From positions 720,508 through 784,507 of the forward strand of contig NZ_LT706951.1 in NCBI RefSeq assembly GCF_900155525.1: a stretch of DNA of 64,000 nucleotides, written 5' to 3'. Positions 1 to 64,000 of the stretch are shown one piece after another. Each line of letters starts with the position of its first letter. Positions within the stretch are counted from its first letter, which is position 1. The stretch comes from Mailhella massiliensis. GTDB taxonomy: Bacteria; Desulfobacterota; Desulfovibrionia; Desulfovibrionales; Desulfovibrionaceae. A model generated the notes under the pieces. The model was not told where the DNA came from. It was given only the letters and a program-made list of their open reading frames with translations, and did no database searches. A program made the translations under genes and the position numbers.

Positions 1-1
1 G

Positions 2-106
2 CTGCACGCCGTGGTCAACAGGGAAGGCCGCCCCGTGGCCGTGCCCGAATGGATAAAGGAAGCGCTCTCCCGCAAGAAGGAAGAAAAAGGCGGGGAAAAG
101 GCCTGA
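2..106 (+). CDS. C-terminal fragment of a thioesterase-like protein
   Basis: The window opens inside an open frame that ends at TGA 104-106. The 34 visible residues read LHAVVNREGRPVAVPEW followed by a Lys/Glu-rich tail. A short segment ending in RPV-x-hydrophobic-P-E-W is typical of the last beta strand of hot-dog-fold acyl-CoA thioesterases of the YbgC/FadM type. The rest of the protein lies upstream of the window, so catalytic residues cannot be checked. The codons are G/C-rich at third positions like neighbouring genes. The family call rests only on this short tail and is tentative. Confidence 0.5.
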   Translation: MHAVVNREGRPVAVPEWIKEALSRKKEEKGGEKA

Positions 107-222
107 ACCTCCGGCGAAGCGGGGCCGGATACCGGCACGCTTCCGCGGCCCGGCAGCGCCGGACCCGTTCCGAAAAAGGCGGCGCAGCGCGTCCGCTTTT
201 CCCGGGGCGGGCCCGGCTTGTA

Positions 223-251
223 TTGCCTGCTCCGTTTTTTTCCTATATATT
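223..251 (+). promoter_or_regulatory. Sigma-70-type promoter for the amino-acid ABC transporter
   Basis: TTGCCT at 223-228 is followed after exactly 17 bp by TATATT at 246-251, a good match to -35/-10 consensus. Transcription would start near 258, about 36 bases before the binding-protein start codon. No other good promoter is visible in this gap. Confidence 0.6.
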
Positions 252-290
252 GCCTCGCAGGCAAAAATCACTTTCAATTTTCGCGAGGCA
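251..290 (+). promoter_or_regulatory. Inverted repeat covering the ribosome-binding site
   Basis: TGCCTCGC at 251-258 is an exact inverted repeat of GCGAGGCA at 283-290, with 24 A/T-rich bases between. The right arm contains the GAGG that serves as Shine-Dalgarno for the gene starting at 294. The left arm abuts the -10 box. The pair could be an operator straddling the transcription start, or, if transcription starts slightly earlier than predicted, an RNA stem that hides the RBS. Inference from sequence only. Confidence 0.4.
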
Positions 291-293
291 GCT

Positions 294-1034
294 ATGAAAC
301 GTCTTTCCTGCATCCTTGCCGCTTTCGCCGTGCTGTGCATGGCGGCCGGCGCCCAGGCGAAGTCCTATGTCAACGGCATCGACGCCAACTATCCTCCTTT
401 CGCCTACGTCGGCGAAGACGGCAAGCCCGCCGGCTTCGACGTGGACTCCATGGACTGGATCGCCAGGCACATGGGCTTTGAAATCACCCATCAGCCCATG
501 GACTGGGACGGCATCGTGCCCGCCCTCATGAACAAGAAGATCGACATGGTGTGCTCGGGCATGAGCATTTCTCCCGAACGCGCCGCCGTGGTCGCCTTCT
601 CCGAACCTTACTACACCATTCAGAAGGTCATTCTGGTTCCCGCCGATTCCACGCTCACCGCGGAACAGGCCATCAAGGGCAAGACCAGGCTCGGCGTGCA
701 GCGCGGCACCAACGAACACGAACTTCTGGAAACCAGAAAGGTTGAAGAAAAGCTCCAGTACGAACTGCGCTTCTACGATTCCGCGCCTCTTGCCGTGGAA
801 GACCTTCTGAACGGCCGCATCGAAGCCATCGCCATGGACAGCGCCCCCGCTCAGGACGCCATCAGCAAGGGCAAGGCCGTGAAGATCGCGGGCACCTTTG
901 CCGACGACGACGCGTTCGGCGTGGCCATCCGCAAGGACGACAAGGAACTCCTCAACCTCGTGAACGAAGGCTACCGCAAGCTGAAGGCCGACCCGTACTG
1001 GAAGGAACTTCAGGCCAAGTACCTTTCCAAGTAA
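294..1034 (+). CDS. Periplasmic substrate-binding protein of a polar amino-acid ABC transporter
   Basis: A 246-aa exported solute-binding protein of the SBP_bac_3 family (GlnH/HisJ-like). Residues 1-22 form a classical signal peptide ending in AQA before the mature KSYVNG. The mature part starts with the family hallmark ANYPPFAYVGEDGKPAGFDVD and ends with the usual YRKLKADPYWKELQAKY. Length is normal for the family. It captures an amino acid in the periplasm and delivers it to the permeases encoded downstream at 1152 and 2628. It has its own promoter and is followed by a strong terminator, so binding protein should be made in excess over the membrane parts, as is usual for these systems. The exact ligand (Gln, Arg/His, Cys or other) cannot be told from sequence. 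Confidence 0.93.
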   Translation: MKRLSCILAAFAVLCMAAGAQAKSYVNGIDANYPPFAYVGEDGKPAGFDVDSMDWIARHMGFEITHQPMDWDGIVPALMNKKIDMVCSGMSISPERAAVVAFSEPYYTIQKVILVPADSTLTAEQAIKGKTRLGVQRGTNEHELLETRKVEEKLQYELRFYDSAPLAVEDLLNGRIEAIAMDSAPAQDAISKGKAVKIAGTFADDDAFGVAIRKDDKELLNLVNEGYRKLKADPYWKELQAKYLSK

Positions 1035-1046
1035 TACGCCCGCGTC

Positions 1047-1073
1047 AAGGAGGCCTCCGCAGGCCTCCTTTTT
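1047..1073 (+). terminator. Intrinsic terminator / attenuator after the binding-protein gene
   Basis: A perfect 10-bp stem (AAGGAGGCCT at 1047-1056 with AGGCCTCCTT at 1061-1070) with a CCGC loop, followed by TTTC. Because the remaining transporter genes lie downstream on the same strand with no obvious promoter between, partial read-through would set a high binding-protein to permease ratio. Confidence 0.75.
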
Positions 1074-1151
1074 CACGCCTTTTTTCCGGAAGGCGCGTTC
1101 TGTCCGCATGGACAGGCGCGCCCGAAGTCCGTTTTCCCCCCAGGTCGAACC

Positions 1152-1826
1152 GTGCATATCCTCTCCACCATCATCGAAGCCTTCCCCTACATTCTTGAAG
1201 GGACGCTGGTCACCGTCGTGCTCGTCGCAGGGGCGCTTTCCCTGGGCTTCTGTCTCGGCGTGCCCATGGCCGTCGTGCAGGTGTACGCCCCCAGGCCCGC
1301 CGCCATGCTGGTGAGCTTCTACGTCTGGTTTTTCCGCGGCGTGCCCGTGCTTCTGCTGCTTTTTCTCTTTTACTACGGGCTGTTCGGCCTCATCGGGCTG
1401 GACGTGGGCACCATCGGCGCCTCGTGCCTCGTACTCGGCATGACCAGCGCCGCCTACCAGTCCCAGATTTTCCGGGGGGCCATCCTTTCCCTGCCCGCGG
1501 GGCAGTTCAAGGCGGGCAAGGCCCTCGGCCTCACCAACGGGCAGACCATTCTTCACGTCATTCTGCCGCAGGCTCTCCGGCTCTCCATTCCCGGCTGGTC
1601 CAACGAATATTCCATTCTGCTCAAGGACTCGGCCATGTGCTTTGCCCTGGGCACGCCGGAAATCATGGCCCGCACCCATTTCGTGGCCTCGCGCACCTAT
1701 GAGCATCTGCCGCTCTACATCACCGCAGGCCTCATTTACTTCGCCATCACCATGGCCGGCGTGACCATGCTCCGCCGCCTTGAAAAGAAAGCACGCATCC
1801 CCGGTTACAACAGCGCCGGCATGTGA
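1152..1826 (+). CDS. Amino-acid ABC transporter permease (HisM/GlnP family)
   Basis: A 224-aa inner-membrane permease with a GTG start at 1152. The N-terminal half carries hydrophobic segments (about residues 20-40 and 52-75). The EAA-type coupling loop is seen in GQFKAGKALGLTNGQTILHV followed by ILPQALRLSIPGWSNE, the signature of HisM/HisQ-family permeases that contacts the ATPase. The C-terminus ends in LRRLEKKARIPGY, common in this family. It pairs with the second permease at 2628 to form the channel. The ATPase gene starts 13 bp after its stop, consistent with one transcript. Confidence 0.92.
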   Translation: MHILSTIIEAFPYILEGTLVTVVLVAGALSLGFCLGVPMAVVQVYAPRPAAMLVSFYVWFFRGVPVLLLLFLFYYGLFGLIGLDVGTIGASCLVLGMTSAAYQSQIFRGAILSLPAGQFKAGKALGLTNGQTILHVILPQALRLSIPGWSNEYSILLKDSAMCFALGTPEIMARTHFVASRTYEHLPLYITAGLIYFAITMAGVTMLRRLEKKARIPGYNSAGM

Positions 1827-1839
1827 TTCGGAACCAAGC

Positions 1840-2625
1840 ATGAACGCCCACCAGAACGACACTCCCATTCTCCGCGCGGAACATTTCACCAAGTATCTCA
1901 CCGGCCGAAAGATTCTCGACGACTGCTCCATCAGCATGCGCCCCGGCGACGTGAAGGTGCTCATCGGCCCTTCCGGCGCGGGCAAGAGCACCTTTCTGCA
2001 GTGCATCAACTGCCTTCTCGAACCGGACGACGGGGAAATCTGGCTCGGAGAACGCCGGGTCGACTTCAAAAACACGAAGGAACTGTACGACCTGCGCCAG
2101 CATGTCGGCATGATCTTTCAGGAATTCAACCTGTTCGACCATCTTTCCGCGGAAAACAACGTGGCCCTTGCGCTGCGCAAGGTACGCGGCCTGAGCAAGG
2201 CCGACGCTCTTGCCCGCGCGCGGGAGGAACTTGCCCGCGTCGGCCTTGAAGACAAGGCCCGGCTCTACCCCGCCCAGCTTTCCGGCGGGCAGAAGCAGCG
2301 CGTGGCCATAGCCCGCGCCCTGGCCATGGACCCCACCATTCTGCTGCTGGACGAACCCACCTCCGCGCTCGACCCGGAACTCGTGGGCGAAGTGCTCACC
2401 GTCATCCGCGATCTGGCGGCCCACGGCATGCCCATGATCATGGTCACGCATCAGATGGAATTCGCCCGCGCGGTGGCCACGGAAATTCTCTTCATGGAAG
2501 CGGGGCGCGTCATCGAACAGGGTTCGCCGGAAGAACTTCTCGCCCCGGGCGCGCAGACGCGCACGCAGGATTTCTGCACCCGTCTTTACGAGCTCTGCGG
2601 GGAAAGCCCGGCGCAGGAAGGCTAG
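1840..2625 (+). CDS. Amino-acid ABC transporter ATP-binding protein (GlnQ/HisP family)
   Basis: ATPase of 261 aa energising the importer. It has Walker [10 protein letters not shown], the Q-loop MIFQEFNLF, signature [15 protein letters not shown], Walker [15 protein letters not shown] and the switch histidine in MVTHQMEFA. The D-loop [11 protein letters not shown] and the FNLFDH motif are typical of polar amino-acid importers. The frame is open from 1780, but the ATG at 1840 lies just after the upstream permease stop and gives the standard family length, so it is taken as the start. Flanked by two permease genes, it would form the dimeric motor for both. Confidence 0.93.
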
Positions 2626-2627
2626 TC

Positions 2628-3317
2628 ATGCTTGATTTTCTCGATATCAACTTTCTCACCGGCCGCGTCATGCCCTACCTCGACAGGGGGCTTGTCATGA
2701 GCCTTCAGCTCATCATTCCCTCGGCCCTCATCGGCGGCTTCATCGGCGTGGTCATGGGCGTGATGCGCGTGTTCGGCACGCCGTGGATGCGCCGCGGCAC
2801 CGATGCGGTGGTGGCCGTCATACGCGGCGTGCCGCTCACGGTGCAGCTCATGGTGCTGTACTTCGGTCTGCCCAGCGTGCCGGGGCTCAAAATCTATCTT
2901 TCCCCCTACGCGGCCGCGCTCATAGGCTTCATCATCTGCACGGCCTCGTATCAGTCGGAATATGTGCGCGGCGCGCTTCTTTCCATCCGGCAGGGGCAGA
3001 TACGGGCGGCGCAGGCTCTCGGCATGACGCGCTGGCAGACCATCATCTCCGTGGTCGTGCCGCAGGCCGTGCGGCGCGCCCTGCCCGGCTGCGGCAACGA
3101 AATCATCTATCTGGTAAAATATTCCTCCCTGGCGTACATCGTCACCTGCATCGAACTCACCGGGGAAGCCAAGGTGCTTGTTTCCCGCACGTTCCGCCCC
3201 ACGGAAGTGTACCTTGTGGCGGCCTGCTACTACCTCGTCATGGTGAGCGCGGCAACGTATCTGCTCGCCAGGCTGGAAAAGAAGCTGGCCATACCCGGCT
3301 TCGGTTCGCAGAAGTAG
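2628..3317 (+). CDS. Second amino-acid ABC transporter permease
   Basis: A 229-aa membrane protein whose ATG follows the ATPase stop by 2 bp, so the two are translationally coupled. It has the HisM/GlnP fold: predicted membrane spans in the first 60 residues, then YQSEYVRGALLSIRQGQIRAAQALG and the coupling loop TRWQTIISVVVPQAVRRALP. It ends LARLEKKLAIPGFGSQ, mirroring the permease at 1152. The two would form a heterodimeric translocation path. No convincing terminator was found between this gene and lepA; a short GGCC hairpin just after the stop lacks a U-run. Confidence 0.92.
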   Translation: MLDFLDINFLTGRVMPYLDRGLVMSLQLIIPSALIGGFIGVVMGVMRVFGTPWMRRGTDAVVAVIRGVPLTVQLMVLYFGLPSVPGLKIYLSPYAAALIGFIICTASYQSEYVRGALLSIRQGQIRAAQALGMTRWQTIISVVVPQAVRRALPGCGNEIIYLVKYSSLAYIVTCIELTGEAKVLVSRTFRPTEVYLVAACYYLVMVSAATYLLARLEKKLAIPGFGSQK

Positions 3318-3398
3318 CCCGCAGGCCTCCGGCCTTGAGCTTCTTCCCTCCAAGCGTCAACCTTTTCTTTTTGCCGAACCTTTCTACCCCGAAAACGC

Positions 3399-5213
<1,815 letters not shown>

Positions 5214-5236
5214 AAAAACATTGTCTTGCCCGGAAA

Positions 5237-5274
5237 GGGGAAAGCCTTCGGAAAAGGGCTTTCCCCCTTTTTTT
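5237..5274 (+). terminator. Intrinsic terminator after lepA
   Basis: GGGGAAAGCC (5237-5246) pairs with GGCTTTCCCC (5257-5266), followed by C and an eight-base T-run. Confidence 0.85.
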
Positions 5275-5289
5275 GCCCCTAAGGAGGGG

Positions 5290-6134
5290 AACGCGCAGGC
5301 ATGTCCGCTCCGGGCTACCGTACGGGCAGAGCCTGCACGTTCGTTCGGCGCTGAGGGCGGAAGTGAATTTTGCCTGCCACACCTGCCAGGAAAAGAAGCA
5401 ACGAGCAGGCCCGTATGTTCGGGATACGCTGCACGGGAGTCTGTCCCGCACCGTGGCTGTTTCCTTCAGCGCCGCAAGTACCTTGCGGTCATTACAGCCC
5501 CGGCCCGGCCGCGCGAATGCCACCGGGCCCCGTGCGCTGAAAAGGGCAGTCTTTCTGCAGGCAAAGGCGGAATAAAGCCGTCCCCCTCCGGCAAACAGCA
5601 GAAATACATCCCGACGGTCTTGTTCCTGCAGAAAAAAGAGCACCGTATTGAACACGCCCCCTCTTCATGGGAAGCGGCAAACACAGGGAAGGCTGTTGTC
5701 TGAACCTGGGGCAAATAAGGCAAAGCCCTCTGGACAACGCCCCCCGGTTCTTTTAAATCCTCTTCCGTTACCCCTGCTTTCCTGTGCAGGCAGACAGGCG
5801 GCCTGTGTGTGCAGCCCCTCAGGAACATGCTCACACGGAAACGGCGGCCATACGCTACGGCAAGATTTTCTGCGCCCTGCCCCGGCCTGCACATGCAGGA
5901 GATAACGCCCCCAGGAGAGCCGGCAGCGAATCCTCAACAGAACGCATGCAGAACGGCGCCTTCCCCCGCGGGGGAATATGCGGCAGCACAGGCCGGAAAA
6001 CCTTCGCAGCCGCGCCACGGCAGCCCTGCCGGACAGGGACGGGGATTTTCCCCGAAGAACTCTTTCTTCTTCCCTGCGGGGTACGGAGAAAAACCGGGCC
6101 TTTCCGGGATGCGGGTGCGCCCGCCTTTGACGTC
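5290..6134. repeat. Non-coding mosaic of degenerate intergenic repeats (copy I)
   Basis: This ~0.85-kb stretch holds no credible gene. It contains blocks that recur elsewhere in the window. Block A (about 5296-5380, with GGCGGAAGTGAAT) resembles 34268-34357 and 35369-35458. A GCGCTGAAAA-GGCGGAATAA block (about 5520-5575) resembles 25790-25860 and 35480-35540. Block B (about 5790-5850), with a hairpin GTGTGTGCA/TGCTCACAC at 5805-5836, resembles 27964-28060 and 35760-35857. A partial block C (about 6045-6085, CTCTTTCTTCTTCCCTGCGGGG) is recognisable by its first 20 bases CTCTTTCTTCTTCCCTGCGG. Open frames here are on both strands, lack RBSs and look like no family. Confidence 0.6.
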
Positions 6135-6149
6135 ATGGAGGAACATGCC

Positions 6150-6719
6150 ATGGAAAACATACGCATACGCACGGCCTGCGAAGCCGACGTGCCGGCCATG
6201 CTCGGCATTTACGCGCCCTATGTGCGCGAAACGGCCATAAGCTTTGAATACGACGTGCCTTCGGAGGAAGAATTTGCCGGAAGGCTCCGCCGCACGCTTA
6301 CCTTCTATCCCTGGCTTGCCGCGGAAAAGAACGGCCGCATACTCGGCTACGCCTATGCCTCCCCCTTCCATCCCCGCAAGGCCTACCAGTGGTGCGCGGA
6401 AGCTTCCATCTACCTTGCTCAGGATGAACGCGGCCACGGCCTCGGAGCCCGGCTTTACGATGCGCTGGAACATATCCTCAAACGGCAGAACATGCTTGTG
6501 CTCTATGCCTGCATTGCTTCTCCGCCTGAGGAAGACGAACACCTTACCTGCGCCAGCCTGCGCTTCCATGCCCGCATGGGCTTCCGCAAGGTGGGGGAAT
6601 TCCCCCGCTGCGGCTACAAGTTCCACCGCTGGTACGATATGGTGTGGATGGAAAAGCGCCTTGCCGAACCCGCCTCCCCTCCCCTTCCCGTCATTCCCTT
6701 TGCGGAAGTGGAAAAATAA
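6150..6719 (+). CDS. GNAT-family N-acetyltransferase (phosphinothricin/MnaT-like)
   Basis: A 189-aa acetyltransferase. The N-terminal IRTACEADVPAMLGIYAPYV and the next strand ETAISFEYDVPSEEEF are typical of the PAT/YncA (MnaT) subgroup, which acetylates the alpha-amino group of small substrates such as phosphinothricin or L-methionine derivatives. The acetyl-CoA site lies around DERGHGLGARLYDALEHI (motif A, Q/RxxGxG/A variant) and the C-terminal FHARMGFRKVGEF followed by YKFHRWYDMVWME is the family tail. Start: the frame is open from 5784, but GGAGGA at 6137-6142 is correctly spaced only to the ATG at 6150. Upstream codons are repeat-derived. It is monocistronic between the repeat mosaic and the AT-rich island. 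Substrate unknown. Confidence 0.85.
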   Translation: MENIRIRTACEADVPAMLGIYAPYVRETAISFEYDVPSEEEFAGRLRRTLTFYPWLAAEKNGRILGYAYASPFHPRKAYQWCAEASIYLAQDERGHGLGARLYDALEHILKRQNMLVLYACIASPPEEDEHLTCASLRFHARMGFRKVGEFPRCGYKFHRWYDMVWMEKRLAEPASPPLPVIPFAEVEK

Positions 6720-6739
6720 AGGGGTACAGAAGAAGAGAA

Positions 6740-6770
6740 AAAGCCTTTTGAAAAAGGGCTTTCCTCCGTT
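6740..6770 (+). terminator. Weak terminator-like hairpin after the GNAT gene
   Basis: AAAGCC (6740-6745) pairs with GGCTTT (6757-6762), followed by a C/T-rich tail. The stem is short and the tail is not a clean T-run. Confidence 0.35.
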
Positions 6771-7248
6771 TATAAAAATTTTTTATTGCCTGCCCTATCT
6801 ATGCCAAACACACTCCACGGACGTTTTACGGTACGTAACCCAGTGTTTAATGCCGGGCTTGAATCCGGCTATACCTTTCCGATCTTTTATAGCATGATAG
6901 AAAATACGATAGACAATATACGCATCTACTCGAATTTCTATCATGGTCGACATTTGTACTTGAAATGATCATAAATTAAATTTAAATACTCCGAATCTAT
7001 AGAAGAAAAATTCGCCACACATTATCTTAGCATCCTATAGCTCTGTATAAAAAGCAACTATATACCTAATGTTTTATTTTTTATTCTACATTTTTAATAA
7101 GTTTTGAACAACAAAATATTCTTGTATTTATATAATATATAATTTGATATATTAATTTTTATTTATAAAAAATCAAAAAATTAATTAACTAAAATATATT
7201 GAAATAATTTATTTACTATGATATATTAAAAATATAAACAATATCAAT
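6771..7248. other. AT-rich leader of the SIR2 island, no gene seen
   Basis: Base composition drops abruptly near 6780-6880 from GC-rich to strongly AT-rich. The only recognisable element is a short piece at about 6846-6880 (TTTAATGCCGGGCTTGAATC) related to the repeat at 34440-34470. No RNA gene or reliable ORF was found; many A/T boxes make promoter calling unreliable. Confidence 0.5.
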
Positions 7249-7267
7249 TGATTACATAATGTAATCA
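7249..7267 (+). promoter_or_regulatory. Perfect dyad directly upstream of the SIR2 gene RBS
   Basis: TGATTACA (7249-7256), TAA, TGTAATCA (7260-7267) is an exact inverted repeat ending about 5 bases before the Shine-Dalgarno AAGGAG (7272-7277). The position fits an operator or a leader hairpin controlling the downstream gene. Confidence 0.5.
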
Positions 7268-7285
7268 TAAAAAGGAGAAAAACTT

Positions 7286-9676
7286 ATGGAATATCTTACT
7301 GACATTGATGCGTTGCCATTACTTGCAAGATTAAATACTAGAAATATGCTCATTCCTATTATTGGAGCTGGCTTTTCAGGAGGTGCTAATGCCCTTTGTG
7401 GGAAAGTTCCTATGGGGAAAGAATTAAAAAAAATAATGGAGGATGAAATTCTTGATAGTTGCAAAAATTTTTCAAAAGATGATCTTCAGAATTTATCATT
7501 TGAAGAAATTTCTGATTTTTTTCTTGATGAAAATATAGTACCTCTCCCCAGAAGACTATCCATATTTGAAAATTATTTCACTAATGTAGACCTTCCTGAT
7601 TATAAAAAAAGGTTTTTATTTTTATGGCAATATATATATACTATAAATATAGATGATGGAATTGAACGGGCTACTAATTTTACTGTTATTCATCCCTATT
7701 CATCTCTACGAGAAAATTTTGGTAACATTTTCAAAAGAAAATCCTATGTGCTTAAATTACACGGAGATGTACATCATGAATTATTAGTTGATAGCGATCA
7801 AAATATAGTTTTTAAATCTTCTCAGTATATAGCTTCTATGGCAAATGAAAATAATCGTCAACTCATTAAAAGTATTAAATCAGACTATAAACAAAAAAAT
7901 ATCATTTTTATAGGTTGTAGTTTAGATCATGAACCTGATTTACAATCTATTTATGACTCTATTCGTTCTGACAGTTTAAATAGACAAATATTTTATCTTT
8001 CTATGGACAAGCCATCTTCTATTAAAGAAGTGAAATTAAGAAAATATGGAGTAAATACAATTATTTTAACAAAAAACTATAACGCTTTTATTAAAGAATT
8101 AAGCGATTCTATTATTGCATCCCAAAAAAAATGTAAATTATCATCTTATGAATATATAAATCCACAAATAAAGGATATTGAAAACAAAAATGATATTCTC
8201 AATCTCTTTAGCTATGGACAACCTATATTTAATACAAAAAACAAATGCTTTGAAATTCCTGCTTGTGCCGCCACTCGATCCTTACTTAATACCATCATTG
8301 ATCAGCTTGAAAAAACTGGTATTGCTATAATAAAGGGACGCAGACTATCAGGAAAAACCATCTTATTAGCATCTATAATTAGGCATATGCCATCACTTGA
8401 GACTATATATTTCCCATCAGATACACAGATTGATGAAAGTATAGTTAAAAATCTTTTCACAGAAAAAAGTAAAACTCTTTTTGTTTTTGACAGTAATTCT
8501 TACTCACCACAAATATATCATATTATAATATCTTACCATACTTCATTATTGAATAATAAAAATTATATACTTATTGCAACAAATACAAACGAGGATAATC
8601 TTATTCATAGACTTAATGCACCATCTTTTGTATTACAAAATACATTCAATGATATAGAATTACTGGATTTTAACAAAAAAGCTGACACTCATGCCTTTAT
8701 ACATAGGACCTTGAATGAAAGTTCTCTTGATTACTCAGCTAGAATTATGAAGCAATTTAATAAAAAATTACAAATTGCAAGTTACGATATAAATTCAATG
8801 TCAACAAAACAAAAGACTATTTTATATATGTTAGCTGTTTTTGATAGACTATATTACCACGAAGCAACAAGTTTAGATATTGACATAAATGACTTAAATA
8901 CTTTCGTGACCGAATATCCAGTATTATTTGAAATTATAGATTGTGATCCATTAGAAGCAGAAAATAAATCAGTAAAAAAGCTTGTACATAATAGTAAATT
9001 TTTGCTTTTTAATTTAATTTTAAAAATGGAAAAAGAAGATATCGCTAATATTATACAAAATATAGTACGAAATCTTTATTTATCTGATCAAGAGCAGTAC
9101 AAAACTGCAATTATGTTCGATACATTAAATCAATTATTTTCACGAGAGGGAGCGGCTTCACATATTGAGTATGTTTATGGCAAACTAGAAAAAGATTTAT
9201 GTCATGAGCCTCATTTTTGGCTTCAGAGAGCAAAAAGTATTTATCGCCTATTTAAAACTGATGAAAAAAAGCTTGAAATAGCACGACAATATGCAATAAA
9301 AGCATATGAAGACGCAAAGCAAAATTCAAATATCAAAGCAAAATCATTATTTACACTTAGTCTTATATATGGTTTATTATATATTCTAGAGAAAGACATA
9401 ATAAAAAAAGAAGAACTACTCATAACAGCCATTAAAAGTGCTTATAACTCTTTATTTATGTACGATTTCATATTTACATCAATAGGAAATGAAATTTTTA
9501 CACTACGCTCAAAAAATAGTTCATTTTATAAAATGCTATCAGACATGTGTGACACTTGCATAAATAATTACTCTAGAAATATTGAAATAATAAAGATTGC
9601 AGTTAAGCTAAAAGATAAATTAAATACTATCAAACTACAATGGAACATAAACAATAACAACTTCAACCTAACATAA
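7286..9676 (+). CDS. SIR2-domain protein with STAND-like P-loop ATPase module, candidate anti-phage effector
   Basis: A 796-aa AT-rich gene with a strong RBS. Residues 1-270 form a SIR2-like NAD-binding domain: PIIGAGFSGG (Gly27-Gly33), a conserved VLKLHGDVH with candidate catalytic His159, and IIFIGCSLDHEPDL around 210-218. A P-loop follows at 351-358 (GRRLSGKT), with a Walker B-like LFVFDSNS about 40 residues later. The C-terminal ~350 residues are helical and could form a TPR-like sensor. SIR2 fused to a STAND ATPase is the architecture of Avs5-type and related defence proteins, in which phage recognition triggers NAD+ depletion. That role here is inferred. The gene stands alone in an island about 30 percent GC, flanked by ~60 percent GC DNA, with no integrase or transposase, suggesting horizontal acquisition. 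Confidence 0.8.
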   Translation: MEYLTDIDALPLLARLNTRNMLIPIIGAGFSGGANALCGKVPMGKELKKIMEDEILDSCKNFSKDDLQNLSFEEISDFFLDENIVPLPRRLSIFENYFTNVDLPDYKKRFLFLWQYIYTINIDDGIERATNFTVIHPYSSLRENFGNIFKRKSYVLKLHGDVHHELLVDSDQNIVFKSSQYIASMANENNRQLIKSIKSDYKQKNIIFIGCSLDHEPDLQSIYDSIRSDSLNRQIFYLSMDKPSSIKEVKLRKYGVNTIILTKNYNAFIKELSDSIIASQKKCKLSSYEYINPQIKDIENKNDILNLFSYGQPIFNTKNKCFEIPACAATRSLLNTIIDQLEKTGIAIIKGRRLSGKTILLASIIRHMPSLETIYFPSDTQIDESIVKNLFTEKSKTLFVFDSNSYSPQIYHIIISYHTSLLNNKNYILIATNTNEDNLIHRLNAPSFVLQNTFNDIELLDFNKKADTHAFIHRTLNESSLDYSARIMKQFNKKLQIASYDINSMSTKQKTILYMLAVFDRLYYHEATSLDIDINDLNTFVTEYPVLFEIIDCDPLEAENKSVKKLVHNSKFLLFNLILKMEKEDIANIIQNIVRNLYLSDQEQYKTAIMFDTLNQLFSREGAASHIEYVYGKLEKDLCHEPHFWLQRAKSIYRLFKTDEKKLEIARQYAIKAYEDAKQNSNIKAKSLFTLSLIYGLLYILEKDIIKKEELLITAIKSAYNSLFMYDFIFTSIGNEIFTLRSKNSSFYKMLSDMCDTCINNYSRNIEIIKIAVKLKDKLNTIKLQWNINNNNFNLT

Positions 9677-9735
9677 CCATATCTTTCAACTAAAAGGTAT
9701 GTAGTATTATCCCTACGGGATTGTTACTCATTTGT

Positions 9736-9786
9736 CTCGAATGGGGGGGGCTGACGTGAGCTCCTCACATCTGCACCCCATTCGAG
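9736..9786. other. Nested inverted repeat after the SIR2 gene
   Basis: CTCGAATGGGG (9736-9746) is an exact inverted repeat of CCCCATTCGAG (9776-9786). Inside it GTGAG (9756-9760) pairs with CTCAC (9764-9768). No T-run follows on either strand, so it is not a simple terminator. It could be a structured RNA, a recombination end or a transposon remnant. The flanking 9677-10054 holds no gene; it returns to high GC at about 9965. Confidence 0.45.
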
Positions 9787-10054
9787 TTCAACGCATCAAG
9801 CCCATATACTTTGAATCATAGATACTTTAAAGAAGATTTTCCAGCGTCAGAGTGTAAAAATATATATTTTACATACTTTCTTATCTTGTACAATATCTTT
9901 TTTTCAACGCTCTTCTGTATATACTTTACTATTATACCTCTTTATTTTGTGATTTTCCCTTTTAGCAAATAGTTATGTGGCCATGCACTAGCTTTTCCGG
10001 CGTGGTGCATTGTCCCGCGTGCCTTTCCTGCCTTTTCTTCCTGCCTGTTAAACA

Positions 10055-10085
10055 CGGAAACGGCGGGGGATTCCCGCCGTTTCCG
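10055..10085 (-). terminator. Terminator after lptG
   Basis: A 13-bp stem (CGGAAACGGCGGG, 10055-10067, with CCCGCCGTTTCCG, 10073-10085) lies just beyond the lptG stop. On the minus strand it is followed by TGTTTAAC, a short U-containing tail. Confidence 0.6.
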
Positions 10086-10103
10086 CATGGTTCTGCCGAA
10101 AGA

Positions 10104-11171
10104 TCAGCGCCGCACGCTTACGAGGTAGAGGCGGCCGAGCGCCACGAGAAGCAGCAGAGCATCCGGGCCCCAGGCGGCCATGACGGGGGGCAGAGAACCC
10201 ATCTGGCCCAGGGATTCGCCGAACATGGTAAGCGAGTACATGACGAAGGTTGCGGCCATGCTGAGGGCCACGGCGATATAGATATTGGAATTCCAGGAAA
10301 CGATGGCCGCGCCGAGCAGGGCCATGACCACGAGGGAGGCGGCGTAGGATATTTTGCCGTGCCACACGGTACGCAGGCCTTCCACGTTGGAACCGGCCTG
10401 GCCGAGCTGCTCGATGGCATCGCCGAGCTGCCAGAGGGGAAGCTGCTGGAGGCTGTTGGATTCCGTGGAGAAGAACAGTTCCGGGTCCTGATGCAGGGGC
10501 AGTTCCAGGCGGGGCAGTTTTTCGCGCCGGTAGGTATCGGGGTGCACGCGTTCGGCATCGGCGGCGACCCAGCCGTTCACGCCGCCCTTCACGCGGGGGG
10601 CGCGGATGATGACATCCACGTCGGAAGCATCGTCGCGCACATGGAAGGCGGAAAAGCCGGTTCCCTCACCGTCGGGCTTCAGGGCGTCGATGGAAACGGT
10701 CCAGCCGTTTTCCATGAACCACACGTCGCGGATGGTACGCTGGCTCAAATCCTGCTTGCGCACCTCTTCCCGCCATATCTGCTGGGAATAGCGCTCGCCC
10801 TGCACACCGAGGAACTGCGAGCAGGCGAACTGCACGCCGCCCCAGAACACTCCGCAGAACACGAGCACCATGGCCACGGTAAAGAAGGAAATCCCCCCGG
10901 CATGGAGGGCGGTAAGCTCCCTGCTGTGTCCCATGAGGCAGAGCGTCACCACCGTGGCGAGGAGGAACACGGCAGGCAGAATCTGCGCGATGATGGAAGG
11001 CAGGCGCACGCCGAAGTACTGGAGGATAAGTCCGAGGCCCGACCCCGCCTCGATGAAGATATCCACGCGCTCCACAATGTCGGTAAGCAGGTACAGGCCC
11101 ACGCCGAGCCCCATGATGAGCAGCAGAAGCCGCGCGTGCCGCCGGAAGATGTAACGGAAAAGCAGGCTCAT
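10104..11171 (-). CDS. lptG: LPS export permease LptG
   Basis: A 355-aa YjgP/YjgQ-family permease. The N-terminus RYIFRRHARLLLLIMGLGVG is followed by two closely spaced spans. The segment MGHSRELTALHAGGISFFTVA is the cytoplasmic coupling region typical of LptF/G, contacting the ATPase LptB. A large periplasmic beta-jellyroll-like section follows (about residues 125-260), then three C-terminal spans. With LptF and LptB (not in this window) it extracts lipopolysaccharide from the inner membrane. Its start overlaps the lptF stop by 4 bp (ATGA overlap type), so the two are translationally coupled. LptG rather than LptF is assigned by order and by resemblance of the N-terminus. Confidence 0.88.
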   Translation of the reverse strand: MSLLFRYIFRRHARLLLLIMGLGVGLYLLTDIVERVDIFIEAGSGLGLILQYFGVRLPSIIAQILPAVFLLATVVTLCLMGHSRELTALHAGGISFFTVAMVLVFCGVFWGGVQFACSQFLGVQGERYSQQIWREEVRKQDLSQRTIRDVWFMENGWTVSIDALKPDGEGTGFSAFHVRDDASDVDVIIRAPRVKGGVNGWVAADAERVHPDTYRREKLPRLELPLHQDPELFFSTESNSLQQLPLWQLGDAIEQLGQAGSNVEGLRTVWHGKISYAASLVVMALLGAAIVSWNSNIYIAVALSMAATFVMYSLTMFGESLGQMGSLPPVMAAWGPDALLLLVALGRLYLVSVRR

Positions 11172-12343
11172 GCCTTATCCTCCTTCTTCTTTTTTCTGCG
11201 GCCTCTGCGCGATTCCCAGTATTCCGTGATGCGCGGCATTCTCTCCTGCGCGGCAAGCCTCATGCCGTACAGACCGAGGAGGAGAAACACGGCGTTGGGC
11301 ACCCACAATCCTATGGAGGGCGCAAGGTCGCCGCTTTCCCCCAGACTTATGCCCAGCATGAGCAGGCTGTAATAGACAAGGAAGAGCATAAGCGCCATGA
11401 GCACGCCCGTCTGCTGCTTGAGCCCCTGGAAGGACGTGGCGATGGGAATGACGAAGATGCACAGCACCACGCACGCCAGCGGGAACACATAACGCTTGTG
11501 CCGCTCCACCACTATCTTGCGCGCCATGCGCGGGTCGGTCTTCTGCAGAGCGCGCTCGTTTTCCTTGTCGTACAGGCGCTGCCAGGTGTATTCCTTGGGC
11601 TTTACCGGCCCCATGTCCACACCCTGGAAAAGGGAATCGAAGCTCAGGCGCACGGCGTATTCCTGAAAGCCCATGATGGAAAGGGTCTGGTCCTTTTCCG
11701 TATAGCTGCGGCCGTTCTTGAGCAGAAAGATGATTTCGCCGTTCTCATAGTCGGCGTCCAGACTGCCGTCCGGGGCAAGAATGGTCATGGTGGTGTCGGC
11801 GGCGCGGCGGTCTTCCACCATCACGCCCGCCAGCGTGCCGGTCATGGGGTCCACCTTGCGGGCGAACATGACCATGTTGGGCACGTCCTTGTTGAACACG
11901 CCGGGCTGCACCACCACGCGGGCGCTGCTGCTTGCAATGTTCAGCACCTCGGAACGGAAGTTTCCCATACCCCAGGCCTGCCAGTACAGGGAAATCCAGA
12001 AGCCGAACAACGCGCAGAGCACGGAGAAGAACAGCGGCGCGGGCAGCATCTGGTACAGGCTTACGCCGCCCGCCTTGAGGGCCACAAGCTCCCTGTCGGT
12101 GCTCATGCGCAAAAAGGTGAGAAACACCGACAGCATACACGCAATGGGGCAGATGATGAGCAGAAAGAACGGACTGAGGTAGCCGAACAGGCGCAGCGTA
12201 TCCCAGATGTTCAGCTCAAGGCCGAGCAGCATGTCGCGAAGCTGCAGGGCGCGGCCCATGAGAATGAACAGCAGAAGCACGGCCATGGAAAGAAGAAAGG
12301 TCTTGGCGTGCTCCATGAACAGGCGTCGCTGAAGCAGATTCAT
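11168..12343 (-). CDS. lptF: LPS export permease LptF
   Basis: A 391-aa YjgP/YjgQ permease and partner of LptG in the LptB2FG extractor. It starts MNLLQRRLFMEHAKTFLLSM, has the coupling loop MSTDRELVALKAGGVSLYQM, a periplasmic domain around residues 135-270 and C-terminal membrane spans (VFPLACVVLCIFVIPIA; MALMLFLVYYSLLMLGISL). The C-terminus is a basic run rich in Arg and Lys (SRRGRRKKKKEDKA), longer than usual. Its start overlaps the stop of the small upstream gene by 4 bp, giving a three-gene coupled unit. Confidence 0.9.
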   Translation of the reverse strand: MNLLQRRLFMEHAKTFLLSMAVLLLFILMGRALQLRDMLLGLELNIWDTLRLFGYLSPFFLLIICPIACMLSVFLTFLRMSTDRELVALKAGGVSLYQMLPAPLFFSVLCALFGFWISLYWQAWGMGNFRSEVLNIASSSARVVVQPGVFNKDVPNMVMFARKVDPMTGTLAGVMVEDRRAADTTMTILAPDGSLDADYENGEIIFLLKNGRSYTEKDQTLSIMGFQEYAVRLSFDSLFQGVDMGPVKPKEYTWQRLYDKENERALQKTDPRMARKIVVERHKRYVFPLACVVLCIFVIPIATSFQGLKQQTGVLMALMLFLVYYSLLMLGISLGESGDLAPSIGLWVPNAVFLLLGLYGMRLAAQERMPRITEYWESRRGRRKKKKEDKA

Positions 12344-12534
12344 GCGCGCGCCTCATCCGCCTGCATGGTAAAAAGGCGCTCGAGCGCCTCCTGATCGAGG
12401 GGCGAAAGGTTGAAGCGCACGCCCGCGCCGTCCAGAAGTTCGGCCGTGCTCTCGGTGGGGCATTCCCGCCTGCGTTCCACCATATACCGGAGCGCGCGGC
12501 GCACGAGTTCCTCATGCTGCATAACGGTAGCCAT
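12340..12534 (-). CDS. Small conserved-looking protein upstream of lptF
   Basis: A 64-aa acidic/basic protein, MATVMQHEELVRRALRYMVE at the start and LSPLDQEALERLFTMQADEA near the end. The minus-strand ATG at 12534-12532 has a GGAG at a suitable distance, and the gene ends in a 4-bp overlap with lptF, strong evidence that it is translated. Two predicted helices and no membrane segment or signal. The frame stays open further upstream, but that part is repeat-like DNA without an RBS. Function unknown; tight coupling suggests co-regulation with, or a role near, the LPS export permeases. Confidence 0.7.
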   Translation of the reverse strand: MATVMQHEELVRRALRYMVERRRECPTESTAELLDGAGVRFNLSPLDQEALERLFTMQADEARA

Positions 12535-12618
12535 AGTTTCTCCACATGCGTCTGATTCCGGGCACGCACCCGGAAAAACGGGGCGGAGGTACCGCTCCCG
12601 GTTCTGAAAAGAGGATAT

Positions 12619-12644
12619 GCGGAAAGCTTTCACGGGCTTTCCGC
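12619..12644. terminator. Hairpin upstream of the lptF unit
   Basis: GCGGAAAGC (12619-12627) pairs exactly with GCTTTCCGC (12636-12644), followed on the plus strand by TTTTG. On the minus strand it would lie in the leader of the lptF unit. Direction of action is unclear; the rest of 12535-12777 shows nothing else. Confidence 0.35.
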
Positions 12645-12777
12645 TTTTGTCAATCCATAAAAAGGCGCGCCCCGGCCAAACGCAGAACACACGCCTCTCT
12701 TCCGGGCAGGCCGGAAGGCAGTACGCGCGGCCTTTGCCGCCGCGCCGGAACATGCCCCGCGCCGCAGGCGGACTGCG

Positions 12778-12818
12778 GAAAAAGGCGGAAGGCCCGCCCG
12801 GCGTGCCGGGGGGCCTTC
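12778..12818 (-). terminator. Terminator after the UPF0173 hydrolase gene
   Basis: GAAGGCCCGCCCGGC (12788-12802) pairs with GCCGGGGGGCCTTC (12805-12818) with minor irregularity. Read on the minus strand it is followed by a TTTTT run (complement of 12778-12783). Confidence 0.7.
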
Positions 12819-12831
12819 ACCGGCCTTCTGG

Positions 12832-13530
12832 TCAGTCCAGAACGATCATTTCCCCGGGTTCCATCACAAGAGGACGGCATTCGGGCGCGTGGCGCTTCAG
12901 GGCATCCACAAAGGCGTCGGCATTCTGCGCCAGCACGGGGAAGGTCTTGTAGTGTATGGGCATGGCCACGGGGGCCTTCAGCAGCGCGGCGGCCTTGGCG
13001 GCCAGCTCGCCGTCCATGGTGAACACGCCGCCTGCGGGCAGCAGGGCCAGGTCGAGGCGGAAGCGGTCGGCAATGAGCGCCATGTCGCCGAACAGGCCGG
13101 TATCGCCGGCATGATAAATGGTGTGTCCGCCGGGCATTTCCACCACATAGCCCACGGGGGAACCTATGGCCGCGGAATGGAAGGCCTGGGTCATGGTAAT
13201 CTTCACGCCCTTTTCCTCAAGCGTGCCGTCCACATTGCCGCCCATGCCGTAGTTGATGATCTGCCCCGCAGGCACGCCGTGTTCGCGGAACCATCCCACA
13301 AGGTCGGCAATGCAGAAGAGCGTCGCGCCCGTGGTACGCACGATTTCCACGGTCTGGCCCATATGGTCGCCGTGGTCGTGGGTGACGGCCACAATGTCCG
13401 GCCTCGGAATTTCCCTCCAGTCGGGGGCAAAGGGGTTGCCTTCAAAAAACGGGTCGATAAGCACGGAAACGCCGTTTTCACTGAACATGACATTGGAGTG
13501 TCCGTACCAGGTAAGGTGCAGCTGCGACAT
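12832..13530 (-). CDS. UPF0173 metal-dependent hydrolase (metallo-beta-lactamase fold)
   Basis: A 232-aa protein beginning MSQLHLTWYGHSNVMFSENG, typical of the UPF0173/YtkL group. The metal-binding motif is THDHGDHMGQ, followed by a Gly/Asn-rich loop (MGGNVDGTLEE), YHAGDTGLFGDM with the bridging Asp, and the C-terminal IHYKTFPVLAQ histidine. The family has the beta-lactamase fold; physiological substrates are not known. The start was placed at 13530 because GAGGAGGAT lies 5-10 bases upstream on the minus strand; a TTG at 13545 is also in frame. It is monocistronic, with its own terminator. Confidence 0.88.
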   Translation of the reverse strand: MSQLHLTWYGHSNVMFSENGVSVLIDPFFEGNPFAPDWREIPRPDIVAVTHDHGDHMGQTVEIVRTTGATLFCIADLVGWFREHGVPAGQIINYGMGGNVDGTLEEKGVKITMTQAFHSAAIGSPVGYVVEMPGGHTIYHAGDTGLFGDMALIADRFRLDLALLPAGGVFTMDGELAAKAAALLKAPVAMPIHYKTFPVLAQNADAFVDALKRHAPECRPLVMEPGEMIVLD

Positions 13531-14046
13531 GGGTATCCTCCTCAAGAGGGGGTTCGGGTGCAGAAAAAAGCCGCCCGCCCCGCATAAGAGACGGCGGCGG
13601 AACTTTTCTTTTAATATTCCGGCGGCTCCCGGTCAAGCCGCGCAGGGAGACTCCCCGAGGCGCGCTTCGTGCAGGACGGCCTTCCGCCCCCGGCTTCTCC
13701 GGGACGCCCCCCGCCTCCGCCCGCCGCCAGGCACCGGAAACGGAAAACCGCAGACGAGGGGCTTTTCTCTTCCGGGCGGCGCGCCTTGCGCCCGGAGCGA
13801 TGGCCGGAAAAAACATTTCCGCGTGGTTCCGCGTACCGGCCGCATTCCCGTCCGGCGCCTCTTCTGCATCCGGCAGTCAGCCTCCCCAGACGAGGGAAAC
13901 GTCTTCCCTGCCGCAGCGCCTGCCGCCCGACGGAGCGTTTCCGCCGCCCTGCGCAGCGCCTCTTCGGCACGAAAGCCTGCCGCGCCTTGACAAAAGGCCC
14001 TTTGCGGGCAACTCTCACCCATCGGCCTCTGCCGCAAGGAACCTTC
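13531..14046. other. GC-rich spacer, no gene seen
   Basis: The spacer between the divergent UPF0173 gene and the exported protein at 14047. A frame is open through it on the plus strand, but its residues are low-complexity Arg/Pro/Ala and the downstream gene has a clear signal peptide start at 14047. It probably carries the promoters for both flanking genes; no convincing box pair was found. Confidence 0.4.
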
Positions 14047-14754
14047 ATGACGCGCTTTTTCCTTCTCCTCGCCCTTGCCCTCATGCTTCCGCTCTTTCCG
14101 GCCCACGCCTTCGACGACGGGGTGGACCAGCTTGTTTTCGCCACGCCCGACACCTTCACCGAACTTGCCGACCGGGAATCCGACCTTTTCAAGGATACGG
14201 AAGAACAGGCCGTCTCCCACGGCAGACTGCTCAAAATGTATCTGCCGCAGTACATGGCCCATCAGTACCGCTACGGCAGCCGCGACGCGGTGACGCGCCA
14301 GGTGCTCATCTGCGCCATGGAGGGGCAGAAGCGCCCCCTTACCCCGAAGGATGCGGAACTTCTGGCCCGCTCCACGGAAGGGCTGTTCATCGGCTTTTCC
14401 CGCATTCCGCGCAGCCGCACCGACACCCCGGCCCAGGAAATGGAAAACCGGGAAAAGGCTCTCCGGCGCGCGCTGGAAAACGGTTCCCCCCTGCTGGTGG
14501 ATTCGCAGCGCACCTCCAGCGCCTTCCTCTACACCTGCCTCATCCATTATAATATGATGGAACGCGGGCCGAAGAGCTTCCTCTCCACGGCCATGGCCAC
14601 GGCCGTGGTTCCGGTGAAGGATACCGTGCTCTTCGTCACGGTGAGTTCCATTCTCGGCAACGACAACCCCGAACCCCACCTCGACTGGGTGAAGGAAACG
14701 GCCGGAACCTTTGCGGACATGATAGTCCGCGCCAACAAACCGGAAAAGAAGTGA
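14047..14754 (+). CDS. Exported protein of unknown function
   Basis: A 235-aa protein with a signal peptide (MTRFFLLLALALMLPLFPAHA, cleavage after AHA about residue 21). The start is the ATG at 14047, 7 bases after AAGGA. The mature part is rich in charged residues, with a helical segment around KMYLPQYMAHQYRYGSRDA and a hydrophobic stretch near the end (MATAVVPVKDTVLFVTVSSIL), which may be a buried strand or peripheral anchor. No cysteine lipobox. I do not recognise a family. The neighbours (a divergent UPF0173 hydrolase and a broken gene) give no functional hint. Confidence 0.75.
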   Translation: MTRFFLLLALALMLPLFPAHAFDDGVDQLVFATPDTFTELADRESDLFKDTEEQAVSHGRLLKMYLPQYMAHQYRYGSRDAVTRQVLICAMEGQKRPLTPKDAELLARSTEGLFIGFSRIPRSRTDTPAQEMENREKALRRALENGSPLLVDSQRTSSAFLYTCLIHYNMMERGPKSFLSTAMATAVVPVKDTVLFVTVSSILGNDNPEPHLDWVKETAGTFADMIVRANKPEKK

Positions 14755-14992
14755 TCCCCGCCGGAGGCTCCGCCGCCCCCCTTCAATGAAAAACGGACAA
14801 AAAGATGCTTGGTGTCGGCGCAATAATACAGATCGCGGAACATCATGCACAACTATTCGTCCATGCTTCAACATTGATGGCTGATTTTATTCTCTCCGTC
14901 AGTGAAAAAGAAAATAGCAGTTCGACAACGCATTCTATTTCCACAACGCATAACTGATAAAATTATTCAACCATAAAAAAGGCAGGTTGATT

Positions 14993-15663
14993 ATGAATAA
15001 TCCGTGGCTGCATCTCCCCCACGCCGCTCCGTTCATCCTCCCGGAAGATACGGATAGCGTTGCCAAATTCAATGAACGATGCCATCCTGATAAAAAAATA
15101 CACACGGAGCTTCCGCCAGAACCTTATGCAGGACGAAGGGACGCTCCTATTGTCCTGTTGATGCGGCGTCCCGGCTATCATCCTGACGATGAGACGTACA
15201 TGCTCAAAGATGCCGCATTTGCCGCCAGCATGGAGCGCACGCGTGCATTTGAGAAACAGGAATATCCTTTTATCATCTGAATGAAAAGTATCCTGAAAAT
15301 CCCGGATTTCATTATTGGAACAAGCGATTAAAGGAGCCTATTCAGGAAGTTGGATTACACGCCTGTGCCCAGAAATTTTTACTGCTCCAGCTGTACCCCT
15401 ATAAAACAAATGCATATATAAAAGAAGTGCTTCCGTCATTTTCTTTTACCAAGGAAATCCTATATGAAGCGATGCAAAGAAAGGCTATCATTATTCAAAT
15501 GGTTGGAGCCAGTGAATGGAATCAACATGTTCCAGAGTTAAAAGATTACAAATGCTTCACATGTAAAAGCAAGATCAATCCGACCATAAGCCCAGAAAAT
15601 ATCGAACCAAAAGAAGAATACGAGCAAATACTTGATGCCATCAAAAAAAATATACCGGCATAA
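14993..15663 (+). pseudogene. Frameshifted gene for an uncharacterised protein
   Basis: The first part reads NNPWLHLPHAAPFILPED and LPPEPYAGRRDAPIVLLMRR and stops at TGA 15278-15280. The frame one base back continues without a break as YHLNEKYPENPGFHYWNKRL, then LYPYKTNAYIKEVLPSF, to TAA 15661-15663. The two halves join at CCTTTTATC (15266-15274), where one missing T in the T-run explains the break. The intact product would be about 223 aa. Similar proteins (PWLHLP...PEP..G...APVVLL..NPG) occur widely as hypotheticals. A start at 14993 is preceded by a weak GCAGG. Could be a decayed gene, a homopolymer read error or a phase-variable tract. Confidence 0.7.
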
Positions 15664-16007
15664 GTCTTTGCTCTCATTACTTCAGCCTGATACGTTTGCT
15701 GATCGCAATTTTGGGAAAAATTAAATAATTTTCAAGAAGCCCGAACAAAAACAGATAAAACAAAATGATCATTTTTTATTCTTCCCATACCAGGATGAAC
15801 TGCTGTGAATCTTAAGCCACTGAGGCAGAAAAGCGCGGGTATTTTCCGCCCCGCCGGTACGGCACAGCGGCTCACGCCCGCATGCAGAAATACCGCGCCC
15901 GGCACGATTCCGGGCGCCGCCTTTTCTCCCCTCCCCGGCCGCATGGCCCGCCTTCCGTCCGGGATTTTCCGCGGCCTTTCCGGCCCGGCGCGCCTTCAAA
16001 CAAACGC
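15664..16007. other. Spacer upstream of the rpsB promoter, nothing else seen
   Basis: A/T-rich up to about 15800, then GC-rich. The GC-rich part has the flavour of the dispersed intergenic repeats (GGCGCCGCCTTTTCTCCCCT) but no clear block match. No ORF or RNA gene was accepted. Confidence 0.4.
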
Positions 16008-16036
16008 TTGCCTTATGCGGGAAAATGGGGTAGAAA
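16008..16036 (+). promoter_or_regulatory. Promoter of the rpsB-tsf operon
   Basis: TTGCCT (16008-16013), a 17-bp spacer and TAGAAA (16031-16036). This would give a ~115-base leader before rpsB, long enough for autoregulation by S2, though no known leader fold was recognised. Confidence 0.5.
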
Positions 16037-16159
16037 TTCCCGGTTACACACAATGCACACATCGGCAGCGGCCAGGGTTCCCGCGCGGCGACGTCGCCCC
16101 CGGGTGAAGGGCCAGGGTCGATGTGGAAGACAAACCCTTTTTTTCCAAGGAGAATTACC

Positions 16160-16909
16160 ATGGCTTACGTCAGCATGAAACAGATGCTGGAAACCGGTGT
16201 GCACTTCGGTCACCAGACCCGTCGCTGGAACCCCAAGATGCGTCCCTTCATCTTCGGCGCCCGCAACGGCATCCATATCATCGACCTCCAGCAGACTGTG
16301 AAGCTGTTCCGCACCGCCCATGACAAGATCGTGGAAACCGTGGCCAACGGCGGCAAGGTGCTCTTCATCGGCACCAAGCGCCAGGCTCAGGAAGCCGTGG
16401 CCGCCGAAGCTGCCCGCGCCGGTCAGCCTTCCGTGACCAACCGCTGGATGGGCGGCACCCTCACCAACTTCGTGACCATCCAGAAGAGCATCGAACGTCT
16501 GAAGAAGCTCGAAGCCATGTTCGCCGACGGCTCCATCAACCGTTACCAGAAGAAGGAAATCCTCAGCTTCCAGCGCGAACTGGACAAGCTGAACCTCACC
16601 CTGGGCGGCATCAAGGACATGGACAGCCTTCCCCAGCTCGTGTTCATCATCGACCCCCATCGTGAAGAAATCGCGGTGAAGGAATGCCGCAAGCTCGGTA
16701 TCCCGATCGTGGCCGTGACCGACACCAACTGCGATCCCGACGTCATCGACTACATCATCCCCGGCAACGACGACGCCATCCGCGCCATCAAGCTGTTCGT
16801 GAACGCCATGGCCGAAGCCTGCATCGAAGGCGCCGCCCAGAGCAAGGAAGTGGCCGATCCCGAAGCCGCCATGCAGCAGGCCGCCGAAACGGCCGAAGCT
16901 GCGGAATAA
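16160..16909 (+). CDS. rpsB: 30S ribosomal protein S2
   Basis: A 249-aa S2 of normal length. [20 protein letters not shown] followed by [20 protein letters not shown] is the universal N-terminus, and [24 protein letters not shown] and [11 protein letters not shown] are conserved. S2 assembles late on the 30S body and binds S1. The start is at 16160, preceded by AAGGAG (16147-16152). tsf follows 26 bp later, the near-universal rpsB-tsf pairing. The C-terminus is extended by an Ala/Glu-rich tail ([14 protein letters not shown]). Confidence 0.98.
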
Positions 16910-16935
16910 CCCTTTTCTCTCAAGGAGCAATGACA

Positions 16936-17766
16936 ATGGCTATTACCGCTGCCATGGTGAAGGAGCTGCGCGACAAGACGGGCGCTGGCATGATGGACTG
17001 CAAGAAGGCCCTCACCGAATGTGAAGCCGACGTGGAAAAGGCTCTCGACTGGCTCCGCCAGAAGGGTCTTTCCAAGGCCGCCAAGCGTGCCGACCGCGCC
17101 ACCTCCGAAGGCGTGATCGCCTGCGCCACCGGCAACAACGGCAAGGTGGCCGCCATCGTTGAAGTGATGACGGAAACCGACTTCGTGGCCCGCGGCGAAA
17201 AGTTCCAGGACTTCGCCAAGACCGTGGCCGAAGAAGTGGCCGCGAACGCCCCTGAAAATCTGGACGCCTTCCAGGACCGTGTGAACGATCTGGCCGCCTC
17301 CACCGGCGAAAAGACCGTGCTCGGCCGCTTCGTGCGCATGAGCATCGAAGGCGAAGGCACCGTGGGCGCCTATGTGCACTCCAACGGCAAGCTCGCCGTT
17401 CTGGTGGAAGTTCTCACCGACAAGGCCGCCGATGAAAACGTGGCCGAATTCGCCAAGAACGTGGCCATGCAGATCGCCGCTTCCAACCCCCTGGCTCTCG
17501 ACGCCTCCAGCCTCGACCCCGCCCTTCTGGAACGCGAACGCGAAGTGTACCGCCAGAAGGCCCTTGCCGAAGGCAAGCCCGAAAAGATCATCGACAAGAT
17601 CGCCGAAGGCGCCGTGAAGAAGTACTGCAAGGAAGTGTGCCTGCTCGACCAGGCCTACATCCGCGACGACAAGATGAGCGTGCAGGACCTCATGAAGGCC
17701 ACCGCCAAGGCCGCCGGCTGCAACGTCACCATCGGCAAGTTCGTCCGTATCCAGCTCGGTGCGTAG
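16936..17766 (+). CDS. tsf: Elongation factor Ts
   Basis: A 276-aa nucleotide exchange factor for EF-Tu, close to the family's usual length. The N-terminal TS-N domain reads VKELRDKTGAGMMDCKKAL, with the core motif TDFVARGEKFQDFAKTVAEE further on. The start is ATG 16936, correctly spaced from AAGGAG (16922-16927); an in-frame ATG at 16930 is too close to the RBS. Two hairpins follow, the second being a strong terminator. Confidence 0.97.
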   Translation: MAITAAMVKELRDKTGAGMMDCKKALTECEADVEKALDWLRQKGLSKAAKRADRATSEGVIACATGNNGKVAAIVEVMTETDFVARGEKFQDFAKTVAEEVAANAPENLDAFQDRVNDLAASTGEKTVLGRFVRMSIEGEGTVGAYVHSNGKLAVLVEVLTDKAADENVAEFAKNVAMQIAASNPLALDASSLDPALLEREREVYRQKALAEGKPEKIIDKIAEGAVKKYCKEVCLLDQAYIRDDKMSVQDLMKATAKAAGCNVTIGKFVRIQLGA

Positions 17767-17778
17767 TTTGCCATAAGG

Positions 17779-17800
17779 GCGACTTTTCTTGAAAAGTCGC
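17779..17800 (+). terminator. Hairpin shortly after tsf
   Basis: GCGACTTTTC (17779-17788) is an exact inverted repeat of GAAAAGTCGC (17791-17800). It has no T-run, so it may protect the 3' end or cooperate with the terminator at 17839. Confidence 0.45.
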
Positions 17801-17838
17801 TCCGGCGAGCTTGAATCCGAACTCAGTTCAGGATACAA

Positions 17839-17867
17839 GGGGAGAGAACATTTCTCTCCCCTTTTTT
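17839..17867 (+). terminator. Intrinsic terminator of the rpsB-tsf operon
   Basis: GGGGAGAGAA (17839-17848) pairs with TTCTCTCCCC (17852-17861) across a 3-base loop, followed by TTTTTT. Confidence 0.88.
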
Positions 17868-17889
17868 ATGCCTTTTTCACGGATGGACC

Positions 17890-18720
17890 ATGGAAGACCG
17901 CGTACGCCTCACCGCCCTCATCATTACCCTGAATGGGGAACGACTTCTCGGCAAGTGTCTTGAATCCCTTTCCTTCTGTGACAGAATCCTCATCGTCGAT
18001 TCCTTCAGTTCCGACAGAACGGAAGAAATAGCGAAGGAACACGGGGCCATCTTCATTCAGAACAAATGGCCCGGCAACGCGAAGCAGATACGCTACGGCA
18101 TCGACTGGCTTGCGGCCAACGCGCCCACGGACTGGGTGCTCATGCTCGACTGCGACGAGATCATCTCTCCCGAGCTTCGGGCGAGCATTCTTGCCGCCCT
18201 CGCCTCCCCCGGCGACAAGACGGCCTTTTCCATGCCCCGGCGCACCTGGTATTTCGACAGGTTCCTCATGCACGGCGGCTCCTACCCCGACAGGCTGTTC
18301 CGCCTGTTCCTGCCGGAGGCCATCCGCATCGACAACAACGGCGCGCATCAGAAGTTCGTTCCCGCAGGGCCCTACGGGGAGCTTTCGGGCGACATGCTGC
18401 ACTACACCTACTGCAGCTTCCAGAACCAGCTCGAAAAGCTCAACGACTATGCGGAACGCGGCGCGCGCGATCTTGAGGCGCAGGGGCGCAGGGGCGGCGT
18501 TGCCGCAGGGCTTCTGCACGGCTCCTGGCGCTTCATCGACATGTACATACGAAAGCTCGGCTTTCTTGACGGCCGTGCGGGCTTTCTCATGGCCGCGCAT
18601 ACGTCGTTCTACACGTTTCTCAAATATGTCCGCATACATGAGGGCGGCTGGGGCGCTCCCTACGAGCACGGCCTCTCCCATGCGGGCGAATCCACACACC
18701 CTGATTCCAGAAGAGGCTGA
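17890..18720 (+). CDS. Family 2 glycosyltransferase (WaaE/KdtX-like)
   Basis: A 276-aa cytoplasmic-face glycosyltransferase. [20 protein letters not shown] and [17 protein letters not shown] are the GT-A nucleotide-binding start, with [15 protein letters not shown] as the DxD-equivalent metal site (Cys-flanked DCDE). The C-terminal [18 protein letters not shown] resembles LPS core glucosyltransferases of the WaaE group. The substrate is probably a lipopolysaccharide core or other glycan intermediate, by family only. The gene sits between the tsf terminator and pyrH, and its TGA (18718-18720) overlaps the pyrH ATG, so it is coupled to pyrH-frr. No promoter was located in the 22-bp gap after the terminator; the promoter may overlap it. 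Confidence 0.85.
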
Positions 18721-19439
18721 TGATGAGCGAACTCAAATACCGGCGCGTGCTGCTCAAACTGAGCGGCGAAGCTCTCGCCGGTGAAAAAGGCAGTGGCATA
18801 GATCCCGATACCGTGCAGCTCATCTGCAAGGAAATCGCCGACGTGGCGAGACTCGGCGTACAGCTTGCGCTGGTCATCGGCGGCGGCAACATCTTCCGGG
18901 GGCTTTCCACCTCGGCCAAGGGCATGGACCGCTCCAACGCCGACTACATCGGCATGCTCGCCACGGTGATGAACGCCGTGGCCGTGCAGGACGCGCTGGA
19001 AAAGATGGACTGCCCCACCCGTGTGCTTTCCGCCATCGACATCCGGGAACTGTGCGAACCCTACATCCATCGCCGCGCCATACGCCACATGGAAAAGGGG
19101 CGCATCATCATCTGTGCGGCGGGCACGGGCAACCCCTATTTCACCACCGACACGGCGGCGGCCCTGCGCGGCACGGAACTCAAGTGCGACGCCATCATCA
19201 AGGCCACCAAGGTGGACGGCGTTTACGACAAGGACCCCATGAAGCACAGCGACGCGGTACGCTTCGACGAGCTCTCCTATGACGAGACGCTGCGCCGCCA
19301 CCTCAAGGTCATGGACGCCACGGCCATCACTCTGGCCCAGGAAAACAGCGTGCCCGTCATCGTGTGCAGCATGTTCGGCGGTCACATCAAACGCGTTGTC
19401 TGCGGCGAAGCGGCAGGCACCATAGTAAAGGGAGAATAA
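18720..19439 (+). CDS. pyrH: UMP kinase
   Basis: A 239-aa bacterial UMP kinase that phosphorylates UMP to [23 protein letters not shown] is the phosphate-binding start, [12 protein letters not shown] the second glycine loop, and [20 protein letters not shown] the effector/subunit segment. [20 protein letters not shown] and [15 protein letters not shown] complete the amino-acid-kinase fold. Start is ATG 18720, overlapping the glycosyltransferase stop; ATG 18723 is an equally possible start. frr begins 1 bp after the stop. Confidence 0.97.
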
Positions 19440-19440
19440 C

Positions 19441-20001
19441 ATGGATATCGAGACTCTGCAGCTCGACGCCGAAGAACGTATGGAAAAGGCCCTCGTCGCG
19501 CTCGACCGCGACTTCGGCAAACTCCGTACCGGCCGCGCCACCACGAGCCTGGTGGACAACATCAAGGTGGACTACTACGGAACGCTCACGCCCATACAGC
19601 AGCTCGCCTCCGTGGCCGTGCCCGACAGCCGCACCGTCACCATCCAGCCCTGGGACCGCAACGCCTTCTCCCCTGTGGAAAAGGCCATTCTGAAGTCCGA
19701 CCTGGGCCTTACGCCCATGAACGACGGCCGCCTCATCCGCATCACGGTTCCGCCGCTCACGGAAGAACGCCGCCGCGACCTCACCAAGGTGAGCAAGAAG
19801 TACACGGAAGATGCGAAGGTCGCCATGCGCAACATCCGCCGCGACGTGAACGACGCGCTCAAGAAGCTGGAAAAGGACAAGGAAATTTCCGCGGACGAGC
19901 TGAAGAAGGCCATGGACGAGGTGCAGAAGCTCACCGACGCCTATGTGAAGAAGGCCGACGTGAAGGCTCAGGCCAAGGAAAAGGAAATCATGGAAATCTG
20001 A
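19441..20001 (+). CDS. frr: Ribosome recycling factor
   Basis: A 186-aa factor that, with EF-G, splits post-termination ribosomes. Hallmarks are [21 protein letters not shown], followed by [20 protein letters not shown] and [18 protein letters not shown]. The Lys-rich helical tail is typical. pyrH-frr adjacency is almost universal in bacteria. Confidence 0.98.
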
Positions 20002-20102
20002 CCCGTTCCGGGCCGGGCGGCATGCGCCGCCCGGTGCGGCGGTTCCGGCATGCTCCGCCGTACGGGCCCGGAGCGCATGCGCGTTCTGCGCGCTTTTTCG
20101 AG

Positions 20103-20166
20103 AAAAAACGCCCGCCGGTGCGGAAGGGGCCTCATGCGGCCTTTTTTCTCAACACGGGCGTTTTTT
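20103..20166 (+). terminator. Large hairpin with T-run between frr and uppS
   Basis: AAAAAACGCCCG (20103-20114) is an exact inverted repeat of CGGGCGTTTTTT (20155-20166). The 40-base loop contains GGCC-type pairs and an inner T-run, so a second, shorter stem may form. It ends about 20 bp before uppS and may attenuate transcription into the isoprenoid genes. Confidence 0.6.
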
Positions 20167-20186
20167 CCATACCGACAGGAACAAGG

Positions 20187-20894
20187 ATGGAAGAAAAGCT
20201 TCCCGAGCACATCGCCGTCATCATGGACGGCAACGGCCGCTGGGCCAGGGAACGGGGCCTGCCCCGCTCCAGGGGGCATCTTGCGGGGGTGGACGCGGTG
20301 CGCGCCCTGGTGCGCGAGTGCCGCCGCCTCGGCATAGGATACGTCACCGTCTATGCCTTTTCCCGGGAAAACTGGCGGCGGCCCGAAACCGAAGTCAGCT
20401 TTCTTTTCGACCTGTTTCTGCAGTTTCTGCGGCAGGAACTGCCCGAACTCATGAAGGAAGACATACGCCTTTCCTTCATCGGCGAAGCGGGCGACCTGCC
20501 CTTTGCCGTGCGCCATGCCCTGGAATACGCCATGAAGAAAACGGCCGGCAACCGCTCCATGGTGTTCACGCTGGCCATAAGCTACGCCGGGCGGGAGGAA
20601 ATACTGCGCGCCGCGCGGCTTGCGCTGGAAAAAGGCCTGCGCCCGGAAGAACTCACGGAAGAAGCCTTCCGCACCCTGCTCTACGACCCGGCCCTGCCCG
20701 ACCCCGACCTTGTCATCCGCACCAGCGGGGAGGAGAGGCTCAGCAATTTCCTGCTGTTCCAGAGCGCCTATGCGGAACTCTACTTCAGCCCCGTGCTCTG
20801 GCCGGACTTCGGGCCGGAAGAGCTGAAAAAAGCCCTTACAAGCTATGCCGGGCGGGTACGCCGCTTCGGCAGGACGGATGAACAGCTGCGCTGA
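20187..20894 (+). CDS. uppS: Undecaprenyl diphosphate synthase (cis-prenyltransferase)
   Basis: A 235-aa enzyme that condenses isopentenyl diphosphates onto farnesyl diphosphate to make the C55 carrier for peptidoglycan and LPS. Signature HIAVIMDGNGRWARERGLPR with the catalytic Asp, VTVYAFSRENWRRPETEV, and the C-terminal DLVIRTSGEERLSNFLLFQS and YAELYFSPVLWPDF. The ATG at 20187 is preceded by a GGAACAAGG RBS; the open frame upstream is hairpin DNA. Its product pathway continues with cdsA and dxr downstream. Confidence 0.97.
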   Translation: MEEKLPEHIAVIMDGNGRWARERGLPRSRGHLAGVDAVRALVRECRRLGIGYVTVYAFSRENWRRPETEVSFLFDLFLQFLRQELPELMKEDIRLSFIGEAGDLPFAVRHALEYAMKKTAGNRSMVFTLAISYAGREEILRAARLALEKGLRPEELTEEAFRTLLYDPALPDPDLVIRTSGEERLSNFLLFQSAYAELYFSPVLWPDFGPEELKKALTSYAGRVRRFGRTDEQLR

Positions 20895-20917
20895 GCCGCC
20901 AGCGGAAGGAATGTGCT

Positions 20918-21745
20918 ATGAACGAAAAATTTCGCGCCGCATCGCTGAGTCTGCGGCTCATCACGGCCGCGGTGCTCGCGGCGGTGCTCATTGCCGCGTG
21001 GACCATGGGCGGCTGGTATGTCGCCGCGCTCGTGGCGGTGCTCGCCGTGGCGGGCATGGGGGAATTTCTCTTTATGTTCCAGCGCGAAGGCGGCTGGGTC
21101 ATGAAAATCCTCGGCATTGTGCTCGCCGCAGGCTATGTGAGCGCCCATGCGCTTGCGCCCTCCTTTGCCCCCGCCCTCGCTCCCCAGTTCTGCCTGGCCT
21201 TCTGCGTCATGGCGGCGGCGCTGTACGCCCTCGTTGCCTGGAGCCGTGAAAAAACGCTCGACCCGCTGCGCCGTGCCGCGGTGCTGCTCTGCGGCATACT
21301 CTACATCCCCGTTCTTCTTTCCCCGGCCATGCACTTCACCCGCTGGGAACAGCTCTTCGTGGTGCTTCTGCCCGCCGCCTCCGATATGGCGGCCTATTTT
21401 GCGGGCGTGAGCTTCGGCAGGCATCCCATCTGGCCGGGCGTCAGCCCCAAAAAGAGCGTGGAAGGCGCGGCGGCCGGTCTTCTGGCCGCCGTGGCGGTGG
21501 CCTGCGCCATGGGCTTTTTCCTCGGCAAGGCAGGCCTTGTCTCCTTCGCCCTGCTCGGCGCGGTCATGGGCGTCATGGCCCAGCTCGGCGACTTCTTCGA
21601 ATCCGCGCTGAAAAGAGCCGTGAACGTGAAGGACTCCAGCCGCCTGCTTCCCGGGCACGGCGGCGTGCTCGACAGGCTCGACAGCATATCCTTCTGCGTA
21701 GGCACCTACGCCTTCGCCTCGGCCCTGTATCCCTTCTTCCAGTAG
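20918..21745 (+). CDS. cdsA: Phosphatidate cytidylyltransferase
   Basis: A 275-aa multi-span membrane enzyme that makes CDP-diacylglycerol, the precursor of all phospholipids. There are about seven hydrophobic segments, and the C-terminal signature SRLLPGHGGVLDRLDSISF is the CDP-transferase motif. ISPKKSVEGAAAG-type sequence (GVSPKKSVEGAAAGLLAAV) is also conserved. A terminator follows directly. Confidence 0.95.
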   Translation: MNEKFRAASLSLRLITAAVLAAVLIAAWTMGGWYVAALVAVLAVAGMGEFLFMFQREGGWVMKILGIVLAAGYVSAHALAPSFAPALAPQFCLAFCVMAAALYALVAWSREKTLDPLRRAAVLLCGILYIPVLLSPAMHFTRWEQLFVVLLPAASDMAAYFAGVSFGRHPIWPGVSPKKSVEGAAAGLLAAVAVACAMGFFLGKAGLVSFALLGAVMGVMAQLGDFFESALKRAVNVKDSSRLLPGHGGVLDRLDSISFCVGTYAFASALYPFFQ

Positions 21746-21753
21746 ACATTCCG

Positions 21754-21776
21754 CCCCGCGCCCTGCGCGGGGTTTT
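21754..21776 (+). terminator. Intrinsic terminator after cdsA
   Basis: CCCCGCGC (21754-21761) pairs with GCGCGGGG (21765-21772), loop CCT, followed by TTTT. The remaining spacer to dxr (21777-22042) is GC-rich and holds no recognised gene. Confidence 0.8.
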
Positions 21777-22042
21777 CGCATCGGCCCTTTGCCGCACGCG
21801 CCCGGCCGCGCCTTTAAAGGCCGCCTCCGCGACGCTCTTCCGGCCCCAAAGCCCGCTTCTGCTCCGCCCTTCCGAGCCCGGCATCCGTTCCGCAGCAGCG
21901 CAGCCGGCCCGCTGCGAAAAACCGCTGCGCGTTGCCCTCCTCCGGGCTGGCCGGGCAGAACGTTCTGCGCCTCTCCCGCGCTCCGGCGCCGCCGCGCCCA
22001 TTCTCCCCGCACGGGGAATCTTCAAACCATAGAGGAATGTTG

Positions 22043-23305
22043 ATGAAATACATCAGCGGCATACCCTGTGAAGCCCATGCCCTGCCCTTTCCCCGCCGCC
22101 TCGCCCTCATGGGCTGCACCGGTTCCATAGGTACCAGCACCCTGCGCGTGCTGGAATCCTGGAAGGATTCGGGGAAATTCACGGTGCAGGCCCTTGCCGC
22201 AGGCCGCAACATCGAACTTCTGGCCCGTCAGGCCGACATGTGGCGTCCGCCCTTTCTTGCCGTTCTGGAAAAGGACGGCCCCCACGGCATAGACGCGCTG
22301 CGCAGGCTTCTTCCCTCCGGCTACCGGCCGGAAATACTCTCCGGCCGGGAAGGCTACGCAGCCCTCGCCTCCCTGCCCGAGGTGGACATGGTGCTTTCCG
22401 CCCAGGTGGGCGCGGCCGGGCTCCGGGCCACGGTATCCGCCGCCCTTGCGGGCAAAACCATCTGCCTTGCCAACAAGGAATCGCTGGTGCTTGCCGGGGG
22501 GCTCATCCGCAATCTCTGCGCGCGCACGGGCGCCGTCGTCCTTCCCGTGGATTCGGAGCACTGCGCCCTGTTCGAGAGCATGGCGGGCCGCAGGGAAAGC
22601 GACATCGCCCGCCTCATACTCACGGCTTCCGGCGGGCCCTTCCGGGGCAAGAGCCGGGAATTCATGGAAAAGGTGCGCCCGCAGGACGCGCTGCGCCACC
22701 CGAGCTGGTCCATGGGCGCGAAAATCACCATCGACTCGGCCACGCTCATGAACAAGGGGCTGGAAGTCATCGAAGCCTTCCACCTCTACCATGTGGCTGT
22801 GAAGGATATCGAGGTGGTGGTGCATCCGCAGTCCGTGGTGCATTCTCTGGTGGAACTTGCCGACGGCTCGCTCATCGGTCAGCTTGCCGTGCCGGACATG
22901 CGCGTTCCCATTGCGGCCTGCCTTTCCTGGCCGTATCTGCTGGACGGGACGCGCACGAACATACGGCCGCTGCGCCTTGCCGAGGTGGGGAGCCTCACCT
23001 TTGAAGAACCGCGCCGCGACCTTTTTCCCTGCCTCGACCTTGCCTGCCGCGCGCTGGAGGCGGGGCTCACCGTCGAACTCAACGCCGCCAACGAAGTGGC
23101 CGTGGCCCGCTTCCTTGCCGAAGACATAGGCTTCACCCACATTCCCGCGCTGGTGGAGGACATGCTCGGCGCATCCACCGCAAGGCAGGATTTCACGCTG
23201 CATGACGGCCCCCTCGGGCCGCAGGTGCAGGCGGCGCTGGAAAGCATTGAAGCGTGCGACGCCGCCACCAGGGAAAAGGCCGCCCTCTGGCGCGCCCGCG
23301 CATAG
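22043..23305 (+). CDS. dxr: 1-deoxy-D-xylulose 5-phosphate reductoisomerase
   Basis: A 420-aa NADPH-dependent enzyme, the committed step of the MEP isoprenoid pathway. RLALMGCTGSIGTSTLRVLE is the NADPH-binding start. KTICLANKESLVLAGGL carries the cofactor/substrate Lys and Glu, VLPVDSEHCALFE the metal ligands, and ILTASGGPFRGKSRE plus HPSWSMGAKITIDSATLMNK the DXP site, all intact. The start is ATG 22043, spaced from AGAGGAA (22031-22037); an in-frame ATG at 22037 overlaps that RBS. Confidence 0.96.
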   Translation: MKYISGIPCEAHALPFPRRLALMGCTGSIGTSTLRVLESWKDSGKFTVQALAAGRNIELLARQADMWRPPFLAVLEKDGPHGIDALRRLLPSGYRPEILSGREGYAALASLPEVDMVLSAQVGAAGLRATVSAALAGKTICLANKESLVLAGGLIRNLCARTGAVVLPVDSEHCALFESMAGRRESDIARLILTASGGPFRGKSREFMEKVRPQDALRHPSWSMGAKITIDSATLMNKGLEVIEAFHLYHVAVKDIEVVVHPQSVVHSLVELADGSLIGQLAVPDMRVPIAACLSWPYLLDGTRTNIRPLRLAEVGSLTFEEPRRDLFPCLDLACRALEAGLTVELNAANEVAVARFLAEDIGFTHIPALVEDMLGASTARQDFTLHDGPLGPQVQAALESIEACDAATREKAALWRARA

Positions 23306-23630
23306 CAACGCGGCGCGCTCCCGTCCGCGGCGAAGGCCTGCGCCCGGCGCGGGCCAAAACGGCACGGCAACGCAGCGTTGTGCCGCAAAAGGCCGCCTTT
23401 TCCGGGGGCCGCGCGCTTTGCGCATTGTGCTTTCAGAAAAAATTTCCTATTAATCCGCTCTGGAGATGCCGGCCCCTTTTTCCGCAAAAAAACTGCGGAA
23501 GGAGCACGCCTTCTCCGGCGGCCTGCGGATGCAGGCGGAAAAGCCGCACCTTTTCGCCCGGCGGGGGCTTTCCGGCCCCGGGCGGCAGCCATTCAACCTC
23601 AACGGGGCGCACAATGCCCTTCGGGTCTTC
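23306..23630. other. Spacer between dxr and rseP, nothing else seen
   Basis: GC-rich with a short A/T patch near 23440 (AGAAAAAATTTCC). A promoter for rseP may lie there, but no -35/-10 pair is convincing. The frame open in front of rseP is not supported by an RBS. Confidence 0.35.
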
Positions 23631-24725
23631 ATGCAGTCATTACTTCACTATCTTTCCTACTGGGATTCCGCGCTGGCCGTGGTGCTGGTGTTCGGAGGGC
23701 TCATCTTCTTCCATGAACTGGGGCACTTCGTGGCCTTCCGCGCCTTCAAGGTGGGGGTCATCACCTTTTCCATCGGCATGGGGCCGAAGCTGTGCAGCTT
23801 CCGGCGCGGCAAAACGGAATACCGCCTTTCCTGGCTGCCCTTCGGCGGCTACGTTTCAGGCGTGGGCGAATACAGCGACGAGGTGGAAAGCCTCGGCTTC
23901 ACGCAGGAAGAGGCCGTCACCAGCAAGCCCGCCTGGCAGAGGCTCATCATTGCCTTCGCAGGGCCGTTCATGAACCTCATCATCGCCTGGTTCATCTACT
24001 GGGGCCTCACCCTGAGCATGGGCCTTGCCGTGCCGCTGCCTCAGGCGGGCGGCATTCTGCAGGGCAGCGCGGCCATGGAGGCGGGCCTTCTGCCCGGCGA
24101 CATGATCACCGCCATCGACGGCAAGCCTGTCGACCGCTGGGAACAGGTTCCCGAAACCGTGGGCGCTTCCGGCGGCCGCACCCTCAACGTGCAGGTGGAG
24201 CGCGAAGGCCGGTCCATGACCTTTTCCATGACGCCCACGCGCAGCGAGCGCACCAACATCTTCGGCGAAACGGAAACCGCCTGGCTCATCGGCGTGCAGG
24301 CCTCCGGCGCGGTACGCTATGAGGAAAAGGGTTTCTTCGAATCCGCCGTGCTCGGCCTCCGGCAGACCTGGAACATGATCGACGTCACCCTCACCGGCGT
24401 GAAGAAGCTCGTCACCGGTTCCGTGGCCGCCGATTCCGTGGGCGGGCCCATTCTCATCGCCCAGATGCTGGGCAAACAGGCCGAAGAAGGGCTTGCGCCG
24501 CTTCTGCTGCTCACCGCGCTCATCAGCGTGAACCTCGGTCTGCTCAATCTCTTCCCCATCCCGGTGCTGGACGGCGGCTCCATCCTGTTCTGCATCGTGG
24601 AAATCATCATCCGTCGTCCGGTGCCGGAAAAGGTGCAGGAATGGTCCATGCGCGTGGGCGCGGGCCTTCTCATCGCACTCATGGTCTTCGCCACCTTCAA
24701 CGACGTCATGCGCTGGTTCAGGTAA
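23631..24725 (+). CDS. rseP: Site-2 intramembrane metalloprotease RseP
   Basis: A 364-aa inner-membrane protease. The zinc motif HELGH lies in the first span (FGGLIFFHELGHFVAFRAF). A PDZ domain follows (GILQGSAAMEAGLLPGDMIT, AIDGKPVDRWEQV), and the third catalytic region NLLNLFPIPVLDGGSILF is complete (NxxPxPxLDGG). It cleaves anti-sigma factors and other short membrane proteins. The start was taken at 23631 from alignment with family N-termini; no strong RBS is visible. tsaB begins 4 bp after the stop. Confidence 0.93.
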   Translation: MQSLLHYLSYWDSALAVVLVFGGLIFFHELGHFVAFRAFKVGVITFSIGMGPKLCSFRRGKTEYRLSWLPFGGYVSGVGEYSDEVESLGFTQEEAVTSKPAWQRLIIAFAGPFMNLIIAWFIYWGLTLSMGLAVPLPQAGGILQGSAAMEAGLLPGDMITAIDGKPVDRWEQVPETVGASGGRTLNVQVEREGRSMTFSMTPTRSERTNIFGETETAWLIGVQASGAVRYEEKGFFESAVLGLRQTWNMIDVTLTGVKKLVTGSVAADSVGGPILIAQMLGKQAEEGLAPLLLLTALISVNLGLLNLFPIPVLDGGSILFCIVEIIIRRPVPEKVQEWSMRVGAGLLIALMVFATFNDVMRWFR

Positions 24726-24729
24726 CGCC

Positions 24730-25509
24730 ATGCAGGATATCACCCTTGTTCTGAACACGGCGGAAAAGCGGGTGCAGTTCGCCCTTTTCCGCGAAGGTTC
24801 CATGCTCTGCGCCGAAGACTGGCTCGCCCAGCGCGGCGGCACCGAACTGCTCGCTCCGGCGCTTGCCGAAGCCTGCGCGCGCCTCGGCTTCACCCCCGCT
24901 TCCATCGGCCGCATCGCCTGTGTGGCGGGCCCGGGCAACTTCACGGGCCTTCGCATAGGCCTCACCACCGCTTCCGCTCTGGCCCGCGCCGTGAAGGCAA
25001 AACAGGCGGGCATACACTACCTTCAGTGCCTGGCGGCCAACGCCCCGGCGCGCGAAGGCGAAGAGGTGCTCGTGCTCACCAACGCCCGGCAGGGCCTGGC
25101 CTACGGCGCGCGCTTTCGCGCCGATGCCGGGGGATGCCCCGTGCCCATGGGCCGCACCTTCCTGCTGCCCCTGCCGCCCCTGCCCGAAGGCTTTACCCCG
25201 GGCAACCCCGCCTTCGTGCTCGGCAGCGCCGTGAACAGCAATCTTGCCTGCCTGAAGGCGGCCCTGCCCGCCTCCACGCGCATCCTTACCGGCGATGCCG
25301 CCACCCCCGCCCCGGCTTCCCTGGCCGCCCTGGTACGCGCCATCGACTGGGAAAAGGAAGACGGCTCCGATATTCCGCCCCTCTACATGCGCGACTGCGA
25401 CGCCGTGGAAAACCTCGACGCCATAGCCCGCGCCCAGGGCCGCACCCCGGAAATCGCCCATCAGGAACTGGAACGCCTCACCCACGCTTCCCTTACCCTG
25501 ATGGAATAA
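24730..25509 (+). CDS. tsaB: tRNA threonylcarbamoyladenosine biosynthesis protein TsaB
   Basis: A 259-aa member of the ASKHA/YeaZ group that binds TsaD for t6A37 formation on ANN-decoding tRNAs. LNTAEKRVQFALFREGSMLC is the family start, and VAGPGNFTGLRIGLTTASAL the highly conserved GPGSFTGLRIG motif with Asn in place of Ser. The C-terminal part (PPLYMRDCDAVEN) corresponds to the PxYlR segment. It is the last gene of the rseP-tsaB pair and is followed by a large terminator. Confidence 0.93.
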   Translation: MQDITLVLNTAEKRVQFALFREGSMLCAEDWLAQRGGTELLAPALAEACARLGFTPASIGRIACVAGPGNFTGLRIGLTTASALARAVKAKQAGIHYLQCLAANAPAREGEEVLVLTNARQGLAYGARFRADAGGCPVPMGRTFLLPLPPLPEGFTPGNPAFVLGSAVNSNLACLKAALPASTRILTGDAATPAPASLAALVRAIDWEKEDGSDIPPLYMRDCDAVENLDAIARAQGRTPEIAHQELERLTHASLTLME

Positions 25510-25565
25510 CCTTCCCCAACGCAGGGCGGGAAGCCACGCTTCCCCTCCTTTGCCCGAGCGGGGCA

Positions 25566-25621
25566 AAGGCCCGCCGGAGCCGGAACTCTGTTCTGTGAAC
25601 AGAACCCGCACGGCGGGCCTT
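25566..25621 (+). terminator. Terminator after tsaB with nested hairpin
   Basis: AAGGCCCGCCG (25566-25576) is an exact inverted repeat of CGGCGGGCCTT (25611-25621). The loop contains a second hairpin, TTCTG-TGAA-CAGAA. A short GCGTTT follows. Confidence 0.65.
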
Positions 25622-25626
25622 GCGTT

Positions 25627-26054
25627 TAATCCGGGGGCATTCCGCCGCCGTGTCCCCGGCAGAGGATGACGGAAACAAGCTCCGGTACAGCTCACTCCGC
25701 ACGGACTTCCGGCCTGCACCAAGGCTCCCGCGCACAGCGCCGCAACGGCCTTGCGGCGGCCTGCCTCTCCGGCACGGCAGGGCAAGCGGGCCCCGTGCGC
25801 TGAAAAAGCGCTCTTCGCATGACAAGGCGGGGTGAAGGAAAAGCGGAATGACTCCTCCGCCTTTTTCCGCCGGAGCCGCGGAAGACGCCGTTCCGCCGCT
25901 CCTTCCCCGCACGCGCATCCCCTCCTGCCGGACGGCCTCTCCGGCACGGCAGATTGCGGAAAGCGGCAAGGGAACATCTCAGAAAAACAGCGCGCAGGAA
26001 AGGCCCGTCATGCCGCCAGGCCTTCCCGAAACGCCCTCAGGCGCGCCTTCGGCA
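25627..26054. repeat. Degenerate intergenic repeat block (partial copy)
   Basis: No gene. CTCCGCACGGACTTCCGGCC (about 25697-25716) recurs at about 27820-27839, followed in both by GCGCACAGCGCCGCA. CGGGCCCCGTGCGCTGAAAA (about 25787-25806) recurs at about 5524-5543. These tie the spacer to the mosaic family described at 5290. Confidence 0.55.
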
Positions 26055-26678
26055 TCACCATACGCCGAAGTGTATTCTCTCCCGCACGTTTATTTCCTTC
26101 TGCTTCGGCAGGGAAGCGTTCCTTGCCGGATACCCCAGGGCGATATAACAGGGCATGACATAGTTGTCCGGGTGCTGAAGCACCGTTCTGATATGCCCGG
26201 ATTCCTCAGCCATGGGGATGCGCGTCACGCCGAAAATCCCCTCGGCGGCCGCCGCCAGCAGAATATTCTCGATGCAGCACCAGATGGAGGCGAAATCGTT
26301 GAGGGAACTCAGCGAGGTGGGATGCAGCAGCGGTTCCTTCACCCGGAAAAAGGGAAGGATGAGACAGCCCGCGTTGTACAGCATGGAAAACTGCCTCGGC
26401 ATGGCCTCGTGGAACATGGCGCGCTGATCGGCATCGGTAAGGCCGAAGCCGTCGAGCATGGCGTCGCATTCCTCCCGGCTGGTCATGTTCCTCACCCGCA
26501 GCAGTCTTGCCCGGGCTTCCCTGTCGTTGACGATGACGAATTCCCACTGGCGCAGATGCGTGTTGCTCGGCGCCTTCAACCCGGCGTCCAGCAGGCGCTC
26601 CACGGTTCTGCCGTCCACGGGCCTGTCTTCAAAATCCCGCACGGTTCTCCTCGTCGCCATGGCCTGATAAACGTCCAT
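26055..26678 (-). CDS. Nitroreductase-family FMN oxidoreductase
   Basis: A 207-aa protein. The N-terminal MATRRTVRDFEDRPVDGRTV and LKAPSNTHLRQWEFVIVND are the FMN-binding RRS-like and PSxxNxQPW-type segments of nitroreductases, here with THLRQW. The C-terminal ALGYPARNASLPKQKE is the usual PxGYP segment. Such proteins reduce nitro, quinone or ene substrates with NAD(P)H; the substrate cannot be told. The WYL regulator upstream on the same strand (50-bp gap) probably controls it. Confidence 0.85.
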   Translation of the reverse strand: MDVYQAMATRRTVRDFEDRPVDGRTVERLLDAGLKAPSNTHLRQWEFVIVNDREARARLLRVRNMTSREECDAMLDGFGLTDADQRAMFHEAMPRQFSMLYNAGCLILPFFRVKEPLLHPTSLSSLNDFASIWCCIENILLAAAAEGIFGVTRIPMAEESGHIRTVLQHPDNYVMPCYIALGYPARNASLPKQKEINVRERIHFGVW

Positions 26679-26728
26679 TGTTTTCCTCCTTCGGCAGATT
26701 GTGACACAGGAATGGAGGAACCATAGCG

Positions 26729-27655
26729 TCAGGAATCGGACAGACGCCCGTCATATTTCTTCTGCATCAGGCGGATTTTTTCCCTCAGCGTCTCGCGCAG
26801 CGCTTCAGGTTCAAGCACTTCCAGCGCATCGGCAAAGGAAAGCAGATAGCCCGTGAGCCATTCGTTGACGGGCATGGGCTCATCGATGAGGAACGACCCG
26901 TCCGGCTGGGGAAGAACGGCCTCTTCGGGAAACTCGTCGAACACGCGAAAGGCATGTTCCGCCTTCACCCGGAGCCGCACCCGCTGCATCGCGCAGCTTG
27001 CGGCATAATCCGGGGCCGCCATGGGGTCCGTCTGCATGGTGCGCTCGAAATGCTCCTCCGTCACCCGCAGATTCCGTATGCGCGAGGCCCGCAATATCAT
27101 TTCACGGTTTTTCCCGCGGTCAAACACACATACATACCAGGCCCGTTCCCGAAACAGCAGGCACAAAGGCTCCGCACATTTTTCCGAAACGCGGTTTTCC
27201 GAACTGAAGTAGGTGAAGGTGATGACCTTTCTGCCGAGAATCGCCGCCTTCAGCCCGTCGAACTTCTCCCTATCGAAGCCGGAACCGCACCAGGAGGAAA
27301 AATCCACACGCAGCCAGCTCTGCTCCGCGCCCTTGCGGAACAGGGCGGCAAGCTTGCGGAAGGCCTCGTCGGCCCCGGAGTATCCCGCCCCCTGCAACGC
27401 CTGCAGGCCGTGCAGCACATCCGCCTGCTCCTGTGCGGTCATGAATGTTCTGTCCAGGGTGAATTCCCTGAGCAGCCCCACGCCCCCGCCGTAGCCCCGG
27501 CTGGAGCAGATGGGAATCCCCGCCAGACTCAGGGCATCCAGATCCCTCTGCACGGTTCTTACGGAAACGGAACAGTATTCCGCAAGCTCCCGGGCCGTAA
27601 CGCGGGACCCCTTCATCAAAAACAACAGAATCCTGAAAAGACGCTCCACCTGCAT
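26729..27655 (-). CDS. YafY-type transcriptional regulator with HTH and WYL domains
   Basis: A 308-aa regulator. Residues 1-60 form an HTH_11 domain (TARELAEYCSVSVRTVQRDL, DALSLAGIPICSSRGYGGGV). The WYL domain covers about residues 140-220 (KVITFTYFSSENRVSEKCAE, LLFRERAWYVCVFDRG), and a WCX-like C-terminal region follows. WYL proteins sense nucleotide-like or other ligands and act as repressors or activators. It is divergent from nothing upstream within 960 bp and is probably co-transcribed with the nitroreductase. Confidence 0.88.
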   Translation of the reverse strand: MQVERLFRILLFLMKGSRVTARELAEYCSVSVRTVQRDLDALSLAGIPICSSRGYGGGVGLLREFTLDRTFMTAQEQADVLHGLQALQGAGYSGADEAFRKLAALFRKGAEQSWLRVDFSSWCGSGFDREKFDGLKAAILGRKVITFTYFSSENRVSEKCAEPLCLLFRERAWYVCVFDRGKNREMILRASRIRNLRVTEEHFERTMQTDPMAAPDYAASCAMQRVRLRVKAEHAFRVFDEFPEEAVLPQPDGSFLIDEPMPVNEWLTGYLLSFADALEVLEPEALRETLREKIRLMQKKYDGRLSDS

Positions 27656-28430
27656 ATCATGCCGCCCCTTATGCCGTTCCGACCATGCCCTCCGAGGCCC
27701 CCCGATTAATACATGGTTCTTCTCTTCCAGGCAAACGCCGACGACACAAAGACCTGCCGCAACACGGCCGGGCCCCCGCCTTCTGCCGGACGATGCGAAC
27801 GCCCTTCGTCAAGGAACACTCCGCACGGACTTCCGGCCTGCACGGAATCTGCCGCGCACAGCGCCGCAGCGGCCTTGCAAAGGGAGGGACCTTTCCTTCG
27901 CAATCAACGGCGGAAGCAGGCAAAAGCACACCCCTCTTGAAATCTCTTCCTTTGACACGACGGCCCGGCGCAGGCCGGGACGGAGTCGGCCTGCGTGAGC
28001 GGGGCCGAAGGACACGCTCACACGGCAAGGGCGGCCCGAACGCGGAAGGCAAAACACGCCCGCCCCCTCCCTTTCCGGCCCAATGGCGGCCTCCGGTCCG
28101 GCTTATGCCGTGCGGCAACGCCCTTTGCCCCTGCCCTGCCTGTCCGGCGGAGTGGCCGTTCGACCGCGCAGATACGGCGGACAGGCAACACGCCTTCCGC
28201 GGCCGGAGCACCCCGAAACAGCCGCGAATCGAAGGGAAACTTTTGCCACCCCTCCTCGTTCGGCCCTGCCTGCTGCGGGGTTCGGGGGAGATTATCTCCC
28301 CCAGAAAAGCTCTTTCTTCTCCCTCTTCCGTCCCGGCGGGGTACGGCGCGCTGCCCCGCCCGCCTTTCCGGTCGCGCTCCGGGAAGAAATTCTTTCGATT
28401 TCTTCATGAACGTAACGGAAAAGCACCCGT
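27656..28430. repeat. Non-coding mosaic of intergenic repeats (copy II)
   Basis: The block shared with 25697 lies near 27820-27870. Block B (about 27964-28060) matches 35760-35857 closely and carries the hairpin GTGAGCG (27995-28001)/CGCTCAC (28015-28021). Block C (about 28262-28345) matches 36012-36095 and contains the perfect dyad GGGGGAGATTATCTCCCCC at 28284-28302. No ORF has an RBS or family resemblance. Confidence 0.65.
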
Positions 28431-28436
28431 TTCCCA

Positions 28437-28463
28437 TTGAAATAACAGGAAAAAATTTATACT
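28437..28463 (+). promoter_or_regulatory. Possible promoter for the macAB operon
   Basis: TTGAAA (28437-28442) and TATACT (28458-28463) are near-consensus, but the spacer is 15 bp, shorter than ideal. A second weak pair, TTTACT (28531-28536) and TTATAC (28554-28559), has a 17-bp spacer. Confidence 0.35.
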
Positions 28464-28619
28464 GCAACATAAGATCGGCCAGGAGGAGACCCGAAAGGGG
28501 CAAAGCGTAATGTTTTGAAAGAAAAATTCATTTACTAGAGCGATTAAATTTCGTTATACAGAAGTCCTCGACATGTCGCCGCGCATGTTTATCCTGCAGA
28601 ACCATTCCCGGAGTATCTC

Positions 28620-29852
28620 ATGAAAAGAAAACTGTTCTTTTCCCTCATCGCGCTCCTTGCCGTTGCGGCCTGTGCCTGCTGGTGGTACGGGAAGCAACAG
28701 AGCGCCCGGCAGGTACATTACCTTACGGAAACCGTGAAGCGCGGAAACATTCGAAAAACAGTAAACGCCACGGGCGAAGTGGACGCGGTACAGCTTGTTA
28801 CGGTAGGTTCGCAGGCTTCGGGCAAGATCATGGAGCTGAACGCCGTCATCGGGCAGAAGGTGAAGAAGGGAGACCTCATCGCTCAGATAGATCCCACCAC
28901 GCGGCAGAACGACCTGGACACGGCGCGGGCGCTGCTGAAAACGTACCAGGCGCAGCTTGAATCGCGCAAGATTGCGCTGAAGGTGGCGCAGACCAAGTAC
29001 GACCGCGAGCTGAAGCTGAGAAAGAGCGATTCCACCTCCCGTGCGAATCTGGAAGACGCGGAAAACACGCTTGCGGCGGCCAGGGCCAGCGTCACGGAAA
29101 TGGAATCGCAGATACTGCAGCAGAACATTGCGGTGAACACTGCGGAAACGAACCTCGGCTACACCAAGATTGTGGCTCCGCTCGACGGGGTGATCGTGTC
29201 CGTACCGGTGAAGGAAGGTCAGACGGTGAACGCCAACCAGACCACGCCCACCATTGCCCAGATAGCGGACCTTACGGACATGGAAATCAAGATCGAGGTC
29301 TCGGAAGGCGACATTCCCTTCATCAGGGAAGGCATGAACGTGAGCTATACGCTGCTCGGCGCGCCCGACAAGGTGTACAAAACGAAGATATCCTCCATTG
29401 ATCCCGGCGACACCACGCTTTCCGACGCATCCTCCTCCGGTTCGTCCTCGTCGTCCGCCTCGTCCTCGTCGTCCTCTTCGTCGTCCTCGAGCTCTTCGGC
29501 CATCTATTACTACGCCAAGGCGCGCGTTTCCAACCCCGACGGGCTTCTGCGGCTCAGCATGACCACGCAGAACGTGATCGACATTGCGGAGGCGAAGAAT
29601 GTGCTCACGCTGCCCAGCCTGGTGATTCAGACGGACGGCAGCGGCGGCAGGTTCGTGCGCGTGCTCGGCAAAGACGGCGCGGTGGAAAACCGTGCGGTGG
29701 AAACGGGACTCACCAACAACGTGCTGACGGAAATCCGTTCCGGCCTTCAGGAAGGGGAAGCCGTCGTCGCCACGCAGATGTCCGCAGCGGAGCTCATGGA
29801 TACGCTGGCCAATCCGCGCAGCAACCGGAAGGGCTCTCCGCCCCCCCGCTGA
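28620..29852 (+). CDS. macA: MacA-like periplasmic adaptor with a poly-serine insertion
   Basis: A 410-aa membrane-fusion protein. The N-terminal span is LFFSLIALLAVAACACWWYG. The lipoyl half-motifs are GSQASGKIMELNAVIGQKVK with GDLIAQIDPTT, and TKIVAPLDGVIVSVPVKEGQ. A coiled-coil hairpin (about residues 95-170) connects them. Beta-barrel and membrane-proximal domains follow. An unusual tract at about residues 268-295 is almost all serine (encoded by TCC/TCG/TCT triplets, 29427-29500), inserted in the beta-barrel domain before AIYYYAKARVSN. It links MacB (next gene) to the outer-membrane channel at 31910. Confidence 0.9.
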   Translation: MKRKLFFSLIALLAVAACACWWYGKQQSARQVHYLTETVKRGNIRKTVNATGEVDAVQLVTVGSQASGKIMELNAVIGQKVKKGDLIAQIDPTTRQNDLDTARALLKTYQAQLESRKIALKVAQTKYDRELKLRKSDSTSRANLEDAENTLAAARASVTEMESQILQQNIAVNTAETNLGYTKIVAPLDGVIVSVPVKEGQTVNANQTTPTIAQIADLTDMEIKIEVSEGDIPFIREGMNVSYTLLGAPDKVYKTKISSIDPGDTTLSDASSSGSSSSSASSSSSSSSSSSSSAIYYYAKARVSNPDGLLRLSMTTQNVIDIAEAKNVLTLPSLVIQTDGSGGRFVRVLGKDGAVENRAVETGLTNNVLTEIRSGLQEGEAVVATQMSAAELMDTLANPRSNRKGSPPPR

Positions 29853-29961
29853 TCCGAAGCCGCCGCCCGTGCGGCGTCCCAAAACGCCCGTTTCACCGGC
29901 ATAACTGTCCCGTCTCCGGCACGCCCCGCAGGGGGCGTTTCCGGAAGGCACGGAGAACACC

Positions 29962-31905
29962 ATGGTCACGCTTGAAGTAAAACATATAGGCAAACACTAC
30001 GGCGAAGGGGAAAACCGCGTGCAGGTGCTCAAGGATGTGAACCTGAGCATCGAAAAAGGGGATTTCGTCGCCATCATCGGGCAGTCGGGTTCCGGCAAAT
30101 CCACGCTGATGAATATTCTCGGCTGCCTGGACACCCCTTCGGAAGGTTCCTACTTCGTGGACGGCATCGCCACGGAGGGGCTCGGCCCGGATGAACTGGC
30201 GCGCCTGCGCGGGGAGAAGTTCGGCTTCATCTTCCAGCGCTACAACCTGCTCGCCAGCCTGAGCGCACAGGAAAACGTGGCCCTGCCCGCGGTATATGCG
30301 GGCATGGACGGCGCCACGCGCAGCGCGCGGGCCGAGGAACTGCTCCTCAAGCTGGGGCTTGAAGGCAAAACGAAGAACAGGCCCAACGAACTTTCCGGCG
30401 GCCAGCAGCAGCGCGTATCCATAGCCCGCGCCCTGATGAACGGCGGGGAAATCATTCTTGCCGACGAACCCACGGGCGCGCTGGATTCCAGAAGCGGCGA
30501 AAACGTGATGCAGCTTCTCATGCAGCTCAACGCCGAAGGGCACACGCTCATCCTCGTCACGCACGACAGGCACATTGCGGAATATGCCAACCGCATCATA
30601 GAAATCAAGGACGGCGAAGTCATCAGCGACGAACGCCGCAAGCCCGTTCTCCATGCGGCCGGTCCCGCCCTCACGCCTGCGGAAACCTCGTCCTGGCAGT
30701 ACATGCGCAATCAGCTTGCCGAAGCCTTCCGCATGTCGGTACAGGCCATACTGGCGCACAAGATGCGTTCGCTGCTCACCATGCTCGGCATCATCATCGG
30801 CATCGCGTCGGTGGTGAGCGTGGTGGCGCTGGGGCGCGGTTCGCAGGAAAAGATTCTGGCGGGCATCAACGCCATGGGCACGAACACCATCGACATCATG
30901 CCGGGCCGCAGCTTCGGCGACCGCAATTCCGCGCGCTACACCACCCTTACGGTGGACGACGCCGAAGTGCTTGCCGAACAGAGCTACATCGCCAGCGCCA
31001 CGCCCTCGGCCAGCACGAGCGGCACCTTCGTGTACCGCAATCTCACGTCCACCGGTTCGCTGAGCGGCGTGGGCGAGCAGTACTTCAACGTGAAGGGGCT
31101 GGAACTGGCGAAGGGGCGGCTCATCACCCGCGCGGACATCGACGAGGCGCGGGCCGTGGCCGTGCTGGACGACAACACCGTGCAGGAGCTTTTCCCCAAC
31201 GGGGAAGACCCCATAGGCGAGGTCATCCTCTTCAACAAGCGGCCCTTTCAGGTGGTGGGCGTGACGAAGAAGCCCAACGCCACCTTCGGTCCGCGCAGCA
31301 ATCTGACGGTATGGACGCCCTACACCGCCTTCATGACGCGGGTTTCCGGCAGCCGTACCATATCCTCCATTACGGTAAAGATAGCGGACGGCGTTTCCGC
31401 GCAGATAGCGGAAAAGGAGCTCACACGGCTCATCACCTCGCGCCACCGCGGCGTGACGGACTTTTTCACCATGAACACCGACAGCATACGCCAGACCATG
31501 GAAAGCACGACCACCACCATGCGCCTGCTCATTTCCTGCATCGCCTTCATCTCTCTGCTGGTGGGGGGCATAGGGGTCATGAACATCATGCTGGTATCGG
31601 TAACGGAGCGCACGCGGGAAATAGGCGTACGCATGGCCATAGGCGCGCGGCAGTTCAACGTGCTTCAGCAGTTTCTCATCGAAGCGGTGCTCATCTGCAT
31701 CATCGGCGGCGTCACGGGCGTGCTGACCTCGGCGGGCATAGGGCTGCTGTTCAACTCCTTCATTCAGGATTTTCCCATGTCGTTTTCCGGCGCATCCATC
31801 GTGCTCGCCATCACCTGTTCCACCCTCATCGGCATTATCTTCGGGTACATGCCGGCCCGCCGGGCCTCCACGCTCAACCCCGTGGACGCGCTGGCGCAGG
31901 AGTAG
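29962..31905 (+). CDS. macB: MacB-like ABC exporter (ATPase fused to permease)
   Basis: A 647-aa fusion. The N-terminal ATPase has Walker A GQSGSGKST, Q-loop FIFQRYNLL, signature LSGGQQQRVSIARAL, Walker B IILADEPTGALDSR and switch LVTHDRH. The first membrane span begins near residue 270 (MRSLLTMLGIIIGIASVVSV). A large periplasmic MacB-PCD domain follows, and three C-terminal spans end in PARRASTLNPVDALAQE, the conserved FtsX-domain tail. It works as a mechanotransmitter dimer that pushes substrates (macrolides, peptides, siderophores or lipopeptides in known cases) through the adaptor and channel. The substrate here is not determinable. Confidence 0.94.
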   Translation: MVTLEVKHIGKHYGEGENRVQVLKDVNLSIEKGDFVAIIGQSGSGKSTLMNILGCLDTPSEGSYFVDGIATEGLGPDELARLRGEKFGFIFQRYNLLASLSAQENVALPAVYAGMDGATRSARAEELLLKLGLEGKTKNRPNELSGGQQQRVSIARALMNGGEIILADEPTGALDSRSGENVMQLLMQLNAEGHTLILVTHDRHIAEYANRIIEIKDGEVISDERRKPVLHAAGPALTPAETSSWQYMRNQLAEAFRMSVQAILAHKMRSLLTMLGIIIGIASVVSVVALGRGSQEKILAGINAMGTNTIDIMPGRSFGDRNSARYTTLTVDDAEVLAEQSYIASATPSASTSGTFVYRNLTSTGSLSGVGEQYFNVKGLELAKGRLITRADIDEARAVAVLDDNTVQELFPNGEDPIGEVILFNKRPFQVVGVTKKPNATFGPRSNLTVWTPYTAFMTRVSGSRTISSITVKIADGVSAQIAEKELTRLITSRHRGVTDFFTMNTDSIRQTMESTTTTMRLLISCIAFISLLVGGIGVMNIMLVSVTERTREIGVRMAIGARQFNVLQQFLIEAVLICIIGGVTGVLTSAGIGLLFNSFIQDFPMSFSGASIVLAITCSTLIGIIFGYMPARRASTLNPVDALAQE

Positions 31906-31909
31906 CCGT

Positions 31910-33262
31910 ATGAAAACCCTGCCCTTGCTCTGCGCCGCGCTGCTTCTTGTTTCCGGCTGCGCCGGGCGCGACTATGCCATTCCCGACCAGGGCCTCATGA
32001 ACGCAACGCAGATAGAAGAAAACTACCGTGTCGACCGCGAATGGTGGAAGGCCTACGGCGACGAATCGCTGAACCGCCTGGTGGACATGGCCCTTGAACG
32101 CAACATTGACCTTGCGCGCAGCACGATTTCGGTGAACCGCACGCTGTATCAGGCCCGCCAGCTCGGCGCGAACCTCGTGCCCTCCTTCTCCGCTTCCGGC
32201 GACGCCTCTTCCCGCACGGACATGGAAAGCGGGCACGCCTCGCGTTCGTTCAACGCCACCTTCGGCCTCGCCTACGAACTGGACCTGTGGGGCCGCCTGC
32301 GCAACGCGGCTTCCGCAGGCGCATGGGAATACCACGCCACGGAACAGGACAGGGAAAGCACGCGCCTTGCGCTCATCAACAGCGTGGTGAACACCTGGTA
32401 CAGCATGGCGCAGACCACGCGCTCGCTGGAGCTTTCCCGCGAGAGCCTCACCTTTTACGAAAGGCTGCTCGCCATTGTGCAGGCGCAGTATGCGGCAGGC
32501 AAAACCGACGGACTGGACCCGGCGCAGACCGAGCAGAGCCTGCTTTCCCAGCAGGCCACGGTGCTCACGCTGGAACAGCAGCTTGCCGAGGAAAAGCGCA
32601 CCCTGCGCGACCTTCTCAACCTGCGGCCAGAGGAAGAGCTGAACCTCACCCCGCCCGACCCGCTTTCCGTCGCCGTGCCCGAGGTGGATCTTTCGGTGCC
32701 CGTGGCGGCGCTGGGCCTGCGGCCCGACGTGAACGCGGCGGCCTGCCGCCTGCTTTCCGGCTTCCGCAATCAGGAAGCGGCGAAAGGCGACCTCTTCCCC
32801 GCCCTCAGCATCAGCGGCACGCTCGGCGCCTCTGCCGCATCCTTCAGCGACTTCTTCAGCGCGCCCTTCGTGAAGGGGCTCGTCAACCTCAGTCTGCCGT
32901 TTCTGGACTGGAATCGTGTAAAATGGAACGTGCGCATTGCCGAAGCGGACTTTGAAGACGCAAAACTTTCCTTCCGGCAGAGCGTAACCCAGGCACTGAA
33001 CGAAGTGGCACTGTATTACCACACCCTGGGCAATGCAAAGCAACAACTTGAAAACATGAAGAAAAAGTATGAGGCCGACCTTCGTGTGGAAGCCTACCGC
33101 AAGGCGCGCTACGAACAGGGAGCAGATGAACTGAAAGACTATCTGGAAGCCCTGAAGGCCGGAAACGACTCCAGACTTTCCGTGCTGGAGAAGTCCTACG
33201 AGGTCATTTCCGCTTCCAATGCGGTCTGGCAGGCCATGGGAGGGCGTATTTTAAGCCGATAG
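31910..33262 (+). CDS. Outer-membrane efflux lipoprotein (TolC/OprM, NodT family)
   Basis: A 450-aa outer-membrane channel with a lipoprotein signal (LLCAALLLVSGC, lipidation at Cys19 or so). The two repeated OEP domains are visible, with YELDLWGRLRNAASAGAWEY marking the first, and LGLRPDVNAAACRLLSGFRN and PFLDWNRVKWNVRIAEADFE the second. The gene starts 4 bp after macB stops, completing a macA-macB-channel operon and a self-contained tripartite exporter. Confidence 0.93.
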   Translation: MKTLPLLCAALLLVSGCAGRDYAIPDQGLMNATQIEENYRVDREWWKAYGDESLNRLVDMALERNIDLARSTISVNRTLYQARQLGANLVPSFSASGDASSRTDMESGHASRSFNATFGLAYELDLWGRLRNAASAGAWEYHATEQDRESTRLALINSVVNTWYSMAQTTRSLELSRESLTFYERLLAIVQAQYAAGKTDGLDPAQTEQSLLSQQATVLTLEQQLAEEKRTLRDLLNLRPEEELNLTPPDPLSVAVPEVDLSVPVAALGLRPDVNAAACRLLSGFRNQEAAKGDLFPALSISGTLGASAASFSDFFSAPFVKGLVNLSLPFLDWNRVKWNVRIAEADFEDAKLSFRQSVTQALNEVALYYHTLGNAKQQLENMKKKYEADLRVEAYRKARYEQGADELKDYLEALKAGNDSRLSVLEKSYEVISASNAVWQAMGGRILSR

Positions 33263-33383
33263 ATAATTTATTCATGAGATTGACCTTTTTTCTTTTTCAG
33301 CAGAGAATCGCCCCATCTGATCCTGTTGTCAGTGAGGCGATTTTCTTTTTCCGTCCCCTCTGAGAAGATATAAGGAATCTGCC

Positions 33384-34154
33384 ATGAGCACATTTCGCAA
33401 CCTTTCGTATGCCCTGCTTTTTCTGTCCCTTCTGTCCCTCGCGATGATATTCCCCTTCTCGCGGGCCAACTACAGCATGACCACCTTTTCCTTTCTGGGG
33501 GTGTTCGTCGCCGTGTTCGCGGTGAGTCTGGTGGCGCTCATCGCCTCCCTCACCATGTACTTCCATTCCAAGAACACGGCCATCACGGTACTCAAGCGTC
33601 GCGGCGGCCGCGCATATGCGGAACTTCTGCACCACAAGACGCTGCTCATCAGCGCCATGGACGGGGACAAGCACGTTTCCGACTGGGAACACTACCTCTA
33701 CCATCCCGACGAATTTCCCCGCATCAAGAAGTTCCTCGGCGAGGAATACTTCCTGCTGCTTTCCTGCGACTCCTTCTTCTGCAATTCCAAGGCTGCGGAA
33801 GCGTACAACGCATTTAAAACCCTGCACAACGACTTTGCCGCCTTCATCCGCTCCATTTCCTACGACCGCATCGAATGCGCCAAGTTCAGGAAGCTCTATG
33901 CCCGCGTGACCGGGCAGGAAATGACCTCGCACACGCCTGTGGAGGAATTCCAGAACGAAGAACTGAGCGAAGCCTATGAAGCGCTGCTTGCCGCCAACGA
34001 ACAGGCGCTCAGCACGGTGGAAGGCCTGCTTTCCAAGATAGAAACCTTTGAGCAGCGCCTGGACCGCTACTATACGGCGGGCATTTCCTGGCAGACCACC
34101 AAGAAGGCTCTGGACGCCCGCTATCAGGTGTGGTTGCACGCCACCGAAGTGTAG
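33384..34154 (+). CDS. Membrane protein of unknown function
   Basis: A 256-aa protein with two N-terminal membrane spans (about residues 8-27 and 37-60, TFSFLGVFVAVFAVSLVALI) followed by a ~195-residue soluble, charged domain with helical heptads near the end (LLAANEQALSTVEGLLSKIE). No signal cleavage site and no recognised family. The gap of 121 bp after the efflux operon has no clear terminator, so it may be expressed with it. It is followed by a good terminator. Confidence 0.7.
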   Translation: MSTFRNLSYALLFLSLLSLAMIFPFSRANYSMTTFSFLGVFVAVFAVSLVALIASLTMYFHSKNTAITVLKRRGGRAYAELLHHKTLLISAMDGDKHVSDWEHYLYHPDEFPRIKKFLGEEYFLLLSCDSFFCNSKAAEAYNAFKTLHNDFAAFIRSISYDRIECAKFRKLYARVTGQEMTSHTPVEEFQNEELSEAYEALLAANEQALSTVEGLLSKIETFEQRLDRYYTAGISWQTTKKALDARYQVWLHATEV

Positions 34155-34208
34155 TTTTGCGGACGCGGCGGCCTACGCCACGCTGCGCCCCCCTTGCATC
34201 AACAAAAG

Positions 34209-34234
34209 GCCCGCCGAACACCGGCGGGCTTTTT
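34209..34234 (+). terminator. Intrinsic terminator
   Basis: GCCCGCCG (34209-34216) pairs with CGGCGGGC (34222-34229), then TTTTT. Confidence 0.8.
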
Positions 34235-34239
34235 GTTTG

Positions 34240-34492
34240 CGTTTTACATGCAAAGGCGGAAGAGCGCGAAGGCCCGTCTGTTCTGGACTCGTTGTGCGGA
34301 CGCAGGGCCTGCACGACGCGGGCCCTGCTCACGGCGGAAGTGAATTCCGCCTGCGACCTTTCCTTCGCCCTGGTGGAACAAAGGCCCGTCAGCTCTGGAC
34401 ACGCCGTACAGGGGGCGAGGCCTGCACGGTGGGCATGGCGTTTAACGCCGGGAGTGAATCCCGGCTGCTTATGCCCTCGCGGCCCGGCCGCC
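34240..34492. repeat. Intergenic repeat units A (two tandem-like copies) left of the IS
   Basis: Two related units begin GGCCCGTC-x-G-CTCTGGAC (about 34276 and 34384) and run about 90-110 bp. The first contains GCGGAAGTGAATTCCGC, a hairpin with a GTGAA loop, and the second GCCGGGAGTGAATCCCGGC, a hairpin of the same shape with different stem bases. A third unit lies on the other side of the IS at 35369-35458. Stem changes with a conserved GTGAA loop hint at selection on structure. Confidence 0.6.
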
Positions 34493-34494
34493 TA

Positions 34495-35326
34495 AGCTCA
34501 GGACTCATTAATTGCCAAAAGGGTAAAAAGTTCTTATTGTCGGCATAGGGAGGATGCCATGAAGGAACTTTTTTATCTTTCTCATGAACAGATTGCTCGT
34601 ATCAAACGCTACTTTCCTCGTTCCCATGGCATTCCGAGAGTCGATGACAGGCGTGTCGTCAGCGGCATTATCTATGTCATCAAGCACGGCCTGCAATGGA
34701 AAGATGCTCCGTGCGAGTATGGACCATACAAAACTCTCTACAATCGTTTTATCCGCTGGAGCCGATTGGGGGTCTTTAACAGGATTTTTGCGGAGCTTGT
34801 TGAGCAAAACGGCTCCACAACACGCTTGATGATTGATGCCACACATCTCAAGGCACACAGGACAGCAGCAAGTTTGCTGAAAAAAGGGGCCTTTCCCGAT
34901 GTATCGGACGCACAAAAGGCGGCCTGAATTCAAAACTCCACGCTGTCTGCAATGCCTTCGGTCAACCGTTGGCCTTCCATCTGTCCGGCGGTCAGGTGAG
35001 CGACTACAAAGGCGCTGCTGTCCTGCTTGATACTCTGCCGCAGGCCGGGGAGCTTCTGGCGGATAGAGGCTATGATGCCGACTGGTTTCGTCATGCCTTG
35101 TCCCGTAAAGGAATCACGCCGTGTATTCCCGGCAGACACAGCCGGAAAACTCCGGTGGCCTATGACAAGGAGGTTTATAAGCAGCGGCACAAGATAGAAA
35201 TCATGTTCGGCCGACTCAAGGATTGGCGCAGAATAGCCATGCGTTATGACCGTTGTGCACACACGTTCTTTTCGGCTATTTGTCTCGCTGCCATTGTCAT
35301 CTTTTATATTTAATGAGTCCTGAACC
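34495..35326 (+). mobile_element. IS5-family (IS427-like) insertion sequence, copy 1, 832 bp, complete
   Basis: Ends are near-perfect 16-bp inverted repeats: left AGCTCAGGACTCATTA, right (reversed) GGTTCAGGACTCATTA. The element is flanked by a TA duplication (34493-34494 and 35327-35328). It carries a transposase in two frames joined by a -1 frameshift. It interrupts the palindrome CCGCCTAAGGCGG of an intergenic repeat. The 832-bp length equals that of copy 2 at 57647, with only scattered base differences. Confidence 0.92.
34559..35313 (+). CDS. IS5-family transposase, two ORFs joined by -1 frameshift
   Basis: ORF A (34559-34927, 122 aa) starts MKELFYLSHEQIARIKRYFP and holds the HTH-like N-terminus and first catalytic Asp (MIDATHLKAH). 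It ends DVSDAQKAA. Slipping back one base at CACAAAAGGC (about 34913-34922) reads KGGLNSKLHAVCNAFGQPLA, the continuation typical of full-length IS427 transposases. ORF B (ATG-defined 34969-35313) carries the second Asp (LLADRGYDADWF) and Glu (RHKIEIMFGRLKDW). All three DDE residues are intact, so the element is probably active. The same slippery tract is conserved in copy 2, arguing for programmed frameshifting rather than decay. Confidence 0.9.
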
Positions 35327-35328
35327 TA

Positions 35329-36139
35329 AGGCGGGCCGGGGGCGACACCATCACCCGGGTGACGCAACGGCCCGTCTGTTCTGGACACGCTGTACGGACG
35401 CAGGGCCTGTACGACGCGGGCCTTGCTCACGGCGGAAGCGAATTCCGTCTGCGCGACCCTCGCGGCCCGGCCGCTCGAAAGCGCCCGGGGGTCCCAGAGC
35501 GCTGAGAGAGCATTGCCCCTGGTAAACGAAGGCGGAATAACATGCAGAAAGGAAAACTTCGTTTCCCGGCAGCGGCAGGACTGAACATTGAGAAAGTCCC
35601 GCCTTTGCAAAAGAAGAGGGAATGCGGCACAACACCTGTGCTGCCCGTTCACCATGGGGAAACGAAAGGCCCTTGAGACGGCGTCCTATACAAAGCAGGG
35701 GCAGAATAAAGCCAAGGTTAAGCCCCATGCGCTTTTTATCTCCTTCCTTTAATCCGTTGCCCGGCACGGCCGGAAAACGGTCGGCCTGCGTGAGCGGGTC
35801 CGAAGGACACGCTCACACGGAAAAAGCAGCCCGAACGCGGCAGGCAAGGCGCTCCCACGCCCGGCGCTTCCGACAAAAACACACTCCCGGAGCACGCCCT
35901 TACGCAAAACGCACGAAACGGGGCGCCCCGGTGAAAAATCCGCACCATCCTCCAGTCACGCCCTCCGGCAGCGAGTCGGAGGAAGGCTTCCGCCTCCCCT
36001 CCTCCACGGCGGCCCTGCCTGCTATGGGGGTTCGGGGGAGATTATCTCCCCCGAAAAACGCTCTCTTCTCCCACTTCCCTCCCGGCGGGGGCTGGGGCGG
36101 AGCCCCGGTGCCTTTCCCGGGGTGCGGGGCTCCGCCCCG
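35329..36139. repeat. Non-coding mosaic of intergenic repeats (copy III)
   Basis: Right-hand part of the spacer broken by the IS. Unit A (35369-35458), a GCGCTGAGAGAGC...GGCGGAATAA block (about 35497-35540), block B (about 35760-35857, hairpin GTGAGCG 35790-35796 / CGCTCAC 35810-35816) and block C (about 36012-36095, dyad GGGGGAGATTATCTCCCCC at 36034-36052) occur in the same order as at 5.3-6.1 kb. No gene was accepted. Confidence 0.65.
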
Positions 36140-36343
36140 CCTGCCTTTCCTCTCTTCCTGCCTTTCCTCTCTTCCTGCCTTTCCTCTCTTCCTGCCTTTC
36201 CTCTCTTCCTGCCTTTCCTCTCTTCCTGCCTTTCCTCTCTTCCTGCCTTTCCTCTCTTCCTGCCTTTCCTCTCTTCCTGCCTTTCCTCTCTTCCTGCCTT
36301 TCCTCTCTTCCTGCCTTTCCTCTCTTCCTGCCTTTCCTCTCTC
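36140..36343. repeat. 17-bp minisatellite, 12 tandem copies
   Basis: The unit CCTGCCTTTCCTCTCTT is repeated head to tail; 11 copies are identical (36140-36326) and the twelfth (36327-36343) differs in its last base. All six frames stay open because the unit has no stop codon, giving artificial Lys/Arg/Glu or Ser/Leu/Pro repeat ORFs. One strand is pure pyrimidine apart from a single G per unit. Confidence 0.95.
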
Positions 36344-36367
36344 CGGGCTGTCGTGGGCAAGGCATAA

Positions 36368-36397
36368 AAAAGGCTCCTTCTTCCGAAGGAGCCTTTT
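36368..36397 (-). terminator. Terminator of the TRAP transporter operon
   Basis: AAAAGGCTCCTTC (36368-36380) pairs exactly with GAAGGAGCCTTTT (36385-36397). On the minus strand a T-run follows, right after the dctM stop. Confidence 0.88.
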
Positions 36398-36418
36398 GCG
36401 TTACCCTAAGTCAGGCCG

Positions 36419-37699
36419 TCAGATAAGCCAGTTCATGGGGATGATGGACAGCTTGGGGAAGACCGTGAGCAGGAGGAGCATCACGATTTCCACAAACAGG
36501 AAGGGAAGCAGGTTCTTGACCAGAGCGGGCAGCTTGAGGTTGCCGATGCCGCACACGACATAGAGAACCGTACCGACGGGAGGCGTGATGACGCCGATGC
36601 CGAGGTTCAGGATGAAGATGAGGCCGAAGTGGTAGGGATCGATACCGGCGTCCAGAATCAGCGGGTAGAACACGGGCGCGAAGATAAGGACGTTGGGGGT
36701 AAGGTCCATGACCATGCCGATCAGGAACAGGAAGACGTTGATGAGCAGCAGCAGGATGATGGGGGAATCCTTGAACGGAGCGAACAGGGAAATGATCTGC
36801 TGCGGGATGTCGGCCAGAGTGATGAAGTAGCCGATGGCGGTAGCGGTGGCCACGATCATCATAACGGCGGCGGTGGTACGGGCGGAGGAAGCGCTCACGC
36901 GCAGGAGGTCCTTGAGGCCGATTTCACGGTACCAGAGCAGGCACACCAGAATGGCGTACACGGCGGCGAAGGCGCCGCCTTCGGTAGGCGTGAACACACC
37001 GAAGCGGATACCGCCGAGCAGGAGCACGGGCATCATGAAGGCGGGGGTGGCGTCGATGAGGATCTTTCTCTTTTCCTCGCGGGTGAACTTGATGGTTTCA
37101 TGGTAGCCGTCGATACGGACGATGAAGAACCACATGATCATGAGGGCGAGGCCGATGAAGATACCGGGGAAGAGGCCTATCATGAACAGCTTGGTGATGG
37201 ACAGGCCGCTCACGCAGGAACCGAGGATGATGAAGTTGGTGCTCGGGGGGATGATGGGTCCGAGGATGGCGCCGGAGGAGATGATGGCGCCCGCACGGCC
37301 GGGCTTGTAGCCCACCTGCTTCATCATGGGCAGCAGCAGGCCGCCGAGAGCGGCGGCTTCACCCACGGAGCTGCCCATGAGGCCGGCGAAGATGACGGAA
37401 GCCACGATGGCGGCGTAGCCGAGGCCGCCGCGCACGCCGCCGATAAGCAGCTGCGCGAACTGGACGACGCGCTTGGAAAGGCCGCCCGCAGCCATGATTT
37501 CACCGGCGAACACGAAGAAGGGAATGGCCATGAGGGGGTAGTTGTTCGCCCCGTCGAGCATACAGGAGGCAATGGTCATGGGGTCCCACATGTCGGCGTG
37601 GAACATGAGCACCATGGCGCAGAGCACGAGCACCATGGCGATGGGAATGCCGAAGCACAGGAAGACGAAGAGAGATCCGAGAAAAAGAAACAGTTCCAT
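36419..37699 (-). CDS. dctM: TRAP transporter large permease (DctM)
   Basis: A 426-aa membrane protein with about 12 spans. PFFVFAGEIMAAGGLSKRVV and GLMGSSVGEAAALGGLLLPM are the DctM substrate/sodium-site segments. IPPSTNFIILG and GVITPPVGTVLYVVCGIGN are two more conserved elements. It is the ion-coupled import channel for organic acids (C4-dicarboxylates, sialate, isethionate, taurine and others in known systems). It lies last in the dctP-dctQ-dctM operon, 9 bp after dctQ. The ligand is not predictable from sequence. Confidence 0.95.
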   Translation of the reverse strand: MELFLFLGSLFVFLCFGIPIAMVLVLCAMVLMFHADMWDPMTIASCMLDGANNYPLMAIPFFVFAGEIMAAGGLSKRVVQFAQLLIGGVRGGLGYAAIVASVIFAGLMGSSVGEAAALGGLLLPMMKQVGYKPGRAGAIISSGAILGPIIPPSTNFIILGSCVSGLSITKLFMIGLFPGIFIGLALMIMWFFIVRIDGYHETIKFTREEKRKILIDATPAFMMPVLLLGGIRFGVFTPTEGGAFAAVYAILVCLLWYREIGLKDLLRVSASSARTTAAVMMIVATATAIGYFITLADIPQQIISLFAPFKDSPIILLLLINVFLFLIGMVMDLTPNVLIFAPVFYPLILDAGIDPYHFGLIFILNLGIGVITPPVGTVLYVVCGIGNLKLPALVKNLLPFLFVEIVMLLLLTVFPKLSIIPMNWLI

Positions 37700-37708
37700 A
37701 CTCTCTCC

Positions 37709-38248
37709 TTAGTGCTGAAGCTCAGACAGGTCTATCCCCGAGGTCTTCTTGAATTCGGAAGCGGGGGTACGAAGGATGGCGATCAGGTCGCGCAGCTGGA
37801 GCACGATGGCGGCGGCGGCCATGATGGGGAGCGTCGCGTTGATGATGGCCATATTGACGTAGGTGGCGATGGCGTAGGTGTCGAGCGTCATCTGCACATA
37901 GGAGATACCGCCCTGCAGCAGGACAAGCAGCGCCGAAATGGAAAGCAGAATGGCGATGACGTTCATCGCCTTGCGGCAGTTGCCCTGGAGCATGTCCACC
38001 ACCATTTCCACGGCGATGTGCTTTTTACGGTAGAAGGCCTCGATGGCACCGAAGAACGTGATGTAGATAAACAGGAAGCGGGCCCACTCTTCGCTCGGCG
38101 GATAACCGGAGTTGAAGCAGTAACGCAGAACGGCGTTCAGGAACACCAGGCCGATCATGCCCAGAAAGATGCAGGCACAGAAAATCTGGAAGGCGACGGC
38201 GCCGACCTGATTGGCCTTATTCCTGGCGGCAGAGGGAGTTTCACTCAT
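37709..38248 (-). CDS. dctQ: TRAP transporter small permease (DctQ)
   Basis: A 179-aa protein with four predicted spans. VLRYCFNSGYPPSEEWARFL is the DctQ signature (W-x-E-E-variant), followed by FIYITFFGAIEAFYRKKHIA and VEMVVDML. It assembles with DctM as the membrane domain. A terminator-like hairpin lies between it and dctP upstream. Confidence 0.92.
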   Translation of the reverse strand: MSETPSAARNKANQVGAVAFQIFCACIFLGMIGLVFLNAVLRYCFNSGYPPSEEWARFLFIYITFFGAIEAFYRKKHIAVEMVVDMLQGNCRKAMNVIAILLSISALLVLLQGGISYVQMTLDTYAIATYVNMAIINATLPIMAAAAIVLQLRDLIAILRTPASEFKKTSGIDLSELQH

Positions 38249-38283
38249 ATAAAAACCTCAGAAGAAACAGCCAGAGATGCGGG

Positions 38284-38315
38284 AAAAAAAGAGAGCCTGC
38301 CTGTGGCAGGCCCTC
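38284..38315 (-). terminator. Attenuator hairpin between dctP and dctQ
   Basis: GAGAGCCTGCC (38291-38301) pairs with GGCAGGCCCTC (38305-38315) with one mismatch, loop TGT. On the minus strand it is followed by seven T (complement of 38284-38290). It lies right after the dctP stop, which would favour more binding protein than permease. Confidence 0.75.
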
Positions 38316-38330
38316 CATCTTCAGCCGGGG

Positions 38331-39341
38331 CTACTTGAAGCTGGCAGCCTTGTCGAAAATGGCCTGCGCGTTGGGCACGTAGGTCTTGTCGTTGGAGGAA
38401 TCGGTGAACATGGTCCAGGTGCGCTTGGCAGCCTCGGTCATGTGGTCCTTCATGGCCTGGGTAGGTTCGGACACGGTGCCGCCATGGTCTTCGATTTCCT
38501 TGATGGAAGCCTTGTCCATATCCTGCACGAGCTTCCAGATGTCTTCAGCAGCGAGGCGGGCAGCTTCGTTGAACCAGGCCTTGTCCTGATCGGGCAGGGA
38601 CTGATACAGCTTTTCGTTGATGAAGAGGCTGTGGATGACGAGGATGTGACCGGTCAGAGTGATCTGCGGGCACTTTTCGTAAACCTTGGTGGAGGTGATG
38701 TCGGTGAGGGGGCTGTCGCCGCCGTCGATGACGCCCTGGTCGACGGAGCTCATGACTTCAGCAAAAGGCATGGCCTGACCGTTGATGCCGCATTCCTTGG
38801 CGAAGGTGGTGTACAGGGTGATGTTCGGCACGCGGAGCTTGAGGCCCTTGATGTCGTCGATGCTCTTCACCGGGTTCTTGGTGTAGAAGTGACGGAAGCC
38901 CAGGGGGAACATGTTGAGGGTGCGGAGGCCGGACTTTTCGGTGAAGCCTTCGGTGAGGAGGTCGAACACGCCGCCGTTGATGGCCTTGTAGGCATGTTCA
39001 TAGCTGTCGTACAGCATGGGGGTTTCCATCATGGCCATGGCGGGATGGAAGGCGGCAACCTGGGTGCCGGTGGCGCACATTTCAATGGTGCCGCGGCGGG
39101 TATCGGCGATGTACTTGTCTTCCTTGCCGAGGGAGCTGTTGGGGTAGACCTTGACCTTGTACTTGCCGTTGGAGAGCTTTTCCAGATATTCGCCGAACTT
39201 GTGCATACCGATGGTTTCGGGTTCACCTTCGGCCTTCATGCCGGCGATCTTAATGGTCTTGGCGGCCTGAGCCGTACCCACCATGGCGGTGGCGCCGAGC
39301 ATCAGTCCCATGATCAGGGAAAGAGCAACAAAGCGTTTCAT
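38331..39341 (-). CDS. dctP: TRAP transporter periplasmic substrate-binding protein (DctP)
   Basis: A 336-aa DctP-family protein with a signal peptide (LIMGLMLGATAMVGTAQA). KLSNGKYKVKVYPNSSLGKE is the family's G-x-hydrophobic-x-V-Y-P segment, and VKSIDDIKGLKLRVPN contains the conserved Arg that contacts the ligand carboxylate. The C-terminus QAIFDKAASFK is normal. It captures the organic acid for DctQM. Promoter and possible operator lie at 39426-39494. Confidence 0.93.
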   Translation of the reverse strand: MKRFVALSLIMGLMLGATAMVGTAQAAKTIKIAGMKAEGEPETIGMHKFGEYLEKLSNGKYKVKVYPNSSLGKEDKYIADTRRGTIEMCATGTQVAAFHPAMAMMETPMLYDSYEHAYKAINGGVFDLLTEGFTEKSGLRTLNMFPLGFRHFYTKNPVKSIDDIKGLKLRVPNITLYTTFAKECGINGQAMPFAEVMSSVDQGVIDGGDSPLTDITSTKVYEKCPQITLTGHILVIHSLFINEKLYQSLPDQDKAWFNEAARLAAEDIWKLVQDMDKASIKEIEDHGGTVSEPTQAMKDHMTEAAKRTWTMFTDSSNDKTYVPNAQAIFDKAASFK

Positions 39342-39425
39342 AAGTCCTCCTCAGAACTTGTTCCATATGCCGCTTGAGGCATATCTCTTGTTAACGCCGC
39401 CCTCTGCGAACCAACAGAAAACGGC

Positions 39426-39457
39426 ATTCACAGGCATCCTATCTTTTGTCTGTGAAT
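39426..39457. promoter_or_regulatory. Inverted repeat downstream of the dctP promoter (candidate operator)
   Basis: ATTCACAG (39426-39433) and CTGTGAAT (39450-39457) are an exact 8-bp inverted repeat, 16 bp apart. They lie just downstream of the predicted -10 box, where a repressor would block transcription or the RNA could form a hairpin in the leader. Confidence 0.5.
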
Positions 39458-39465
39458 ATATTTTT

Positions 39466-39494
39466 CTTATACGCCAATTCCGCCCTTTATGCAA
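39466..39494 (-). promoter_or_regulatory. Promoter of the TRAP operon
   Basis: On the minus strand, TTGCAT (39494-39489), a 17-bp spacer and TATAAG (39471-39466). The distance to the dctP start is about 120 bases. Confidence 0.65.
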
Positions 39495-39645
39495 GAGAGG
39501 TTTCTTTCTTTTCTGGCTTTTATCTCTATGAAATTTTCGAAAGAGAACGCATAAAGGCCGAAGGTTGCAAACAAGCCCCCCTCCCGTTATGCATACGGCG
39601 CATTGCCGGGAAGGGAACTTGCAGAAAAAATCCGGGCAGGAATTT

Positions 39646-42600
39646 CTATTCCGCGGCCGTGTCGTTCCGCACGGAGGCGGACGCAGAGGCGGAGGCGGGG
39701 CCTTCGAATCGTATGGTCGGCAGGGGCTGCACATCCTTTCTGCCGGGGCGGCAGAGTTTCATCATGGCGTAGAGGTAATCGCGCCTTCTGTCCAGATAGA
39801 AGGCCAGCGGCTGGGAGAAGTTGCGGCCCACCAGTCCGTCCACGAAAAGCTGGCTGATGTCGCGTTCCCTGAGCAGCACGAGCTGGGAACGGGCGAACAC
39901 GGTTCTGTCGGCCTGGCTCATGTTCCTCACCATGCGGCGGAAGGCATCCTGCGCGCGGGGCTGGTAGAACCAGAAGTACATGAGGTCGAGGGCGTTGATG
40001 ATGAGGGCAAGTTCCAGCTTCTTCGCCTCGCCTTCCAGTCCTCCCATGCGGCCTTCGGAACGGGCCAGCTTGATGAGGATGTCCTCTTCGGGGAAGAGCA
40101 GCTCAAGGCGAGTGTAGCAGGAAAACACGCGGGCCACCTTGCCGTCGTAGTCCCAGCGGCGCATGCGGCGGTTGTTCTGGCTGTCGGCATAGCCTTCGAT
40201 GACGGCGGCCACGGTGTCGGAAGCGAGCTTGGAAATGATGGCCGCGCTCGGCACCGAGTAGAACAGCGGGTCGGCCACGCCGCACATGAGCAGTATGGCC
40301 ACGAAGGCCTGGTTGTACCAGGAGGAAACGGGAATGGCGAGCGCGCTGCGGAACAGGTTGCCTATGGCCGCCTCCCTCGGGAAGCCGCGGTAGATGTTGT
40401 GGGCGCAGATGTAGATGGCGTTCACGAAGTTGAGCACCGTGAACACGATGCCCGGGTACTCGCGCACGCTGAGCCCGCAGAGATCCTCCAGCAGCCACAC
40501 GCGCACCACCACTTCCAGAAGCGCCACGGAAATGCCCGTGTACATGAGCGAATCGCAGATGCGGCTGATGCTCACATGGTCCTTCCAGCGCAGGAGCGTG
40601 TTGCGCGTGGTGCCGTTGCCGGCCACCACCATCTGAATGATGTTGCGTATGCCGGTGATGCCGAACCAGATGAAGGTGCCGAACCAGGCGAGGAACCACC
40701 AGTCCTGCGTATAGAGGAAGGACGCCACGGAGGGGATGAAGCCCGCCATGACCTTGATCCAGTTGGTCACGGTGGTGCTGAGGTAGGCGGAACCGGGCTT
40801 GTCCTCCTTCGGCTGCGCCTTTTCCTCCCTGAGTCCGTTGGCGCGGGGCGTGTTGATGCCGCCGAGGCTCACCACGTTGCCGCGCCGCATGATCTGGCTG
40901 TTGTCGTCGGGGAGCCAGGCCCTGTTTCTGGCCTGACGGAAATGCCGCAGGCCCGGCACGCGGCGCACCGCGCGGGTGAAGGAGGACACGTTCTCCCTGT
41001 CGTCCTCGTAGCTTATGCGTTCCTCAATACGGGTGTACACGGGAATTTCGCCCATGTACTCGCTGTTCTCGCGCAGGGTTTTCTTGGCGCGCTTGGGCAG
41101 GGTTTCGGTATAGACGAAGCCCATGCCGAAGGAACGGTTGCCGTTGTTCCGCGCGGAATTGGAGCCGATGCGGCTCTTCAGGGGATTCTTGCGGTAGTAT
41201 TCCCACAGGGTGGGGATATTGCTCTGAATGCTGCGGAACTTTCCGGCGCGTTCCTTTTCGCCGGAGGCTTCCAGACTGTCGAGAATCTCATGCACGATCT
41301 GCTTGATGCGGGGGCCGCGGCCCTCGTTGAGCACGCGCTGCAGTTCGTTGATGGCGGGCAGGTCGTTCAGAAGGCCCTCGTGCCAGTCCTTGAGGTTGAA
41401 AAGCTCAAGGTGCGTGATGCAGCAGTCGCAGTCGTAGAGAAGCTCCAGCACGTCCCGCACGTTGAGTCCGGCAAGGTTCAGGATGAGGCGGTAGCCGGTG
41501 TGCATGCCGGTGAGCAGCTCCACCATCTCGGCGGGAGACCGCGTGAACATGGCGGGCACGCCCTCGCGCGCGCCGCCGATTTCGGGCAGGTCGCTCCCTT
41601 CCAGCCATTCCGAGGCCACCACGCCCGCGGTAAGGTTGTCCAGCGCCGTCAGTTCCTTTTCCGCCGCGCCTTCGGCATCGTCGCCGGAGGCCATGCGCGC
41701 GCGGAGCCTCTCGGCGCGCAGGCGCATGAAGGGCAGCACATGGTTGTGCACGCATTCGGCAAGGTGCTCGAACGAAGGCTGGCCGAGGCCCACGCAGGCC
41801 GTGAGCCTTGCGGGCACGAGGGCGGGAATTTCCACCTCCCAGGCCTTTTCCAGCTCGGGACGGCGGCGCGTGTTCCAGGCTTCCAGCGCCTCAAGCGTCC
41901 GGCCCTTGCGCCATTCCACGGCGGCGCGCCCTTCCGCGGTCAGGGCCTGCACCTTGTCGGTTTCCAGAAATTCCAGAAAGTCCGCCGCGGCGCTGAAGCC
42001 GCGCGGCACCCACACCATACTGATGTAGCGGCCCCGGAAGGGACAGCAGAACTCCAGCCCCACGCGCACATGAATGCCCATGATGGCCGCCGCGTCCAGA
42101 ATCTCCTTGGCCGCCGCGTAGTCGATGTAGTTGGAGTACACCACCGTAAGGTAGCGCAGGCCCTTGATCCACGCGTCCATGATGAGATGCGTGGGCGTCT
42201 TGCGGCCGCGGGAATGGGCGTCGTACACATGGTCGTCGAAGGAAAGCTGATTCCATTCCTCGGGCATTTCCGGCAGATGGTAACGCGCCAGCATCTTGCG
42301 GACCACGCGGGGCGTGCCCTGCGCGGCCTTGCGGAAATCGTGGGCGAGCTTGAGCTGCGTGAGCGGAGAATCCTGCGCGCGCACCAGATCCTTCATGATC
42401 TGCAGAAGCACGCGCGCGGTGTTGCGCCTGAGCATGGAATGAGCGCTGCTCAACACCTCGTCATACAGGGCCTGAAGAGCCATGAGCCTGTCGTCGGCCT
42501 GGCCGACTTCCAGATTGGTGAGCAGGTTGATGACCGCATAGGCCACGCGGGATACGCGGGAAATGACCAGCCCCTTGATGCCGTGCGGATGAAGATTCGC

Positions 42601-42702
42601 ATCGAACACCCGGCTCTGCGCCTTGTCGGGGCACTCCAGTATTCTGTTGACCAGAGTCAGGATTTCCCGATCCTGTCTGTCGAAATAAAGTTCCGGGGAC
42701 AT
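39646..42702 (-). CDS. Large membrane protein of unknown function with PHP-like N-terminal region
   Basis: A 1018-aa protein. The N-terminal ~340 residues include DDHVYDAHSRGRKTPTHLIM, KGLRYLTVVYSNYIDYAAAK and AAIMGIHVRVGLEFCCPFRG, which resemble the order of motifs in PHP-family phosphoesterases, but the metal-binding histidines are mostly absent, so catalysis is doubtful. The middle (about 350-620) is soluble and rich in Leu/Asp/Arg. The second half has about five or six membrane spans (around residues 655-690, 715-740, 755-785, 800-830), then a soluble tail. No signal peptide. Similar large proteins are known to me from Desulfovibrio-type genomes only as hypothetical. It stands alone, divergent from the DeoR-type regulator. 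Confidence 0.8.
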   Translation of the reverse strand: MSPELYFDRQDREILTLVNRILECPDKAQSRVFDANLHPHGIKGLVISRVSRVAYAVINLLTNLEVGQADDRLMALQALYDEVLSSAHSMLRRNTARVLLQIMKDLVRAQDSPLTQLKLAHDFRKAAQGTPRVVRKMLARYHLPEMPEEWNQLSFDDHVYDAHSRGRKTPTHLIMDAWIKGLRYLTVVYSNYIDYAAAKEILDAAAIMGIHVRVGLEFCCPFRGRYISMVWVPRGFSAAADFLEFLETDKVQALTAEGRAAVEWRKGRTLEALEAWNTRRRPELEKAWEVEIPALVPARLTACVGLGQPSFEHLAECVHNHVLPFMRLRAERLRARMASGDDAEGAAEKELTALDNLTAGVVASEWLEGSDLPEIGGAREGVPAMFTRSPAEMVELLTGMHTGYRLILNLAGLNVRDVLELLYDCDCCITHLELFNLKDWHEGLLNDLPAINELQRVLNEGRGPRIKQIVHEILDSLEASGEKERAGKFRSIQSNIPTLWEYYRKNPLKSRIGSNSARNNGNRSFGMGFVYTETLPKRAKKTLRENSEYMGEIPVYTRIEERISYEDDRENVSSFTRAVRRVPGLRHFRQARNRAWLPDDNSQIMRRGNVVSLGGINTPRANGLREEKAQPKEDKPGSAYLSTTVTNWIKVMAGFIPSVASFLYTQDWWFLAWFGTFIWFGITGIRNIIQMVVAGNGTTRNTLLRWKDHVSISRICDSLMYTGISVALLEVVVRVWLLEDLCGLSVREYPGIVFTVLNFVNAIYICAHNIYRGFPREAAIGNLFRSALAIPVSSWYNQAFVAILLMCGVADPLFYSVPSAAIISKLASDTVAAVIEGYADSQNNRRMRRWDYDGKVARVFSCYTRLELLFPEEDILIKLARSEGRMGGLEGEAKKLELALIINALDLMYFWFYQPRAQDAFRRMVRNMSQADRTVFARSQLVLLRERDISQLFVDGLVGRNFSQPLAFYLDRRRDYLYAMMKLCRPGRKDVQPLPTIRFEGPASASASASVRNDTAAE

Positions 42703-42773
42703 GCCTTCTGCCTCGTATGCGAAAACGCTTCCGGCGCGGCCGGTGAGCGGCAGGGAGTGGGATAGGGAGGGAA

Positions 42774-42826
42774 TTATTACGCCAATGTTACGATGATAAG
42801 AAGCTGACTGTAGTTTTATTACGCCA
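42774..42826. promoter_or_regulatory. Two direct repeats TTATTACGCCA, 42 bp apart
   Basis: TTATTACGCCA occurs at 42774-42784 and 42816-42826, in the same orientation. The 42-bp spacing equals four helical turns, so both face one side of the DNA. They lie between the divergent 1018-aa gene and the DeoR-type gene, upstream of the latter's promoter. Confidence 0.5.
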
Positions 42827-42888
42827 GTATGTCAATAGTGTTTTTTTTCACATCTCGATTCCCATAACGGAGGCGAAAAGCTTTTTTC

Positions 42889-42917
42889 TTGCCGAAGCGG
42901 GTTTCCCGCCCTATACT
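42889..42917 (+). promoter_or_regulatory. Promoter of the deoR-type gene with a dyad in its spacer
   Basis: TTGCCG (42889-42894), a 17-bp spacer and TATACT (42912-42917). The spacer contains the dyad GCGGG-TTT-CCCGC (42898-42910), a possible operator between -35 and -10. Confidence 0.6.
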
Positions 42918-42944
42918 CCGGGCAATTTCCTCCGGGGATGCGCC

Positions 42945-43706
42945 ATGAACAAAGCAGACAGCCGAAAGAAAAATCTTCTGGAATACCTCAACAAGCGCGG
43001 TTACGCCACCATTGAGGAACTGGCCCAGCAGTTTTCCGTCACACCGCAGACCATGCGGCGCGACATCAATCAGCTTGCGGAAGAAGGCAGCGTACAGCGC
43101 TTTCACGGGGGCGTGGGTATGCCCCTCGGCACGGAAAACATCATCTATCATCAGCGGAAACTCCTTTTCACGGAGGAGAAGCGGCGCATTGCCGAACTGG
43201 TGGCGGCGCATATTCCCGACGGGGCCTCGCTGTGCCTCAACATCGGCACCACCACCGAGGCCGTGGCCTGCGCCCTTTCCGGGCACAAGAATCTGCGCAT
43301 ACTCACCAACAACCTCAACGTGGCGCGCATCTGCGCGGCCAACCCGGGCTTTGAGGTCATCATCGCCTGCGGCACGGTGCGTTCCCACGATCTCGGCGTC
43401 ACCGGGGCGGAAACGGAGCAGTTCATACGGGAATTCCGCATGGACTTCGGCATCATCGGCATTTCCGGCATCGACGAGGAAGGGAACCTGCTCGATTACG
43501 ACTACCGGGAAGTTTCGGTGGCCCGCACCATACTCGCCCATTCGCGGCGCGTGTTTCTTGCCTGCGACAACTCCAAGTTCGGCCGTCCCGCCATGGTCCG
43601 GGTGGGGCATCTGCGCCAGCTCGAAGCCGTCTTTTCCAACTCTCCCCTCCCCGCCCGCTGGCAGAACCTCATACGGGAATCGGGCGCGGGGCTTTACCTT
43701 GCCTGA
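42945..43706 (+). CDS. DeoR/GlpR-family transcriptional regulator
   Basis: A 253-aa repressor-type protein. Residues 10-60 are the DeoR HTH (NLLEYLNKRGYATIEELAQQ, FSVTPQTMRRDINQLAEEGS). The C-terminal DeoRC domain shows LCLNIGTTTEAVACALSGHK, NLRILTNNLNVARICAANPG and ILAHSRRVFLACDNSKFGRP, all typical of sugar-phosphate-responsive family members close to GlpR. It begins a unit with the MFS gene 5 bp downstream, which it may regulate along with the divergent 1018-aa gene. Confidence 0.93.
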   Translation: MNKADSRKKNLLEYLNKRGYATIEELAQQFSVTPQTMRRDINQLAEEGSVQRFHGGVGMPLGTENIIYHQRKLLFTEEKRRIAELVAAHIPDGASLCLNIGTTTEAVACALSGHKNLRILTNNLNVARICAANPGFEVIIACGTVRSHDLGVTGAETEQFIREFRMDFGIIGISGIDEEGNLLDYDYREVSVARTILAHSRRVFLACDNSKFGRPAMVRVGHLRQLEAVFSNSPLPARWQNLIRESGAGLYLA

Positions 43707-43711
43707 ACGCC

Positions 43712-44937
43712 ATGGAAAACATCTCCCGTCCCCGCCGCCAGGTCGTCATCTTCGCGCTGCTCACCGCCGTATGCGTCGCAGCCGACGCCATGCTCTATGT
43801 GGTTCTTCCCGTGCGCTGGATGGAGGCCGGTCTCTCCTCGTTATGGGAAGTGGGGCTGGTGCTCTCCCTGAACCGCCTCGCACGCCTGCCGCTCAATCCC
43901 GTCATCGGCTGGGTGTATTCCCGGCTCAGCATAAAAACCTGCGCCATCTTCGCCGCGCTGCTGGCCCTGCTCATTCCCATAGGCTACGCCCACGCCTCCA
44001 CCCTCGCCGCATGGGCCGCGCTGCGCATTCTGTGGGGGCTTGCCTGGTCGCTGCTCAAGCTGGGCGGGCTTTTCACCGTCATGGATGCTTCAAGCGGGCA
44101 CGACAGGGGCTACCTCATCGGCCTCTATACGGGCACCTACCGCCTGGGCAACCTCGTAGGTATGCTGGGCGGCGGGCTCATGGCCGACGCTGCGGGCCTG
44201 CGCCCCACCCCGTTCTCCTATTGGGCGCGGCCGTGGCCGCCCTGGCCCTGCCCATGGCCGTGTTCCTGCTCAGGCGTACCCCGCCCGCCCACCGGAAGGC
44301 CGAAGAAGCGGAACCTTCCGGGAAAAAGGGCCTCTTCGCCCTTGTTTCCGGCGAACTTGTCTGGGTGCTGTTCACCTGCCTCTTCGTCACGCTCGTCATC
44401 GAAGGCTTCTTCATGTCCACCCTGAGCGCGCTTCTGGAACATCACTTCGGCGCAGGGGCCACGCTTTTCGGCGTGTTCATCGGCTGCGCCACGCTGGCGG
44501 GCGTCATGCAGTCTCTGCGCTGGAGCTGGGACCCCGCGCTCTCTCCGCTGGTGGGCCGCATTTCCGACGGGCCTCTCGGCCGTACGCGCATGTTTGCGGC
44601 GGGCTGCTTCTGCGCCGCGCTGCTCTTTGCCCTCACCACGCTGCCGCTGCCCCTTGCGCCGTGGCTTCTCCTCATCATCGGCATAGAGCTGTGCTGCACC
44701 GCCATGACCACCCTTTCCGACGCGCTCGCCACGGATGTGGCCTCCCGCTCGCAGGCGGTGTTCGTCATCACCGCCTACACGCTGGCCATCGATCTCGGCG
44801 CGGCGCTCGGCCCTCTGGGCGGGTACGCGGTGCTTTCGGTGTGGGGTATGGACGCGGCCTACCTCGCCGCAGCGGGTCTGCTGCTGCTCTTCGCCCTCAA
44901 ATGGGCCTTCCGGCCGCCGGTGCAGGCGCATCCATAA
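43712..44937 (+). pseudogene. MFS transporter gene with a single-base frameshift
   Basis: The first frame encodes an MFS N-terminal half (VVIFALLTAVCVAADAMLYV through YLIGLYTGTYRLGNLVGMLG and GLRPTPF). At about 44213-44216 the protein sequence continues only in the frame one base back: LLLGAAVAALALPMAVFLLR, then six more spans to PVQAHP at 44937. Inserting one base in the CGTTCTCC region would give an intact ~408-aa, 12-span transporter. The first frame otherwise runs to a stop at 44425 with a nonsense Trp/Pro/Arg tail. Either a real inactivating deletion or a sequence error. Confidence 0.8.
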
Positions 44938-45577
44938 GCGAAAGCGTGATGAAAGCCGCCCCGTACTCGCGGAACATGCCCAGGGCATCCGCATGGCGCA
45001 GCACGGAAGGCACGCGGTTCAGGTTCGCCTCGCGCACATATTCCCACGGTCTGCCGAGGCGCGCCACGTTGTTTTCCCTGCTCCACGCCGCCCGTGCGTA
45101 GGGCAGGTACACGTTGAGCCAGCGCCGGACGGAAGGCAGAGGCACCGGGCCCCGCAGGCCCACAGGGTCCAGCGTGACCAGCGCATCCACGCGCACCTTC
45201 GGCAGCGAAGGAACCATGTCCCGCGCAAGGGAACTCGCGCCCCAGCTGTGCCCAATGAGCACCACGCGGCGGGAAAGCTCCCCGTACCGGCGAAGAATAC
45301 GCCGCGTTGCCGCGTGTTCGTCGTGCTCGCGGTAGTACACATCGAATCCCGGGCCGAGCAGCGCGTGCACGTCGCCCTTCAGCGCATAGGCCCTGCCGAG
45401 AAAACCGTCGGTAAAGCCGCCCATGATGAGGCAGAGATTTCCCGGCACATCGTCCGGCGCGTCTTCCAGCGCGCGCATAAAGGCAGCCTCCTCCCGCGCG
45501 GAACGGGCGGAAAGGCCGAAGGAGCGCAGCAGCCGCAAAGGGTTTCTGTTCCAACGATAGGAAAAAACGATGGCCAT
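44897..45577 (-). CDS. Alpha/beta-fold hydrolase
   Basis: A 226-aa protein starting MAIVFSYRWNRNPLRLLRSF, from an ATG (45577-45575) preceded by AAGGAG. The nucleophile elbow is VVLIGHSWGASSLARD (G-H-S-W-G), followed by VDALVTLDPVGLRG, which supplies the acid Asp, and a His near HADALGMFREYG. It lacks a signal peptide. Resembles DUF-type lipase/esterase relatives; substrate unknown. Its 3' end overlaps the end of the convergent MFS gene by 41 bp. Confidence 0.75.
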   Translation of the reverse strand: MAIVFSYRWNRNPLRLLRSFGLSARSAREEAAFMRALEDAPDDVPGNLCLIMGGFTDGFLGRAYALKGDVHALLGPGFDVYYREHDEHAATRRILRRYGELSRRVVLIGHSWGASSLARDMVPSLPKVRVDALVTLDPVGLRGPVPLPSVRRWLNVYLPYARAAWSRENNVARLGRPWEYVREANLNRVPSVLRHADALGMFREYGAAFITLSLMDAPAPAAGRPI

Positions 45578-46262
45578 GAGGGTTCTCCTTCTGCTTGTCA
45601 GTCCGTTTTCCCGGAAAAGGGCTACGGTTACACCGTAACCCGGCGGGGAAATGTTGGCAACGCGCAAAGCCGCATCTCTCACGGCGCAGGTTCCTCCCTC
45701 CCGCAAAAAGCCCTTTACGCAGAGCCTTCCGCCGCCCCTGCCCCGGGCCCCCTCTTCCCCGGCAGACCGGCCTTAAAAGCCCCCGGGGGCGGTACGCCGC
45801 CCTCCTTTTCCGGAGTCGCTCCCCTGCCCGCGCGGAAAGCCCTAGCCTTTGCACCGTTCTGCAAAGCTCCCGGGGGTCGCTCCCCTGCCCGCGCGGAAAC
45901 TTCTTCCTCCCGCCGGGGAAAAGCTTTCTCCTGCACGGCTCCCCTTCGCGGGATTCTCCGGCCTGCTCCCGGCACAGAAACGCCTGTTCCCCGGCCCGGG
46001 CCGTCGCCTTCCGGCACCGGCCGGAGTGTGCGGCCGGAGTGTGCGCTCAAAGTTCCGCGCCTTTTTGCGGGCCGTGCCCTCCGGTATCCCCGGCGCGGGG
46101 CGTGCACAGGGGGGGACGGCGACCCGGGCCGCTCCTCCCCGAGACGCTTTCCCTCCGGCAGCAGATTCCGGGGCAGCGCGCCCATGCTCAGGCGTACTTT
46201 TCCGCCCGCATCCCGGCGCGTTTCTCAAGGAATGCGTCCTCCGGCCACGACGCCGCGGAACA
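45578..46262. other. GC-rich spacer with a 24-bp direct repeat
   Basis: No gene accepted. GTCGCTCCCCTGCCCGCGCG (first 20 bases of a 24-bp repeat) occurs at 45815 and again at 45876, 61 bp apart. Each copy is preceded by a similar CCCGGGGG-like run. ORFs across the spacer on either strand are Pro/Arg/Ala-rich shadows with no RBS. Confidence 0.5.
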
Positions 46263-46505
46263 TCAGCGCTTTTCCGCCACCAGCGCTTCCAGCCTGCGGG
46301 CAAGCTGGAACAAATCCCCATGGCCGAGACGCGAAGGATCGTATTCCAGCAGAAGCGTGGCCGCCGCGCCGTCCGTCTCCACGCGCGTCACGCCCTCCAC
46401 CTTTTCAAGAAAGGCCCTCACGGCCGCCGCTCTGTCCTCTTCCCTCAGCGCATCGTGCGCCACACATATTCTGCCCCTGCCGAATTCTTTAATGGTATAA
46501 GACAT
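46263..46505 (-). CDS. Small protein, possibly HMA-like
   Basis: An 80-aa protein, MSYTIKEFGRGRICVAHDAL at the start, with GAGGAG at the right distance upstream. The pattern beta-alpha-beta-beta-alpha (IRICVAHDAL-type strand, AAAVRAFLEKVEGVTRVETD, AATLLLEYDPSRLGHGDLFQ, LARRLEAL) resembles small heavy-metal-associated (HMA_2-like) domains but has no CxxC. Monocistronic. Function unknown. Confidence 0.65.
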   Translation of the reverse strand: MSYTIKEFGRGRICVAHDALREEDRAAAVRAFLEKVEGVTRVETDGAAATLLLEYDPSRLGHGDLFQLARRLEALVAEKR

Positions 46506-46989
46506 GGCTCCTCGCTTGTATTTCCGTGCGGCGGCACAAGTTTGCATACATAAATAAAGTTTATCAAGCAAAACTTTTATGACGCACCGGGAAAAACGGA
46601 GCCTGTGCACAGCCGCCTTCCCGCAGGCCTGCGCCGGAGCCGGCGCACGCGAAGTCCTCTGCCCGGCAGCATTCCCCGCCCTTTCCCGCGGGAGCCTTTC
46701 CGCCCCGCCTGTCTCCTTTCGGCTCCCCGCCCTTCGGCCTTCCCTGCGTTTTCCCTTCTCCCTGCCCGGCAGTCCCGTTCCCCCCGTGACCGGGGCGCGT
46801 CCGGCCCCTCGCAAAGCGGCGGCAAGGCGGCCCTGCCCCATGGACAGGGCCTCACCGTTCTTGACGATTTTCCGCTCTCTGCTTTCGAAAAAACGCCTTT
46901 CCGGCCCCGTCTTCCCTGTATTTTCTCCGCACCGAAGCCTTGCGAAAAGCCACTTTCTCTTCTTTCTGAAAAAAAGATAAAAAAAATGC
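46506..46989. other. Spacer before tRNA-Asn, nothing else seen
   Basis: A GC-rich stretch becoming A/T-rich near 46960-46988 (an A-tract typical of an UP element in front of a tRNA promoter). No gene accepted; a minus-strand frame upstream of the 80-aa gene is open but unsupported. Confidence 0.4.
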
Positions 46990-47018
46990 TTGACGGCAGG
47001 GGGCAAAACGCCTAAACA
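46990..47018 (+). promoter_or_regulatory. Promoter of tRNA-Asn
   Basis: TTGACG (46990-46995), a 17-bp spacer and TAAACA (47013-47018), with an A-rich tract just upstream. Start would be about 20 bases before the tRNA. Confidence 0.55.
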
Positions 47019-47045
47019 CATTCCTGCAACGACGAGTTGTTCCGT

Positions 47046-47121
47046 TCCCCGATAGCTCAATAGGCAGAGCGGGTGACTGTTAATCACTAGGTTGGCGGTT
47101 CAAGTCCGTCTCGGGGAGCCA
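47046..47121 (+). tRNA. tRNA-Asn (GTT), CCA encoded
   Basis: Acceptor arms TCCCCGA (47046-47052) and TCGGGGA (47111-47117) pair fully, followed by discriminator G and encoded CCA (47119-47121). The D arm is GCTCAATAGGCAGAGC, the anticodon loop CTGTTAA with GTT at 47079-47081, and the T loop GGTTCAAGTCC is standard. The integrase gene 242 bp downstream and the change of gene content make its 3' end the probable attachment site of the island. Confidence 0.97.
47097..47121 (+). other. Probable attL (3' end of tRNA-Asn)
   Basis: P4-type integrases usually recombine at the 3' part of a tRNA gene. The T arm to CCA end is the expected core. The partner repeat (attR) is not in the window, so limits are approximate. 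Confidence 0.5.
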
Positions 47122-47136
47122 TTTATGGCTCTGAAG

Positions 47137-47177
47137 AAGAATCCCAAAGTCCAATAAGGCTTTGGGATTCTTTGTTT
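47137..47177 (+). terminator. Terminator after tRNA-Asn
   Basis: AAGAATCCCAAAG (47137-47149) pairs exactly with CTTTGGGATTCTT (47160-47172), followed by TGTTTT. Confidence 0.85.
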
Positions 47178-47363
47178 TAAGCTTTTTTCAGCGTCCAGCG
47201 GAATCCAAGGGCGTGCATTTGCATCCAATTTTTTTGTGGGTATATCTGTGGGTATGAATGTGCTATGCATATTCCGATACCCACAGGTTAACCGGTTAGA
47301 AAATAAAGCTTTTTCAGTCCATGTGGGTATCTTCCAATCCAATAAGATCCAAGGAGTACCTAC

Positions 47364-48551
47364 ATGCCTCTGACAGAAACCCAGATCCGCAATCTAAAAC
47401 CCGCCTCCACGCCGAAAAAGCACTTCGACGGCGAAGGTCTTTTCCTCTACGTCACCCCGGCCGGAAGCAAGCTCTGGCGCATGGCCTACCGTTTCGAGGG
47501 CAGGGAAAAGCTCCTCAGCTTCGGCAAATATCCCACCGTTTCCCTGAGGGATGCCCGCGCCCGCCGCGATGAGGCAAAATCCCTGCTCGACAAGGGCGCA
47601 GACCCTTCGGCGGTCAAGAAACAGCAGAAGCAGGAACGCGAGGCTGTGACCCGCGACACCTTCGAGCTCTTCGCCCGCGAGTGGCACAAAGTCCGCACGG
47701 CCGCCTATTCCGAGGCCTACGGCAAGGCCATCCTCTATCGGCTGGAAACGTATGTGTTCCCGGTCATCGGCAAGACGCCCGTGACGCGCCTCGCGCCCAT
47801 GGACATACTTGGCGTGGTCAAGCCGCTGGACGACAAGGGCCATCACGAGACCGCCAGCCGTATTCTCCAGATCATCGGGCAGATTTTCCGCTACGCGATC
47901 ATTCTCGGCAAGGTGAAGCAGAACCCCGTGAGCGAACTTCGCGGTGCGCTGAAACCTCACAAGGTGGTGCATCGGGCGTCCGTGACTTCGCCGCCGAAAG
48001 TCGGCCAGCTTCTGCGCGACATCGACCGCTACGAGGGCTATTTCCCCCTAGTCTGTGCGTTGAAGCTCGCCCCGCTGGTATTCACTCGCCACACCGAACT
48101 GCGTGCCGCCGAATGGAAGGAGTTTGACTTCTCGAAGTCTGAATGGCGTATCCCCGCCGAACGCATGAAGATGCGCACGGCCCACATCGTCCCGCTGTCC
48201 CGACAAGCTGTGGCGATTCTGGAAGAATTGCGGCTCTACTCCGGCGAAGGCAAATACCTCTTCCCCTCGATTCGCACCGACGTGCGCCCCATCTCCGAAG
48301 TGACCATGCTCAATGCCCTGCGCCGCATGGGCTACGAGAAGGATGAAATGAGCGTGCACGGCTTCCGCTCGCTGGCATCCACGCTCCTTAACGAACGTGG
48401 ATACAACCGCGACTGGATAGAACGCCAGCTTGCGCACTCGGAACGGAACGGCGTTCGGGCGGCCTACAACTACGCGGAATATCTACCCGAACGCCGCTGC
48501 ATGATGCAGGAATGGGCCGACTACCTCGACGAACTCAAGAACGCCGCCTGA
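47364..48551 (+). CDS. int: P4-type tyrosine integrase
   Basis: A 395-aa recombinase with a strong AAGGAG RBS. The N-terminal arm-binding DUF4102 domain is MPLTETQIRNLKPASTPKKH with FDGEGLFLYVTPAGSKLWRM. The catalytic domain has Arg247 (ELRAAEW), His332-x-x-Arg335 (HGFR) and Tyr368 (RAAYNYAEYL), with the family tail ERRCMMQEWADYLD. It would integrate and excise the island at tRNA-Asn. The gene has cleaner, slightly different codon use from core genes upstream. Confidence 0.96.
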   Translation: MPLTETQIRNLKPASTPKKHFDGEGLFLYVTPAGSKLWRMAYRFEGREKLLSFGKYPTVSLRDARARRDEAKSLLDKGADPSAVKKQQKQEREAVTRDTFELFAREWHKVRTAAYSEAYGKAILYRLETYVFPVIGKTPVTRLAPMDILGVVKPLDDKGHHETASRILQIIGQIFRYAIILGKVKQNPVSELRGALKPHKVVHRASVTSPPKVGQLLRDIDRYEGYFPLVCALKLAPLVFTRHTELRAAEWKEFDFSKSEWRIPAERMKMRTAHIVPLSRQAVAILEELRLYSGEGKYLFPSIRTDVRPISEVTMLNALRRMGYEKDEMSVHGFRSLASTLLNERGYNRDWIERQLAHSERNGVRAAYNYAEYLPERRCMMQEWADYLDELKNAA

Positions 48552-48567
48552 CACGGAGGGACGACAA

Positions 48568-48744
48568 ATGAACAATACCGCTGACGAAACGAGAATCTAC
48601 GCTCCTGCAGAGATTCCCTCCTATGAGACCGAAGGCTATCCCCAACTCTCTATCGCCGATAACGGCTGGACGGACGAAGAACGGAACGCCATGCTCCAAC
48701 ACGGCTACGACAGCATGGATATGCTGAGAGCGTGGCTCGGCTAA
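48568..48744 (+). CDS. Small acidic protein downstream of the integrase
   Basis: A 58-aa protein, MNNTADETRIYAPAEIPSYE at the start, and ADNGWTDEERNAMLQHGYDS near the end, finishing MDMLRAWLG. GGAGGG (48555-48560) is ideally spaced from the ATG, and the gene lies 16 bp after the integrase stop, so co-expression is very likely. Acidic, soluble, with no recognised family; could be a directionality or anti-restriction factor, but that is speculation. Confidence 0.7.
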   Translation: MNNTADETRIYAPAEIPSYETEGYPQLSIADNGWTDEERNAMLQHGYDSMDMLRAWLG

Positions 48745-48772
48745 GCCTCCATCCTCTTACCCTAAATAATGG

Positions 48773-48820
48773 GCGGACTTCCCGAAGCTGAATTATGGCC
48801 TCTGGAAGTCCGCGTTTTTT
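48773..48820 (+). terminator. Terminator of the integrase unit
   Basis: GCGGACTTCC (48773-48782) pairs exactly with GGAAGTCCGC (48804-48813), then G and seven T. Confidence 0.85.
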
Positions 48821-48927
48821 TCTTATCGCTTCCTCGTGAAGCATCAAAAAATCCCCCTTACAAATTCCCCTTCTGATACTGGACAAGTGTGAACCAGTTC
48901 TTATTTCTATGAGGGGGTAGGGGGAGT

Positions 48928-49014
48928 ATTAATATTAACTTTTTAATATTAATGAGTAGCCAGATTTTGACTGGGAGCAGTCAGATTTTGGCTACCTGTA
49001 GTCAGAATCTGGCT
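48928..49014. promoter_or_regulatory. AT-rich palindrome plus three 15-bp dyad sites at exact 21-bp period
   Basis: ATTAATATTA (48928-48937) and TAATATTAAT (48944-48953) form an exact inverted repeat. Immediately after it lie AGCCAGATTTTGACT (48958), AGTCAGATTTTGGCT (48979) and AGTCAGAATCTGGCT (49000). The three sites start exactly 21 bp apart (two helical turns) and share a dyad core CAGAWTYTG, so a dimeric protein could bind each on the same DNA face. This looks like an operator array or a small iteron-type replication origin with an adjacent unwinding element. The 313-aa gene starts 122 bp downstream. Confidence 0.7.
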
Positions 49015-49135
49015 CCCCGCGCTTCTTCTCTTCTTCGCCCCTTCTTTCTCTCGCGGCACTTCCCGCCGCGCTCTTTTTCTCCCGACACATTCCCTTTCTT
49101 TTCATTCCTCTCTAACAAAAGGAGGCTCTATAGAC

Positions 49136-50077
49136 ATGCCCGAAAACGTCCACATTCCCCTTGGCAAAGTCCAGGCCGCGTACGGCCTGACTGACGACGA
49201 ACTCTACGACCTGATCCAGAAGCTATGGGAGCGCAAGCAGCTCTTCTATAAAGAACTCTGGGCAGAAACCTACGAAAAGTACTGGCACTTCGCCGCCACT
49301 GGATCTCTGCCGTCCACGCAGGAAAAACTTTCCGAGCTTCCCGAGCCCGACAGCCGTCACCAGTCCAACTTTTATCCCATATTCTACGGCACGCAGATGG
49401 TGCGCTACCTCATGCAGCTCATCAAACTTGTTTCCTACAAGCCGTTCCGGCTAGGACTGGATTACCTCTTCGATACGGCCTTCGAGGATGGTCACAGCGT
49501 TGCCGCAGAAGAGCGCGACATCCTCTATAAATATTTCGAGTTCACGGAGCTTGACCGTAAGCCTCCCCGAAAAGATTATTACAGGCATTTCAAGGCCGGC
49601 CAACCCTATCTCGTAAGTTTTATTTCCAGAAATATGACGGGAACGCTGATGGCCGACCGTGACGCGGTCATCGAGTTTCTTGGCGACTATCCGTTGAAGC
49701 GCGAGGTCAAGGGGCTAACGCACCGCGTGGTGAACTCCATTCTGGACAGACTCGTCACGTCTGCCGCTAACATTCAGCTTGAAATCCAGCCCGAAATTCC
49801 CGTTGAAGCCTCCGTCTCGTCCTTGCCCTCTGCCGAAAACATCGTTGTTCCGTCTTCACTCTGGATGGGCAAAGCTCCGGCCTCCGTGCGCGATGCCATG
49901 AAGGAAGACTTCGACGAGTGCGTCACTGCCCACGTTCTCCTGAACTGGTGCAAGCTTGGCAAAACTCAGGTCGGCAGGTTGCTCTCCCCGAAGGAGTTCG
50001 GTGACGACAAATCCTATCGCAATCACGTGGATAAACTATTGCTTCGCGCCGCCCGCCTGAGCATCCGTCAGGAGTGA
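49136..50077 (+). CDS. Protein of unknown function on the mobile island
   Basis: A 313-aa protein with an AAAGGAGG RBS, beginning MPENVHIPLGKVQAAYGLTD. Segments include DDELYDLIQKLWERKQLFYK, a central LIKLVSYKPFRLGLDYLFDT, and a C-terminal LNWCKLGKTQVGRLLSPKEF that could be a DNA-binding helix-turn-helix. The overall basic/aromatic composition is compatible with a DNA-binding or replication-initiator role, and it sits between two arrays of phased sites (48958-49014 and 50078-50146). I do not recognise a known Rep family, so the role is inference from context. Confidence 0.75.
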   Translation: MPENVHIPLGKVQAAYGLTDDELYDLIQKLWERKQLFYKELWAETYEKYWHFAATGSLPSTQEKLSELPEPDSRHQSNFYPIFYGTQMVRYLMQLIKLVSYKPFRLGLDYLFDTAFEDGHSVAAEERDILYKYFEFTELDRKPPRKDYYRHFKAGQPYLVSFISRNMTGTLMADRDAVIEFLGDYPLKREVKGLTHRVVNSILDRLVTSAANIQLEIQPEIPVEASVSSLPSAENIVVPSSLWMGKAPASVRDAMKEDFDECVTAHVLLNWCKLGKTQVGRLLSPKEFGDDKSYRNHVDKLLLRAARLSIRQE

Positions 50078-50146
50078 TTCCCGTTATCTTCCCGGTTTTC
50101 CACAAAATTCCCGGAAAATTCCCGATTTCTTCCCGAACATTTCCCG
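50078..50146. repeat. Helically phased array of TTCCCG hexamers
   Basis: TTCCCG starts at 50078, 50089, 50108, 50119, 50130 and 50141. Spacings are 11, 19, 11, 11 and 11 bp, with a degenerate TTCCAC at 50098 in the 19-bp gap. The array begins at the base after the stop codon of the 313-aa gene and ends about 50 bp before the alpA-like gene. Roughly one site per helical turn suggests cooperative binding of a protein along one DNA face. Confidence 0.75.
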
Positions 50147-50197
50147 CCGTTTTTCCTAACCTCCGAGGTGCTAAATCCACCAAGGAGGTTTTTCCTT

Positions 50198-50413
50198 ATG
50201 CAAAAAACAATAGCACTTCCCGCAGTCGGCTATGTCCGCCTGCCCCAGCTCCTCAAGATCTTCCCCATCAGCAAGAGCGCATGGTGGGAGGGCTGCCGAA
50301 GCGGCGTCTTTCCCAAGCCCGTGAAGCTCGGGCCGCGCACGTCAGCGTGGCGCGTGGGGGACATCCGTGCCCTCATGGAGCGCATCAACACGGCGAGCAT
50401 CGCCTATGACTAG
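50198..50413 (+). CDS. AlpA-family DNA-binding protein
   Basis: A 71-aa protein. VGYVRLPQLLKIFPISKSAW followed by WEGCRSGVFPKPVKLGPRTS and AWRVGDIRALMERI is the MerR-like winged-helix of AlpA/excisionase proteins, which regulate integrases and excision in P4-like elements. The start is ATG 50198 with AAGGAGG at 50182-50188. The relaxase gene starts 9 bp after its stop. It is a candidate ligand for the TTCCCG array directly upstream, which would make it autoregulatory. Confidence 0.9.
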   Translation: MQKTIALPAVGYVRLPQLLKIFPISKSAWWEGCRSGVFPKPVKLGPRTSAWRVGDIRALMERINTASIAYD

Positions 50414-50422
50414 GGAGCCGCT

Positions 50423-51589
50423 ATGTCGTACCTCGTCCTTCATATGGATAAGTTCAAGCGCGAGTCGCTGCGCGGCATCCAGAGCCACAACAGGCGCGAG
50501 CGGAGAAGCCGTTCCAATCCCGACATCCGGCACGAGAAGAGCCACGAAAACTACGACCTGCACCAGCCGGAACTGCGCGACTACGCCCGCGCGGTGCAGG
50601 CCAGAATCGAGGCACTCAACCTGCCCAAGGCCGTGCGCAAAGACGCCGTTGTGCTCTGCGGCCTGATTGTCACCTCCGACCTGCCTTTCTTTGCCCGCCT
50701 GCCACCAGAGGAACAGCGGCGATTCTTCGAGGAGAGCCGCGACTTTCTCACCCGTTTCGTGGGGCGTGAGAATGTCATTTCGGCCATGATCCACATGGAC
50801 GAAAAAACGCCGCACATGCACTTCCTGCACGTCCCGGTGACGCCGGACGGTCGGCTCAACGCCAACGCCATCTACACGCGGGAAAGCCTGCGCCGCCTGC
50901 AAAGTGAGCTACCCGCACATCTCCAATCCTGCGGTTTCCGTATTGAGCGCGGCGTAGAGCAGGTTCCCGGCGCGCGGCGCATCCACCTGAACACCCGCGA
51001 GTTCAAGCAGGAAAAGGAAGAGCGCGAGCGCATCGCCGCCGATAACGTGAAAGTCCTGCGCCATGCGCTCGATACGCTCTACGCCGCGAACGAACTCGAA
51101 GAGCATCTCAAGGGCAAGATCAAGGACTACGAGAAGCAGGCCCGCGTGGCCGAGCGTTATCTCAGTCGCAACGAAGAACTGCCCGAAGCCACGCTCTTCA
51201 ACTTCAAGACTGTGCTGGCTCAGGCGCGGCGCGTCATTGAGGAGCAGAAAAAGGCTCTAGCCGAAAAGGCCATTCTGGAGGGACGGAAGGAAATCGTTGA
51301 TGGACTTCTTGCCGAGCGAAATCGCGAACTGAAAGAACAGGCCCGTAGGATCGACCGCCTCCTCCGAGAACTTGAGGAAGTCAAAGCACAAAAGAGAAAA
51401 GCCGAAGGGGAGGCTCATGCGCTCAAAGAGTTCATTGCCCAACCGGACGAAAAGCCGCGCTTTGAGAGGTTCCTCGCTGACAAGCAGGAAGAGGAACTCC
51501 GTGCCGAAATGGAGCGGCAAACCTGCCTCACCACACGCAAATCTACGCCTGCCCACGAAGACGATGGGCCTTCCTTCTCTTTTCACTAA
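50423..51589 (+). CDS. mobV: MobV-family relaxase (Mob/Pre)
   Basis: A 388-aa plasmid recombination/mobilisation protein. The N-terminal MSYLVLHMDKFKRESLRGIQ and SHNRRERRSRSNPDIRHEKS give motif I, and AMIHMDEKTPHMHFLHVPVT is the metal-binding HxDExTPHxH motif of MobV. The C-terminal ~190 residues are a long charged coiled coil (KGKIKDYEKQARVAERYLSR, KEIVDGLLAERNRELKEQAR). It would nick oriT and pilot the strand for transfer by a conjugation machine supplied in trans, since no T4SS genes are seen here. Confidence 0.93.
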   Translation: MSYLVLHMDKFKRESLRGIQSHNRRERRSRSNPDIRHEKSHENYDLHQPELRDYARAVQARIEALNLPKAVRKDAVVLCGLIVTSDLPFFARLPPEEQRRFFEESRDFLTRFVGRENVISAMIHMDEKTPHMHFLHVPVTPDGRLNANAIYTRESLRRLQSELPAHLQSCGFRIERGVEQVPGARRIHLNTREFKQEKEERERIAADNVKVLRHALDTLYAANELEEHLKGKIKDYEKQARVAERYLSRNEELPEATLFNFKTVLAQARRVIEEQKKALAEKAILEGRKEIVDGLLAERNRELKEQARRIDRLLRELEEVKAQKRKAEGEAHALKEFIAQPDEKPRFERFLADKQEEELRAEMERQTCLTTRKSTPAHEDDGPSFSFH

Positions 51590-51629
51590 TCGGCACTCCC
51601 CAAACCTTGGCCCAAGGCCCAAGATATAG

Positions 51630-51660
51630 CCCACTATGCTTTGCAGGAGCAAAGCGTGGG
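51630..51660 (+). other. Candidate oriT hairpin downstream of mobV
   Basis: CCCAC (51630-51634), TAT, GCTTTGC (51638-51644), AGGA, GCAAAGC (51649-51655), GTGGG (51656-51660): two nested inverted repeats forming one 12-bp stem with a 3-base bulge. No gene or T-run is attached. A hairpin next to a relaxase gene is the expected oriT form, but MobV oriTs usually lie upstream of mob, so the assignment is tentative. Confidence 0.45.
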
Positions 51661-51732
51661 CGACCGTCCCGCTCGACCGGGAATCGGTGAACCTCTAACC
51701 CGACGCAATGCATACGTCGAAAGGATGAATCT

Positions 51733-52095
51733 ATGATCAAAACCAATACTGAGACTGTCCGCAAGATCATAGCGGAATTTCCCAACCTTCAGCACGAGAA
51801 AAAGACGCTGGAAGGCAACCACGAAATGACGTTCCGCGAGGCTATCCGTGCCCTTTATCCGACACTTCGAGACATGAAAAAGCGCGGCTTCACCACCAGA
51901 GAAATCGCTGAAAAGCTGAAGGAGTACAGAGTGTATATCGAACTCTCCACGCTCTCCAAGTATATGCACGATATGGCGCAGGAGACGTCCCAGAAGAGCA
52001 AGGCCAGCTCCACGCGCCGCGTAAGGAAGCCTGCCTCCCAGCCTACCAGCTCCGCAAAAGCCTATGCTCCCGCCACGCCCAGCGAGACCGAATAA
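51733..52095 (+). CDS. Small HTH protein, mobilisation-associated
   Basis: A 120-aa protein. Residues 30-80 (MTFREAIRALYPTLRDMKKR, GFTTREIAEKLKEYRVYIEL, STLSKYM) form a helix-turn-helix like that of accessory proteins encoded with Mob genes on plasmids and ICEs. The C-terminal 35 residues are low-complexity Ser/Ala/Pro/Lys. AAAGG upstream of the ATG. It may bind the hairpin at 51630 or regulate mob. The family name is uncertain. Confidence 0.7.
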   Translation: MIKTNTETVRKIIAEFPNLQHEKKTLEGNHEMTFREAIRALYPTLRDMKKRGFTTREIAEKLKEYRVYIELSTLSKYMHDMAQETSQKSKASSTRRVRKPASQPTSSAKAYAPATPSETE

Positions 52096-52746
<651 letters not shown>

Positions 52747-52762
52747 AGATTTCTGTAGCTAA

Positions 52763-52896
52763 GTGTACTTTCTTGCAAGCCGTGAGCGCAAAATTGAGCA
52801 CTCCATTTTTGCCATAAATCTAGCAAAGTTACAACTCCGCCTCTTCTGACTGGCCTGCCAGCATCCTCCCAATTTTCCCTTTGCAAGAAAGTACAC
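52763..52896. mobile_element. 134-bp MITE-like segment with perfect 16-bp terminal inverted repeats
   Basis: GTGTACTTTCTTGCAA (52763-52778) is an exact inverted repeat of TTGCAAGAAAGTACAC (52881-52896). The 102 bp between is A/T-rich and non-coding. A further TTGCAAG lies at 52901, exactly 20 bp after the one in the right arm. A target duplication is not evident. It may be a miniature transposon, or a res site for the adjacent serine recombinase. Confidence 0.55.
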
Positions 52897-53005
52897 CTTT
52901 TTGCAAGGCCGGCGGGCGTATTCCCAAGGGATAACGGCATGGTCAGCAGAGATAAGTCGTTGGAAACATACAGGAAGGAAACCTCCATCCCCGATCGGAG
53001 GTTCC

Positions 53006-56000
53006 ATGGCAAAGCTTGAAGAACTCACCGTCGGCAGCAGTGTTCTCGGCATCGCACCGCAGGAAGCCGTAACTATCGTGGCGGCCCAGTGGTACGGCAA
53101 CGCCGTTCTGGACATCACCTATAAGGACAGCCGGGGCACGCCGGGCACTCGCCTTCTCTATCGGGAAGACGAGCCCTCGCTCACGCTCCAGAAGGCCGAA
53201 CTGCCGTGGAGCTTCGATGCCGACGGCGCACAGCTCCGCCTTGCGTCCGAGGCGTGGCGCATCCACTACGCCCACCTCTTCGACCCGTACCTCGCCGTCC
53301 ACACATCCGATGTCGAGCCGCTCCCGCATCAGATTTCCGCTGTCTATCAGGAACTTCTGGGCCGCCTGCCCCTGCGCTACATCCTTGCGGATGACCCCGG
53401 TGCGGGCAAAACCATCATGACCGGCCTGTTCATCAAGGAACTTATCGCTCGCGGCGATCTGAAGCGTTGCCTCATCGTAAGCCCCGGTTCGCTGGCCGAG
53501 CAGTGGCAGGACGAGCTTTTCCGCAAGTTCCACCTGCGCTTCGAGATACTCAATAACGAGCGCATCGAAGCCGCCGCTTCCGGCAACGTGTTTCAGGAAG
53601 CGGGCTTCGCCATTGCGCGGCTCGACAAGCTGGCCCGCAACGAGAACCTGCTCGACAAGCTCCGCGTCACCGACTGGGACCTGATAGTCTGCGACGAAGC
53701 CCACAAGATGTCCGCCACGGTCTGGGGCGGCGACGTGAAAATGACGCGCCGCTACCAGCTCGGCCGCCTGCTTTCCAGCATCACGCGGCACTTCCTCCTG
53801 CTCACCGCTACGCCGCACAACGGCAAGGAAGAAGATTTCCAGCTCTTCCTCGCGCTCGTGGATCAGGATCGCTTCGGCGGTGCCTCCCGCACCGGCGCAC
53901 AGTCCGTCAACGTGTCGGATGTCATGCGCCGCCTGGTGAAGGAAGAACTCCTGAAGTTCGACGGCTCTAAACTCTTCCCCGACCGCCACGCCGCCACGGT
54001 GGACTACAGCCTCTCGCCGCAGGAAGCCGAACTCTACAAGGCCGTGACCGAGTACGTGGAGAACGAATTCAACCGCGCGGACAAGCTGAACAACGAACGC
54101 CGCACTACCGTGGGCTTCGCGCTCACCATTCTCCAGCGCCGCCTCGCGTCCTCGCCGGAAGCCATTTTCCAGTCACTGCGCCGCCGCAAGGAACGCCTTG
54201 AACGCCGCCTTGAAGAAGAACGACTCGGCCAGCGCGCCCAGATGTGGGAGCGAGACCACGCCCTCCTCGACCTTGCCGACGCGGAGTTCGATGACGACGA
54301 CCTGCCCTCCTCCGAGCTGGAAGAAGCCGAAGAGCAGGTGGCCGACCGCGCCAGTGCCGCGTCCACCATCGCGGAACTGGAAGCGGAAATCGCCACGCTC
54401 AAGGTGCTGGAAGCTATGGCAGCCCGCGTGCGCGCCAGCGGCAAAGACCGCAAATGGGAAGAACTCTCCGGCCTGCTTCAGGACGAAGAGTGCATGTTCG
54501 ATTCGGACGGCTTACGCGAAAAGCTCATCATCTTCACGGAACACCGCGACACGCTCCGCTACCTCACCGGCAAGATTCGCTCGCTCCTCGGCAGTGAGGA
54601 AGCCGTGGTGGTCATCGACGGCGGAATGCTCCGCGACGAGCGCCGCAAGGTGGAAGAACGCTTCAAGCAGGACAAGGACGTGCGCATCCTCATCGCTACG
54701 GACGCCGCAGGCGAAGGTCTCAACCTCCAGCGGGCACACCTTATGGTGAATTATGATTTACCTTGGAATCCCAACAGGTTAGAGCAACGCTTCGGCCGAA
54801 TCCACCGCATAGGCCAGACCAAGGACTGCTGGCTCTGGAACCTCGTTGCCGCCGAGACCCGCGAAGGCAAAGTCTTCAAAAAGCTCTTTGAAAAGCTGGA
54901 GCAGGAGAAGCAGGCGCTGGGCGGCAAGGTCTTCGACATACTCGGCAAGGTCACGTTCAACAACCGCCCCCTGCGCGAACTGCTCATCGAAGCCGTGCGC
55001 CACGGCAGTGACCCCGCCGTGCAGACCCGCCTCGATGCCGACATGGACTCTGCCTTCGACCGCGAGGCCATACGCAAGCTGGTGCAGGATCACGCGCTCA
55101 CGCAGAACGTGATGGACGCCGAAACCGTGGCCGTCATCCGCGAGAACATGGAGCGCATGGAAGCCCGCCGCCTCCAGCCGCATTTCATCGAAGCTTTTTT
55201 CAAGGAGGCGTTCCGCGAACTGGGCGGCCGCATGTCCCCGCGCGAGAAGGGCCGCTGGGAAATCACCTTCGTTCCCCACGCCGTGCGGAGCCGCGATATG
55301 CAGGTGGGCAACGGCGAGCCCGTGCTCACCCGCTACGAGCGCATCTGCTTCGACAAGGCTTACCGCAACATTCAGGGCGCTGTGCCTGCCGCGTTCATCT
55401 GCCCCGGGCATCCCCTGCTCGAAGCCGTGCTCGATGTGATGCGCGAACGCTCCGGCGACCTTCTGAAGCGCGGGGCCGTGCTGGTGGACGAGAACGACAG
55501 TGGCGAATCCGCGCGCCTGCTCTTCTACATCGAGCACACCATTCAGGACGGCACGCTCCTTGCCGATGGGAGCCGCCGCGTCATCTCGCGCAACATCCAT
55601 TTTGTGGAAATCAGCGAAGACGGCACGGCCTCCAACGCAGGCTATGCGCCGTACCTCGATTATCGCCCCGCCTCTGGCGAAGAGCGGCAGGCCGCGCTCG
55701 AACACGCCAGCGGCAAGGCTTGGCTTGCGGGCGGCGTGGAAAGCCTCGCCCTCGGCCACGCCGTGACGCGGCTCATCCCCGGCCACCTGAACGAGGTTCG
55801 CACCCGCAAGGAACGGCTCATCGACAAGACCGAGAAGGCCGTCAAGGAACGCCTCACCACCGAGATACAATACTGGGACTACCGCGCCGCCGACCTCAAG
55901 CTCAAGGAGAACGCGGGCAAGCGCAACTCCCAGCTCAATTCCCAGATGGCGGAACGCCGCGCCGAAGAGCTGGCCGCCCGCCTCAAGCGCCGCATGGACG

Positions 56001-56527
56001 AGCTGGCCGCCGAACGCACCATCTCGGCCCTGCCGCCGGTCATCATCGGCGGGGCGCTCATCATTCCCGGCGGACTGATGGCGAAGCTCACGGGCCGCGC
56101 CACACCGGAATTCTGCGCCGACGCCCGCGCCCGCAAAACCATAGAAATGGCGGCCATGCAGGCGGTGATGGAAGCCGAACGCGCGCAGGGCTTCCTGCCC
56201 CGCGACGTGAGCGCGGAAAAATGCGGCTACGACATCGAAAGCTCCGTGCCGGACGCCCTCGCCAAAGGCGTGCCCAGCCTGCGTTTCATCGAGGTGAAGG
56301 GCCGCGCCGCCGGGGCGACCAACGTCATCGTTTCACGCAACGAGATCCTTACCGCACTGAACCAGCCAGAGCAGTTCATCCTTGCCCTTGTGGAAGTGGA
56401 CGGCCCGCGCACCCGCACGACCTACCTGAAACGGCCCTTTGTGAATTCGCCGGACTTCAGCTCGGAAGGCAGTATTTTCAACCTTTCCGCGCTGATGAGC
56501 AATGCGGAAATCATCTACGAAGGGTAA
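53006..56527 (+). CDS. SNF2-type helicase with C-terminal DUF3883 domain (Hma-type helicase)
   Basis: A 1173-aa superfamily-2 helicase. Walker A is DDPGAGKT (residues 129-136), motif II is DEAH (230-233), motif III LLTATPHNGKEED, and the C-terminal lobe has LIIFTEHRDTLRYL, IATDAAGEGLNLQRAHLMVN and LEQRFGRIHRIGQ. A long charged linker (about 400-510) separates the lobes. Near the C-terminus, AEKCGYDIESSVPDALAKGV and LRFIEVKGRAAGATNVIVSR form the nuclease-like DUF3883 domain (E-x-K). The start is ATG 53006 behind GGAGG. It precedes the DUF1156 methylase (3-bp gap) and DUF499 ATPase, a helicase-methylase-ATPase arrangement known as a defence system (Hma in PADLOC nomenclature; related components occur in class 1 DISARM). 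Confidence 0.92.
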   Translation: MAKLEELTVGSSVLGIAPQEAVTIVAAQWYGNAVLDITYKDSRGTPGTRLLYREDEPSLTLQKAELPWSFDADGAQLRLASEAWRIHYAHLFDPYLAVHTSDVEPLPHQISAVYQELLGRLPLRYILADDPGAGKTIMTGLFIKELIARGDLKRCLIVSPGSLAEQWQDELFRKFHLRFEILNNERIEAAASGNVFQEAGFAIARLDKLARNENLLDKLRVTDWDLIVCDEAHKMSATVWGGDVKMTRRYQLGRLLSSITRHFLLLTATPHNGKEEDFQLFLALVDQDRFGGASRTGAQSVNVSDVMRRLVKEELLKFDGSKLFPDRHAATVDYSLSPQEAELYKAVTEYVENEFNRADKLNNERRTTVGFALTILQRRLASSPEAIFQSLRRRKERLERRLEEERLGQRAQMWERDHALLDLADAEFDDDDLPSSELEEAEEQVADRASAASTIAELEAEIATLKVLEAMAARVRASGKDRKWEELSGLLQDEECMFDSDGLREKLIIFTEHRDTLRYLTGKIRSLLGSEEAVVVIDGGMLRDERRKVEERFKQDKDVRILIATDAAGEGLNLQRAHLMVNYDLPWNPNRLEQRFGRIHRIGQTKDCWLWNLVAAETREGKVFKKLFEKLEQEKQALGGKVFDILGKVTFNNRPLRELLIEAVRHGSDPAVQTRLDADMDSAFDREAIRKLVQDHALTQNVMDAETVAVIRENMERMEARRLQPHFIEAFFKEAFRELGGRMSPREKGRWEITFVPHAVRSRDMQVGNGEPVLTRYERICFDKAYRNIQGAVPAAFICPGHPLLEAVLDVMRERSGDLLKRGAVLVDENDSGESARLLFYIEHTIQDGTLLADGSRRVISRNIHFVEISEDGTASNAGYAPYLDYRPASGEERQAALEHASGKAWLAGGVESLALGHAVTRLIPGHLNEVRTRKERLIDKTEKAVKERLTTEIQYWDYRAADLKLKENAGKRNSQLNSQMAERRAEELAARLKRRMDELAAERTISALPPVIIGGALIIPGGLMAKLTGRATPEFCADARARKTIEMAAMQAVMEAERAQGFLPRDVSAEKCGYDIESSVPDALAKGVPSLRFIEVKGRAAGATNVIVSRNEILTALNQPEQFILALVEVDGPRTRTTYLKRPFVNSPDFSSEGSIFNLSALMSNAEIIYEG

Positions 56528-57646
56528 GCCATGAGCCAGATAAAGAAACTCATCGAAGTCGCACTTCCGCTGGAAGCGATAAATGACGCATCTGCTTATG
56601 AAAAAATGCCTGGCATTGGCCCACATCCTCGCGGCATTCATCACTGGTGGGCCCGCCGTCCGCTGGCCGCCGCCCGCGCTGTTATCTGGTCTTCTCTGGT
56701 GGACGATCCTTCCTCTCACCCTGAACTTTTCCCCACGGAACAGGAGCAGGAAAAAGAACGACAGCGTTTGCACTCCCTCCTGGCGCGTCTTTCAAACTGG
56801 AAAAATGTCAATGACGAGGAATTGATGGACGAGGCTCGCGCCGAAATAAAGAAGTACATGGGCGAAGAGCCGCTGGTGTTCCTCGACCCCTTCGCGGGTG
56901 GCGGTGCAATCCCGCTGGAAGCCCAGAGGCTGGGGCTTGAAGCTCATGCCCACGACCTGAACCCCGTGGCCGTGATGATAAACAAGGCCATGATTGAGAT
57001 CCCCCCTCGCTTTGCCGGGCAGGCTCCCGTGAACCCCGAAGCCCGCGCCAAGCTGGGGCAGGATCGCTCGTGGCGCGGTGCCACCGGCCTTGCCGAAGAC
57101 GTGCGTTACTACGGCGAATGGATAAAGCAGGAAGCTGTCAAGCGTATAGGTCATCTTTATCCTACGGTACAAGTCCCCATTGAACTGGGAGGAGGTAAGG
57201 CGACCGTTATCGCATGGATTTGGGCGAGGACAATAAAATGCTCGAATCCTGCCTGTGGCTGTGAAGTCCCACTGGTGAATAATTTTGTACTTTCCAAAAA
57301 GAAGGGCAAGGCGGCTTGGATTGAACCGCACTTTGAAAATGGGACGGCATCCTATGAAGTGCACCATAGCGGCAAACCAAACATTGAAGGAACGGTAAAC
57401 CGTAAGGGGGCAGTATGCGCTTGTTGCGGTACCCCTGTACCGTTTACCTATATTCGCGAACAGGGAAGAGCCGGAGCTATGTCTGCTCATCTTATGGCTG
57501 TCGTAGTCGATGGAAAAAATGGTCGTTTATATCTTTCCGCAGATAGTATTCATGCAAATGCTGCCCAAACCGGAAGACCAGAAGATTATCCCGATGCTCT
57601 TCTGCCGCAGAATCCTAGAAATTTTAACACTCCCAATTATGGTCTA

Positions 57647-58478
57647 GGCTCAGGACTCATTACTTGCCAAAAGGATAAGAAGTTCTTATTGTCGGCATAG
57701 GGAGGATGCCATGAAGGAACTTTTTTATCTTTCTCATGAACAGATTGCTCGTATCAAACGCTACTTTCCACGTTCCCATGGCATTCCGAGAGTCGATGAC
57801 AGACGTGTCATCAGCGGCATTATCTATGTCATCAAGCACGGCCTGCAATGGAAAGATGCTCCGCGCGAGTATGGACCATACAAAACTCTCTACAATCGTT
57901 TTATCCGCTGGAGCCGATTGGGTGTCTTTAACAGGATTTTTGCGGAGCTTGTTGAGCAAAACGGCTCCACAACACGCTTGATGATTGATGCCACACATCT
58001 CAAGGCACACAGGACAGCAGCAAGTTTGCTGAAAAAAGGGGCCTTTCCCGATGTATCGGACGCACAAAAGGCGGCCTGAATTCAAAACTCCACGCTGTCT
58101 GCAATGCCTTCGGTCAACCGTTGGCCTTCCATCTGTCCGGCGGTCAGGTGAGCGATTACAAAGGCGCTGCTGTCCTGCTTGATACTCTGCCGCAGGCCGG
58201 GGAGCTTCTGGCGGATAGAGGCTATGATGCCGACTGGTTTCGTCATGCCTTGTCCCGTAAAGGAATCACGCCGTGCATTCCTGGCAGACACAGCCGAAAA
58301 ACTCCGGTGGTCTATGACAAGGAGGTTTATAAGCAGCGGCACAAGATAGAAATCATGTTTGGCCGACTCAAGGATTGGCGCAGAATAGCCATGCGTTATG
58401 ACCGTTGTGCACACACGTTCTTTTCGGCCATTTGTCTCGCTGCCATTGTCATCTTTTATATTTAATGAGTCCTGAACC
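57647..58478 (+). mobile_element. IS5-family (IS427-like) insertion sequence, copy 2, 832 bp, complete
   Basis: Same element as at 34495: left end GGCTCAGGACTCATTA, right end (reversed) GGTTCAGGACTCATTA, with one mismatch between arms. TA duplication at 57645-57646 and 58479-58480. The pre-insertion site reads GGTCTAAGTAAT, sharing CTAAG with the target of copy 1. Confidence 0.95.
57711..58465 (+). CDS. IS5-family transposase, two ORFs joined by -1 frameshift
   Basis: Nearly identical to the transposase at 34559. ORF A (57711-58079, 122 aa) differs at two residues (RVISG, APREY instead of RVVSG, APCEY), and ORF B (58121-58465 from its first ATG) at one (TPVVYDKE). The CACAAAAGGC slippery tract and all three DDE residues are conserved, so this copy also looks active. 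Confidence 0.9.
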
Positions 58479-60169
58479 TAAGTAATTTTTCTGACCTATT
58501 CACAGATCGCCAACTTACAGCACTCACTACATTTAGCACCCTTGTAACCGAAGCCCAAAAGAAGGCCATGAGTGATGCACTGGTTGCTGGAATGGACAGC
58601 GATGAAACATCTCTTGCCGAAGGTGGTTCTGGAGCATTGGCCTATGGGCAGGCTGTAGGGACATATTTGGCTAATGCAGTTGATCGTCTTGCTGATTTCT
58701 CGACCTCTGTTTCCAGATGGTCTGCATCTAATGAAAAGCCGATGAACTTGTTTAGCAAACAGGCAATCCCTATGACTTGGGACTTTCCTGAGACTAATAT
58801 ACTAGGCGAAGCTGTTGGTGGATTCTCACCTATTGTTCAATATGTAGCAGACTGTATTTTAAAACTCCCCAAAACATCCACAAGGGGTTTCGCAACACAG
58901 CATGATGCTCAGAGTGATTGCGGCCTTCGTAGTATAGTCATATCTACAGATCCACCGTATTACGATAATATTGGCTACGCCGACCTTTCAGACTTCTTTT
59001 ATGTCTGGTTGCGGCGTTCTTTGAAAGCTACCTATCCTCAGCTTTTCCGCACCATGCTCGTTCCCAAGACGGAAGAACTGGTGGCTACTCCTTACCGTTT
59101 TGAAGGAAGCAAAGAAAAGGCCCGAGAATTCTTTGAAGACGGCATGTTCAAAACCTGCTGTCAGCTTTACAAATATTCTCGGGAAGATGTGCCTGTCACT
59201 ATCTATTATGCGTATAAACAAAGCGACTCTGATGAAAGTCAAAACGACAGCCAAACAGCATCTACCGGTTGGGAAACCATGCTTTCCGCTATCATTCAAG
59301 CTGGCTTTTCCATCACTGGCACTTGGCCACTTCGTACTGAGCAGGCGTATCGTTCTGTAAGCATGAACACCAACGCGCTCGCGTCCTCCATCGTGCTGGT
59401 CTGCCGCAAGAGGCCGGAAGATGCCCCCTCCTGCACGCGGCGTTCCTTCATTGCCGAGCTGAAGCGCGAACTCCGCACAGCGCTGAAGAAGCTCCAGTCC
59501 AGCAACATCGCCCCGGTGGATATGGCGCAGGCCGCCATAGGCCCGGGCATGGGCGTGTATTCTCGCTACAGCCGCGTGCTGGAGGCGGACGGCTCGCCCA
59601 TGAACGTGCGCAGTGCCCTGCAAACCATCAACGCCGAGCTCGACCTGTATTTCTCGGAACAGGACGGCGTGCTCGATGCCGAAAGCCGCTTCTGCGTGGA
59701 TCTCTACACGCAGTTCGCCTTTAACAACATGAAGTTCGGCGAGGCCGACGTGCTGGCCCGCGCCAAGAACACATCCGTGGAACGTCTGGCCGAAATGGGG
59801 CTGGTCTATTCCGAAAAGGGCGTGGTGCATCTGTTCGACCGCTCCGAACTGCCTGAGTTCAAAGCCGAGGCGCGAAGCTCCACGGGCCGCTGCCTCTGGA
59901 TGCTCACCCAGTACCTTTGCCAGTTCCTTGAAAAAGGCGGCGTGGAGGCCTGCGCCATGCTCTGCATGGACTACCCCTCCGACGCCGAACGCGCCCGCGA
60001 CCTCGCCTACCGCCTCTTCTCCCTTGCCGAGCGCAAGGGCTGGAACGCCGAAGCCTACGCCTACAACTCGCTCGTGGTCTCGTGGCCCGAGATACAGCAG
60101 AAGGTTTCCGAACTGCGCGCCGTGCGCCGCTCCGCCCAGCAGGGTTCCCTTATCTGATGAGAGTTAGCC

Positions 60170-63100
60170 ATGACCAATAATAACGAACTCGTTTTCCGCG
60201 GTTTCCGTGCCCTGCTCATGGGCTTTGCTCCGTACATCTGCGCCGCCCTCCGTGTGGAGTATGGGCCGGATTGGTGGCGGCAGGCTGTGCTCACCACCCT
60301 GCATGAGCTTCAACGGCGCGGCCTGCCTCTCGAAGGGCCGGATCAGAAGCTTATGGAATCGCTGGATATCCAGCGCTGTCTCATACTTTTCGATGCGCTG
60401 TGGGGCGACGTGTTCCGCAAGCGTCTTTCCATCGACCACCGCACATGGGCCAAGGAACTCATGGGCGTGCGCAACAAGCTGGCTCACATCGGCGCGGACG
60501 ATTTCAACGACAGCGACACCTGGCGCGCACTCGACACCATGTCTCGCCTCTGCGAGCAGATAGACGCCGAAGCCACCGAAGAGATTCGCGCTCTCCTGCG
60601 TGAATCCCGCTACGGCTCGGCCGCCGGTTCTACGGCTGTCACCGCTCAGGCCGCTCCGCAGGCCGCGCCCGCCGCGCCCAAGGCTTCCGGCATACTTGCG
60701 GAATCCCCGGCCAACCTGCCGAGCTGGCGCGATGTCATCGAACCGCATCCCGACGTGGCGCAGGGCCGCTACCGCAACGCCGAGTTCGCCGCCGACCTCT
60801 CGCAGGTGGCACGCGGCGAAGGCTCCTACGAATACCGCGACCCGGTGGAATTCTTCGCCCGAACCTATGTCACGGAAGGCATGGCCGGCCTTCTGGTGCA
60901 GGCCTTGAAACGCGTTTCCGGCAAGGACGGCGAACCCGTCATCCAGCTCAAAACAGCATTCGGCGGCGGCAAAACCCACAGTATGCTGGCCCTTTACCAC
61001 CTTCTGCGCGGCACAGTTTCCGTGGACAAAATTCCCGCCGTGCGCCCGGTTCTGGAGGCCGCAGGGCTTGCCAGCCTGCCCAAAGTCCACGCGGCAGTGC
61101 TGGTCGGCACTGCGCTCGACCCCAGCAAGGTGAAGCGCCCGCAGAATCTGCCCGGTATCACCGTGAGCACGCTCTGGGGCGAAATGGCCTACCAGCTCGC
61201 GCTCTCGGCCCAGAATCCCAAGCTCTACGACTTCGTAAAAGAAGCCGACAAGAAAGGCATTTCCCCCGGTTCCGAGGCCCTGAAAGGTCTCTTCGACGCC
61301 TGCGGCCCCTGCCTCATCCTCATGGACGAACTCGTGGCCTACGCCAAGCGCATCTATGGCGTGAACGGCCTGCCGTCCGGCTCTTTCGATAATTTCATCA
61401 CCTTTATTCAGGAGATAACCGAGGCCGCCCGCGCCAGCCGCAACAGCCTTGTGGTGGCCTCCATCCCCGAATCGAACATCGAGATCGGCGGCGAGGCCGG
61501 GCAGACCGCGCTGGAAGCCATCGAGCACACCTTCGGCCGCATGGAATCCATCTGGAAGCCCGTGGCCGCCAACGAAGGTTTTGAGGTCGTGCGCCGCCGC
61601 CTCTTCCTCGACTGCAAGAATCCCGCCGCGCGCGACATGGTGTGCGAACATTTCAGCGCCATGTACCGCGAGAACACGTCGGATTTTCCGCTGGAAACCA
61701 AGGAACTTGAATACAAGAACCGCCTCGTTTCCTGCTACCCCATCCATCCTGAAGTCTTCGACCGCCTCTACGACGACTGGGCCACGCTGGAGCGCTTCCA
61801 GCGTACGCGCGGCGTTCTGCGCCTCATGGCGGCGGTCATCCACGAGCTGTGGATGGGCAACGACGCGGGCCTGCTCATCATGCCCGGTTCCCTGCCCATG
61901 GACGTGCCCAACGTGCGCGACGAGCTGACCCGCCACCTCTCCGAAGGCTGGAACCCGCTCGTGGACAAGGAAGTGGACGGCAAGCAGTCCGTGCCCTACC
62001 TGATGGACAAGGCCAACTCGCGCTACGGCAAGATCCTCGCCGCCCGCCGCGTGGCCCGCGCCATCATGCTGGGCAGTGCGCCCACGGTGCGCCAGCAGAA
62101 CGTGCGTGGCCTTGAGGCGTCGCGCGTGCGCCTTGGCGTGACCCAGCCCGGCGAGCAGGTGGCGCTGTTCAACGACGCCTGCAATACGCTCAAGAACAAG
62201 CTGGCCTACCTTTACACCAATCCTTCCGGCGACCGCTTCTGGTACGACACGCGGCCCACGCTGAGAAAAACTGTGGAAGACCGCGCCACGCAGGTTGCGG
62301 CCTCGGACGTAGAGTTTGAAATCGAACGCCGCCTCAAGAAACTGCGTAAGGAAGCGCCGTTTGCGGGTATTCACGTTTGCCCGGCGTCGTCGCTGGACGT
62401 GCCGGATGAACAGGCCGTGCGGCTGGTGGTTCTGCGCCCGGCGGAAAGCTACGCCCAGTCGGCTCAGGACTGCGCCGCCATGCGTGCGGTTTCCGAAATG
62501 TTTGAAAAGCGCGGCACTGCCCCGCGTATGTACCGCAATATGCTGGTCTTCCTTGCGGCAGATCAGGCCCTTATGGCCAACCTCGAGCAGGAAGTGCGGC
62601 GCTTCATCGCGTGGACATCTATTAAGGAAGACAGTCAGGACTTGAACCTCGATGCCGCGCAGAACCGCGAAACAGAAGTCAGCCTCAAGCGCAGTGACGA
62701 GACCGTTGACTTACTGCTCAAGGAAGCGTGGTGCTGGCTCCTCGTGCCGAGCGTTGACACCTACGACCGCAAAACGCTGGACTGGGAACGTACCCGCCTG
62801 AGCGGTGACGGACTCATCAGCCGCGCGGCTAAAAAGCTCCTGCAAAATGAATGGGCTGTGACCAAGTGGGCTCCGGCGCTCCTGCTCATGGAACTGGATA
62901 ACCTGCTGTGGCAGGGCGTGAACCATATTGCCATCAAACAGCTCTGGGAATGGCTCTGCACCTACTGCTATCTGCCTAGACTGGCGAGCTATGACGTTCT
63001 GGAAGAGGCTATTGTCAGCGGCCTCAGCGAAGAGGAATTCTTTGGCTATGCCGCCGCCGTGGGCGAAGACCGCTATATCAGCCTGAAGCTCGGCCAGAGT

Positions 63101-63532
63101 GTCCGCCCCGAAAAGAGCGGCTACCTTGTGAAGGTGAAGGCCGCCAAGACGCAGATAGGGCGGGAGAAGGAAGCCACGACTCCGCCGGTACAGCCGCCTG
63201 TCGTTGAAACTGTCGTGCCTACTCCTGACAGGCCAGCTCCTGTTACTCCTACGCCTCCCGCGCCCCAGCCGGTTCAGCCCACCCCGCCTGCGCCGAAGAG
63301 CATGAGCTTCTACCTCTCGACTCAGCTCGACACCACCCGCGTGAACCGCGCCGTGCAGAAGATCCTCGAAGAGGTGGTCTCCGTCCTCACGCAGGAAAAC
63401 GGCGTCACCGTGGAACTACGCTTCGACGTGCAGGCCTCTGCTCCGAAAGGCCTCCAGCCAAGCACGATACGCGCTGTTTCCGAAAACTGCCGTACGCTGA
63501 AGATCACCAACTTCGGCTTTGTGGAAGAGTAG
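60170..63532 (+). CDS. DUF499 AAA ATPase with Swt1-like HEPN N-terminus (Hma-type ATPase)
   Basis: A 1120-aa protein. The N-terminal ~140 residues (LVFRGFRALLMGFAPYICAA, LSIDHRTWAKELMGVRNKLA) match the Swt1/DUF499 HEPN-type helical domain. The AAA domain has Walker A AFGGGKTHSM (Gly265-His270), Walker B CLILMDELVAYAKRIYG (Asp386-Glu387) and sensor-like VVASIPESNIEIGG. A Pro-rich linker (about residues 1005-1045) leads to a ~75-aa C-terminal domain. DUF499 proteins accompany DUF1156 methylases and SNF2 helicases, which is exactly the context here. It starts 12 bp after the methylase stop. Confidence 0.92.
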   Translation: MTNNNELVFRGFRALLMGFAPYICAALRVEYGPDWWRQAVLTTLHELQRRGLPLEGPDQKLMESLDIQRCLILFDALWGDVFRKRLSIDHRTWAKELMGVRNKLAHIGADDFNDSDTWRALDTMSRLCEQIDAEATEEIRALLRESRYGSAAGSTAVTAQAAPQAAPAAPKASGILAESPANLPSWRDVIEPHPDVAQGRYRNAEFAADLSQVARGEGSYEYRDPVEFFARTYVTEGMAGLLVQALKRVSGKDGEPVIQLKTAFGGGKTHSMLALYHLLRGTVSVDKIPAVRPVLEAAGLASLPKVHAAVLVGTALDPSKVKRPQNLPGITVSTLWGEMAYQLALSAQNPKLYDFVKEADKKGISPGSEALKGLFDACGPCLILMDELVAYAKRIYGVNGLPSGSFDNFITFIQEITEAARASRNSLVVASIPESNIEIGGEAGQTALEAIEHTFGRMESIWKPVAANEGFEVVRRRLFLDCKNPAARDMVCEHFSAMYRENTSDFPLETKELEYKNRLVSCYPIHPEVFDRLYDDWATLERFQRTRGVLRLMAAVIHELWMGNDAGLLIMPGSLPMDVPNVRDELTRHLSEGWNPLVDKEVDGKQSVPYLMDKANSRYGKILAARRVARAIMLGSAPTVRQQNVRGLEASRVRLGVTQPGEQVALFNDACNTLKNKLAYLYTNPSGDRFWYDTRPTLRKTVEDRATQVAASDVEFEIERRLKKLRKEAPFAGIHVCPASSLDVPDEQAVRLVVLRPAESYAQSAQDCAAMRAVSEMFEKRGTAPRMYRNMLVFLAADQALMANLEQEVRRFIAWTSIKEDSQDLNLDAAQNRETEVSLKRSDETVDLLLKEAWCWLLVPSVDTYDRKTLDWERTRLSGDGLISRAAKKLLQNEWAVTKWAPALLLMELDNLLWQGVNHIAIKQLWEWLCTYCYLPRLASYDVLEEAIVSGLSEEEFFGYAAAVGEDRYISLKLGQSVRPEKSGYLVKVKAAKTQIGREKEATTPPVQPPVVETVVPTPDRPAPVTPTPPAPQPVQPTPPAPKSMSFYLSTQLDTTRVNRAVQKILEEVVSVLTQENGVTVELRFDVQASAPKGLQPSTIRAVSENCRTLKITNFGFVEE

Positions 63533-63565
63533 AAAAGGGAAAGAACTAAGGGAAGTTTTAAACGC

Positions 63566-63591
63566 ATCAGGCCGCCCATTGGCGGCCTGAT
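63566..63591 (+). terminator. Hairpin after the DUF499 gene
   Basis: ATCAGGCCGCC (63566-63576) pairs exactly with GGCGGCCTGAT (63581-63591), loop CATT. No T-run follows, so termination would be partial at best; the next gene may be co-transcribed. Confidence 0.45.
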
Positions 63592-63614
63592 AAAAACATG
63601 AGAGGAGAAGAAAA

Positions 63615-64000
63615 ATGGCTAAGTTTTGTAGCCCCAGAAAAATACTTAATCTGACCCTTGAAGTAGCCAACCATCGCAGAGTTGGAAGAGATTACCATAA
63701 TAATGCATTTCGCGCGATGCGAGATGCGGCCCTAGAAATCAATAGATTACTCGTGGAAGAGCCCTCTGGGTATGAGGAAATGAAAATGAAAATTTCAGTC
63801 CAGCCAAAGGTTAAGAATCCATCGTCGCGAATAGAGGTTCACCTGAAAAATATGCTATACTATGCGTCGCCCGACATCGCTCCCCAATGGGGCTTATTGA
63901 GTGCTTTAAATTTAAAAAGTACTAATGAGCTTCCGCCCTGCTTTGAAATAGAAGCAAGAGGAAGAGTATTTGTTTTCAGAGATGATTATGACGATAATAA
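63615..64000 (+). CDS. Unknown protein linked to the helicase-methylase-ATPase cluster (partial)
   Basis: The frame starts at ATG 63615 behind GAGGAG and is still open at the window end (128 residues). It starts MAKFCSPRKILNLTLEVANH and later has KMKISVQPKVKNPSSRIEVH and LSALNLKSTNELPPCFEIEA. No motif recognised. Codon use is much richer in A/T than the DUF499 gene 82 bp upstream, suggesting a different origin. Genes inserted in helicase-methylase-ATPase loci are often additional defence genes, which makes this a candidate. Confidence 0.65.
   Translation, partial: MAKFCSPRKILNLTLEVANHRRVGRDYHNNAFRAMRDAALEINRLLVEEPSGYEEMKMKISVQPKVKNPSSRIEVHLKNMLYYASPDIAPQWGLLSALNLKSTNELPPCFEIEARGRVFVFRDDYDDN

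Follow-up and report, generated by a model that had tools for sequence, protein, structure and literature searches.

We propose that an Hma (Type-1 BREX-related) defence operon, carried by an island at a tRNA-Asn gene, lies under an invertible promoter that is predicted to be OFF in the genome examined here, and that this silence is what makes the loss of its methylase gene, hmaB, to an IS5-family insertion tolerable. We consider this account likely. The sequence analysed (the window) is a stretch of 64,000 nucleotides from a genome designated G000, which was compared with G127, the genome of another species of the same genus. In the proposed mechanism, the operon is carried by a mobile island at the tRNA-Asn gene, and a serine recombinase encoded just upstream would flip a promoter segment and so switch transcription of the operon. 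The promoter would face away from the operon in G000 (OFF), and a recent IS5-family insertion would have broken hmaB during the OFF state or shortly before. With the operon silent, the helicase-nuclease and the HEPN-ATPase would be bearable without a methylase. A second reason probably contributes, by analogy with BrxX/PglX of BREX: HmaB may itself be part of the machinery that recognises targets and licenses attack.

An Hma operon on a mobile island

The original prediction placed a helicase, a DUF1156 methylase and a DUF499 ATPase at 53006-63532 in the order of an Hma system. PADLOC profiles, together with Pfam domains, agree: homologues of HmaA, HmaB and HmaC adjoin in that order, HmaB as two collinear pieces, and on this sequence evidence the three genes are an Hma system. 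The hmaA gene (53006..56527, + strand; PADLOC HmaA, 1654.7 bits, profile positions 1-1170 of 1176) encodes a SNF2 helicase followed by a C-terminal NOV_C domain (Pfam), which we take to be of the PD-(D/E)XK type and in which E1096 and K1098 lie within FIEVKG. The catalytic D, an E/D/Q and the K of NOV_C were kept in all 59 matches that span these residues. The available text of PMC12839542, where such systems received the name "Type-1 BREX-related" (BR) in 2026, describes NOV_C as a PD-(D/E)XK-type nuclease domain and reports helicase-PD-(D/E)XK fusions with catalytic residues in 79% of Type-1 BR taxa; hmaA encodes such a fusion. The hmaC gene (60170..63532, + strand; PADLOC HmaC, 1057 bits) encodes an N-terminal HEPN_Swt1 domain, which only part of the BR family has, fused to a DUF499 AAA+ ATPase (Pfam). 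Its HEPN motif is RNKLAH, and R[ND]xxxH was found in 46 of 48 loci inspected. Neither PglZ nor a BrxC-type (DUF6079) protein was found among the window proteins scanned with PADLOC and Pfam profiles.

The operon lies on a ~22-kb island common to G000 and G127, which differs between them, besides the insertion and inversion described below, by 4 mismatches and 1 gap. Its left edge is a tRNA-Asn gene (47046..47121, + strand; ARAGORN), and identity with G127 begins at 47075, inside this gene and close to a G127 contig end. The island encodes a tyrosine integrase (47364..48551, + strand; Pfam Phage_integrase and Arm-DNA-bind_3) and a Mob_Pre relaxase for mobilisation (50423..51589, + strand; Pfam). 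Between the two genomes, hmaA, hmaC and both parts of hmaB are identical base for base. The frames of hmaA and hmaC are open, as expected from the earlier description of the helicase and ATPase genes as intact.

A recent insertion splits hmaB

An IS5-family element (57647..58478, + strand), with its transposase in two frames, interrupts hmaB after codon 372, and this copy is thus a disrupted member of the Hma family. The 5' part of hmaB (56531..57646, + strand; 372 codons) contains DUF1156 (Pfam) and motif I, DPFAGGG; its open reading frame, 56531-57697, matches positions 8-419 of the 967-position PADLOC HmaB profile with 432 bits. The 3' part (58481..60157, + strand) carries DPPY and has its first own ATG at 58568; the frame 58568-60154 matches positions 449-959 of the same profile with 624 bits. 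The insertion point lies between motif I and DPPY. The terminal repeats of the element form 18-nt arms, TA included, that are 94% complementary, and the TA target duplication was established against G127, in which hmaB is uninterrupted and the TA site empty. The predicted split of the methylase between its SAM motif and DPPY was therefore confirmed both by profiles and by comparison with a relative that has an intact methylase gene. Copies of the element occupy 16 places in the genome, that in hmaB included (at least 820 of 824 query bases, 98-100% identity), and so many near-identical copies within contigs suggest that the assembly resolved these repeats. Because the sister island without the element is identical in all three genes, the insertion is, on this sequence comparison, recent, and therefore it carries no long-term evolutionary verdict.

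Could the two fragments, translated separately, reassemble into a working split methylase? Both frames are open, and the break falls in a loop of the predicted HmaB fold. However, the downstream ATG is codon 402, so that 29 codons would be lost, including the invariant F379, R382 and Q383, and methyltransferase fold matches extend across both sides of the break. For these two reasons we judge a functional split methylase highly improbable. The HmaB model built from 47 sequences was good (pLDDT 83.4), while one from 7 sequences (pLDDT 52) was too poor for use. On the question of a BrxX/PglX-like methylase fold, the comparison gave general methyltransferase matches only. Foldseek found no PDB structure matching the 47-sequence model at E <= 0.001, and with HmaB and HmaC profiles as queries the solved structures yielded no hit at E <= 0.01.

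An invertible segment precedes hmaA

The original prediction did not include the control region upstream of hmaA. A serine recombinase gene, the putative DNA invertase of a switch, is located at 52132..52746 (+ strand; Pfam Resolvase); its relatives in the PDB are Sin, gamma-delta resolvase and DNA-invertase. Between this gene and hmaA lies a 134-bp segment (52763-52896) ending in perfect 16-bp inverted repeats, of which the left one (52763..52778, + strand; GTGTACTTTCTTGCAA) is a putative recombination site and the right one occupies 52881..52896 (- strand). The exact 16-mer occurs in G000 at these two switch ends only. The 102-bp interior (52779..52880) is exactly inverted in G127, and Desulfovibrio piger PG-251-APC-1 has the G127 orientation, although an assembly displays a single orientation even where the population may contain both. 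A second inverted pair was found in G163 and G170, whose HmaA is ~77% identical to that of the window. Inverted repeats with both orientations, the mark of an inverton, were thus observed across genomes. Three of six contig ends inspected fall at such switch sites, as mixed orientations would cause. We infer that the adjoining serine recombinase performs the flipping.

A predicted promoter in the segment points away from hmaA

Within the segment, a predicted promoter, TTGTAA-17-CAAAAA (52806..52834, - strand), is a weak match to sigma-70 and points away from hmaA; in the G127 orientation it would point towards hmaA. We therefore predict from these sequences that the operon is OFF in G000 and ON in G127. 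No + strand promoter-like site was found by scanning between 52400 and 57663, and a free promoter scan of the window segment did not score above shuffles (the -10, CAAAAA, is weak).

The weakness of this match is consistent with another reading, in which the segment that inverts does not hold the operon promoter but is a relic or carries a terminator or another element. Across the switches of related loci, promoter-like elements cluster ~36-40 bp from the core. Over 36-39 bp, a range picked after inspection of the family, the summed promoter score of 21 switches was 97.6, whereas the highest total among 2000 shuffles was 68.7. This set omits six of the 27 switches, an exclusion that favours the promoter reading: three near-duplicates (L069, L137, L140) and three whose length or core orientation was unusual or whose anchoring was poor (L110, L143, L145). 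Individually, 11 of the 21 reached p < 0.05 at this distance (window, p = 0.043), and 10 had no significant promoter-like element there, again as a relic or other element would allow. The L131 switch scored in both directions. That the 21 switches peak at a common distance, and that the same architecture stands before unrelated genes, argues against a relic or other element, a reading that appears improbable.

Why loss of the methylase is tolerated

The original prediction held that methylase loss with an active effector should be toxic, unless the effector is silenced by polarity, the methylase is dispensable for self-protection or another methylase compensates. Polarity accounts for silence less well than does the invertible segment, which stands in its predicted OFF orientation. 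As to a terminator inside the insertion element, no + strand terminator-like site was found in 57647-58478; polarity could still be Rho-dependent. Probably, then, a silenced operon is the setting in which the methylase was lost or its loss is borne.

Nor does the premise that methylase loss must be toxic hold in general. According to the available text of PMC11842806, deletion of brxX in Type I BREX is non-toxic, which is tied there to the role of BrxX in starting defence, and a brxX active-site mutant is likewise reported as non-toxic. Among Hma loci, hmaB is present in all 52 that have hmaA and hmaC (51 distinct), and it is frameshifted in 5 of the 51 distinct loci that keep both, a count from draft genomes that may include some assembly errors. 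Three of the five frameshifts fall at G or C homopolymers of 7 to 11 bases; G-runs within hmaB occur in loci L192, L225 and L231.

These observations favour a BREX-like dependence, in which HmaB would be the sensor and specificity subunit whose loss disables the system whatever the promoter does. Homology of BR and BREX components, as argued in the available part of PMC12839542, also supports it. On the other side, hmaA encodes a nuclease domain of its own, which sets it apart from BREX in the available text of PMC9122589, and although hmaB is broken in 5 and hmaA in 2 of 51 loci, this difference lacks significance (p = 0.44). We give this dependence, taken alone, an even chance; it is compatible with silencing by the switch, and the probabilities of the two need not sum to one. 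It may be added that silencing is unnecessary for survival if HmaB is required for attack anyway.

A restriction-modification-like logic, in which HmaB guards self DNA and hmaB-broken cells live only OFF, the ON state being lethal, would fit G000, which is predicted OFF with a broken hmaB. It would also fit D. piger, which is predicted ON with hmaB open and hmaA stopped at ~codon 790, before the nuclease domain. However, these are two cases only, the BREX precedent speaks against it, and four hmaB-frameshifted loci, L192, L194, L204 and L221, showed no inverted repeat of at least 13 in the stretch scanned ahead of hmaA (500 bp at most; 319 bp for L192), in a repeat listing that leaves out L186 and L214, the latter being the fifth frameshifted locus. 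We regard this logic as rather unlikely. Were it true, hmaB-broken cells would be expected to be locked OFF; the disrupted operon is no clean toxicity test, but its switch does supply this prediction.

Compensation by another methylase, or an effector active without methylation, seems very unlikely. With L122, G000 encodes one or more Type III methylases, but a substitute would need identical specificity, and no HmaB profile match was found in G000 beyond the two hmaB pieces (E <= 0.001), which weakens the earlier suggestion of a compensating enzyme.

A family of related switches

A GTAC-type core inverted repeat was found behind the gene in 27 of 54 recombinase relatives with at least 250 bp behind it (23 of 50 once four already-known Hma loci are removed), and the other 27 loci had no GTAC-core repeat there. 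Related recombinase-plus-switch cassettes stand before autotransporters as well as Type III restriction systems and further defence genes; the protein behind the switch had no PADLOC match at L099, L102, L103 and L135. It is conceivable, though we hold it only tentatively, that gut Desulfovibrionaceae phase-vary both surface autotransporters and several immune systems (Hma, a further DUF499/DUF1156 system, Type III and IIG-like restriction and a KAP-type NTPase) through one serine recombinase family and its ~130-bp promoter switch, with the OFF state of Hma sheltering breaks that would otherwise be costly, loss of the methylase among them. If so, some cells of a population would keep Hma OFF, and a flip to ON in the G000 strain would reveal HmaB as protector or sensor. 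The switch also suggests that these bacteria hedge their bets, at the level of the population, on phage defences that are costly.

Relation to known systems

Bacteroides Mpi is an example of control by invertible promoters. The window switch resembles the C. difficile pdcB/pdcC invertons (PMC11868660, available text) in its short segment between inverted repeats and its site-specific recombinase, but it precedes an anti-phage operon and occurs in Desulfovibrionaceae. DNA inversion also controls methylase-containing defence in Mycoplasma pulmonis hsd, cited in PMC11892184, and in the hsdS-type invertons described in the available part of that paper, although these are classical Type I restriction rather than Hma/BR. 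Invertible promoters controlling methyltransferases were suggested, as a suggestion only and not for Hma/BR, in the available text of PMC10333322. Phase-variable PglX of BREX/Pgl (PMC9122589, in part) is likewise a varying methylase of a related defence system, whereas in the window it is a segment ahead of the operon that inverts, and G-runs in hmaB are found in other Hma loci.

The window shares with Hma, in the available text of PMC8565338, its gene order and HmaA, HmaB and HmaC profiles, and differs in its IS-broken hmaB and in the invertible segment and recombinase in front. With Type-1 BR (PMC12839542) it shares the HEPN-DUF499 ATPase, the DUF1156 N6-methylase and the SNF2 helicase-PD-(D/E)XK nuclease; the putative invertible promoter and the methylase loss are features of the window that the available part of that paper does not mention for BR. 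HmaB was termed an m5C methylase by Payne et al. 2021 (PMC8565338, in part), but its DPPY motif points to N6-adenine methylation, as does the available text of PMC12839542. In the literature searched, as far as its available text goes, no test of self-avoidance by methylase-containing defence systems was found for Hma/BR. Near-identical natural copies that differ in switch orientation, together with natural breaks that hit either the methylase gene or the gene bearing the nuclease, make the question of self-attack directly testable. Plasmid matches to HmaA also turned up in the homologue search.

An insertion splits the methylase gene of the Hma operon

The three genes had been assigned, in the original prediction, to a defence system of the Hma (helicase-methylase-ATPase) type, and profile matches confirm this identity for HmaA (53006-56527), HmaC (60170-63532) and HmaB, the last in two pieces. 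HmaA is an SNF2 helicase with a C-terminal NOV_C domain. Because its D..ExK residues were kept in 59/59 matches covering them, and the RNxxxH motif is intact in the N-terminal HEPN domain of HmaC (R[ND]xxxH in 46 of 48 HmaC sequences, picked for a mapped start), the operon likely encodes two effectors, a DNA nuclease and an RNase. Its architecture is shared with the Type-1 DUF499-centred BREX-related systems, whose methylase is classed as the N6-adenine type in the accessible text of PMC12839542.

As predicted, hmaB is split between motif I and DPPY, by an IS5-family element inserted after codon 372 (57647-58478), whose ends match each other and which is flanked by a TA duplication. The same IS occupies 16 places in the genome (at least 820 of 824 query bases covered, 98-100% identity); a second copy in the window, at about 34495-35326, is 97-98% identical. 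The model of an intact homologue (pLDDT 83.4) places the break in the loop before a predicted helix, 381-407. Since matches to the general methyltransferase fold in that model include residues on both sides of the break, and the first ATG of the downstream piece is codon 402, the methylase has probably lost its activity.

In G127, a metagenome-assembled genome of an uncultured Mailhella sp. (another species of the genus), hmaB is uninterrupted. Identity between the two islands extends from 47075, inside tRNA-Asn, to 69184, with four mismatches (48748, 48942, 51166 and 51521) and one gap (69171) outside the switch and the IS, and none in hmaA, both hmaB parts or hmaC. Judging from the uninterrupted G127 copy and the three genes without differences, the insertion is later than the split of the two island copies, and because of this timing the open reading frames are uninformative on long-term selection. 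Beyond hmaC, the opposite strand of the island encodes a Lamassu-like trio (LmuA-LmuB-LmuC) together with a Fic protein (L235:1665-6493, or 64157-68985 when the window coordinates are extended).

An invertible segment, a probable switch, precedes hmaA

Besides the IS and these five small differences, the islands differ only at 52763-52896, the 134-bp switch between a serine recombinase gene (52132-52746) and hmaA. The 102 bp between its perfect 16-bp repeats are exactly inverted between the window and G127, and the exact 16-mer was found nowhere else in the Mailhella massiliensis genome. An inversion of this kind, between other repeats, also distinguishes two further relatives, G163 and G170. 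In Desulfovibrio piger PG-251-APC-1 the switch is oriented as in G127; the contig starts 109 bp before the repeat, where the sequence differs, and no match above 67% to the window-switch recombinase was found in that genome, in which two of three recombinase relatives are followed by GTAC- or GTATAC-type repeats. In an Oscillospiraceae Hma locus (L175), hmaA is preceded by an inverted pair of 20 bp that shares the GTAC core and has no recombinase beside it; otherwise, among the Hma loci listed with HmaC as bait, repeats of at least 13 within 500 bp before hmaA were found in only the two Desulfovibrionaceae copies already mentioned.

Among 288 genomes of the family, 46 contain relatives of the recombinase (E <= 1e-40). 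We examined 58 loci; in 54 of them the sequence behind the gene ran to at least 250 bp, and 27 of these 54 showed an inverted repeat with a GTAC-type core there (23 of 50 without the four already-known Hma loci). Behind such switches, in the scanned loci, we found Hma (the window, G127, and the relatives G059, G170 and G234), another DUF499/DUF1156 pair (L141), Type III restriction (L122 and L136), a Type II/IIG-like methylase with a helicase (L129) and a KAP/Qat-like NTPase (L116). Autotransporters stand behind the switches of L105 and L126, and at L143 an FkbM-domain gene lies at a greater distance; behind L099, L102, L103 and L135 there was no PADLOC match. Locus L122 lies in the same genome as the window (contig C28 near 101000), its Type III restriction-modification pair standing behind its own recombinase and switch, predicted OFF. 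Of six contig ends inspected, three fall at the repeats, as mixed populations would cause.

Inversion-switched restriction systems have long been known, and PMC10333322 relays a proposal that methyltransferases are under the control of invertible promoters; PMC12529663 calls the function in defence of recombinases beside defence genes unknown. No paper tying an invertible promoter to Hma or BREX-related systems was found in the accessible open-licence PubMed Central literature.

Predicted orientation of the switch and tolerance of methylase loss

In the switches, the -10 end of promoter-like elements mostly lies 36-40 bp away from the core: over 21 switches at each distance, 14 cells scored above 6 at these five distances, 2 at 24-35 bp and 6 at 41-59 bp. 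Summed over 36-39 bp, the score was above all 2000 shuffles, in a test that is partly circular because the range was picked after viewing the family and six of 27 switches were dropped. The window element, TTGTAA-17-CAAAAA (p 0.043), is directed away from hmaA, as are those of G059, G170 and G234; in G127, G163 and D. piger the element faces hmaA. From these directions, we infer that the operon is OFF in the window and ON in G127. Individually, 11 of the 21 switches reached p < 0.05. The other 10 slightly strengthen an alternative that we consider improbable, in which the inverted segment is a relic and not the operon promoter, and slightly weaken the explanation that we regard as probable as a whole, a switched-OFF operon in which hmaB loss is tolerated.

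In Type I BREX, removal of BrxX is reported to cause no toxicity, and the authors relate this to a part that BrxX plays in initiating defence (PMC11842806); carried over to Hma by analogy, this logic would make hmaB loss harmless. Protective methylation by HmaB fits equally well: it agrees with a predicted OFF switch beside a broken hmaB in the window, and with D. piger, which combines a predicted ON switch and a whole hmaB with an hmaA that breaks off at about codon 790, ahead of its nuclease domain. The disrupted methylase, proposed as a natural test of how the system works, is therefore confounded by the switch, which itself supplies a sharper test.

hmaB breakage in other Hma loci

HmaC as bait gave at least 80 loci, in addition to 8 earlier ones. 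Among the matches listed and these 8, hmaA and hmaC were at least 80% covered in 52 loci, with hmaB in 52/52; removal of one duplicate left 51, counting the G127 copy and not the window. In these, hmaB was frameshifted in five, hmaA broken in two and hmaC in none, though the genomes are mostly drafts and some hmaB frameshifts may be errors. Over the same 51 loci, hmaB breakage exceeded that of hmaA and hmaC together (p = 0.041); the comparison was not significant against hmaA alone (p = 0.44) and gave p = 0.056 against hmaC alone.

Three of the five hmaB frameshifts coincide with runs of 7-11 G or C, resembling the phase variation described for BREX PglX in PMC9122589. One of the three, at L192:4192 in an archaeal draft genome, is at an 11-G run inside motif I of an hmaB that is out of frame. 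Two hmaB genes contain in-frame runs of 9 and 10 G and one hmaC a run of 11 G, and runs of 7 without a frameshift in one other hmaB, one hmaA and two hmaC. The in-frame 11-G run in hmaC (L178:8061) directly follows the HEPN RNKLAH and might allow slippage within the RNase domain. In eight loci (L186, L194, L195, L196, L198, L200, L214 and L217), an additional HmaB-like methylase, more distantly related (30-40% identity), lies between hmaB and hmaC, and in L179 three copies of HmaB follow one another.
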